NCBI GenBank assembly: GCA_012729495.1
Contig: JAAYCZ010000062.1
Location: forward strand, 1-42,280
Origin: Syntrophomonadaceae bacterium
GTDB lineage: Bacteria > Bacillota > Syntrophomonadia > Syntrophomonadales > Syntrophomonadaceae
Length of the DNA stretch: 42,280 bases
Direction of reading: 5' to 3'
This document shows positions 1 to 42,280 of this stretch, in pieces; position 1 is the first letter of the stretch, and every line of letters starts with the position of its first letter. Below the pieces are notes generated by a model that saw only the letters and a program-made list of their open reading frames with translations, was not told where the DNA came from and did no database searches. Made by a program: the position numbers and the translations under genes.

Positions 1-2
1 AG

Positions 3-94
3 TGGCGGAGAGAGTGGGATTCGAACCCACGGAACCATCACTGGTTCACTCGATTTCGAGTCGAGCGCCTTCAACCGGACTCAGCCATCTCTCC
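3..94 (-). tRNA. tRNA-Ser (CGA), CCA encoded
   Basis: The minus strand folds as a class II tRNA. The acceptor stem GGAGAGA/TCTCTCC pairs, the anticodon stem CTCGA/TCGAG encloses a loop with anticodon CGA, and there is a long variable arm and a T-arm GTGGG-TTCGAAT-CCCAC. The discriminator is G (position 6) and CCA is encoded at 3-5. It is the last tRNA of the local cluster, downstream of tadA. Confidence 0.95.
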
Positions 95-196
95 TCAAAT
101 CCCGGCATATTTACTTTTTTCGCAAGAGTCGGTGTTATTGTGGCAACGAAACCCAAATTCTGTCTACTCGACCAGGCAAACACTTTTTCTGGTTAA

Positions 197-649
197 CTAT
201 TTTCTTAAATCGGTAAAGAATTCTTTTAAAAGCTTGCTGCTTTCCTCTTCCAATATTCCGCCCCGAACCTCCACCTGGTGGTTCAGCCCCGGATAACGAA
301 CCAGATCGATGACTGACCCGGCTGCTCCGGCTTTGGGGTCGCGGCTGGCATACACTAACCGTTTGAGTCTGGTGTTTATCATCGCCCCGGCACACATGGA
401 ACAGGGTTCGAGGCTGCAGTACATGGTGGCCTGCTGTAAACGCCAGCTGCCCAGATACCTGGCTGCCCTGGCCATGGCCAGCATCTCTGCATGGGCGGTG
501 GCATCCTGCCGGGCTTCTTTTTCGTTGTGTGCCCAGGCGATCACTTCATCATCCTGAACCACCACTGCACCCACCGGGATCTCTCCCTGTAAAGCACCTT
601 GCCGGGCCAGCAGCAGCGCCAGCTGCATATATAATTCATCCCTAATCAT
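197..649 (-). CDS. tadA: tRNA-specific adenosine deaminase TadA
   Basis: Converts A34 of tRNA-Arg(ACG) to inosine so that one tRNA reads CGU, CGC and CGA. The 150-aa product has the cytidine/deoxycytidylate deaminase zinc motifs: HAE at 53-55 (His ligand and catalytic Glu) and PCSMC at 82-86 (two Cys ligands). The reading frame stays open to 700, but that would run through tRNA-Arg(CCT) at 671-743, so the ATG at 649 (MIRDELYMQL) is preferred. A GTG at 661 after GGCG is an alternative. The gene lies inside a tRNA operon, between tRNA-Arg(CCT) and tRNA-Ser(CGA), about 190 bp downstream of its expected substrate tRNA-Arg(ACG). Length and motifs are typical of the family. No clear terminator separates it from the last tRNA. 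Confidence 0.93.
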   Translation of the reverse strand: MIRDELYMQLALLLARQGALQGEIPVGAVVVQDDEVIAWAHNEKEARQDATAHAEMLAMARAARYLGSWRLQQATMYCSLEPCSMCAGAMINTRLKRLVYASRDPKAGAAGSVIDLVRYPGLNHQVEVRGGILEEESSKLLKEFFTDLRK

Positions 650-667
650 ATCGGGACTCACCGCCAA

Positions 668-743
668 TGGTGCGCCCGAAGGGAGTCGAACCCCTGGCAC
701 ACGGTTTAGGAAACCGTTGCTCTATCCTCTGAGCTACGGGCGC
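668..743 (-). tRNA. tRNA-Arg (CCT), CCA encoded
   Basis: Minus-strand cloverleaf with acceptor GCGCCCG/CGGGCGC, anticodon stem ACGGT/ACCGT and loop TTCCTAA, giving anticodon CCT. The T-loop is GTTCGAC. Discriminator A is at 671 and CCA is encoded at 668-670. It lies directly upstream of tadA and fixes tadA's upstream limit. Confidence 0.95.
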
Positions 744-777
744 TCGATCGTTTTGAGAAAGACCTGTGCCTTTTCTA

Positions 778-805
778 CAGTAAAATGGAAAGCACTTTGC
801 TTTCC
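778..805 (-). terminator. weak hairpin between tRNA-Arg(ACG) and tRNA-Arg(CCT)
   Basis: On the minus strand GGAAAGC (805-799) pairs with GCTTTCC (793-787) around a 5-nt loop, followed by ATTTTACTG. The U tract is poor, so this may be a partial terminator that lowers expression of the distal part (tRNA-Arg(CCT), tadA, tRNA-Ser(CGA)) or only a processing signal. Inference from sequence alone. Confidence 0.35.
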
Positions 806-831
806 TTCAGTTTAATTGCTGATTTATAATA

Positions 832-908
832 TGGCGCGCCCGGAGGGATTCGAACCCCCGACCTCCAGGTTCGTAGCCTGTCACTCTATCCAGCTGAGCT
901 ACGGGCGC
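832..908 (-). tRNA. tRNA-Arg (ACG), CCA encoded
   Basis: Minus-strand cloverleaf with acceptor GCGCCCG/CGGGCGC. The anticodon loop CTACGAA gives anticodon ACG, whose A34 is the TadA inosine substrate. The T-arm is regular, discriminator G is at 835 and CCA is at 832-834. Confidence 0.95.
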
Positions 909-939
909 TGGTATTTAAAAACGTATCAGCAATTGTAAA

Positions 940-1032
940 TGGCGGAGAGGGTGGGATTTGAACCCACGAAGCAGTTTCAAGCCGCTTACTCGCTTAGCAG
1001 GCGAGCGCCTTCGGCCACTCGGCCACCTCTCC
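940..1032 (-). tRNA. tRNA-Ser (GCT), CCA encoded
   Basis: Minus-strand class II tRNA with acceptor GGAGAGG/CCTCTCC, anticodon stem CTCGC/GCGAG and loop CTGCTAA (anticodon GCT). It has a long variable arm. Discriminator G is at 943 and CCA at 940-942. Confidence 0.95.
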
Positions 1033-1043
1033 ATTAATTATTA

Positions 1044-1131
1044 TGGCGGAGGAGGTAGGATTCGAACCCACGGAGCCGTGAAGCTCAACGGTTTTCAAGA
1101 CCGCCTCCTTAAACCACTCGGACACTCCTCC
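1044..1131 (-). tRNA. tRNA-Ser (TGA), CCA encoded
   Basis: Minus-strand class II tRNA, first gene of the cluster. The acceptor GGAGGAG pairs with CTCCTCC, and the anticodon stem GCGGT/ACCGT with loop CTTGAAA gives anticodon TGA. It has a long variable arm, G discriminator at 1047 and CCA at 1044-1046. Confidence 0.95.
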
Positions 1132-1178
1132 ACTGAGAAGGATGCGTTTTTCGCATACTCTTGCCCAATGCAAATGAA

Positions 1179-1208
1179 AGTATATCACAGCCGATCCCCG
1201 CTTGTCAA
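1179..1208 (-). promoter_or_regulatory. promoter of the tRNA-tadA operon
   Basis: On the minus strand a perfect -35 TTGACA (1208-1203) is separated by 18 nt from -10 TATACT (1184-1179). It lies about 45 bp upstream of tRNA-Ser(TGA) and points into the cluster. Confidence 0.8.
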
Positions 1209-1265
1209 CCGGTTGTGATCTAGCTTTATAGATGGTTTACCGCCAGGTTTTAGCGCTATTCGTTG

Positions 1266-4165
<2,900 letters not shown>

Positions 4166-4190
4166 TACAAATTCTCCTTTCAAGCATTGC

Positions 4191-5351
4191 TTACTGCTTG
4201 TGCATATTTAGTATGGCTTTTTGGGCTATTTTCAGTCCGGCCCCCATGTCCAGTGAGAAATCAAAATGGTCCAGGGTTATTTCCAGCGCAGCCAGCACGG
4301 CCAATAGATCGAGCTCGCGAATATAACCCAGGTGGCCGATGCGGAATATCACATTGTCCAGTTTTTGCTGTCCGCCGGCCAATATGATATTAAACTGATC
4401 CAGCATGTACTTGCGGATCGGATTGGCCCCGATTTCCGGCGGTGCGATGACTGACGTTACAGCTGAAGATGCATAACGATCTTCGGTCAGCAGCCTGAGC
4501 CCCATCGCTCTTAGGCTGGCACGCACCATATCACGGTAAGCAGTGTGTCTGGCAATGACATTTTCCAGTCCTTCTTCGGCCATGATTTGCAGCGCTTCGC
4601 GCAATCCATAATATAACGAAATGGGCGGGGTAAAAGGGGTCTGCCCTTGGCGCAGGTATTTCAATCCTTCGGCCAGATCCCAGTAATATTTCGTATTGGT
4701 ATTCTTCTGGTAGACCTGGAAAGCTTTATCGCTGAAGGCCATAAAACTCAGCCCGGGTGGAATCATAAACGCTTTTTGCGAGCCGCTGATCACCACGTCC
4801 AGCCGCCATTCATCCATTCTCAGGTCAATCGCGGCCAGTCCGCTCACCGCATCAACCATCAGCAAGGCGGGATGATCGCCCATTGCTTCCCGGATGGTTT
4901 TAACATCATTGTATGCGCCGGTGGAAGTTTCGTTCTGGGTAATCAGGACGGCTTTGATCCGGTGATCTTTATCCTGCTCCAATCGTTCCCTTATCCTCTG
5001 CGAATCAGCTCCGGTCCCCCAGGGAAAATCAATTTTCTCAACTTCTGCTCCGAAGGCTTCAGCGATACTGGCAAAGCGATCGCCAAAAATTCCGATGGAA
5101 ACGGCCAAAACTTTGTCCCCGGGAGAAATAAAATTCACCACCGCCGCTTCCAGTCCGCCGGTACCTGAGGCGGGATAAATCAACAGATTGGCACTGGTAC
5201 GATAAATTTGTTTTATGCCGGCAACGACATCCTCCAGGATGGCTTTGAATTCTTCCCCGCGATGATTGATCATGGGCCGGTTCATGGCTCGGGCCACGCG
5301 CTCCGGCACCGGGGTCGGACCAGGCAAAAACAAATACGGCTCACCCTTCAT
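4191..5351 (-). CDS. class V aminotransferase (serine/alanine-glyoxylate type; probable phosphoserine aminotransferase role)
   Basis: PLP-dependent aminotransferase of fold type I, class V, 386 aa. The N-terminus LFLPGPTPVPERV is typical of the alanine-glyoxylate/serine-pyruvate family. The PLP-stacking region is ASGTGGLEAA (about 61-70), the Asp that contacts the PLP ring nitrogen is in MVDAVSG (D167), and the Schiff-base lysine is in ISGSQKA (K193). The family normally uses serine, alanine or glyoxylate. Here it is the first gene of an operon with serA and serS behind a Ser T-box, and no other serC-like gene is in the window. I infer that it transaminates phosphohydroxypyruvate or hydroxypyruvate for serine synthesis. 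Family assignment is firm; the exact substrate is not. AAGGAGGG precedes the ATG. Confidence 0.85.
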   Translation of the reverse strand: MKGEPYLFLPGPTPVPERVARAMNRPMINHRGEEFKAILEDVVAGIKQIYRTSANLLIYPASGTGGLEAAVVNFISPGDKVLAVSIGIFGDRFASIAEAFGAEVEKIDFPWGTGADSQRIRERLEQDKDHRIKAVLITQNETSTGAYNDVKTIREAMGDHPALLMVDAVSGLAAIDLRMDEWRLDVVISGSQKAFMIPPGLSFMAFSDKAFQVYQKNTNTKYYWDLAEGLKYLRQGQTPFTPPISLYYGLREALQIMAEEGLENVIARHTAYRDMVRASLRAMGLRLLTEDRYASSAVTSVIAPPEIGANPIRKYMLDQFNIILAGGQQKLDNVIFRIGHLGYIRELDLLAVLAALEITLDHFDFSLDMGAGLKIAQKAILNMHKQ

Positions 5352-5375
5352 GTTCTAATAACCCTCCTTATATAA

Positions 5376-5408
5376 ATAAAACCCCTCATCCCGGTCAGGG
5401 ACGAGAGG
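5376..5408 (-). terminator. T-box intrinsic terminator
   Basis: Minus-strand stem of 11 bp (5408-5398 with 5392-5382, two G-U pairs) around loop TGACC, followed by TTTTATTTATAT. It is the terminator half of the T-box switch. Confidence 0.9.
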
Positions 5409-5610
5409 TATTTCCCGCGTTGCCACCCTAGTTGGTACATATGTATGCACCCGCTTAACGGTTATAACGGAACCACCGTGACTGGTTTACAGTCTGCCTC
5501 CGGGGTGGATTCAGAAACGGCCTATCCTGGTTCGCAGCATCCACCAGGTCTCTTAGATAGTCCCAAATCTTACTGATCCCTTTCATCGCATTCACATTTA
5601 TTGAGTTTGG
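5376..5610 (-). promoter_or_regulatory. T-box riboswitch, serine (UCC specifier)
   Basis: Leader of the aminotransferase-serA-serS operon. On the minus strand it shows the conserved AGAGA / GGTG / TGCGAACC distal stem I elements. The specifier loop reads CTGAA-TCC-ACC, so the specifier codon is UCC (Ser). The T-box AGGGTGGCAACGCGG lies at about 5431-5417. The antiterminator bulge UGGC matches a tRNA 3' end with discriminator G, which all three tRNA-Ser genes in this window have. A terminator follows at 5408-5376. Uncharged tRNA-Ser should favour antitermination and raise serine synthesis and charging. Confidence 0.92.
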
Positions 5611-5615
5611 GCTTC

Positions 5616-5644
5616 ATTATATTATAGTAACTGAGCAATTTCAA
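5616..5644 (-). promoter_or_regulatory. promoter of the serine operon
   Basis: Minus strand -35 TTGAAA (5644-5639), 17-nt spacer, perfect -10 TATAAT (5621-5616). The inferred start is near 5609, just upstream of the T-box leader. It begins only a few bases after the pdxT stop codon. Confidence 0.85.
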
Positions 5645-5645
5645 G

Positions 5646-6218
5646 CTAATCTGATACTTTTTCCAAAAAATATTCATGTATACAATTATTCTGCGTCAGT
5701 TCGGGATGAAATGCCGTCACCAGCAACCGGTCATCTTCGGCCATGACAATTTTGCCGTCATAACTGGCCATGACCTTTGCCCCTCCCCAGACTCTCTCTG
5801 CATAGGGAGCGCGAATAAAGACGCCATTTACCCGGCCGATCTTTTCTACCTCCAGCTCGGTCTCAAAGCTGTCGACCTGACGTCCAAAACCATTTCTGAC
5901 TACAGCTATATTCATCAATTCCAACCGGGGCTGATCCATCCCCACGATTTCCCGGGCCAGCAAAATCATGCCGGCACAGGTTCCCCATATAGCCATCCCC
6001 TGTTCGAATTTGCTCCTGATGGCGGTGTCCAGTTGATAGGTCTGCATCAGCTTGCCGATGGTGGTACTTTCGCCGCCGGGGATGATTAAACCGTCAACCT
6101 GTTCCAACTCCCGGGCGGTACGTATTTGCAATGCCTGGGCACCACAGCTGGTTAGGGCCTGCTGGTGTTCAATAAAAGCACCTTGTAAAGCCAGGATACC
6201 GATTTTTTTACCAGCCAC
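5646..6218 (-). CDS. pdxT: pyridoxal 5'-phosphate synthase, glutaminase subunit PdxT
   Basis: Class I glutamine amidotransferase that passes ammonia from glutamine to PdxS for PLP synthesis. The 190-aa product has the oxyanion motif PGGEST (47-52), nucleophile Cys81 in WGTCAGM and the His171/Glu173 dyad in AFHPEL, so the triad is complete. The frame extends upstream through pdxS. The family N-terminus ([10 protein letters not shown]) is preceded by a GTG at 6218, giving [13 protein letters not shown], and AGGAGAGG lies about 10 nt upstream. It overlaps the pdxS 3' end by 11 bp, indicating translational coupling. PLP made here serves the aminotransferase and SelA encoded in the same window. 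Confidence 0.95.
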
Positions 6219-7092
6219 GCTCCTGCATCCTCTCCTCGGGCTTGATGGTATCAATATTGATTCCCACCATGGCTTCGCCCAGATCTCTGGATACTTCAGC
6301 CAGGACTGCGGCGTCATTGTAATGTGTGGTGGCGGCTACGATAGCTTTGGCTCTTTTCGCTGGATCTCCGGATTTGAAAACTCCGGAACCGACAAATATG
6401 CCATCACACCCGAGCTGCATCATCATGGCTGCATCTGCAGGGGTAGCGATTCCTCCCGCGGCAAAGTTAACCACCGGCAAGGCTTTGAGCCGGGCTGTTT
6501 CCAGCACCAGTTCATAGGGAGCCTGCATTTCCTTGGCAGCCGCCATCAATTCCTCAGGTGGCAGATTGCTGATCCAGCGGATTTCATCATTGACCTGGCG
6601 GATATGACGCACGGCCTCGATAACGTTACCGGTACCCGGTTCTCCTTTGGTGCGAATCATGGCTGCACCTTCGCCGATTCGACGCAGTGCTTCGCCCAGA
6701 TTACGTGCTCCGCAGACGAAGGGTACTTTGAAATCATTTTTGTTGACATGATACTTGTCATCTGCCGGGGTCAGGACTTCACTCTCATCAATATAGTCTA
6801 TGCCCAGAGATTCCAGCACTTGGGCTTCTACGAAATGGCCGATGCGGCATTTGGCCATAACCGGAATCGTAACTGCTTCCATGATTTTTAAGATTATGGT
6901 TGGGTCAGCCATACGTGCAATCCCGCCGGCTGCTCTGATATCGGCTGGTACCCTTTCCAGGGCCATGACCGCACAGGCTCCGGCTGCTTCAGCTATTTTC
7001 GCCTGCTCTGGGGTGGTGACGTCCATAATTACGCCGCCTTTCAGCATCTGGGCCAGTCCTGATTTTAATTTGAATGTTCCTTTCTCGACCAT
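6208..7092 (-). CDS. pdxS: pyridoxal 5'-phosphate synthase, synthase subunit PdxS
   Basis: (beta/alpha)8 barrel subunit that builds PLP from ribose 5-phosphate, glyceraldehyde 3-phosphate and ammonia, in a dodecamer with PdxT. The 294-aa product matches the family length exactly. It keeps Asp24 (MDVTTPEQ), catalytic Lys81 (PVMAKCRIG) and Lys149 (IRTKGEPG), plus the phosphate-binding [10 protein letters not shown] and FVGSGVF motifs. The start ATG follows GGAGGGAATTACAA. It lies 31 bp after gyrA on the same strand with no terminator seen, so at least partial read-through from the gyr genes is likely. Confidence 0.97.
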
Positions 7093-7123
7093 TTGTAATT
7101 CCCTCCAACGATTAAAATTAAGC

Positions 7124-9556
7124 TTATTCTTCTTTTTCGGTCTTGAAACGTGCTACTGCCGCAATGCTGTCATCCTTGGCTATCCTCATCAGCACCACGC
7201 CCCGTGAATACCTCTTTTGGGTTGATATGTCTTCTGTCTCCAGGCGAATAATTTGTCCTTCGCTGGTCAGAATAATAATTTCTTCGTCTTCCTTAACTAC
7301 TTTGAACCCTACGACGGGGCCATTCTTATTACTTATTTCGATGGCTTTCAAACCTTTGCCACCACGATGCTGGATATTAAATTCCTCCAGTTGTGTCCTT
7401 TTGCCATAGCCGTTGAGGGTGACCAGAACCGCTTCGCCATTGGTGCGATATTTATCTACTCCGATGACAAAATCATTTTGCCCCAGATTTATTCCTTTTA
7501 CGCCTGCAGCCGTTCTGCCCATGGGGCGAACCTGCTTTTCATCAAAGCTGATAGATTGCCCGTAATTGGTGACCAGCATTACCTTGTCATCACCATCTAC
7601 TCTCAACACTCCGACAAGCTCATCACCTTCGGCCAGATTGATGGCAATTAATCCGGTTTTTCTGATATTACCAAAGCGGTTCAAGGGGACTTTCTTTACT
7701 ACCCCGCGGCGGGTGACCATCAGCAGATGACGCTGGTCATCAAAAACTTTTACCGCTACCAGGGTGCTGACTTTTTCGTCCGGCCTTAAATCCATAATGT
7801 TGATCACTGCCTGTCCCTTGGCCTGACGGGATGCTTCAGGTATATGATAAGCTTTGCTGGAAAAAACCCGTCCCTGATTGGTAAAGAATAGAATATTATT
7901 TAATACCCCGGTGACAAGAATGTCAAGGGCAAAATCTTCCGCACGGATATTGGAGCTGATCCCCTTGCCGCCACGCTTTTGGGCTTTGTATGTGTCCAGC
8001 GGCTGGCGCTTGATATAGCCCCGGTTGCTTAAAGTGATGACAACCTCATGGTCTTCGATGAAATCTTCCTCATCATATTCAACGTTTTCATAGCTGATCT
8101 GGGTACGCCGTTTGTCCCCGTATTTATCTTTGATTTCATCCAGATCCTCTTTGATAATTCCCATCACCCGGGCAGGATTGGCCAGTATATCTTCGAAGTC
8201 GGCAATACGCGCCAGCAATTCCCGATATTCATCTTCCAATTTGCTTCTTTCCAAACCGGTCAGCTGTACAAAGCGCATATCCAAAATGGCATTGGCCTGG
8301 ATCTCGCTCAAGCCAAAACGTTCGATCAGCGCGTTGCGGGCAGTTTCACGGTTCTTGGAAGAACGGATCAGGTTGATGATCTCATCCACGTTGTCGATGG
8401 CAATCTGCAGCCCTTCGACAATGTGGCGGCGGGCCTGAGCCAGTTTCAGATCGTGTATGGTACGGCGGGTAATAACGTCCTGACGGTGTTCTACATAATA
8501 TTTCAGCATGTCTATCAAACTCAGGGTTTTGGGTTCGCCATTGACCAGAGCCAGGTTGTTGATGCCGAAACTATCCTCCATCTGGGTATGTTTAAAAAGA
8601 TGGTTGATCAGCACATTTACATTAACGTCACGTCTTACCTCAATTACGATCCGCATCCCTACACGGGCGGATTCGTCACGCAGATCAACGATGCCGTCGA
8701 TCTTCTTGTCCTTGACCAGTTCCGCGATCCTTTCCACCAGTCGGGCTTTATTGACCTGATAAGGAAGTTCGGTAACAATAATGGCGGTTTTGCCATTCTT
8801 TCTTTCTTCTATCTCATAACGGGCTCTGATCTTGATGCTTCCCCGCCCGCTTTCATAGGCCCGACGGATGCCATTGGCACCCATAATTCCGGCCGTAGGA
8901 AAATCTGGACCGGGCAGCACCTCCATAATCTCATCCAGGCTGACCTCGGGATCGTCGATATATAATTTCAGCGCATCCACTACTTCGGAAAGATTGTGGG
9001 GCGGCATATTGGTGGCCATTCCTACCGCTATACCGGAAGTCCCGTTGATCAGCAGATTGGGGATGCGCGCCGGCAGTACCGACGGTTCCTGCCGGGTATC
9101 GTCATAGTTGGGGCGCCAGTCAACCGTATCTTTGTCCAGATCCTTTACCATTTCTCCGGCTATTTTGGACATTCTGGATTCGGTATAACGCATGGCCGCA
9201 GCCGCATCTCCGTCTACAGAACCAAAATTGCCGTGACCATCAACCAAAGGATAGCGCATGGAAAAATTCTGGGCCAGTTTGACCATGGTCTGATAAATGG
9301 CAGCGTCTCCGTGAGGATGGTATTTACCCATTACTTCACCAACGATGGTGGCTGATTTTTTATGGGGTTTGTCATGGGTCATACCCTGATCATACAGCGC
9401 ATATAAAATACGGCGATGCACCGGTTTTAAACCGTCTCGAACGTCGGGAAGTGCTCTGGATACGATTACGCTCATGGAATATTCCAGGAACGATTTGCGT
9501 ACTTCTTTTTCGATATCGACCGGGATTATTTTATTAAAAAGGTTTTCCTGTCCCAA
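7124..9556 (-). CDS. gyrA: DNA gyrase subunit A
   Basis: Breakage-reunion subunit of DNA gyrase, which introduces negative supercoils as a GyrA2GyrB2 tetramer. The 810-aa product has the N-terminal winged-helix/tower region and catalytic Tyr124 in [10 protein letters not shown]. The GyrA-box is QKRGGKG near residue 525 (consensus QRRGGKG). A C-terminal beta-pinwheel follows, with repeated motifs such as VTRRGVVKK and LTSEGQIIR. At the quinolone-resistance positions it has Ala85 (E. coli Ser83) and Gln89 (E. coli Asp87) in HGDAAIYQT. The start is a TTG (MGQENLFNK) after GGGGG. It is 47 bp downstream of gyrB. Confidence 0.97.
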
Positions 9557-9603
9557 TTTCTTTATACCCCCCTGGTTTTCAAAACCATGCTTAATTTATT
9601 TGC

Positions 9604-11529
<1,926 letters not shown>

Positions 11530-11781
11530 CTAGACCTCCCCGTAGAAATTGTTGGCGCGTTTATATAATGTTTGTGATGAGATGGGTGATATATAGACAC
11601 GGTCATCACATATAACCAGTGCCTTCTTTTTTTCCTGATCTGATATGGTAACCAGTTTGCGTTCCATTTCTGCCATATCAATTGCATCCTGAATATCTTC
11701 TGACCATGGATCTTCGATATTTATTATCGCGATCAGACTTTGGGATGTTATTACAACGTCGTTTCCCAGATGAATAAACAT
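11530..11781 (-). CDS. remB: RemB-like regulatory protein (DUF370)
   Basis: 83-aa DUF370 protein. The N-terminus MFIHLGNDVVI and the internal PISSQTLYKRAN are characteristic. In Bacillus subtilis the paralogue RemA binds DNA and RemB sits, as here, between recF and gyrB. The conserved position supports the assignment. Its role outside biofilm control is unclear. GGAAAGGAG precedes the ATG by 5 nt. It is tightly packed, 3 bp from both recF and gyrB. Confidence 0.85.
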   Translation of the reverse strand: MFIHLGNDVVITSQSLIAIINIEDPWSEDIQDAIDMAEMERKLVTISDQEKKKALVICDDRVYISPISSQTLYKRANNFYGEV

Positions 11782-11784
11782 TTT

Positions 11785-12882
11785 TTACTCCTTTCCGAGT
11801 AAATTTCCGTTTGCAACTGTATAAATAGCGGCATCAAAATCTGGCGGCGGATTGAAATTCACTGAGCTTAAAAAAGACTGAAATTCAGCTTTTTGCAGAT
11901 GCTCCAATAACAGATTTCTTTTTTCTTCATCCAGCTCGGCCAGGACTTCGTCCAGCAGAAAAATGGGATAATACCCTTTTATTTTTTTAAACGTATATAT
12001 TTCTGCCAGTTTCAAACAAATCACAATATTGCGCTGTTGTCCCTGAGAGGCATAAATTTTTGCCGGCCGGCCATCGAGATAAAAATTTATGTCATCTACG
12101 TGAGGACCGATCAAACTTTGTCGGCGCTTTATTTCTTCCGGAAAAATATGTTGCAAATGATCTTGCATTGCTTTTGATAAAATATTCAGATTTATTTTAT
12201 CACTCTCTACCGGAAAAGAAAGTGCATATCTTATCTTTAGCTGATTGCCAGCCGCATTTATTTCTTTAAAAAGAAGGGCGGTTTCTTCATCCAGCCGGTT
12301 AATAAAATTTATCCTCTGAATAATAACGCTGACTGCGCTTTCGATAAACAGCTGGTCAATAATGGCAAAACTCTTTTGATTAGTTTGCTCTTTCTTGAGT
12401 AATAAATTCCGTTTCTTTAGAATTTTAACATAATTAGCCAATGAAATCGTATACTCAGCGGATAACTGCTGCAGCACAAAATCAATCAGGGAACGTCTTT
12501 TGGCCGGAGAACCCTTGATGAGAAATAAATCGTCTGGATTAAATAATACCACTTTCAGACGATGCTGGTTATGGCTGCTGGTTTTTTTATTGTTGACGAT
12601 AAATATTTTATTGTTGTTGGAAAAAGACAAAGAGCTTGTAAAATCCCTTTCCTGGTAACTGTATGAAGCCTGGATGTGGTAACGAACCGCATCATAATTG
12701 ATCAGTTGTTTGTCGTTACTGGAACGAAATGAACTCCCTGCTGAAAGAACATAAATGGCTTCCAACAGGTTGGTTTTGCCTTGAGCATTGGCACCGCAAA
12801 AAATATTTATCGCTCGGTCGGGAGCAAAATCGATTTTTTTTAAATTCCTGAAATTATTTATGGTAAGATGGCTGATTCTCAA
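11785..12882 (-). CDS. recF: DNA replication and repair protein RecF
   Basis: SMC-like ATPase that helps load RecA at single-strand gaps. The 365-aa product has Walker A GANAQGKTN (about 29-37), the QGQQRN signature region and Walker B FLLDEVLAELD. The Arg-rich N-terminal strand MRISHLTINNFRNL is typical. The start is TTG at 12882 behind CAGGACG. It follows dnaN with an 18-bp gap; the small S4-domain gene often found between dnaN and recF in Firmicutes is absent. Confidence 0.96.
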   Translation of the reverse strand: MRISHLTINNFRNLKKIDFAPDRAINIFCGANAQGKTNLLEAIYVLSAGSSFRSSNDKQLINYDAVRYHIQASYSYQERDFTSSLSFSNNNKIFIVNNKKTSSHNQHRLKVVLFNPDDLFLIKGSPAKRRSLIDFVLQQLSAEYTISLANYVKILKKRNLLLKKEQTNQKSFAIIDQLFIESAVSVIIQRINFINRLDEETALLFKEINAAGNQLKIRYALSFPVESDKINLNILSKAMQDHLQHIFPEEIKRRQSLIGPHVDDINFYLDGRPAKIYASQGQQRNIVICLKLAEIYTFKKIKGYYPIFLLDEVLAELDEEKRNLLLEHLQKAEFQSFLSSVNFNPPPDFDAAIYTVANGNLLGKE

Positions 12883-12900
12883 TTAAATTCGTCCTGTTCC

Positions 12901-14040
12901 CTAATTGCTGGTTCGCATCGGTACCAATATATACAAATAATTGTCCTTTTCATTATTCTTCAGCATCGCCGGGCCGTATGAACCGGATAGAGATATTGAT
13001 ATTGTCTCACATTCCTGATCAAAAATTTTGACTGCATCGAGAAAATAACCGGTGTTGAAAACAATTTTTAATTCCTTGTCACCTTCAATAGCTGCGCCTT
13101 CGATAACCTCGTTGATTTCTCCCATCATCTCCGAGTTGGAATTAATGTGAACTTCATCATTTAAAAATGACAGCTGCAGATGGGGAATTTTTAATTTGTC
13201 ATCCGTGGGCATAATTTTTACTCTTTCCAGACTGGTAGCCAGAATATGGGTTTTTATATCCAAATGGGTGACAAAATTAGCGGGAATAACCTGCTCATAG
13301 TTGGGATACTGCCCTTCAATCAGGCGTGATAAGAACAAAAATCCATCCTTGTAAAAAATAACATTGTTATCCGAAGTAGCTATTTTTATTTCTTCATCAC
13401 TGTCTTCCAGGAAACGCAACAATTCATTTACGGTTCGAATCGGAATTACAAATTTGAACGGTTCCGGCAGGGTTTCATTCAAAATATGGGTATAATAAGC
13501 CAACCGATGGGTATCAGAGGCTACGACCCGGAGTTGGTTGCCATTCTGAATATCAAAGAGAACTCCGGTAAACACTTGGCGGAAATGATTGGCGGCAGCG
13601 GCAAAAACCGTCTTACGCAGCGCTTCTTTTAATGTTTTTTGGGCAACTGCGAAACGATATTCCATTTTATCAATCGGCAGCGCCGGATAATCCTGTTCGC
13701 GGTAAATATTTATATTTCCTTTGGAACGACCGTAACTAATATTAAGTTTGGAAGTGTTTACGTTTAATTCCATAGCAATGTTTTCATCTGGGAGCAACTT
13801 TATAAAATCGGCAAAGTAATTGGCATTGACTAGAACCGAGCCGGCTTCAATCACATCGACGTTGGTAGTGCTGGCGCAGATACCTATCTCCATATCTGTG
13901 GCGGTCATGGTCAGACCTTTTTCGGGTGTCAGCTCCAGTAACAATCCTGATAATACCGGAATCGTATTTTTACTTGAAGCTGCACGATAAACCATAGTTG
14001 TCAATAATGATAAGTCTCTTTTTTCAATATTCAATTTCAT
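12901..14040 (-). CDS. dnaN: DNA polymerase III beta subunit (sliding clamp)
   Basis: Ring-shaped processivity clamp, 379 aa, with three topologically equal domains. The family start MKLNIEKRDLS, the central SRLIEGQYPNYEQVIP and the C-terminal YLYILVPMRTSN are recognisable. GGAGGGTCAAAAA precedes the ATG. It lies 145 bp downstream of dnaA, separated by the DnaA-trio/AT-rich region, and is likely transcribed from the dnaA promoter. Confidence 0.97.
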   Translation of the reverse strand: MKLNIEKRDLSLLTTMVYRAASSKNTIPVLSGLLLELTPEKGLTMTATDMEIGICASTTNVDVIEAGSVLVNANYFADFIKLLPDENIAMELNVNTSKLNISYGRSKGNINIYREQDYPALPIDKMEYRFAVAQKTLKEALRKTVFAAAANHFRQVFTGVLFDIQNGNQLRVVASDTHRLAYYTHILNETLPEPFKFVIPIRTVNELLRFLEDSDEEIKIATSDNNVIFYKDGFLFLSRLIEGQYPNYEQVIPANFVTHLDIKTHILATSLERVKIMPTDDKLKIPHLQLSFLNDEVHINSNSEMMGEINEVIEGAAIEGDKELKIVFNTGYFLDAVKIFDQECETISISLSGSYGPAMLKNNEKDNYLYILVPMRTSN

Positions 14041-14055
14041 TTTTTGACCCTCCGC

Positions 14056-14102
14056 CTTTATTATTTATTATTAAGAAAAACTAGTCGTAACCGTAGTAGT
14101 AG
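14056..14102 (-). other. candidate origin unwinding site: DnaA-trio repeats plus AT-rich DUE
   Basis: Read from dnaA toward dnaN (minus strand), the two DnaA-box-like 9-mers are followed by CTACTACTAC (14102-14093). Its complement is 3'-GAT-5' repeated three times, the DnaA-trio pattern. Then comes an almost pure A/T stretch (about 14081-14056). This is the order box, trio, AT-rich of the Bacillus basal unwinding system. No GC cluster is evident between box and trio. Confidence 0.6.
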
Positions 14103-14111
14103 TGTGTAAAA

Positions 14112-14176
14112 TGTGGACAAGCAATTTTAACCCGGAAATGATGAAGATTAAAGCCATCTAATAATGCTGTTGATAA
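14112..14176 (-). promoter_or_regulatory. DnaA boxes in the dnaA-dnaN gap
   Basis: Two near-consensus boxes on the minus strand: TTATCAACA (14176-14168) and TTGTCCACA (14120-14112), each one mismatch from TTATCCACA. They have the same orientation and lie next to the trio/AT-rich element. Confidence 0.7.
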
Positions 14177-14185
14177 CTTGTCCCA

Positions 14186-15493
14186 CTAATCATTACTATC
14201 AGGATCGATTTTTTTGCGTAACTCTTTTATTATCGTTGCCAGTTCGGGTTGTTCATTAATTTCACGATTGATTTTATCCAGAGAATGAATAACCGTAGTA
14301 TGATCTCTTCCGCCGAATTGGTCGCCGATTAAAGGAAGCGATGCATCTGTCATTTTACGGCATAAATACATTGCAATCTGGCGCGGAACAACTAAATTTT
14401 TACTTCTTTTTTTGGACAGCATTTCACCGAGTTCGATTCCATAATATTTGCAGACTTCTTTTTGAATACATTCAATCGTTATCATTTTCGGACCCGGCGG
14501 CGGTAATATATCTTTTAATGCTATGGCGGCCGTCTTCATATCCAGGGGCAAATCGTTGATGGTAGCAAACGCAACCAATTTGACCAAGGCGCCTTCCAGT
14601 TCGCGAATATTGGAATCAATGTAATTAGCGATATAATCAATCACATCGTAGGGGATATTAAAATTATCATTCTGGGCTTTTTTGCGTAAAATTGCGACCC
14701 GGGTTTCCAGATCAGGAGTCTGAATATCAGTTATCAAACCCCATTCGAAACGCGAACGAAGGCGGTCTTCCAGCGTAGGTATGTTGCGCGGAGGCCTATC
14801 GCTTGATATAACCAGCTGTTTATTTGATTCATAAAGGGTGTTGAAGGTATGGAAGAATTCTTCCTGGGTACGTTCCTTGCCGGCTAAAAACTGGATATCA
14901 TCAATTAGTAGTACATCAATGCCGCGGTATTTGTTGCGAAAACCAGATGTATTGTCATCTTTGATGGAACTGATTAAATCATTGGTAAATTGCTCCGAGG
15001 AAACATACATGACCGAATATTTAGGATAGTTTTTGGCTATACGATGGCCAATGGCCTGCATGAGATGGGTTTTGCCCAGACCGACGCCGCCATAAATAAA
15101 AAGCGGATTATATGCCTTGGAGGGACTTTCACCGACGGCATAACAGGCAGCATGGGCAAAGCGATTGCTGTTGCCGACCACAAATGTTTCGAATGTATAT
15201 TTGGGATTAAAGGGAGAAATATAAGTGTTTTTCTTAATTGATTCAGTGGTCAGGATAAGAGAAAAATTTGGATTACTCAATTCCCGGAAATATTTTTGCA
15301 TATTTTCAAGATAACGTGATTCAATCCATTCTTTGGTCAGGGTATTGGGAACAGTTATATAAATATTTTCGTCACGGCTGGTGTTATATTTAACTTTGGA
15401 AAACCAGATATCAAAACTGGTAGAGCCAATTTCCTGCCGAACTGCATTTAAAACCTTTTCCCATAAGACAACATAGTCTTGATCATAGGACAT
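14186..15493 (-). CDS. dnaA: chromosomal replication initiator DnaA
   Basis: AAA+ initiator that binds DnaA boxes and melts oriC. The 435-aa product has domain I (about 1-80) and an unusually short domain II linker (about 83-100). Domain III has Walker A GGVGLGKTH (135-143), Walker B LLIDDIQFLAG and sensor motifs. Domain IV carries the DNA-binding signature GGRDHTTVIHS near 400. AGGAGG precedes the ATG by 8 nt. Transcription points away from rpmH, so both replication arms carry co-directional genes. Confidence 0.98.
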   Translation of the reverse strand: MSYDQDYVVLWEKVLNAVRQEIGSTSFDIWFSKVKYNTSRDENIYITVPNTLTKEWIESRYLENMQKYFRELSNPNFSLILTTESIKKNTYISPFNPKYTFETFVVGNSNRFAHAACYAVGESPSKAYNPLFIYGGVGLGKTHLMQAIGHRIAKNYPKYSVMYVSSEQFTNDLISSIKDDNTSGFRNKYRGIDVLLIDDIQFLAGKERTQEEFFHTFNTLYESNKQLVISSDRPPRNIPTLEDRLRSRFEWGLITDIQTPDLETRVAILRKKAQNDNFNIPYDVIDYIANYIDSNIRELEGALVKLVAFATINDLPLDMKTAAIALKDILPPPGPKMITIECIQKEVCKYYGIELGEMLSKKRSKNLVVPRQIAMYLCRKMTDASLPLIGDQFGGRDHTTVIHSLDKINREINEQPELATIIKELRKKIDPDSND

Positions 15494-15514
15494 AAAAAAG
15501 GCCTCCTGTTGATT

Positions 15515-15555
15515 TGTGGAAAAAATTCCTGGGGAAATAAAAATATTGTGGATAA
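15515..15555 (-). promoter_or_regulatory. DnaA boxes upstream of dnaA
   Basis: Perfect consensus TTATCCACA on the minus strand at 15555-15547, and TTTTCCACA (one mismatch) at 15523-15515. The latter lies just upstream of the dnaA ribosome binding site, suggesting autoregulation as well as origin function. Confidence 0.8.
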
Positions 15556-15630
15556 TTAGGAAAATAAAACTACATATATAAGGAAAGCAATGATATATTC
15601 TGCTTGCAAAATTGGTACCGATTTAAATAT

Positions 15631-15659
15631 AGTATAATAATAGCAGATTCAGACAACAA
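15631..15659 (-). promoter_or_regulatory. candidate dnaA promoter
   Basis: Minus strand -35 TTGTTG (15659-15654), 17-nt spacer, -10 TATACT (15636-15631). It lies about 140 bp upstream of dnaA, with both upstream DnaA boxes in the leader. Confidence 0.55.
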
Positions 15660-15687
15660 TTAGAAGTATTTAGAAAGGCGCTCGTCC

Positions 15688-15717
15688 TTGACAGGAGCAC
15701 GCTATTGTAAATATAAT
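15688..15717 (+). promoter_or_regulatory. promoter of the rpmH-rnpA-yidC operon
   Basis: Perfect -35 TTGACA (15688-15693), 18-nt spacer, perfect -10 TATAAT (15712-15717), 38 bp before the rpmH start. Confidence 0.88.
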
Positions 15718-15755
15718 GATAAAGTACTGGAAAAATTAAGGGAGGCAACTCAATC

Positions 15756-15890
15756 GTGAAAATGACATTTCAGCCCAAGAACAGACAGAGAAAGAGAGAA
15801 CATGGTTTCAGAAAGAGAATGGCAACCGCCAGTGGCAGAAAAATACTGGCGATGAGAAGGAAAAAAGGAAGAAAAAATCTTTCTGCTTAG
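15756..15890 (+). CDS. rpmH: 50S ribosomal protein L34
   Basis: 44-aa highly basic ribosomal protein with the invariant core [18 protein letters not shown] and the ending KKGRKNLSA. The start is GTG (MKMTFQPKN) 10 nt after GGGAGG; an in-frame ATG two codons on is an alternative. It is the first gene rightward of oriC, followed by rnpA as in nearly all bacteria. Confidence 0.97.
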
Positions 15891-16068
15891 GTCGTTTTCA
15901 AGCGGCCTTTTATTTTACTGCAGAAATTAATAATCGGAAAAGATATCTCTTAAAGACATTAAAAAACGCTTTTTGAGGGCTCTTTTCATGAAAAAGATAA
16001 GTGGAATACGGCTTTCGCCGTTAGATAGCGATGCAGGCCGGGTTTTCACTTACCCAAAAGGACTCGGA

Positions 16069-16404
16069 ATGCTTAATAAAAAGTTCAGGATCAGCAACGG
16101 CGAAGATTACAACTATATATTCAAAAACGGCAAAAAAATACAGGCCAAATTCATAATTGTATTCATGGCTGCCAATCATCTGGAATATGATCGATTTGGA
16201 ATTGTAACTTCAAAAAAAGTCGGCAATGCGGTGCTTAGAAACCTGGCCAAAAGAAGAATGAGATCAATTATACAGACGCATTTGTCGGAGATCAAACCAG
16301 GTTTTGATCTGGTAATCGTAGCCAGGTTTAATATAAATAAAGCATCATATGCGGCGTTGGAAAAAGATTTTTTACACGCTGTTAAGAAGGCCGGATTGGT
16401 TTGA
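16069..16404 (+). CDS. rnpA: ribonuclease P protein component
   Basis: Protein subunit of RNase P, which trims tRNA 5' leaders together with the RNA subunit (not in this window). The 111-aa product has the RNR signature region [16 protein letters not shown] and the N-terminal [17 protein letters not shown] fold start. The frame is open from 15973, but the extra 32 residues resemble no RnpA. The ATG at 16069 follows AAAGGACTCGGA and gives the usual length. The stop overlaps yidD by 4 bp. Confidence 0.95.
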
Positions 16405-16607
16405 GCAAAGTATTTATATTTTTAATAAAACTTTATCAAAAGATAACCTTTTTTAAGCGGCCTTCCTGTCGTTTCTACCCCACTTGTTCCCAGTATGCTG
16501 TTGAGGCTATCACCAGGTATGGTGCAGTAAAAGGAGGATGGTTGACAGTTAAACGAATCGGAAGATGTCATCCGTTTCATCCCGGTGGTTATGATCCGGT
16601 GCCATAA
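16401..16607 (+). CDS. yidD: membrane protein insertion efficiency factor YidD
   Basis: 68-aa YidD family protein. The core [27 protein letters not shown] and [13 protein letters not shown] are diagnostic. It is a peripheral inner-membrane protein that assists YidC. The start is TTG, overlapping the rnpA stop (TTGA). It sits between rnpA and yidC, the conserved arrangement. Confidence 0.95.
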
Positions 16608-16639
16608 GAAAACGGCAGAAGCACTTATCGCTTGTAATT

Positions 16640-16694
16640 AAGGAGGTGGCACCTGCTATAGAAACAAAGATATCGATAGCAGGGTTTTAATTTG
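16640..16694 (+). promoter_or_regulatory. Shine-Dalgarno separated from the yidC TTG start by a hairpin
   Basis: A strong SD, AAGGAGG (16640-16646), lies 45 nt before the yidC TTG at 16692. The intervening RNA contains a perfect 8-bp stem, CCTGCTAT (16652-16659) with ATAGCAGG (16676-16683), around a 16-nt loop. Folding would leave about 13 nt between SD and start. A stop in the yidC frame at 16677-16679 rules out an earlier in-frame start. Function is inferred. Confidence 0.5.
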
Positions 16695-17555
16695 TGGAGC
16701 AGTTTTGTTCAGTGGTTTGCAGGGGTCATTGATTTTACCTATGGTCTGACTGCGCAAATAGGTCTTCCCAATTACGGTTTGGCAATCATCTTTATGACCA
16801 TAGCCATAAAATTGTTGATGTTTCCATTGACCCAGAAGCAGATGAAATCGATGCGGGCCATGCAGGAGATTCAGCCCAAAACCAAATATATCCAGGAAAA
16901 ATACAAAGATGATCCGCAGGTCATGCAGCAAAAGATCATGGAGTTATACAAAGAGCATGGGGTAAGCCCGTTTGGAGGTTGTTTGCCCTTGCTCATTCAG
17001 ATGCCTATTTTTATTGCCTTTTATCAAGCCCTCTTTAATTTCAAATTTGTCAATCTTGCTCATGCTGGTTTCTTGTGGATCCCCAATATCGGTAAGCCGG
17101 ATCCCTATTTCATTTTGGCCATTTTAGCAGCAGTTACCACTTTCTATCAGCAAAAAATATCCATGGTTGACAGTAAAGATCCTACGCAAAAGACCATGCT
17201 TTATTTTATGCCGTTATTTATGGCCTTTATAGCGTACAAGCTGCCGGCCGGACTACCTTTATACTGGGTCGTGTTTAACATTCTGGGAATTATTCAGCAG
17301 TTATATGTTAACTCACAAAAAAAAGTCCTGGCAGTAAGTACCGCAACAGCATCCATTAATGTAGAAACACAGGAAAAAACCAAAGCCTCAGCCACAGCGG
17401 AAGCTGGCGGCAAAACCGGAAATGCGGGTAAGGAAAAAGGTAAAACAGCCGCAGCCGGTGAGGTTGGCGGTAAAACCAAGGACGCTGGGAGGGACAAAGG
17501 AGGAAAAGTAAAAAATGCAAGTCCAAACAGTAGAAAAAAAGGGAAAAAACGTTGA
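16692..17555 (+). CDS. yidC: membrane protein insertase YidC/SpoIIIJ family
   Basis: Oxa1/Alb3/YidC insertase, 287 aa, Gram-positive short form without the large periplasmic domain. Hydrophobic segments lie at about 25-45, 100-125, 150-170 and 180-205. The conserved cytosolic coiled region MKSMRAMQEIQPKTK and the CLPLLIQMPIFIAFYQAL segment are present. The C-terminal about 75 residues form an imperfectly repeated Lys/Gly/Ala tail (GGKTGNAGKEKGK, GGKTKDAGRDKGGK), likely a ribosome-binding extension. No N-terminal lipobox is visible. The TTG start has no conventionally spaced SD. The last 41 bp overlap jag. Confidence 0.94.
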   Translation: MWSSFVQWFAGVIDFTYGLTAQIGLPNYGLAIIFMTIAIKLLMFPLTQKQMKSMRAMQEIQPKTKYIQEKYKDDPQVMQQKIMELYKEHGVSPFGGCLPLLIQMPIFIAFYQALFNFKFVNLAHAGFLWIPNIGKPDPYFILAILAAVTTFYQQKISMVDSKDPTQKTMLYFMPLFMAFIAYKLPAGLPLYWVVFNILGIIQQLYVNSQKKVLAVSTATASINVETQEKTKASATAEAGGKTGNAGKEKGKTAAAGEVGGKTKDAGRDKGGKVKNASPNSRKKGKKR

Positions 17556-18147
17556 TGAGGCCATTCAGGCAGCGCTGGAAGAATTGGGCTGCGAAATGAA
17601 TGAAGTTGAGATTGAGATCCTGGAAGAAGGCAGTAAAGGACTGCTGGGATTGATTGGCAGCAAACCTGCCACGGTAAAGGTAACCCGGAAAGAAGCTGAT
17701 CCGGCCGAAGATGCACGTCAGATCATTGAAGAGTTGCTCAAGAAAATGAAAATCGACTATCAGATAGATACCGTTGTAGCAGAGCAGGGTACAGTGCGCA
17801 TCAATATAATCGGCAAAGACATGGGGCTGCTGATTGGACGCAAAGGGGAAACTTTGAATTCGCTGCAATATATTGCCGGACTGATGATTAATCGTAAACG
17901 GGGCGAAAGAATCAGGCTGATTCTGGATGTTGAAGATTATCGCAAGAAAAGGGAGGAATCACTGGAGTCGTTAGCCCTGAGGCTTTCCGAGAAGGTTAAA
18001 GATACCCAAAAAAATGTGGTCATGCGGCCCATGACTTCCCAGGAACGCAGAATCGTACATACGGCTTTGCAGGAGGATCCACAGGTAGTAACCTACTCGA
18101 TGGGAGATGAACCCAACCGCAAGGTAGTCATAGCCTTAAAGAAATAA
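17515..18147 (+). CDS. jag: RNA-binding protein Jag/KhpB
   Basis: 210-aa protein with a Jag-N domain (about 1-50), a type II KH domain (around GLLIGRKGETLNSLQYI) and a C-terminal R3H domain (around SQERRIVHTALQ). Members bind RNA and influence cell division and elongation in Firmicutes. The ATG lies within the 3' end of yidC (41-bp overlap) behind AAAGGAGG in that coding sequence, so translation is coupled. It is the last gene before a terminator. Confidence 0.93.
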   Translation: MQVQTVEKKGKNVDEAIQAALEELGCEMNEVEIEILEEGSKGLLGLIGSKPATVKVTRKEADPAEDARQIIEELLKKMKIDYQIDTVVAEQGTVRINIIGKDMGLLIGRKGETLNSLQYIAGLMINRKRGERIRLILDVEDYRKKREESLESLALRLSEKVKDTQKNVVMRPMTSQERRIVHTALQEDPQVVTYSMGDEPNRKVVIALKK

Positions 18148-18205
18148 TTTATAGGCCCCGGCGGGCCTAAAGAGCATCAAAAAAATGAGTAGCTGTGTTA
18201 AGAAG

Positions 18206-18240
18206 CTCACTAACGTTCGCTGTTGGTGAGTTTTCTTTAT
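18206..18240 (+). terminator. terminator after jag
   Basis: CTCACTAAC (18206-18214) pairs with GTTGGTGAG (18222-18230; one G-U) around a 7-nt loop, followed by TTTTCTTTAT. It ends the rpmH-jag unit. Confidence 0.8.
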
Positions 18241-18288
18241 TTAATTGTGGTATTATATAATAATCAAAAAATTAGTGGAGTCGAGAAT

Positions 18289-19668
18289 ATGAACAACGAT
18301 ATTATTGTCGCCGTTTCTACCCCGCCCGGCGAAGGGGCGGTAGGAATTGTCCGTATGAGCGGGAATGGCGCCATTGAAATCGCCGACAAGATATTTCTTC
18401 CTTATAATAAAAACCTACTCCTGAGTGAACGCCGCAATTTTTCGCTTAATCTGGGCTGGATCCTGGCTGCGCAGGGGCAACGCATCGATGAGGTACTGAT
18501 GGGGATTATGCGCTCACCCCATAGTTATACCGGTGAAGATGTGGTGGAAATCAACTGTCATGGGGGAAGTGCGGCGCTGCGGGCCTGTCTGCAAAGATGT
18601 CTTGATCTGGGAGCACGGCTGGCCGAGCCAGGTGAATTTACCAAACGGGCCTTTTTAAATGATCGTCTCGGACTTGAACAGGCCGAAGCAGTGCTGGATA
18701 TTATCCGTGCCAAGACGGAACGGGGGCTGCAATTGGCGGTCAATCAGCTGTCCGGCAGCAGCGGTCGGTTTATTGCCGAACTGGAGGATAGGCTGCTGGG
18801 ATTGAATGCCATGGTGGATGCCAGCCTCGATTTCCCCGACGAGGTCGGGGATTTAGATCAGGAGCAGGCCCGCTTGATTTTAGGTGAGACCGTCGATACT
18901 ATCGAAAGTTGGCTGGAGGCGGCGCGCCGCGCGGAAATCTACCGCGAAGGGATAGAACTGGCTATCGTGGGCAAGCCCAATGTGGGCAAGTCCAGTTTAT
19001 TAAATGCCCTGTCGCGCAAGGAAAAAGCGATTGTAACCGATATTCCCGGTACCACCAGGGATATCGTGGAAGAATATATCAATGTCAGAGGAATACCGGT
19101 GAAATTGATGGATACTGCCGGGATAAGATCCACCGAGGATTTGGTTGAGAAAATCGGGGTGGAGAAATCCAGAGAACTTATCGCTCAGGCTGATCTGGTA
19201 GTGCTGGTGCTGGATTTTGCAGCCGGTATTGCCGGTGAGGACATGGAAATTTTTCATACCATCCCGGCGGAAAAATGTTTGGTGCTGGTCAACAAGGAAG
19301 ACATTGAACGTAAAGCCATCAGTGAAGAAGAATTGGCGGAAAAGTTTTCTTTGGCCAAAGTGATTCGGGCATCGGTCAAAGAGGATTATGGTCTGGATGA
19401 ACTGGAAAATGCCATTGAAGAAATGCTCTTGTCAGGAACCCAAAACGATGACGGAATGGAGATAATGGTCAATATGCGCCAGAAGCAGGCGCTGCTGAAG
19501 AGCCGCGCATTCGCTGAAAATGCTCTCCAGCAAGTGGGACAGGTCCCGCTCGATTGTCTGGGAGTAGACATCTGGGGAGCGCTGGAGTGTTTAGGCGAAA
19601 TCAGCGGCAAATCTTTAAAGGAAGAAGTTATTGATCGTATCTTCCATGACTTTTGTATCGGCAAATAG
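18289..19668 (+). CDS. mnmE: tRNA modification GTPase MnmE
   Basis: Works with MnmG to install carboxymethylaminomethyl groups on U34 of wobble tRNAs. The 459-aa product has the N-terminal folate-binding domain (STPPGEGAVGIVRMSG), a G domain with G1 GKPNVGKSS (about 223-231), G3 DTAGI and G4 NKED, and the obligatory C-terminal CIGK box. The frame extends to 18223 through the preceding terminator, so the ATG at 18289 behind GTGGAG is preferred. A TATAAT at 18256-18261 may be its -10 box. It is followed by mnmG after 20 bp. Confidence 0.97.
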   Translation: MNNDIIVAVSTPPGEGAVGIVRMSGNGAIEIADKIFLPYNKNLLLSERRNFSLNLGWILAAQGQRIDEVLMGIMRSPHSYTGEDVVEINCHGGSAALRACLQRCLDLGARLAEPGEFTKRAFLNDRLGLEQAEAVLDIIRAKTERGLQLAVNQLSGSSGRFIAELEDRLLGLNAMVDASLDFPDEVGDLDQEQARLILGETVDTIESWLEAARRAEIYREGIELAIVGKPNVGKSSLLNALSRKEKAIVTDIPGTTRDIVEEYINVRGIPVKLMDTAGIRSTEDLVEKIGVEKSRELIAQADLVVLVLDFAAGIAGEDMEIFHTIPAEKCLVLVNKEDIERKAISEEELAEKFSLAKVIRASVKEDYGLDELENAIEEMLLSGTQNDDGMEIMVNMRQKQALLKSRAFAENALQQVGQVPLDCLGVDIWGALECLGEISGKSLKEEVIDRIFHDFCIGK

Positions 19669-19688
19669 TTTTAAAAATGTGGGGGTAA

Positions 19689-21569
19689 ATGATGATTTAC
19701 GAGGCAGGAAAATATGGTGTAATCGTAATTGGCGCCGGCCATGCCGGCTGTGAAGCCGCGCTGGCGGCAGCACGTATGGGGGTTAGCACCCTGCTGGTTA
19801 CACTAAATATAGAAGGAATCGCTTTAATGCCCTGCAATCCATCTGTCGGCGGACCGGCCAAAGCCCAGCTGGTACGAGAAATAGACGCTTTGGGCGGCGA
19901 GATGGCAGTCAATCTGGATAAAAGCAGTATCCAAATGCGCATGATTAATACCGGTAAAGGACCAGCGGTGCAATCATTGCGGGCCCAGGCGGATAAACAG
20001 GAATACCAGAAGGAAATGCGCAAAACCATCTTGGGCCAGCCCGGACTGCATTTGCTGATGGCTGAAATTGTCGAGATCGAGACCCGCGACGGGCGGGTCT
20101 GTGCAGTAATCACCCGTACCGGGGCAAGATTTTTGTGCGATGCCGTGGTGGTCACTTCGGGAACCTACCTCCAAGGCAGAATAATTATCGGTGATCTTAC
20201 GTATGATGGTGGTCCCGGCAATCAATACCCGGCGACTGAACTGTCAAAAAGCTTGCTATCCCTGGGCATTAAATTGGGGCGTTTCAAAACTGGTACCCCG
20301 CCCCGGGTCGACCGCAAGAGCGTTGATTTCAGCAAAACGTTGGAGCAGCCGGGTGATCCTGATGTACCGCCCTTTTCATTTATGAGCGAGGTTTACTCCC
20401 GGGAGCAGCTGTCTTGCTGGCTCACCCATTCCACGCCGGAAACGCATCGGATCGTAATGGACAATATTGAACGGGCCCCGATGTTTACCGGTGTCATCAA
20501 AGGCAAAGGGCCGCGTTACTGTCCTTCCTTCGAAGATAAGGTGGTGCGTTTTGCCCATAAAGACTCCCATCAGTTATTTATCGAACCGGAAGGGCGCGAT
20601 ACCGATGAAATGTATATTCAGGGCCTGAATACCAGTCTGCCCGAGGACGTACAACTGCAAGTTTTAAGAAGCATTCCCGGCATGGAAAACGTACGCATTT
20701 TAAGAACCGGTTATGCAATTGAATATGATTATGTTATACCCTTACAACTGAAACTCAGCCTGGAAAGCAAAGTGGTGGAAGCATTGTTTACGGCCGGACA
20801 AATAAATGGTACTTCCGGTTACGAGGAAGCAGCCGCCCAGGGACTGATGGCAGGCATCAATGCGGCGCTGAAAGTGCAGGGCAGGGAGGCGTTTGTGCTC
20901 AAACGCAGTGAAGCCTACATTGGCGTACTTATCGATGATCTGGTTACCAAGGAGGCAGATGAACCATACCGGCTCCTGACCTCCCGTGCCGAATACCGCC
21001 TGCTGCTGCGCCAGGACAACGCTGACCTGAGGCTAACCGAGAAAGGACGAGCCATCGGTCTGGTCAGCGACCAACGCTGGGAGAAATTTGTGAGCAAAAA
21101 AAAGCAGTTGGAAGAACTGCGCAGTCTGTTGGAAAAAACCACTTTTACACCTGCAGACAGCATCATAAGTGATTATTTGAAAAAAATCGGCAGCGCGATA
21201 ATTCGGGATCGTATTTCTTTATGGGAATTGTTGCGGCGTCCGGAAGTAGCGTTGCAAGACTTTATAGATTTGGGAATTATTCCGCCGCAGAAGAAGGAAA
21301 TCATAGAGCAGCTGGAGATTCAGTCCAAATACGAAGGCTATATTAACAAACAACAGGAACAGGTAAAGCGTTTTGAAAAACTGGACAATAAAATCATCCC
21401 CGCCGGAATTGAATACCGGGAAATAAAAGCCCTTTCATCGGAAGGAATACAAAGACTGGAGCAGTTTAAACCGGAAACGATCGGGCAGGCATCAAGAATT
21501 GCAGGGGTCACACCGGCTGATATAAATATTTTATTGATATTTTTGAAAAAAATAGAAGGATTTAAATAA
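19689..21569 (+). CDS. mnmG: tRNA uridine-5-carboxymethylaminomethyl synthesis enzyme MnmG
   Basis: FAD-dependent partner of MnmE (formerly GidA), 626 aa. The N-terminal dinucleotide motif is [12 protein letters not shown], then the conserved [21 protein letters not shown]. The second conserved block is [10 protein letters not shown], and the C-terminal tRNA-binding part is intact. GGGGGT lies 3 nt before the first of two adjacent ATGs. It is in an operon with mnmE and rsmG. Confidence 0.97.
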
Positions 21570-21574
21570 TTTAT

Positions 21575-22222
21575 ATGGAAATATATGTAAACCGCTTTAT
21601 TGACTTTTTATTCGCGGAAAACGAAAAACAGAACCTGATCAGCAGGCAATCCGGGCGGGAAGATGTTTTAAGCCATATCGAGGACAGTCTGGCCGTGCTG
21701 AAGTTTATAAATCTTTCCGGCCGGCGCGTTATTGATATCGGCAGCGGAGCGGGGTTCCCGGCCATCGTTCTGGCCATGCATTGTCCGGATACGGAATTTG
21801 TCCTGGTTGAATCTGATCTGAAGAAAAGCGGCTTTTTACAGTCATGCCGGGAACAGCTAAATCTGACCAATGTTCAGGTTATTCGCGCCCGCGCTGAAGA
21901 AGTAGGCCAGGACATGCTTTTTCGCGAACAGTACGACTGCTGCAGCAGCCGCGCTGTGGCCGCCATGAATATTATGCTTGAATATGGGTTGCCGTTGCTG
22001 AAACCAGGCGGAAAGCTGCTGTTGTGGAAAGGCATGAATGTTCAGGCTGAAGTTGATGCAGCTCAAAACGCACTGCTGATTTTAAAGGGCAAGGTAGAAG
22101 AAATCTATCATTACAACTTGCCCGGAGACCGGCAGCGGGCTATCGTAGTGGTGAAGAAGGAGGCGGAAACGGCGCGGCAATATCCGCGCCGCATCGGGAT
22201 GCCAGCCAAAAGGCCGCTGTAA
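21575..22222 (+). CDS. rsmG: 16S rRNA (guanine527-N7)-methyltransferase RsmG
   Basis: SAM-dependent methyltransferase for G527 of 16S rRNA; loss in other species gives low-level streptomycin resistance. The 215-aa product has the SAM motif VIDIGSGAGFPAIVLA and the family sequence KKSGFLQ. It lacks about 20 N-terminal residues found in many homologues. An in-frame stop 10 bp upstream prevents extension, and no good SD precedes the ATG, so it may be translated by coupling to mnmG (5-bp gap). Confidence 0.92.
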   Translation: MEIYVNRFIDFLFAENEKQNLISRQSGREDVLSHIEDSLAVLKFINLSGRRVIDIGSGAGFPAIVLAMHCPDTEFVLVESDLKKSGFLQSCREQLNLTNVQVIRARAEEVGQDMLFREQYDCCSSRAVAAMNIMLEYGLPLLKPGGKLLLWKGMNVQAEVDAAQNALLILKGKVEEIYHYNLPGDRQRAIVVVKKEAETARQYPRRIGMPAKRPL

Positions 22223-22337
22223 GCCAAAACCAGAATCACGGTTTACGCAGTTAAGGCCAAAGGAAACATGATGTTGCTTGAACAAGAAAAATGGAATAAA
22301 TAGTCGGGCGGTTGTTTGGAAGGAGGGAAATGACGTA

Positions 22338-23201
22338 ATGGAGGTCAAAAAACAACTGGAAAAAATTCTCCATATGGGAGTCGGCAGCCGGGTTATAAAT
22401 TTGCCTCTGGAAGAAATCAGCCCCAATCCATTTCAACCGCGCAAAGAGTTTGATGAAATGGAATTAAAGGAACTGGCCCAGTCGATCAGCAATTTCGGCG
22501 TCATACAGCCCGTCATCGTACGTAAAAAAAAGGGAGGCTATCAGCTGATTGCCGGGGAAAGACGTTATCGGGCCTGCAAGCTAATCGGGCAGCAGCATAT
22601 TCCGGCCATTATCCAGGAAATTGATGATGAAGCCATGGCGGCGGTTTCACTGATCGAAAATTTGCAGCGCAAGGAACTGAATTATTTTGAAGAAGCGATC
22701 GCCTACAGCACGTTAATTAACCGTTTCGGACTGACTCAGGAGGAACTGGCACAGCGGGTGGGCAAAAGCCAGTCAGCCATTGCCAATAAATTAAGGCTAT
22801 TGAAAATTTCGCCGGAAATAAGAAACCTGATCATCACCGGAATAATCACCGAACGTCATGCCCGTGCTCTGCTCAAACTAAATACCGCCGATATGCAAAA
22901 AGAGATTATCAGAAATATTTACGAGCGTGATCTTAATGTCAAGGAGACCGAGGAACTGGTTGAAAAGGTCAGGCTCAATAATATCCCGCGTGAATCAAAA
23001 CCATCCGCCAATGGCCAAAATGTATCCATGATCATCAGGGATGCAAGGATATTTTTAAATACGATCAAAGAAACGGTCAACCGGGCCAGACAGACAGGCA
23101 TTGACATGCTGGTAATCGAAAATGAAAATGAAAATGAATATGAAATCACCATTAAAGTCTTAAAACTACGTAAGAACAGCCGCTTGATGACGGGGATGTA
23201 G
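22338..23201 (+). CDS. noc: nucleoid occlusion protein Noc (ParB paralogue)
   Basis: 287-aa ParB/Noc family CTPase clamp. The N-terminus MEVKKQLEKILHMG could form the membrane-binding amphipathic helix. The CTP-binding motifs are GERRYRA and ENLQRKE, and the helix-turn-helix is GKSQSAIANKLRLL. Three of the four residues that distinguish Noc from ParB in the published specificity switch are present (Q173, K179 and R201 in Caulobacter ParB numbering: GKSQ, NK, TERHAR). It should therefore prefer Noc sites to parS. The ATG at 22338 follows AAGGAGGG; the frame is open from 22278 but without a usable SD. It sits between rsmG and parA, as in Bacillus. Confidence 0.88.
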   Translation: MEVKKQLEKILHMGVGSRVINLPLEEISPNPFQPRKEFDEMELKELAQSISNFGVIQPVIVRKKKGGYQLIAGERRYRACKLIGQQHIPAIIQEIDDEAMAAVSLIENLQRKELNYFEEAIAYSTLINRFGLTQEELAQRVGKSQSAIANKLRLLKISPEIRNLIITGIITERHARALLKLNTADMQKEIIRNIYERDLNVKETEELVEKVRLNNIPRESKPSANGQNVSMIIRDARIFLNTIKETVNRARQTGIDMLVIENENENEYEITIKVLKLRKNSRLMTGM

Positions 23202-23209
23202 ATCAAAAA

Positions 23210-23225
23210 TGTTTCACGTGAAACA
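23210..23225. other. parS site 1
   Basis: Perfect 16-bp palindrome TGTTTCACGTGAAACA, the Firmicute parS sequence bound by ParB, inside the longer palindrome AAAATGTTTCACGTGAAACATTTT. It begins 9 bp after the noc stop. Confidence 0.95.
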
Positions 23226-23230
23226 TTTTC

Positions 23231-23351
23231 AGACCGTCTAAAATGGCTTATAGCTGCGTTAATCGGGAAGTCCGTTCAATCGGCGTACCTCATGTACGCC
23301 TCAATCGCGGGCTTCCCGATCGCCTTGCTCTAAACCATTTTCGCTCGGTCT
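23231..23351. repeat. 121-bp imperfect palindrome between parS1 and parS2
   Basis: The arms match symmetrically about position 23291: AGACCG/CGGTCT at the ends, AAAATGG/CCATTTT, ATCGGGAAG/CTTCCCGAT and a central GGCGTAC-CTCAT-GTACGCC. It encodes nothing plausible. It could be a dispersed palindromic (REP/MITE-like) element or a structured spacer between the two parS sites. Confidence 0.8.
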
Positions 23352-23376
23352 GCCTGGATATTTAAGTTTTTGAAAA

Positions 23377-23392
23377 TGTTTCACGTGAAACA
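23377..23392. other. parS site 2
   Basis: Perfect TGTTTCACGTGAAACA within AAAATGTTTCACGTGAAACATTTTT, on the far side of the 121-bp palindrome. Confidence 0.95.
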
Positions 23393-23431
23393 TTTTTAAA
23401 AAAGATAAACCATTATCATTCGTTGAAAGAT

Positions 23432-23474
23432 ACCGGAATAACGGCATTATAGTCGTTGTTCCGGTTATTTTTTT
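23432..23474 (+). terminator. terminator upstream of parA
   Basis: A 12-bp stem, ACCGGAATAACG (23432-23443) with CGTTGTTCCGGT (23454-23465), one G-T pair, 10-nt loop, then TATTTTTTT. It ends the mnmE-noc unit. Confidence 0.9.
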
Positions 23475-23578
23475 GCGGGTTAAGAAAAACTTTTCAGCGA
23501 AAAGCAAAAAATTTAAGGAAGGATTCTTAAAAAGGTAGTAGAATGTTAAAAGGTGAAGGCAAGGAAGGTGGACAGTTA

Positions 23579-24361
23579 ATGGCAAAAATTATTGCGGTGG
23601 CAAATCAGAAGGGCGGCGTTGGCAAAACTACTACTTCGGTTAATTTAGCCGCCTATCTGGCCCTGGAGGGTTACCGGGTATTATTAGTTGATTGTGATCC
23701 ACAGGGAAATGCCAGCAGCGGTATGGGGATAAACCGCAAAAAACTGCCCTATTGTGTATATAATCTGCTAATCGATGGTATGGAGATAAATAAGGTTATT
23801 TGCCGTACCAAGATAAATAATCTTATGGTGCTGCCGGCAACCATCCAGTTGGCCGGTGCCGAGGTGGAACTGGCCAACCGCAAAGGTAGGGAGTTCGAGC
23901 TGGCCAGGGCGCTGCAGCCGGCAGTTGATGATTATGATTATATTATTTTGGATTGTCCCCCTTCACTGGGACTTTTGACCATTAACGCACTGGCGGCTGG
24001 AACATCGGTGCTGATTCCCCTGCAGTGTGAATATTATGCCCTGGAGGGACTGAGCCAGTTGATGGAAACGGTTCAATTGGTAAAAGCCCGCCTTAATCCC
24101 GGGCTACATGTGGAAGGAATTCTGTTCACCATGTTTGATGGACGCACCAATCTTTCCATTCAAGTGGTTGATGAAGTAAAACGCCATTTTCGTAAAGAAG
24201 TTTACCGCACGGTCATCCCTCGCAACGTAAGACTGAGTGAAGCCCCCAGTCATGGCAAACCGATCGCCTTGTATGATCCGCGATCCAGAGGCGCGGAAGT
24301 ATATAAAGAATTAGCCAGGGAGGTCATAGAACGTGGCAAAGCCAGAAAGAGGTCTAGGTAG
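23579..24361 (+). CDS. parA: chromosome partitioning ATPase ParA/Soj
   Basis: Deviant Walker-type ATPase that moves ParB-parS complexes and, in Bacillus, regulates DnaA. The 260-aa product has the deviant Walker A KGGVGKTT near the N-terminus ([18 protein letters not shown]), the A' motif [14 protein letters not shown] and Walker [12 protein letters not shown]. The ATG at 23579 follows AAGGAAGGTGG; the open frame starts at 23543. Its end overlaps parB by 29 bp. Confidence 0.96.
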
Positions 24362-25181
24362 AGGTTTGGATGCACTGTTTTCCGAGGAACACAGTGTCGG
24401 GGAAAAACAGGTCGCCGAGATCGAGATTAAACTAATCCATCCCCGCAAGAATCAGCCCCGCAAAAACTTTGATCCGCAGCTATTACAGGAACTGTCCGAG
24501 TCCATTCGGGAAAGAGGCGTTCTGCAGCCGATATTGCTCCGTCCGCTTGACAAGGGTTATCAAATCGTTGCCGGGGAACGGCGCTGGCGGGCGGCCAAAA
24601 TGGCGGGACTGAAGACGATGCCGGCACTGGTTCGGGAAATGGGAGACGCAGAAGTAGCAGAAATTTCGCTGATCGAAAATCTGCAGCGGGATGATCTATC
24701 CATCATCGAAGAAGCCCTGGCCTATAAAAATATGATTGAGGAATTCGATTACCGGCAGGATATTTTATCCCAGAAAATCGGCAAGAGCAGAGTTCATATC
24801 AGCAATACCATCCGCTTGCTGAGTTTGCCGCAGGAAATAATTACCCTGTTGGAAAACAAACAACTTACTCCCGGGCATGCCCGGGCCTTACTTAGATTGG
24901 ACAGTGATGCGGCCCAGATAAAAGCAGCCCGCAGGATTGCGGACGGCAAACTATCAGTGCGCCAGGTCGAGGAACTAATCCGCTTTGACAACAAAGATAC
25001 CGGCAAAGCGCAGAGCAAAACCGCAGAGGAAGTTGATCTGGAAGAGCGGCTGCAAAAACATTTGGGCAGCAAGGTAGAGTTTAAGCGCCGCCGCCAGGGT
25101 GGTACAATAGAGATAACTTATTTTAATAACGAGGATCTGGAAAGAATCCTGGAAATCATCGGTCTGGACAATATAAATTAA
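24333..25181 (+). CDS. parB: chromosome partitioning protein ParB/Spo0J
   Basis: CTP-dependent DNA clamp that loads at parS and spreads, 282 aa. The N-terminal ParA-stimulating peptide is [14 protein letters not shown]-binding motifs are GERRWRAA and ENLQRDD, the helix-turn-helix is [14 protein letters not shown], and the C-terminal dimerisation domain ends with EILEIIGL. ParB-type specificity residues R173, T179 and G201 (Caulobacter numbering) are present, unlike the Noc paralogue. The start is GTG inside parA behind GGGAGG. It is followed immediately by the parS repeat array. Confidence 0.96.
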
Positions 25182-25210
25182 GGCCGTTGACTATATTCAA
25201 AAACAGAAAA

Positions 25211-25226
25211 TGTTTCACGTGAAACA
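25211..25226. other. parS site 3
   Basis: Perfect TGTTTCACGTGAAACA, 29 bp after the parB stop, first of the tandem array. Confidence 0.95.
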
Positions 25227-25234
25227 ATTTTAAG

Positions 25235-25266
25235 GTGACAGGTACAATAAAACTTGTCACTTTTTT
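25235..25266 (+). terminator. terminator within the parS array, copy A (ends parB)
   Basis: GTGACAGG (25235-25242) pairs with CTTGTCAC (25253-25260), one G-T, 10-nt loop, then TTTTTT. It probably ends the parA-parB transcript. Confidence 0.85.
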
Positions 25267-25342
25267 AATTGGTCAAACAGAATAAAACTCCTGATATAAT
25301 GAGGGTTGAGCGCAGTTTACACAAATAATTGAAAACAGAAAA

Positions 25343-25358
25343 TGTTTCACGTGAAACA
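25343..25358. other. parS site 4
   Basis: Perfect TGTTTCACGTGAAACA, 132 bp after site 3. Confidence 0.95.
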
Positions 25359-25367
25359 TTTAAGGTG

Positions 25368-25486
25368 AGCGGATCTAATCTCAGTGAGATTCCCCCTACG
25401 GGGACTACACATGTGACCTAAAGGTCACAATTAAGGTTGCTTCACTTTGTTCAGAATGACATTAACGGTATTTTCTTATTAAACAT
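25368..25486. mobile_element. palindrome-rich insertion inside the parS array
   Basis: The second repeat unit is about 127 bp longer than the others. The extra DNA contains the palindromes AATCTCAGTGAGATT, CCCCCTACGGGG and TGTGACCTAAAGGTCACA, and ends TTCAGAATGACA. It is bounded by a duplicated AAACATTT(T)AAGGTGA (25354-25368 and 25481-25496). This looks like a small non-coding dispersed element or a duplication by recombination; no transposase is present. Confidence 0.5.
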
Positions 25487-25492
25487 TTTAAG

Positions 25493-25524
25493 GTGACAGG
25501 TACAATAAAACTTGTCACTTTTTT
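25493..25524 (+). terminator. terminator within the parS array, copy B
   Basis: Same GTGACAGG/CTTGTCAC stem as copy A (25493-25500 with 25511-25518) followed by TTTTTT. The stem is degraded in the two later units. Confidence 0.75.
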
Positions 25525-25600
25525 AATTGGTCAAATAGAATAAAACTCAAGGTATATTGAAGTTGAGCGCAGATTACACTGATGATAAAAAAACAGAAAA

Positions 25601-25616
25601 TGTTTCACGTGAAACA
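25601..25616. other. parS site 5
   Basis: Perfect TGTTTCACGTGAAACA. Confidence 0.95.
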
Positions 25617-25729
25617 ATTTTAGGTGATAATTACAATAAAACCGGTCCCTTTTTATTTGCCCAAACAGAATAAGATTCCGGTATAATGGGGCGTTAGTGC
25701 AGTTTACATTGATGATAAAAAAACTTAAA

Positions 25730-25745
25730 TGTTTCACGTGAAACA
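25730..25745. other. parS site 6
   Basis: Perfect TGTTTCACGTGAAACA, 129 bp after site 5. Confidence 0.95.
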
Positions 25746-25858
25746 ATTTTAGGTGATAATACAATAAAACCGATCCCCTTTTATTTGCCCAAACAGAATA
25801 CAAATTCCGGTATAATGGGATGCGAGCACAAATTTTACAGATAATAAAAAACAGAAAA

Positions 25859-25874
25859 TGTTTCACGTGAAACA
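25859..25874. other. parS site 7
   Basis: Perfect TGTTTCACGTGAAACA, 129 bp after site 6; last of the array. Confidence 0.95.
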
Positions 25875-26030
25875 TTTTCTATCCGACAAAGGCAAAAAAC
25901 TCTTACGTAATAGAAGGGCTGCGCCGAACAAAAACAAAATATTGTTGTCAGGCTTATGCGCAGTAATAAAAATATTAAAAATATATCCAGTATAAAATTT
26001 GCTTGACCATTGCTAACCTTTTTAAGCTTT

Positions 26031-26058
26031 AACCCGTATTCTATGGATACGGGTTTTT
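26031..26058 (+). terminator. terminator downstream of the parS array
   Basis: ACCCGTAT (26032-26039) pairs with ATACGGGT (26047-26054) around a 7-nt loop, followed by TTTTT. No plus-strand gene is identified immediately upstream. It may end array transcripts or insulate the following gene. The stretch from 25875 to 26030 is AT-rich with no gene I can support. Confidence 0.75.
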
Positions 26059-26104
26059 GCTGCTTAAGGAGAACATCGGGCTGCAAAAGATAGATTAACA
26101 TCGG

Positions 26105-26133
26105 AACAGCGAAGGATGGTTTTACATATATTA
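26105..26133 (+). promoter_or_regulatory. sigma-K-like promoter
   Basis: AACA (26105-26108), exactly 16 nt, then CATATATTA (26125-26133). This fits the Bacillus sigma-K pattern of a -35 mACm element 16 nt from a CATAnnnTA -10. It is 63 bp before the start of the next gene. A chance match cannot be excluded. Confidence 0.45.
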
Positions 26134-26196
26134 AAATAATCAGCCGAATAGTTGCTTGTTTTTGCCAATAGTAGCGAAAGGAGGGAAACAAGGAAA

Positions 26197-26925
26197 ATGA
26201 TAAAGAGAAAGCCGTCGAGCAAAAAATGTAAATCTACAAAGAAAACCATAAAAGAGAAATATGAACCGGTTTACATTACTTTGAATCTGCATAATTGCAA
26301 CACCAGCAAGATCTATAACCGTAATCGTTTGCATAGCCAGCCAAAACTTGAATGCAAAAAAGGCAAACCTGCCCCGCCGCCGCCCAAACCAAAAGAACCT
26401 AAATGTCCTGAACCCTGCCCGAGCTGTATCCCCCGTCGGGGTGAACTGGTAATCAACGGCGGGTTTGAAAATAAACCGGATCAGTTCCTGGGATGGATCA
26501 TTAATGCCGGAGTGGGTGCGATCAAACCGCAGTATGGTGATATCCCTCATCAGGGACATAACGCGGTCCGCTTGGGTTCAGTAAACACTCGCGGACTCAT
26601 TTATCAGGATGTGCCCGGTATTTGCCCGGGAATGTTTTACCAGCTGAATTTCTTCCTCAGTGCAGCGACAAAATGCGGTAACAAAAGCGTGTTTATATTG
26701 ATGGAGTTTCTGGATCAAAATAGAAACCGGTTGCATAATCCGGTGCTGGAGATACTTGTTCCTGAAGACAGCCTTACCAATGAAACATTCACATTATTTA
26801 TAAATGCCACCTGGGTTCCAGCGCCTCCGGAAACAAGATTTGCCCGGATCAGTTTCAGCACTGATTGTGCTGAGCGCGCAGGCAGATTTGTTCACCTCGA
26901 TGATGTATCCCTGATTGCGATATAA
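26197..26925 (+). CDS. putative spore-surface protein with NTTRR-F1/carbohydrate-binding-like domain
   Basis: 242-aa protein with no signal peptide. The N-terminal about 50 residues are Lys-rich, followed by a proline-rich segment (PAPPPPKPKEPK) and a CPEPCPSC cysteine cluster (about 75-82). From about residue 88 (GELVINGGFEN, then GW, PHQGHNAVRLGS, IYQDVP, PGMFYQL) it resembles the beta-sandwich domain found in Firmicute exosporium/collagen-like proteins (NTTRR-F1) or CBM4/9-like modules. It ends with FVHLDDVSLIAI, typical of such folds. AAAGGAGGG and AAGGAAA precede the ATG. A sigma-K-like promoter and the neighbouring DUF4489 gene suggest a spore-coat or exosporium role. That role is inference; the domain resemblance is by eye. 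Confidence 0.6.
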   Translation: MIKRKPSSKKCKSTKKTIKEKYEPVYITLNLHNCNTSKIYNRNRLHSQPKLECKKGKPAPPPPKPKEPKCPEPCPSCIPRRGELVINGGFENKPDQFLGWIINAGVGAIKPQYGDIPHQGHNAVRLGSVNTRGLIYQDVPGICPGMFYQLNFFLSAATKCGNKSVFILMEFLDQNRNRLHNPVLEILVPEDSLTNETFTLFINATWVPAPPETRFARISFSTDCAERAGRFVHLDDVSLIAI

Positions 26926-27010
26926 ATCGGAAAAAATTTTTAGCAGGAAATGACATTTTGTCACCAATTGAGGAGAAATTGAATAAAGTATAAAGGAAAT
27001 GGCAAACCAT

Positions 27011-27054
27011 AACTATCTCCCCAATATATACCAGGCAGACAAAAGGAGATAGTT
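27011..27054 (+). other. stem-loop in the leader of the DUF4489 gene
   Basis: AACTATCTCC (27011-27020) and GGAGATAGTT (27045-27054) form a perfect 10-bp stem with a 24-nt loop, 40 bp before the start. No T-run follows, so it looks like an mRNA leader structure or an operator rather than a terminator. Confidence 0.55.
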
Positions 27055-27093
27055 AGGGGGCGCAAATTATAAATAAATTAGGAGGCGTATATA

Positions 27094-27690
27094 GTGAACA
27101 GGAGCAAAGAAAAATGTTGTTATGAAGATGCGATGATATACGAGCCGGAAATGGAATGCAAACCGCATCCGAGGCCGCACAAAGAGACGGAAGTCATTTT
27201 GAATTGCGGTACGGTAAAAGGCTCGGGACCAGTGCCATTCTACGTGAGCTGCCCACAAGTACAGGCAAGCGTGGTTCTTGATACTGAAAAGCTGAAAAAT
27301 GCTGCCATTAAAATCGATTTTTCCGCATTAATTTCTTTTAAGACCACTGATGAAGATTTTTTCCTGCATTTGGGTTTTAAATTGAGTAAAATTTGCGGAG
27401 GCGCCAGTATCCATCTGGGTGATTGGACCTTTGAAAAAGGTCATTTCCCCAATTACATGGTTGGAAATGCCTTATCAGCAGGAGCACCGCAGCATCCGCA
27501 ACCGCCGGATTGTGACATTTTCCTGGAAACAGATGCCTTCTGCTTTAGCTGTTGTGAATGTGAGGACTGTCCGGGATGCTGCCGCTATATTGTCGAACTG
27601 GTCGATCAGCAGTGTTGGAATATTGATTATGCTGTGGTCACCAATATATCACTCACTGCTATGGCGGTTGGTGAGAAAAAATATTATTAG
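27094..27690 (+). CDS. DUF4489 domain-containing protein
   Basis: 198-aa soluble, cysteine-rich protein of the clostridial DUF4489 family. It shows the family's NCGTVKGSGPVPFYVSCP start, the beta-strand ASVVLDTEKLKNAAIKIDFSA, and the diagnostic FCFSCCECEDCPGCC cluster followed by YIVEL and NISLTAMAV. The family is common in spore-forming Clostridia and of unproven function; it is often suspected to be spore-associated. The GTG start follows TTAGGAGG. No sigma-K-like promoter as good as that of the preceding gene was found. The cysteine cluster could bind metal or be cross-linked. Confidence 0.75.
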   Translation: MNRSKEKCCYEDAMIYEPEMECKPHPRPHKETEVILNCGTVKGSGPVPFYVSCPQVQASVVLDTEKLKNAAIKIDFSALISFKTTDEDFFLHLGFKLSKICGGASIHLGDWTFEKGHFPNYMVGNALSAGAPQHPQPPDCDIFLETDAFCFSCCECEDCPGCCRYIVELVDQQCWNIDYAVVTNISLTAMAVGEKKYY

Positions 27691-27795
27691 TTATTATGAT
27701 TTAAAAAATAAAACCAAGTGTAATACCAAGGCCTTGACCCGGCAATCATGAACTGCTCCCTGTCAAGCAGATAGATGAAAAGACAAAACTTATTA

Positions 27796-27829
27796 GCTGG
27801 GCTCCGTCAATGACGGGGTCCAGCTTTTT
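27796..27829 (+). terminator. terminator after the DUF4489 gene
   Basis: 13-bp stem with two G-T pairs (27796-27808 with 27812-27824), 3-nt loop, then TTTTTATG. It may also serve the converging minus-strand gene. Confidence 0.85.
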
Positions 27830-27882
27830 ATGCTACATTTTCGAGCAACTGGCGGTAAGCCATCGGAGCCTCAAATGAAAAT

Positions 27883-28059
27883 TTATTTACGTTCAGCTTG
27901 TTTAAAAATATCATCAAGTTTATCGTAGATATTCGATAGCATGATTAAAATAAAGCCTAACATAACAAAGGTCACAATTTCTTGTGTGAAAATTGCAACC
28001 ACTCCTAAAATGGCCATAACAAAAGTGTTCCAAAGGCTACTGTTAAAAAACTCTTTCAT
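27883..28059 (-). CDS. small membrane protein, 58 aa
   Basis: Uncharacterised 58-aa protein that I do not recognise. It starts MKEFFNSSLWNTFVMAILGV and is hydrophobic from about residue 11 to 42, as one long or two short membrane segments (FVMAILGVVAIFT, IVTFVMLGFILIML). A polar, mostly charged tail, KLDDIFKQAERK, follows. AAAGGGGG lies 7 nt before the ATG, and the frame has no other plausible reading. The small size and topology fit a regulatory or spore-membrane peptide, but function is unknown. It is divergent from larC's terminator and convergent with the DUF4489 gene. Confidence 0.7.
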   Translation of the reverse strand: MKEFFNSSLWNTFVMAILGVVAIFTQEIVTFVMLGFILIMLSNIYDKLDDIFKQAERK

Positions 28060-28325
28060 CTAAAAACCCCCTTTTTAATAAAACATCAATTTCTATAAAG
28101 TGGACCTTAGCGCTGCAGACATAATTTATTATAACACGACCGGGATCATTGGAATGGCAGAGGGGCTTTCACCAAATAGGCTGCTCATGACCCCACAGAC
28201 CCGCTTTTATCAACGGGATGAGTTAAACTATTAAAAAAATAAAACAGAGGCCTTGGAAGGCCTCCTGGGGGCTGGCGTTATATTAAGGAAAAAAGCTGTC
28301 CGGGAACGCTTCTCTTAACACGATG
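28060..28325. other. intergenic region between the small membrane protein and larC
   Basis: It holds a possible minus-strand -10 TATAAT (about 28136-28131) for the 58-aa gene and the larC terminator. A 26-codon plus-strand frame at 28154-28234 is not convincing. Nothing else seen. Confidence 0.5.
28232..28264 (-). terminator. terminator after larC
   Basis: Minus strand GAGGCC-TTCCAA-GGCCTC (28264-28247) followed by TGTTTTATTTTTTT. Confidence 0.75.
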
Positions 28326-29504
28326 TTAAAATATGGAATCAGTTAGCAAATTCTTAATTATGTCGTAAACCTCCCGCAGAGGCAAATTATTTTGACGGGC
28401 AATAGTCTGACAGTCTTCGAATTCCGGTTTTTTATGAACCGTACCATTTTCCGCCTGGGAGGTTTTAATTCGTACTGATCCCCAGGGGGTGGAAAGTGTT
28501 TCCTGGCAGCGTTTTAATACCCGTCTTTGCTGGCAGCGGTAACGTACTCCCAGCGTACCCGTCTCCCGCATCAATAGCTGACAAACTTCTTCGGCGACAT
28601 TGGGCGTGGTCAGAACAGTTATCAAGGTGCCGGGACGATTCTTTTTCATAAAGACCGGGGTGGTAAAAATATCCAACACATCGGGATGATCCAGGCAAAG
28701 GCTGTAGAGATGGGTGAAAATCTCGGGATTTAAATCATCAACTTCCGTTTCAAGGACGGCAATCGTTTCCCGCTGTCCAGCGCCATTATCTGCATGGGCG
28801 CGGATTATTCGCAGCAGATTGGGAACTTTGTCATCACGGAGGTTGGTGCCGGCTCCATAGCCAATGGCAAGCGGCGTAAAAGATGCCGGAGCAGCATGGC
28901 TTTTGACCAGATGAGTCAGCAAAGCGGCGCCGGTTGGGGTTACCAGTTCCATTTTGGCATCTGCAAACACACAGGGGTAACCCTGGAGCAGCCTGGCAAC
29001 CGCCGGTGCGGGCAACGGATAACGGCCATGGCTCATGTCAAGCATTCCTTGCGCCCAGGGCAGCGCTGAGGCGAAAACCTGCTCAATGCCCAGATCATTA
29101 AGGCATAAAAAAGTACCGACCACGTCTACGATCGTATCGATGGCACCGATTTCATGGAAATGAACCCGGGAGACATCGATGCCGTGTACCTGTGCTTCGG
29201 CTTCGGCCAATCTGTAAAAAACATGCAGAGATTCATTTCTTATCTGTTCCGGCAGGGAACTGGTCTGGAGTAGTTCTTCAATCTGGGTAAGATGGCGCAG
29301 CGGAGGTGCGTTGGGCGCTTCGACTTTAAATGCGGTGCAGCTGATACCCTGCAGAACCTTTTTTTCAGCAGTGAGTCTGACCTCCAGCTTTAACGTGTCG
29401 ATCCCATCCTGCAAAAACGCCAGGGAAGCCCCCCCGTCCAACAGTGCTCCAATCAGCATATCGCCTGAGATTCCGGAAAAACAATCCAGATAAATAAAGT
29501 GCAT
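28326..29504 (-). CDS. larC: nickel insertion protein LarC (DUF111)
   Basis: CTP-dependent cyclometallase that inserts Ni into the pincer nucleotide (NPN) cofactor of lactate racemase-type enzymes. The 392-aa product has the family start YLDCFSGISGDMLIGALLD, then HFHEIGAIDTIVDVVG, PTPTGAALL-type VTPTGAALLTHL, and the second half ETEVDDLNPEIF with MKKNRPGTLITVL. It is encoded in one continuous frame, unlike Lactobacillus larC1/larC2, which needs a frameshift. The ATG at 29504 follows AGGAGAGG; the frame is open 24 bp further. No larA, larB or larE is in the window, so its client enzyme lies elsewhere. Confidence 0.92.
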   Translation of the reverse strand: MHFIYLDCFSGISGDMLIGALLDGGASLAFLQDGIDTLKLEVRLTAEKKVLQGISCTAFKVEAPNAPPLRHLTQIEELLQTSSLPEQIRNESLHVFYRLAEAEAQVHGIDVSRVHFHEIGAIDTIVDVVGTFLCLNDLGIEQVFASALPWAQGMLDMSHGRYPLPAPAVARLLQGYPCVFADAKMELVTPTGAALLTHLVKSHAAPASFTPLAIGYGAGTNLRDDKVPNLLRIIRAHADNGAGQRETIAVLETEVDDLNPEIFTHLYSLCLDHPDVLDIFTTPVFMKKNRPGTLITVLTTPNVAEEVCQLLMRETGTLGVRYRCQQRRVLKRCQETLSTPWGSVRIKTSQAENGTVHKKPEFEDCQTIARQNNLPLREVYDIIKNLLTDSIF

Positions 29505-29845
29505 TGACAACCTCTCCTGCCCCCCCAATATTTATACCCTTCATTCTGGCTTCACCCTTTGGATAAACGGCAGCTTAATCTACTGCGGGTTTATCCTTTT
29601 TCATTATAACCATTAGGGTTGCATTTAGACCAGTGGACTATATCCACCCACATAAAAAGTCAGCAATCCCAGAGGATTGGCTTTCAGGCAGGATGTTAAG
29701 GATCTGCGGCACTTACGATACTCACCGACGCTTAAGCTGCGCTTGCCTTCTTGTTGCGTTCGGCACTAGATGCCATAGGGCATCGTCGCTTCTCGCTCAG
29801 AGTGACAGTATGGCATGATTTTTTGAATTATGCAAAACCCTCAAT
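29505..29845. other. intergenic region upstream of larC
   Basis: 341 bp without a credible gene. It contains a minus-strand TATAAT (about 29607-29602) followed by a stem-loop, GGATAAAC (29561-29568) with GTTTATCC (29589-29596), in the larC leader. There is also GATGCC-CTAT-GGCATC, and a minus-strand TGTCACTCTGAGCG-type sequence (about 29805-29792) resembling the end of the insertion in the parS array. A weak hairpin CAATCC-TCT-GGGATTG with a T-tract (near 29680-29650, minus) might end yyaC. Confidence 0.5.
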
Positions 29846-30448
29846 TTACTGATTTGCATAGATTAATTGTTTATTTTTGTCATTCTCAAAATTCAGATGG
29901 GCCACCAGGATGCTGCGGGCAATCACTTCGGCCATGCGGTAAACCAGAAAGAGACGAGTATTCTGCAATACCATCTGCTCGAGATATCCGCCCACGTTAA
30001 CGACTCCGGAAATATGGAAATCTCCCACTTCCGGCAGATCTTTGTTTAAGGCCGTACCCGGTTTAAGACCGCCCTTTTTTACATTTATAAAGCCGATCCG
30101 GCTGGAGTTACCGAGGCTGGCATCAATGGCCACCGTCAGAGGGTTTTTATAACGGCCGGCAATTTGGCGGATAAAATCCAAAAGATTGGCAGCATGAACC
30201 GGCTGCTCCAGTGTTCCATATACATGCGGGTGCAGGGAGGTGGATTGCAGACGGGTGCCGACCATTGGCCCCAGACAGTCGCCAGTAGCCCGGTCGGTTC
30301 CGATGCATATATATACGATGTCTTTTTCGAAAAGGGGATTCATATTAATGAAATGGGTATAAACCATGTTTTTTATATGGCTGAAACAGGCCGGATCCTC
30401 AAAATGGCAGGAGAACTGATTTTCCAAATCAGGTGTAAAAATATTCAT
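29846..30448 (-). CDS. yyaC: spore protease YyaC
   Basis: 200-aa DUF1256/YyaC family protein, related to the germination protease Gpr. Recognisable blocks are YICIGTDRATGDCLGPMVG, the VYGTLEQPVHA segment, AIDASLG and the PEVGDFHISGVVNVGGYLE ending. In Bacillus it is made in the forespore. The ATG at 30448 follows GGGGG; the frame is open to 30487 without support. Its presence places the organism in a sporulating lineage even if sporulation is cryptic. It is divergent from the YkvI-type gene. Confidence 0.9.
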   Translation of the reverse strand: MNIFTPDLENQFSCHFEDPACFSHIKNMVYTHFINMNPLFEKDIVYICIGTDRATGDCLGPMVGTRLQSTSLHPHVYGTLEQPVHAANLLDFIRQIAGRYKNPLTVAIDASLGNSSRIGFINVKKGGLKPGTALNKDLPEVGDFHISGVVNVGGYLEQMVLQNTRLFLVYRMAEVIARSILVAHLNFENDKNKQLIYANQ

Positions 30449-30501
30449 CGCAACCCCCAAAAAAATATTTATATTTACTTTTGCCAATTTAAAGGCTTTT
30501 T

Positions 30502-31596
30502 ATGCTGTTGCCGGGGCTAAATACTAAAAAAGGGCAGGTGACCTACATTAAAAAACAGCTGGTAATAGCCATGGGATATCTGGGTGCGGTAATCGGGGCC
30601 GGCTTTGCCTCCGGACAGGAAATCGTACAGTTCTTTGTCAGTTACGGGAACAAAGGAGCGGCAGGAACCGTTCTGTCGACCTTCCTGTTTGCTTTTTTCG
30701 GGGGGATGCTGCTGTATATGGCACACCGGCAAAAGATAAGCAACTATCAAAATATGCTGGACTATTTGTTCGGTAAGCGCTGGGGAAAAATCGTTGATTT
30801 TATGCTGGCGATATTTTTGTTCATGGGACTTAGCACCATGCTTTCCGCCAGCGGAGCGGTTTTCTATGAGCACTTGTATTTGTCCAAGTACGCAGGTATC
30901 CTGCTGGCTTATATAGCTGTCATCATCGCCCTGGCTGCAGGAAAAAAGAGCCTGGTTTTTTCCTACAATCTGCTGGTGCCGTTAAAAATCGTGCTGCTGC
31001 TGATCATATCCGGGTATATCGCCTTGTTTGTCGGCGAAGTCCAGAGTACCTTCAGCACTACCTATATCCATTCCTCCGGTAAAAACGCCTGGGTGTTATC
31101 AAGCCTGCTCTATGTGGCCTATAATTTTTCCTTGGCCATGGTCGTGCTTACGGAGTATCAGAGCGTCAGTAACAGCCAGGAAGGGATCCAGGGGGCCGTT
31201 TACGGAGGGCTGGTGCTGGGACTGCTGGTACTGCTGAATTATACCGCACTATCCAAATTCATGCCGTCCGTAATTCATTATCAGGTACCGATGCTTTATA
31301 TTACCGGAAATGTTTCGGTGTTGGCCAAATATGTCTATACGCTGGTTTTATGGGTTGGTATCCTGACTACTGCCATCGCCAATGCTTATGGGTTCGCGCA
31401 GCGGTTTGCCCAATTTACCGGTATCAACTATGTAGTTGGCCTGATCATCTGCATGACATTGGCCCTGCCGGTAGCCACCCAGAGTTTTTCCAGTCTGGTC
31501 AACCGCGTTTATCCAATTTTCGGCCTGCTGGGTATCCTCATCTTGATCGCCCTAACTTACAACTTCCTCAAAACCCGACTGATAAAGCAGAGCTAA
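30502..31596 (+). CDS. YkvI-family multi-spanning membrane protein
   Basis: 364-aa integral membrane protein with about 10 hydrophobic segments. The first contains the family signature GYLGAVIGAGFASGQEIVQFF, typical of YkvI-like proteins distantly related to amino-acid/cation symporters (LeuT fold). The substrate is unknown. The start at 30502 (MLLPGLNTKK) has AAAGG 6 nt upstream; a GTG at 30538 is an alternative. It is divergent from yyaC and precedes selA by about 130 bp, with no obvious functional link. Confidence 0.8.
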   Translation: MLLPGLNTKKGQVTYIKKQLVIAMGYLGAVIGAGFASGQEIVQFFVSYGNKGAAGTVLSTFLFAFFGGMLLYMAHRQKISNYQNMLDYLFGKRWGKIVDFMLAIFLFMGLSTMLSASGAVFYEHLYLSKYAGILLAYIAVIIALAAGKKSLVFSYNLLVPLKIVLLLIISGYIALFVGEVQSTFSTTYIHSSGKNAWVLSSLLYVAYNFSLAMVVLTEYQSVSNSQEGIQGAVYGGLVLGLLVLLNYTALSKFMPSVIHYQVPMLYITGNVSVLAKYVYTLVLWVGILTTAIANAYGFAQRFAQFTGINYVVGLIICMTLALPVATQSFSSLVNRVYPIFGLLGILILIALTYNFLKTRLIKQS

Positions 31597-31730
31597 TATT
31601 CCTGCCCAAGAAATAAATATTATCCCGACGGGAATGTTATGGACAGGAATCTTTGCAGATAATATACAATTGACCGTTACCGTGATAAACTTGATAAAAC
31701 TATAGAATTAACTTGGGGAGGAATCCTCTG

Positions 31731-33128
31731 ATGGCTAATCTGAGAAATATTCCGTCGATCGATGATCTGCTGGCCCGGCCGGAGATACAGAGCAAACTAT
31801 CCGTATACCGGCGCGAATTTATTGTTGATGTACTGCGCCAGGCGGTCAACGAATTGCGCGAGGAACTGCGCAAATCCAAGCAGACTTATGACAAAGAACA
31901 GATCAGCAATTTAATTTTGCATAGAGCCGATAAGATCTTGAGCACTGCTGTCAGCGGCAGCCTGAAACGGGTTATAAACGCGACGGGAGTGGTGCTGCAT
32001 ACCAATCTGGGCAGGGCGCCGCTCTCCGACCAGGCGTTTCAATATATGCAGGCGGCGGCGCAAAAATATAACAATCTCGAGTTTGACCTGGATGAAGGGG
32101 TTAGAGGTTCCCGTTACGATCATGTGGAGGATTTGCTAACCCGGCTGACCGGTGCGGAAGGGGCGCTAGTTGTGAACAACAACGCTGCCGCAGTTTTACT
32201 GGGATTGTCAACTATAGCGCAAGGCCGGGAAGTGATTGTATCCCGGGGACAACTGATTGAAATCGGCGGGGCTTTTCGCATTCCCGAAGTAATGAAAGCC
32301 AGTGGAGCCAGATTGGTTGAGGTCGGCACCACCAACCGTACTTACCTTAAAGATTATGAAGCAGCCATTAATGAAGAAACTGCACTTTTATTTTCCGCTC
32401 ATACGTCCAATTATAAAATCATGGGCTTCAGTGAGGAAGTAGGATTAACTGATCTAGCTGAAATGGGACAGGCCAGGAATATTCCGGTAATGCATGATCT
32501 GGGCAGCGGCATCCTGGTTGATCTGGTCGACTGGGGATTACAGGATGAACCGACGGTTCAGGCCAGTATCAAAACCGGAGCCGATATTGTAACCTTCAGC
32601 GGGGACAAATTGCTGGGCGGGCCTCAAGCGGGAATAATACTCGGCCGGAAAAAATATATCGAACAAATGAAAAAAAATCAGCTTACCCGTGCCTTGCGGG
32701 TGGACAAACTCACCATTGCCGCTTTGGAAGGGACACTGCTGGAATACCTGTGCGGAAATCCCCGACAAAATGTACCGGTCATCAAAATGCTGACGATGCA
32801 CCCCGAGCAGCTTAGGGAAAAAGCAGAACAGCTCAAAGAAAAATTGGCGCCAAAGCTGACCGGTAATGCACAGCGGTGCAAACTGGCAGTGGTTGCACTG
32901 GAAGACATGGTAGGCGGCGGAGCTTATCCTACTTATCGTCTGCCCGGTTTCGGAGTTTCCCTGGCCTTTAGCGGCAAGAGCCTGGATAAGGCCGCTAGAG
33001 AATTGCGGCTGCTGGAACCGGCCTTGTTGACCCGCAAGCAGGAAGATTCCATGTTAATTAGTGTACGTACGCTGCTGCCCGGGGACGAGGAAGAGGTTAT
33101 CCGGCAGCTGGCCCAGGTACTAAGATAA
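31731..33128 (+). CDS. selA: L-seryl-tRNA(Sec) selenium transferase SelA
   Basis: PLP enzyme that converts Ser-tRNA(Sec) to Sec-tRNA(Sec) using selenophosphate. The 465-aa product has the N-terminal tRNA(Sec)-recognising domain (LRNIPSIDDLLARPEI), the NATGVVLHTNLGRAPLS block, the HTSNYKIMGF segment and PLP lysine K293 in TFSGDKLLGGPQAG. The ATG at 31731 is 9 nt after GGGAGG. It is followed 27 bp later by selB. It needs selD (not in the window), SerS and PLP (pdxST in this window). Confidence 0.97.
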   Translation: MANLRNIPSIDDLLARPEIQSKLSVYRREFIVDVLRQAVNELREELRKSKQTYDKEQISNLILHRADKILSTAVSGSLKRVINATGVVLHTNLGRAPLSDQAFQYMQAAAQKYNNLEFDLDEGVRGSRYDHVEDLLTRLTGAEGALVVNNNAAAVLLGLSTIAQGREVIVSRGQLIEIGGAFRIPEVMKASGARLVEVGTTNRTYLKDYEAAINEETALLFSAHTSNYKIMGFSEEVGLTDLAEMGQARNIPVMHDLGSGILVDLVDWGLQDEPTVQASIKTGADIVTFSGDKLLGGPQAGIILGRKKYIEQMKKNQLTRALRVDKLTIAALEGTLLEYLCGNPRQNVPVIKMLTMHPEQLREKAEQLKEKLAPKLTGNAQRCKLAVVALEDMVGGGAYPTYRLPGFGVSLAFSGKSLDKAARELRLLEPALLTRKQEDSMLISVRTLLPGDEEEVIRQLAQVLR

Positions 33129-33155
33129 ATTGCCGCCATTTCCGGAGGGATAAAT

Positions 33156-35060
33156 ATGAAAAGACTTATAATTGGTACGGCCGGACATATCGATCATGGC
33201 AAGACCACGCTGGTTAGAGCTTTAACCGGAATCGAAACCGACCGGCTGAAAGAAGAAAGACAAAGGGGCATATCGATTGAATTGGGGTTTGCACCCTTTA
33301 ATCTGCCCAGTGGACAGAAAGCAGCTATCGTAGACGTTCCCGGTCATGAAAGATTTATCCGCCATATGCTGGCCGGGGCCTTCGGTATCGACATGGTTCT
33401 GTTTACGATTGCCGCCGATGAAGGGGTGATGCCGCAGACACGTGAACATATGGACATTATTGAGCTGCTGGGAGTAGACAAGGGCATTGTTGTCATCACC
33501 AAAAAAGATATGGTGGACGAAGAATGGCTGATGATGGTTGAAGAAGAAGCAAGAGAATATGCTGACAAAAGCATATTAAAAGGCTGTCCGATTATAGCAG
33601 TTTCCGCAGTGACCGGAGATGGAATCCAGGAACTGCTGCAGACGATTGAGAAGGTAGCCTCTGAAGTCGAGGAAAAACCGGTTTTTGGTCAGGCGCGGCT
33701 GCCTATCGACCGGGTTTTCAGTATATCCGGTTTTGGTACTGTGGTGACCGGGACGTTATGGTCAGGCCAGATCAACGTGGGCGAAAGCCTGGAACTGATG
33801 CCGGTGCAGCGCATGGTCAAAGTCAGGACGCTGCAGGTGCATAATGAAAAAGTCTCCACCGCTTATGCCGGGCAGAGGGTAGCCGTTAATCTGCAGGGCA
33901 TCGATATACAGGATATTAAAAGAGGCTATCTGCTAGCCAGCAGCGGCTATCTGGAGCCCAGTTATCGGATCAATGCACGCTTGCGATTGCTCTCCAGCAG
34001 TCCGCGCACACTTAAAAACTGGAACCGAATCAGATTTCATCTGGGTACGGATGAAACTCTGGGGCGAATCGTGCTGCTGGATCGGGATGAACTTCTGCCC
34101 GGAGACGAAGCTTATGCGCAAATCGTTATGGAAAAACAGGTGGTTGCCTATAAGGGAGATCCTTTTGTGATCCGCTATTATTCCCCGGTAAATACGATCG
34201 GCGGGGGGACCATTATCGATCCCAACGCGCCCCGTCAGAAGCGTTTTAAGGAAGACGTCCTGAATGATCTGATGGTCAAGGAGGAAGGCAGCCTTTATGA
34301 TCTGGTGCTGCATGAACTGGAAGCAGCAGGGATAGAGCCGCTAACGGTACAGGAAATAGCGCGCCGCACCGGCAGCAGTGAAGCCAGTATCGAAGACGAA
34401 GTCCAGCAGCTGCTGGATGATGAAAAAATAATCGATACCAGCGGCAAGGGGACTTATTATTTCGGCGCCCAGGCGGTACAGGCCATGGGCAAAACCATGA
34501 CCACCACCATTAGCGAATACCTGCAGAAATATCCGCTGCGCCAGGGATATCCCAAAGAAGATATGCGCAGCCGCTGGTTCAATAAATTAAATCCTAAAGT
34601 CTTTACCGGGTTGCTGAAATATTTTGAGGACAACGGTGTGTTGCAAAGTCAGAACAAACTCATCACCCTGCCCAATTATGCAGCTCATCCAGGTGAGAAA
34701 GAAAAAATAATTATCGCGGAAATCAAGCATAAATTTCAGGAAAATGAATTTAGTCCTCCCGCCTGGGAAGAAATTGAGGCCGTAAAGGGCCTGAATGAAG
34801 CCGATTTGAATGAAATTATTTCTTATTTAATTGATAACGGATTCTTATTTAAAATCAGCGATAGCATATACTTTTCCGTGGCTGCAATAGAAAAGGGCAA
34901 GGAATTGCTGACGGAATATTTTTCCCGGGAAAAGGAACTTTCATTGGCAACCGCCCGGGATATTTTTAATACCTCTCGAAAGTATGCACTTCCTTTGCTA
35001 GAATATTATGATAGGATTCGATTTACCAGAAGAGTTGGCGATATGCGCATAAAAGCTTGA
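33156..35060 (+). CDS. selB: selenocysteine-specific elongation factor SelB
   Basis: Specialised EF-Tu that delivers Sec-tRNA(Sec) to UGA codons followed by a SECIS hairpin. The 634-aa product has a G domain with [10 protein letters not shown] (10-19), DVPGHE and TKKDM, two EF-Tu-like beta-barrels, and four predicted winged-helix domains in the C-terminal about 260 residues that bind SECIS RNA. GGAGGGATAAAT precedes the ATG. The genome should therefore encode selenoproteins such as formate dehydrogenase or selenium-dependent reductases; none is visible in this window. Confidence 0.97.
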
Positions 35061-35511
35061 AAAATGATGATTACCCGCGAATTCATGCTGGGGTAACGTC
35101 ATTAATAACGGATTTGGCTATGAATTTAGTACGACAGGGAAGAGATTAAATTTCCTGACCAGCAGGTCGGAGGAAATTCCCATTGTAAAATATGCTCTGA
35201 AATAAAAAATTCCCGTAAGAATAGAAGGAAGATTTGCCGTTTTTGCCGAATCAGACATGATACTTAAACAACAGTTAGTGTATAATACAGGATATATCAT
35301 GTTGGAATTATAAATATTCGTTTAAACCCCGTTTTTTTTTATATTTAGAGTTGTATAAATGATGGTAAAGTACTAAAATTTTTTGAAACAATTAATTAAT
35401 GTATCGCTTAGCATTGCTGTCGAAAATAAATGCAGCGGGACGGGTATATAGAAGAAACTTTCACGGTCGGCCGTGATAGTGATAATAAAAGGAAGAAAGA
35501 GGAGGAAGAGG
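35061..35511. other. intergenic leader region upstream of the liv operon
   Basis: 451 bp. It holds a stem-loop AATTTCCTGACC-AGCA-GGTC-GG-AGGAAATT (35149-35178), a TATAAT at about 35281-35286 with no good -35, a T8 tract near 35332, and a hairpin TCACGG-TCGG-CCGTGA (35461-35476) just before the livK ribosome binding site. A 44-codon open frame at 35071-35205 has no start codon. No riboswitch class was recognised. Confidence 0.5.
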
Positions 35512-36681
35512 ATGAAAAAGAACAGTAGAAAGAAACTGGCGGCTCTGGTGATGATGGTATTTATGCTTACTATCGTGGCCGGCTGCGGAGGAAGCAAGGG
35601 AGACACCGAAAAAATCAACGTAGGCATCAATGTTGAGTTGTCCGGCGGAGTTGCCAGTTACGGCACCAACGCAAGAGACGGAGCCATTCTGGCCATCGAA
35701 CAGATAAATGCTGCCGGCGGAGTCCTCGGCATGCAACTGAACCCCATTGAAAAAGACTGCAAGTCAATTGTTGATGAAGCCATGAGCGTAAGTGCGTCGC
35801 TGGTAGGGGAGAAAATCGTCGCCCAGATCGGACCGCTGACCAGCGGTGACGTAGCCGGCAGCACCCCGGTTATGATGGACAATAAAATCCCGCTGATTGC
35901 CCCTGCAGCAACTGCATCCAATGTAACCGTGGACGACAAAACCGGAGCAACCAGAGAATATATTTTCCGGGTTTGTTTCATAGATCCTTTCCAGGGTACC
36001 TTGATGGCACAGTTTGCCGCTGACAACCTGAAAGCCAAAAATGCCGTTATCTATGGCGATTCTTCCAGTGATTACGCTAAAGGCCTGAAAGAATACTTTA
36101 AAAAGACCTTTACCGAAAAAGGCGGCACAATTATTGCTGAAGAAGGTTTTGTAAAAGACGATCGTGATTTCAGAGCAGCTCTTACTAAAATCAAAGGCCT
36201 CAATCCTGATTTCATCTATGTCCCTGGTTATTACCAGGAAGTTGCTCCCTTAATCAAGCAGGCCCGTGAGCTGGGTATCACTGCTCCCATAGGCGGCGGC
36301 GACGGCTGGGATTCACCTGACATGGTAAGTGTTGCCGGTGGCGCAGCCCTGAACAACACCTTCTTTACCAATCATTATTCTTCCCAGGACAAAGATCCCA
36401 AGATCGTCAAATTTGTTGAAGCTTACAAAGCCAAATACAAGAAAGATCCGGATGCCTTTGCCGCACTGGGCTATGATTCCGTACAGCTCATGGCACAAGG
36501 TCTGAAAGATGCCCAGGCTGCAGATCCTGTCAAACTGGCAGCCGCACTGGCCAAAATCAAAGATTTTGAAGGTATTACCGGTAAAATGAGTATCGACGAC
36601 AAGCATAATCCGATCAAAGCTGGCGTAATCATTGAATTCAAAGACGGAGCCCAGGTAATGAACACCAGGATCCAACCGTAA
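35512..36681 (+). CDS. livK: branched-chain amino acid ABC transporter, substrate-binding lipoprotein
   Basis: 389-aa periplasmic-binding-fold type I receptor (LivK/ANF family), anchored outside the membrane. It has an N-terminal signal with lipobox IVAGC (lipidated Cys25), then INVGINVELSGGVASYG, DARDGAILAIEQINAAGG-type lobes and the typical FAALGYDSVQLMAQGLKDA. The ATG at 35512 follows GAGGAGG. It is the first gene of a five-gene transporter operon. Substrate (Leu/Ile/Val) is inferred from family and operon; related receptors bind other amino acids or amides. Confidence 0.9.
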   Translation: MKKNSRKKLAALVMMVFMLTIVAGCGGSKGDTEKINVGINVELSGGVASYGTNARDGAILAIEQINAAGGVLGMQLNPIEKDCKSIVDEAMSVSASLVGEKIVAQIGPLTSGDVAGSTPVMMDNKIPLIAPAATASNVTVDDKTGATREYIFRVCFIDPFQGTLMAQFAADNLKAKNAVIYGDSSSDYAKGLKEYFKKTFTEKGGTIIAEEGFVKDDRDFRAALTKIKGLNPDFIYVPGYYQEVAPLIKQARELGITAPIGGGDGWDSPDMVSVAGGAALNNTFFTNHYSSQDKDPKIVKFVEAYKAKYKKDPDAFAALGYDSVQLMAQGLKDAQAADPVKLAAALAKIKDFEGITGKMSIDDKHNPIKAGVIIEFKDGAQVMNTRIQP

Positions 36682-36749
36682 CAAGCGCTGCCGAGGAAGA
36701 GAGGGAACGCTCCTCTCTTCCTCTTTGACAGCAGGAGGAAGTGTCAATT

Positions 36750-37631
36750 TTGCTGGAATTTATACAACAAATGATCAACGGTCTGTCACTGGGCGCGATT
36801 TATGCACTGATCGCACTAGGATATACGATGGTTTATGGTATCATCAAACTGATCAATTTCGCCCACGGAGATATTATGATGGTGGGCGCTTTCGTGGGGT
36901 TTTTTTCCCTTACACTTTTTGGGACCAACATAATTGTAGCCATGGTAGCTGCCATGTTGATTTGTGCGATCCTGGGAGTACTGATAGAAAAAGTGGCTTA
37001 TCGTCCGCTGCGCAATTCGACCCGAATCGCAGCATTGATTACCGCCATTGGGGTATCGCTATTTCTCGAATACATAACGATATTCTTATTGGGTCCGTCA
37101 CAGAGAGTTTTCCCCGAATCTGCCTTCCCCATCAAAGCTTACAATGTTGCGGGCCTGTCCATTCTGAATAAAGATGTCTTTGTTATCGTTTCAGCCGTCG
37201 TGCTGATGCTGATTCTCCAATATATAATTAAATGGACTAAAACCGGAAAAGCCATGCGGGCAGTTTCGCTGGATCAGGAAGCGGCAGTCCTCATGGGCAT
37301 TAGCGTTGACAAAACCATTTCCATTACGTTTGCTATTGGTTCAGCTCTGGCGGCAGCAGCAGGCGTAATGTACGGTGTTTATTATAGTACGGTAAACCCC
37401 CTGACGGGTATTATACCCGGACTGAAAGCATTTGTAGCAGCTGTACTCGGTGGTATCGGCATTATCCCCGGCGCTATGGCCGGCGGATTTATAATGGGAT
37501 TGCTGGAGACCATGGTCAGCGGCTATGGCAACAGCCTTTATCGGGACGCAGTAGCTTTCGGCGTGCTAATCCTGATTCTTCTGATCAAGCCAACCGGTCT
37601 CTTTGGCAAAGATACCGGCGAAAAAGTGTAG
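36750..37631 (+). CDS. livH: branched-chain amino acid ABC transporter permease LivH
   Basis: About 293-aa permease with 8 or more membrane segments. Signature stretches are INGLSLGAIYALIALGYTMVYGI, NFAHGDIMM and the C-terminal DAVAFGVLILILLIKPTGLFG. Start choice: the GTG at 36741 is only 2 nt from AGGAGG. The TTG at 36750 (MLEFIQQMIN) is 11 nt away and matches the usual family N-terminus, so I prefer it. It lies in the operon between livK and livM. Confidence 0.9.
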   Translation: MLEFIQQMINGLSLGAIYALIALGYTMVYGIIKLINFAHGDIMMVGAFVGFFSLTLFGTNIIVAMVAAMLICAILGVLIEKVAYRPLRNSTRIAALITAIGVSLFLEYITIFLLGPSQRVFPESAFPIKAYNVAGLSILNKDVFVIVSAVVLMLILQYIIKWTKTGKAMRAVSLDQEAAVLMGISVDKTISITFAIGSALAAAAGVMYGVYYSTVNPLTGIIPGLKAFVAAVLGGIGIIPGAMAGGFIMGLLETMVSGYGNSLYRDAVAFGVLILILLIKPTGLFGKDTGEKV

Positions 37632-37640
37632 GTGAGAATA

Positions 37641-38591
37641 ATGCAGACATACAAAAACAACTGGGCTAAATTTTGTGGGGAAGTACTTATATTAGCTGCC
37701 TTGTTCACCTTGGTGCAGTATTTGATTACTACGGGGCTGCTGAATCAGTATTATCAGATAAATTTAACGTCGATGTGCATTAATATCATTCTGTCCGTCA
37801 GCCTGAATTTAATCAACGGTTTTACCGGACAGCTATCACTGGGACATGCTGGTTTTATGGCAGTCGGTGCCTATTCCAGCGTAATTTTTACCAATATGAT
37901 GGGACAACCTTTTATAATAGGGTTACTGGCGGCCTGTATAATATCAGCCCTGGCCGGATTTATCATCGGTGTTCCTACGCTGCGGCTGAAAGGCGATTAT
38001 CTGGCCATTGCTACGCTTGCATTTGGAGAAATCATTCGCGTCATATTACAAAACATTGACTATGTAAACGGGCCTGCCGGGATACTTGGAATTACCAAAA
38101 TGACCACCTGGCCCTGGCTTTTTGGTGCAACTATTTTAACGATTGTAGTAATCGTCAACCTGATCAATTCTAGCTATGGCCGGGCTATAATTTCAGTCCG
38201 GGAAGATGAAATCGCCTCGGAACTGATGGGGATTAATACCACCGCCTACAAGGTGCTGGCTTTTGTTATCGGCGCCATGTTTGCCGGTCTGGCCGGAGCA
38301 TTATATGCCCATTTCTTTTATATTATCAAACCGGAGACGTTCAACTTCCTGAAATCATTTGATATTTTGGTCATGGTTGTTCTGGGCGGACTGGGCAGTA
38401 CCACCGGTGCCATTATTGCAGCGGTATTCATAACCGCCTTGACCGCGGTTTTGCAGTCATTCCCCGCCATCAGAATGATTTTATACGCGCTGATCCTGAT
38501 CATTGTGATGATATACCGGCCGCAGGGCTTAATGGGAAATAAGGAACTGAGCCGACAGACGTTCGGAAAGATTTGGAGTGGACGAAAATGA
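37641..38591 (+). CDS. livM: branched-chain amino acid ABC transporter permease LivM
   Basis: 316-aa permease pairing with LivH. It shows the conserved NGFTGQLSLGHAGFMAVGAY block, GDYLAIATLAFGEIIR and VVLGGLGSTTGAI, with about 9 membrane segments. The ATG at 37641 follows AGGTGAGAATA; a GTG at 37632 directly after the livH stop is an alternative. The stop overlaps livG (ATGA). Confidence 0.92.
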   Translation: MQTYKNNWAKFCGEVLILAALFTLVQYLITTGLLNQYYQINLTSMCINIILSVSLNLINGFTGQLSLGHAGFMAVGAYSSVIFTNMMGQPFIIGLLAACIISALAGFIIGVPTLRLKGDYLAIATLAFGEIIRVILQNIDYVNGPAGILGITKMTTWPWLFGATILTIVVIVNLINSSYGRAIISVREDEIASELMGINTTAYKVLAFVIGAMFAGLAGALYAHFFYIIKPETFNFLKSFDILVMVVLGGLGSTTGAIIAAVFITALTAVLQSFPAIRMILYALILIIVMIYRPQGLMGNKELSRQTFGKIWSGRK

Positions 38592-39355
38592 GCCTATTGG
38601 AAATTCAAAATTTAAATAAGTCTTTTGGCGGGCTGAGCGCGGTGAATAATTTTAACTTCTGTCTTGAAAAAGGTGAGCTGGTAGGACTTATCGGACCAAA
38701 CGGCGCCGGCAAGACCACCGTGTTTAATCTTATCACCGGCGTATATAAACCCGATAAAGGAAGCATTCTATTCAATGAAAAAAACGTCGAGGGGCTGCCG
38801 CCCTATACCATCTGCGCCCGCGGGATTGCCAGGACATTTCAAAACATACGCCTTTTCAATGATCTGTCGGTATTGGACAATGTCAAGATAGCCGCACACA
38901 AGGACGTGCCCTACGGATTGCTGACTACTATTTTAAGGACACCAAATTTCTTTAAAGGTGAAGAAGTGATTGAGCAGCAGGCTATGCAATACTTGGAAAT
39001 TTTTAAATTGGCTGATAAAAAAGATGAACTGGCCAGGAACTTGCCCTACGGAGAGCAGCGCAGGCTTGAAATCGCCCGGGCGCTGGCCACTAAGCCAATC
39101 CTGTTGATATTGGATGAACCGGCTGCCGGCATGAATCCGTTTGAAACCAAAGAGCTGATGGAAATGATTGAATGGATAAGAAGTGATTTTGATTTATCGA
39201 TCCTTCTCATTGAGCATGACATGTCACTGGTTATGGGCGTCTGCGAGCGGATTTACGTGCTTGATTACGGCAGTATAATTGCCGAAGGTCTGCCCGAAGA
39301 AATCAGAAACAACAAAAAGGTTATCGAGGCCTATTTGGGAGAGGAGGTAGAATAG
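38588..39355 (+). CDS. livG: branched-chain amino acid ABC transporter ATPase LivG
   Basis: 255-aa cytosolic ATPase: Walker [10 protein letters not shown] (about 35-43), the LivG insert with [12 protein letters not shown], signature-like [15 protein letters not shown] and Walker [13 protein letters not shown]. The ATG overlaps the livM stop and follows GGAGTGG. It heterodimerises with LivF. Confidence 0.94.
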
Positions 39356-40059
39356 TGCTAAAAGTTAATGAAATCGATGTATATTACGGTGCAATTCACG
39401 CCCTCAAAAAAATGTCACTGGAAGTGGAGCAGGGAACGATCGTTACCCTCATTGGTGCCAACGGTGCCGGCAAGACCACTACGCTGAAAACTATTTCCGG
39501 CATTTTAAGACCCAAAAGCGGCTCGATAAAATATAAAGGCAGCGATATAACCAAAGTTGCTCCCGAGAAGATAGTTAGTCTGGGCATATCGCAGGTTCCT
39601 GAAGGCCGGCGTATTTTCCCCACCATGACGGTCTTGGAGAATCTGGAAATGGGTGCATATTTGCGCAAAGATAAAAAAGAAATCCTGAAAGATATGGAAA
39701 ATGTTTTTAACCGCTTTCCTCGTTTGCAGGAAAGACGCAAACAACTGGCCGGTACACTCAGCGGAGGTGAACAGCAGATGCTTGCTATTGGCCGGGCGCT
39801 CATGGCCCGACCGGAACTGATGCTGATGGATGAGCCCTCGATGGGTCTGGCACCGCTGTTGGTCAAAGAAATATTTGAGATCATTAAAGATATAAATGCT
39901 CGCGGAACCACGATTTTACTGGTGGAACAGAATGCCAACATGGCATTATCCGTAGCCGATAAAGCATATGTAATAGAAACCGGAGAGATTGTACTGCAAG
40001 GAAGTGCCGAACAGCTTATGAAGAGCGAGGAAGTCAGAAAAGCTTACCTGGGCGGCTAA
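39355..40059 (+). CDS. livF: branched-chain amino acid ABC transporter ATPase LivF
   Basis: 234-aa second ATPase: Walker A GANGAGKTT, the LivF motif VPEGRRIFPTMTVLENL, signature LSGGEQQML and Walker B LMLMDEPSMGLAP. The GTG start shares one base with the livG stop and follows GAGGAGG. Last transporter gene; the CBS-ACT gene follows after 45 bp. Confidence 0.94.
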   Translation: MLKVNEIDVYYGAIHALKKMSLEVEQGTIVTLIGANGAGKTTTLKTISGILRPKSGSIKYKGSDITKVAPEKIVSLGISQVPEGRRIFPTMTVLENLEMGAYLRKDKKEILKDMENVFNRFPRLQERRKQLAGTLSGGEQQMLAIGRALMARPELMLMDEPSMGLAPLLVKEIFEIIKDINARGTTILLVEQNANMALSVADKAYVIETGEIVLQGSAEQLMKSEEVRKAYLGG

Positions 40060-40104
40060 TTACAAAAGGACAATCTTGAAAAAAATCATAAGGGGGAGTT
40101 AATC

Positions 40105-40764
40105 ATGAAGGTAAAAAATCGGATGTCAGAAAGTCCCAAAACTGTAGGTTTGGATTCCAGCGTCACCGAAGCCTTTTCCTTGATGAAAGAGAACAGTATC
40201 CGCCGCCTGCCGGTAGTGGATAAAGGCAAAGTGGTTGGCATCGTTACCATAACTGACCTGAACCAGGCAACCCCTTCAATGGCAACCACACTGAGTATTC
40301 ATGAACTCAACTATTTGCTGGCCAAAACCAAGATCAGGGATGTCATGCCCAAAAGGCAAAAACTTGTTACCATCGGTCCGGAAAATTATGTCGAAACCGC
40401 TGCCCGGCTGATGCGGGAATATAAAGTCAGTGGTTTACCGGTTATTGATGATGATGAAAAATTAGTAGGGATCATCACCGAAACCGATATTTTTGATGCC
40501 TTTATCGATATCCTGGGCGTTACTCGTCCCCATACCCGGATCGACTTTTACACCTCCGACCGTCCCGGTACGATAGCCGGCATCACCGGTATGATTGCCG
40601 AAAAAGGGAAAAACATTGTCAACACCGTAGTTTTCTTTGACAAAAAGAAAAACAAATATAAAATGGTGATCAGAATCGAAGAATTGGACTGCCAGGATGT
40701 GGTGGAAGCATTAAAAGACCGCGGTCACGAAGTGGAATCAGTTATAATTACCCATCCGGAATAA
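40105..40764 (+). CDS. CBS-CBS-ACT domain protein (AcuB family)
   Basis: 219-aa cytosolic sensor-type protein. CBS1 is at about 7-55 (MSESPKTVGLDSSVTEAF, RRLPVVDKGKVVGIVT) and CBS2 at about 78-130 (MPKRQKLVTIGPENYVETAA, SGLPVIDDDEKLVGIITETDIF). A C-terminal ACT domain is at about 143-215 (IDFYTSDRPGTIAGITGMIAEKGKNIVN). CBS pairs bind adenylates and ACT domains bind amino acids. Next to a branched-chain amino acid importer it may sense intracellular amino acids and energy state to control transport or catabolism; that is inference. GGGGGAG precedes the ATG. No DNA-binding or enzymatic domain is present, so it must act on a partner. Confidence 0.85.
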   Translation: MKVKNRMSESPKTVGLDSSVTEAFSLMKENSIRRLPVVDKGKVVGIVTITDLNQATPSMATTLSIHELNYLLAKTKIRDVMPKRQKLVTIGPENYVETAARLMREYKVSGLPVIDDDEKLVGIITETDIFDAFIDILGVTRPHTRIDFYTSDRPGTIAGITGMIAEKGKNIVNTVVFFDKKKNKYKMVIRIEELDCQDVVEALKDRGHEVESVIITHPE

Positions 40765-40780
40765 AATATCCGCAGGCTGG

Positions 40781-40852
40781 AAAGGGGCAGGCTTTAAACG
40801 ACCGGCGTAATGCTTGTTTGCAGCAGGAGCTGCTCAGGGCCAGCCCTTTTTT
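40781..40852 (+). terminator. probable terminator after the liv operon
   Basis: AAAGGGGCAGGC (40781-40792) can pair with GCCAGCCCTTTT (40839-40850) with one wobble and one mismatch. An inner GCAGCAGGAGCTGC hairpin lies within, and the whole ends in TTTTTT. The long loop lowers confidence. Confidence 0.55.
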
Positions 40853-40940
40853 GGCGGGAACTTACCAGGTAAGAATGGTTGTATCAGTAGTTACACTTTT
40901 GTCAGCCGTTTCTGTCTGCCGGAACTTGCGTAGGGAGGGT

Positions 40941-40969
40941 TTGACTTTTTTCGCAAAGGATAATATACT
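40941..40969 (+). promoter_or_regulatory. promoter of tRNA-Sec
   Basis: -35 TTGACT (40941-40946), 17-nt spacer, -10 TATACT (40964-40969), 36 bp before selC. Confidence 0.82.
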
Positions 40970-41005
40970 CTTCTAGCGAGAAGCAAAAACAAAATATAAA
41001 TTCAT

Positions 41006-41104
41006 GGAGGCGGATCGGTCCTGGTGGGTCGCCTGGACTTCAAATCCAGTTTGCGCCGCAGTGATCCTGCGGTGGGTGAGTTCGATTCTCACACGCCTCC
41101 GCCA
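41006..41104 (+). tRNA. selC: tRNA-Sec (TCA), CCA encoded
   Basis: 99-nt selenocysteine tRNA. It has an extended acceptor (GGAGGCG with CGCCTCC plus an eighth position), a long D stem (GGTCC/GGGTC) and anticodon stem CTGGA/TCCAG with loop CTTCAAA (anticodon TCA, reads UGA). The long variable arm is CCGCAG-TGATC-CTGCGG and the T-arm GTGAG-TTCGATT-CTCAC. Discriminator G is at 41101 and CCA at 41102-41104. It works with SelA and SelB encoded 6-9 kb upstream. Confidence 0.96.
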
Positions 41105-41122
41105 TATTAAGCAAGAGTTTAC

Positions 41123-41161
41123 ACCGGTACTTCAAAAACCAAAGAGGAACCGGTTTTTTTA
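41123..41161 (+). terminator. terminator after tRNA-Sec
   Basis: ACCGGT (41123-41128) pairs with ACCGGT (41149-41154) across a partly paired loop, followed by a run of T to 41161. Confidence 0.7.
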
Positions 41162-41221
41162 TATGCATTTTTAAGTCATTCATTTACAAGCAGTCTGAGG
41201 TTCTTTTTGCTTCTTGATGAC

Positions 41222-41259
41222 AAAAAGGGCGACAACCAAGTTTGCGGCTGTCGCCCTTT
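41222..41259 (-). terminator. terminator after the enoyl-CoA hydratase gene
   Basis: On the minus strand a perfect 11-bp stem AAAGGGCGACA/TGTCGCCCTTT (41259-41249 with 41234-41224) with a 14-nt loop runs into TTTTTG. Confidence 0.9.
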
Positions 41260-41305
41260 AAATTTGCTCAAACGAATAACGTTCAGGCTCTGTGCTGAGG
41301 TTTTA

Positions 41306-42085
41306 CTATTTGTTAATGTAATTGGGTCTTCTCTTTTCCAGGAATGCTTTCATTCCTTCGGCTCTGTCGGAACCGGAGAAAAGGAATGCCCAGGCTTTTT
41401 GCTCATATGCCAATGCGGAAGGCATATCGCAGGTTTCACTCATGGCAATACATTTCTTCGCGCTGCGGATGCCCATGGGGCTCTTGCGGGCCAATCCTTT
41501 GGCTACTTTCTTGGCTTCTGCCAAAAGCTGGTCAACCGGAACTACTTTGGTAACCAGGCCGATTTTGAAAGCGGTTTTGGCGTCAATCATGTCACCGGTC
41601 AGGATGAGGTGTCTGGCCCAGCCGGAACCAACTACACGCGGTAAACGCTGAGTTCCGCCAGCGCCGGGGATGATGCCGATATTAATTTCCGGTAATCCGA
41701 AAATTGCGTTTTCACCGGCGATTCTGATGTCGCAAGCCAGGGCCATTTCACAGCCTCCGCCCAGTGCCAATCCGCCGATAGCAGCAATGTAAGGTTTGGC
41801 AGAAGCTGCCATTCTGTCATGAACCGCATGACATTTGGCAATAAAGGCCTCCATTTCCAGGTGACCGGCTTCAGAAAAATACTTGATGTCTCCGCCGGCT
41901 GCAAAAATGTTTTCGCCGCCAGTCATAATAACCGCCAGGATATTATCATCAGCTTCAATGTCAGCAATTGCCGCAGTCAGGTCGGCAATGGACTGCTGAT
42001 TGGAAGCGTTCATGGCTTCCGGACGGTTGAACATGACAGTGGCCAACCAATCTTCCTTGGTAACGATGAGTGTCTTGTACTCCAT
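41306..42085 (-). CDS. enoyl-CoA hydratase (crotonase family)
   Basis: Adds water to trans-2-enoyl-CoA, for example crotonyl-CoA to 3-hydroxybutyryl-CoA, in beta-oxidation. The 259-aa product has the oxyanion-hole segment FAAGGDIK (61-68) and both catalytic glutamates of true hydratases, E113 in GGGCEMALACD and E133 in GLPEINIGIIPGAGG, so hydratase activity is expected. The trimerisation C-terminus ends FLEKRRPNYINK. AAAGGAGGATGTAGGA precedes the ATG. It is a single-gene unit with its own terminator and a palindromic leader. In a Syntrophomonas-like organism it would serve syntrophic butyrate/fatty-acid oxidation; such genomes usually carry several paralogues. Confidence 0.93.
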   Translation of the reverse strand: MEYKTLIVTKEDWLATVMFNRPEAMNASNQQSIADLTAAIADIEADDNILAVIMTGGENIFAAGGDIKYFSEAGHLEMEAFIAKCHAVHDRMAASAKPYIAAIGGLALGGGCEMALACDIRIAGENAIFGLPEINIGIIPGAGGTQRLPRVVGSGWARHLILTGDMIDAKTAFKIGLVTKVVPVDQLLAEAKKVAKGLARKSPMGIRSAKKCIAMSETCDMPSALAYEQKAWAFLFSGSDRAEGMKAFLEKRRPNYINK

Positions 42086-42103
42086 TCCTACATCCTCCTT
42101 TAG

Positions 42104-42148
42104 TATTAACGTTTCCGATTGTCAGACAATCAGAATCTTTACGTTAAT
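42104..42148 (-). promoter_or_regulatory. nested palindromic operator in the enoyl-CoA hydratase leader
   Basis: A perfect palindrome GATTGTC-A-GACAATC (42117-42131) lies inside an outer inverted repeat ATTAACG...CGTTAAT (about 42104-42148), between the candidate promoter and the ribosome binding site. It has the form of a dimeric-repressor operator, for example TetR/FadR-type. The regulator is unknown. Confidence 0.55.
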
Positions 42149-42173
42149 GATAGCCCGTTCTTTCAATTCTGTA

Positions 42174-42203
42174 TAGTACTTTTATAAACAAAATAGCAAA
42201 AAT
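42174..42203 (-). promoter_or_regulatory. candidate promoter of the enoyl-CoA hydratase gene
   Basis: Minus strand TTGCTA, about 18 nt, TATACA, located upstream of the palindromic operator. Moderate match only. Confidence 0.4.
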
Positions 42204-42225
42204 AGAAAACGTTGGGGTTAAAAAA

Positions 42226-42280
42226 ATGCGACTGGGATTGACTTTAAAGCTATTTACTTACGGTCAATGGAAGCAATATC
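42226..42280 (+). CDS. possible start of a gene truncated by the window end
   Basis: ATG at 42226 opens a frame (MRLGLTLKLFTYGQWKQY) that runs to the edge without a stop. GGGG lies 9 nt upstream. Too short to identify, and it could be spurious. Confidence 0.3.
   Translation, partial: MRLGLTLKLFTYGQWKQY

Follow-up and report, generated by a model that had tools for sequence, protein, structure and literature searches.

The window analysed here (42,280 nt) is contig C382 of a Syntrophomonadaceae draft genome of 2.94 Mb in 386 contigs. Judged from its open reading frames (ORFs) rather than from family searches, it represents the usual origin region of Bacillota, with dnaA, dnaN, recF, gyrB, gyrA, rnpA, mnmE, mnmG and rsmG. 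The segregation genes lie in the order noc, parA and parB (Table 1). The parA product scored below the cut-off of every NCBIfam model among the 25 matches listed (33 matched). ParB has ParB_N, HTH_ParB and ParB_C domains (N-terminal, HTH and dimerisation) and is 85% and 66% identical to its counterparts in the relatives G001 and G002, respectively. With these domains, and with the 16-bp parS (TGTTTCACGTGAAACA) adjoining parAB near the origin, the system belongs to the chromosomal ParABS type. A single TTTCCCGGGAAA palindrome at window position 34921, inside a selB-like ORF (33156-35060, from the ORF reading), resembles the core of the Bacillus subtilis Noc site.

Five perfect parS copies were found behind parB at steps of 132, 258, 129 and 129 nt, all within 664 nt (25211-25874). 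They sit in head-to-tail units directly behind parB, a sopC-like layout in architecture only, with no common descent claimed. Homology to the unit fades past parS5, where the alignment is poor. The five exact sites bear out the preliminary description, in which units of about 129 nt were proposed to carry a parS palindrome and to have been duplicated in tandem together with its surroundings. Chance does not yield such copies, because the genome holds 25 exact matches to parS and none to the pattern reversed without complementing.

The 258-nt step from parS2 to parS3 consists of one 130-nt unit and a 128-nt insertion, flanked by AAACATTTAAGGTGA and AAACATTTTAAGGTGA. The inserted repeat matches at least 30 other places in the genome (a lower bound, with 40 of 73 candidate matches scored), several of them near contig ends. 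A reading of this step as a degenerate unit that had lost its parS (at TTTCTTATTAAACATTTT) was rejected: the stretch is made up of the dispersed repeat's end and duplicated flank, and among seven repeat copies aligned there only L022 matches up to the repeat end. Minus-strand ORFs over the array (25531-25875 and 25835-26191) were taken as read-throughs of the repeats. Downstream genes encode a protein with an NTTRR-F1 match below cut-off (26152-26925) and a DUF4489 protein (27094-27690).

Table 1 Features of the noc-parAB region and the parS array (window positions; strand "." for palindromic sites).
Feature	Positions	Strand	Remarks
noc, nucleoid occlusion protein	22278..23201	+	TIGR04285 above cut-off
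noc-parA parS, copy 1	23210..23225	.	
noc-parA parS, copy 2	23377..23392	.	single parS here in sister genome G001
parA (soj)	23543..24361	+	ParA-type ATPase; named by position and ATPase matches
parB (spo0J)	24333..25181	+	PF02195, PF17762 and PF23552 above cut-off
Unit U1	25205..25336	+	132 nt
parS1	25211..25226	.	starts 30 nt past the parB stop codon (25181), ahead of the terminator at 25232
Candidate GTGAAA-TACAAT pairs	25219-25248, 25609-25637, 25738-25765		sigma-70 scan, 9/12
T1, strong hairpin and T run	25232..25265	+	-14.1 kcal/mol; also folded jointly with parS1
TATAAT box of U1	25295..25300	+	TGA in front, extended -10-like; promoter activity unsupported
Unit U2	25337..25594	+	130 nt without the insertion
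parS2	25343..25358	.	exact match
Insertion in U2	25369..25496	+	dispersed palindromic repeat and one copy of the 15/16-nt direct repeat AAACATTT(T)AAGGTGA
T2, second strong terminator copy	25490..25523	+	-14.1 kcal/mol; only copy behind both box and parS
TATATT box of U2	25553..25558	+	candidate box
Unit U3	25595..25723	+	129 nt; terminator decayed
parS3	25601..25616	.	exact match
TATAAT box of U3	25682..25687	+	candidate box
Unit U4	25724..25852	+	129 nt; terminator decayed
parS4	25730..25745	.	exact match
TATAAT box of U4	25811..25816	+	candidate box
parS5 and flanks as terminator-like hairpin	25849..25884	-	16 pairs, then T run; no gene known to end there
parS5	25859..25874	.	exact match; centre of a 28-bp perfect palindrome
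Hairpin and T4 behind the array	26032..26054	+	from folding; absent from the terminator-scan list

The hairpins and T runs of the two strong terminators have the sequences GTGACAGG/CTTGTCAC. In U3 and U4 the stem is lost, and the corresponding stretches fold at only -2.3 and -1.9 kcal/mol. T1 follows parB and parS1 with no box ahead of it and is therefore most simply taken as the terminator of parAB, leaving T2 as the end of the only full box-parS-terminator cassette. Each unit had earlier been thought to have this same order, with a terminator in two copies, and to give a short RNA if transcribed. Repeated cassettes of this kind are not supported: the terminator is intact in two of the four units, and one of these is most simply that of parB itself. 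The two terminator copies then proposed are indeed present, at 25232 and 25490, but they are not two cassette ends. A terminator scan of 23150-26300 gave an excess of terminator-like sites, seven against 3.2 (sd 2.0) in shuffles. Its place between the parB stop codon and T1 makes it likely that parS1 is read into the 3' untranslated region of the parB transcript; transcription of parS2 to parS5 is not supported. The hairpin behind the array could end a transcript leaving the later boxes.

Drift of the units and their search in relatives

Outside parS the units are 69-86% identical (14-31% different), while all 16 parS columns are invariant. With 69 of the 117 other columns invariant, the chance of 16 invariant columns is about 1e-4 if columns are treated as independent. 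For this test U2 was joined at 25368/25497, with the insertion left out. As parS stayed invariant while the rest of the units drifted, the units were most likely kept for ParB binding.

A query of three units found no copy of the unit in 40 relatives. Matches occurred in 18 of them, the longest (49 nt, G001:C176) containing parS, and nearly all were parS or near-parS with a short flank; two matches (G020:C88 and G001:C231) were not recognised as parS. The array site is cut off in the nearest relative, G001, whose contig stops 11 nt past the parB stop codon, and the gene downstream of the array has only a weak 34% match in G001, on another contig. In G002, no parS was found in the 1494 nt behind parB with up to two mismatches allowed. 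The idea of a box and terminator conserved among relatives thus finds no counterpart in the 40 genomes, and passive duplication is favoured for everything except parS.

parS itself was common at this position. Of 47 loci from relatives, 33 carry it with up to one mismatch in the interval from -4 to +250 nt counted from the parB stop codon; L122 (parS too near the contig end) and L125 and L129 (sites 22 and 12 nt before the stop) were scored as having none. ParB matches were obtained from 60 genomes and the parB locus was taken from 50, the other ten being outside this count, as are the locus of the window itself and those of G001 and G005, which are cut off near the stop. Doubled parS behind parB was seen at other spacings (45 nt in L117, 41 nt in L123, 36 nt in L039, and 18 nt in L037, with one mismatched site), and for this reason multiplication of parS behind parB is recurrent, while this particular unit was seen only here.

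The region is probably a multi-site ParB-loading centromere, formed when the parS-terminator segment behind parB was amplified in tandem in this lineage, with the box and the terminator as passengers. The segment (parS, the parB terminator and the rest of the spacer) would have been duplicated in tandem to give four units and a fifth parS. T1 would end the parAB mRNA, T2 would be its copy, and the last two copies would have decayed. Selection would hold the parS cores, with the -10-like box and terminator merely inherited. ParB dimers load at parS as CTP-dependent clamps and slide outwards. From ParABS biology we infer that five parS in 664 nt would increase the amount of ParB loaded locally, for use in segregation by ParA and in recruiting SMC; ParB binding at the array, a benefit of the extra sites and transcription are likewise what we infer.

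Palindromes around parS in related genomes

In relatives parS is often the centre of a longer perfect palindrome. Among the 33 parB-adjacent parS, 11 had at least 7 bp of extra complementary arms, against a mean of 0.40 and a maximum of 4 in 5000 rounds in which right arms were shuffled between genomes, although sites and genomes of one genus are not independent. Exact parS were counted once per identical context and away from locus ends, with the G029 parB locus included and L060 (the G001 parS between noc and parA) omitted. Among them, such arms were found at 17 of 68 sites in relatives (67 loci; shuffled mean 0.5, maximum 4 in 2000) and at 9 of 64 sites in other named loci (the best 80 of 594, hence not the nearest relatives; shuffled mean 0.2, maximum 3). 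The genome under study showed no such excess (1 of 25 at 7 bp or more; shuffled mean 1.2, maximum 5). By crude ORF calls, parS inside ORFs of at least 100 codons had arms of 6 bp or more in none of nine cases in relatives and none of eight in the other loci (best 80 of 594). When shorter ORFs were included, arms of 11 and 14 bp appeared at two of the 11 parS classed as intragenic in relatives; these cases most likely reflect spurious short ORFs called across the palindrome.

Perfect parS-centred palindromes of 36 to 58 bp with lineage-specific arms were observed in L285 at 601-616 (G002:C4), L290 and L289 (G018:C158 and G033:C237), L286 and L281, and others of this length in L036, L043, L045, L047, L058, L202 and L135. 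Some run into T runs like intrinsic terminators. Arms of 7 bp or more are present, for example, in the Coprococcus and Lachnospiraceae loci L202 and L152. In G002, a 48-bp palindrome around parS runs into T6 and folds at -41.3 kcal/mol, and at the equivalent locus each side of the stem has changed between G033 and G018. The mean maximum T count was 4.07 of 8 behind arms (29 sites) and 3.30 behind short-armed sites (63 sites; p 0.005). At parB, however, the T run showed no strand preference (3.18 of 8 sense, 2.91 antisense). Given the modest T excess and the lack of strand preference at parB, some of these palindromes may be terminators and others plain palindromes. Arms could also grow through palindrome-templated mutation, with no selection involved.

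Tentatively, parS in this family and in other Bacillota may often be fused with the hairpin at the end of the preceding gene, above all parB, in which case the centromere would be transcribed by design. One palindrome would then serve both ParB loading and transcript ending, or form an RNA 3' hairpin that ParB might sense; the arms would vary yet stay complementary, with the 16-bp core frozen, and the array in the window would be a derived state in which parS and terminator stand side by side and were amplified as one unit. As an account of the window, a single functional parS-terminator element, with parS topping the end hairpin and the two later co-amplified side by side, is rather unlikely, though compatible with a multi-site centromere. 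The arm excess in relatives and in the other named loci, the stem change on both sides, the T run of G002, the higher T counts behind arms and the terminator-like minus-strand hairpin at parS5 all favour it. Against it stand the absence of enrichment in the own genome, the T run at parB that is no stronger on the sense strand, the templated mutation that could make arms, and the non-independence of sites within one genus. Among the papers listed by a literature search, ranked mainly on other terms, none mentioned parS sites, a weak negative, and the novelty of the extended palindromes is not established.

Scattered parS and dispersed repeats

Seven of the genome's 25 exact parS lie in the window and the remaining 18 on 18 other contigs. 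Most of the 60 relatives carry one or two. After the genome under study, the highest numbers are 7 in G001 (same genus), 6 in G029 and 4 in G004; no exact parS occurs in 11 of the 61 genomes searched. At least six of the scattered sites, and one of G001, lie in a dispersed repeat. This parS-bearing repeat of about 100-170 bp was seen in L004, L005, L007, L009, L015 and L017 (parS at 601) and in G001:C296 (L284), and every copy found has a perfect parS in otherwise diverged sequence. Its alignment has 24 invariant columns in a row over parS at a mean column identity of 74%. All 38 matches to it listed for the genome (40 of 46 candidates scored) contain parS, and many are parS alone. Two segments of about 750 bp that are 92% identical (L013 and L014; G000:C212 and C227) each carry a perfect parS.

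Another dispersed repeat lies between noc and parA, where 23206-23400 reads parS, repeat, parS. It has 28 further matches in the genome, some of which are pieces of one copy. Here parS looks as if it was duplicated along with the repeat insertion. Because parS sits in repeat copies and also flanks the noc-parA repeat, dispersed repeats have apparently multiplied parS in this genome.

There was no sign that the 18 scattered parS lie near the origin: 3 of 115 ORFs from their contigs matched the 400 kb around parB in the complete genome G004, against 29 of 148 for controls (20 contigs, with 23 of the 29 from two contigs) and 24 of 36 for the window. This is a weak test, with repeat-bearing rather than random contigs as controls and a gene order that is perhaps unconserved. 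The contigs with the scattered sites resemble the controls in base composition, so contamination is not indicated as the source of these sites, although the genome has a stated contamination of 5.59%. Widely scattered parS have been described for Bacilli (PMC8357415).

The abundance of dispersed repeats, and the toleration of one inside U2, could be expected if the tandem duplication were neutral and the parS copies kept merely because it is recent, with no added function; the drift of spacers, terminator and box fits this as well. It is nonetheless improbable, as spacers that differ by 14-31% surround five exact parS without a single differing base, and the dispersed parS show the same contrast between invariant core and drifted surroundings.

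Candidate promoters and comparison with known systems

A TATAAT or TATATT box precedes every parS but the first, at a distance of exactly 42 nt from parS2, parS3, parS4 and parS5 and not the 50-65 nt given before. The gap is constant although the unit lengths differ, and could reflect a spacing constraint. The box has a conservation score of 0.917, reached by 17 of 107 windows of the same length, and chance alone would place an exact TATAAT in 8% of random spacers with this AT-rich composition. One ancestral box accounts for all four. At 15-19 nt ahead of the boxes, no -35 better than 4/6 against TTGACA was found (the best, 4/6, at 19 nt), so no unit has a -35/-10 pair at this spacing for its TATAAT box, and a sigma-70 scan of 23150-26300 lists none of the four. 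The doubt about promoter activity voiced in the preliminary description was justified.

The same scan, with a minimum score of 9/12, gave 15 promoter-like pairs against 6.9 (sd 2.9) in shuffles. The best single pair was TTGTCA-18-TAGAAT at 25512-25541 (10/12). In units 1, 3 and 4, GTGAAA, the right half of parS, is followed after 16-18 nt by TACAAT, each pair scoring 9/12, and by our own reading of the alignment unit 2 has the same pair when the insertion is removed. TACAAT falls within an 11-column run, the longest invariant one outside parS; by a rough estimate, such a run is not rare at this level of identity. The pair is a better promoter candidate than the TATAAT box, with a putative function, and such a promoter would have its -35 under ParB and hence be ParB-repressible. 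A search for known RNA families over the region gave two sub-threshold matches only.

That each unit is a small transcription unit, whose RNA with a parS hairpin would start from the TATAAT extended -10 or the GTGAAA-TACAAT pair and be silenced by ParB on parS, is very unlikely: boxes kept in four units at a constant distance from parS, the TGA before that of U1, two strong terminators, the excess of promoter-like pairs and the recurrent GTGAAA-TACAAT with its invariant run speak for it, but there is one complete cassette with two terminators decayed, the boxes have poor -35 sequences, are no more conserved than the spacer and are matched by chance in 0.08 of spacers, the alternative pair only reaches the scan minimum, and neither unit copies in 40 relatives nor RNA families above threshold were found.

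A multi-site centromere would most likely work, by analogy, like sopC of the F plasmid or the parS cluster of Myxococcus xanthus. On the F plasmid, sopC lies behind sopB. It comprises (as parS-F) twelve 43-bp tandem repeats with ten 16-bp inverted repeats (PMC6238139). The likeness is a tandem array of ParB-binding palindromes behind the parB gene, binding being predicted in our case; sopC, however, is on a plasmid, with 43-bp units and another site sequence, whereas the array here is chromosomal, with units of about 129 bp, the standard chromosomal parS and a terminator in the unit. M. xanthus is reported to have 22 parS within 3 kb, likewise a dense chromosomal cluster near parAB, but about 4 kb upstream of parA, with more copies and in an unrelated lineage (PMC3899335), whereas the cluster in the window is directly behind parB. 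As many as 20-23 parS per chromosome, in positions described as origin-proximal, are given for species such as Listeria innocua and Streptomyces coelicolor (PMC7333895). The 25 exact sites found here are similarly numerous, but 18 of them lie on contigs other than the window, a weak test gave no hint that these are close to the origin, and at least six are in a dispersed repeat.

A repeated centromere that is transcribed or silenced had been supposed to be undescribed, but published cases contradict this. The parS sites of pSM19035 are repeat arrays overlapping promoters (PMC9499535), and repression of promoters adjoining parS is reported for ParB proteins of both plasmids and chromosomes (PMC6238139, PMC7022226). 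A repeated centromere coupled to transcription, as proposed for the window, is the likeness to pSM19035; that plasmid differs in its ribbon-helix-helix ParB, its 7-bp repeats and its real regulated promoters (PMC9499535), promoter activity being unsupported here.

A tandem parS cluster behind parB is a known kind of arrangement, to which this locus adds a chromosomal example. Several parS likely make segregation more robust, in the view of one paper (PMC8357415), and the array bears on a question that a review leaves open, namely why species differ so widely in their number of parS (PMC7333895). In the four units of the array the spacers have drifted and parS is frozen, which shows the bases that are seen by selection. 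The extended parS palindromes in relatives merit separate study. If confirmed, the frequent placing of parS within longer palindromes that vary by lineage would tie the loading of ParB to transcript termination.
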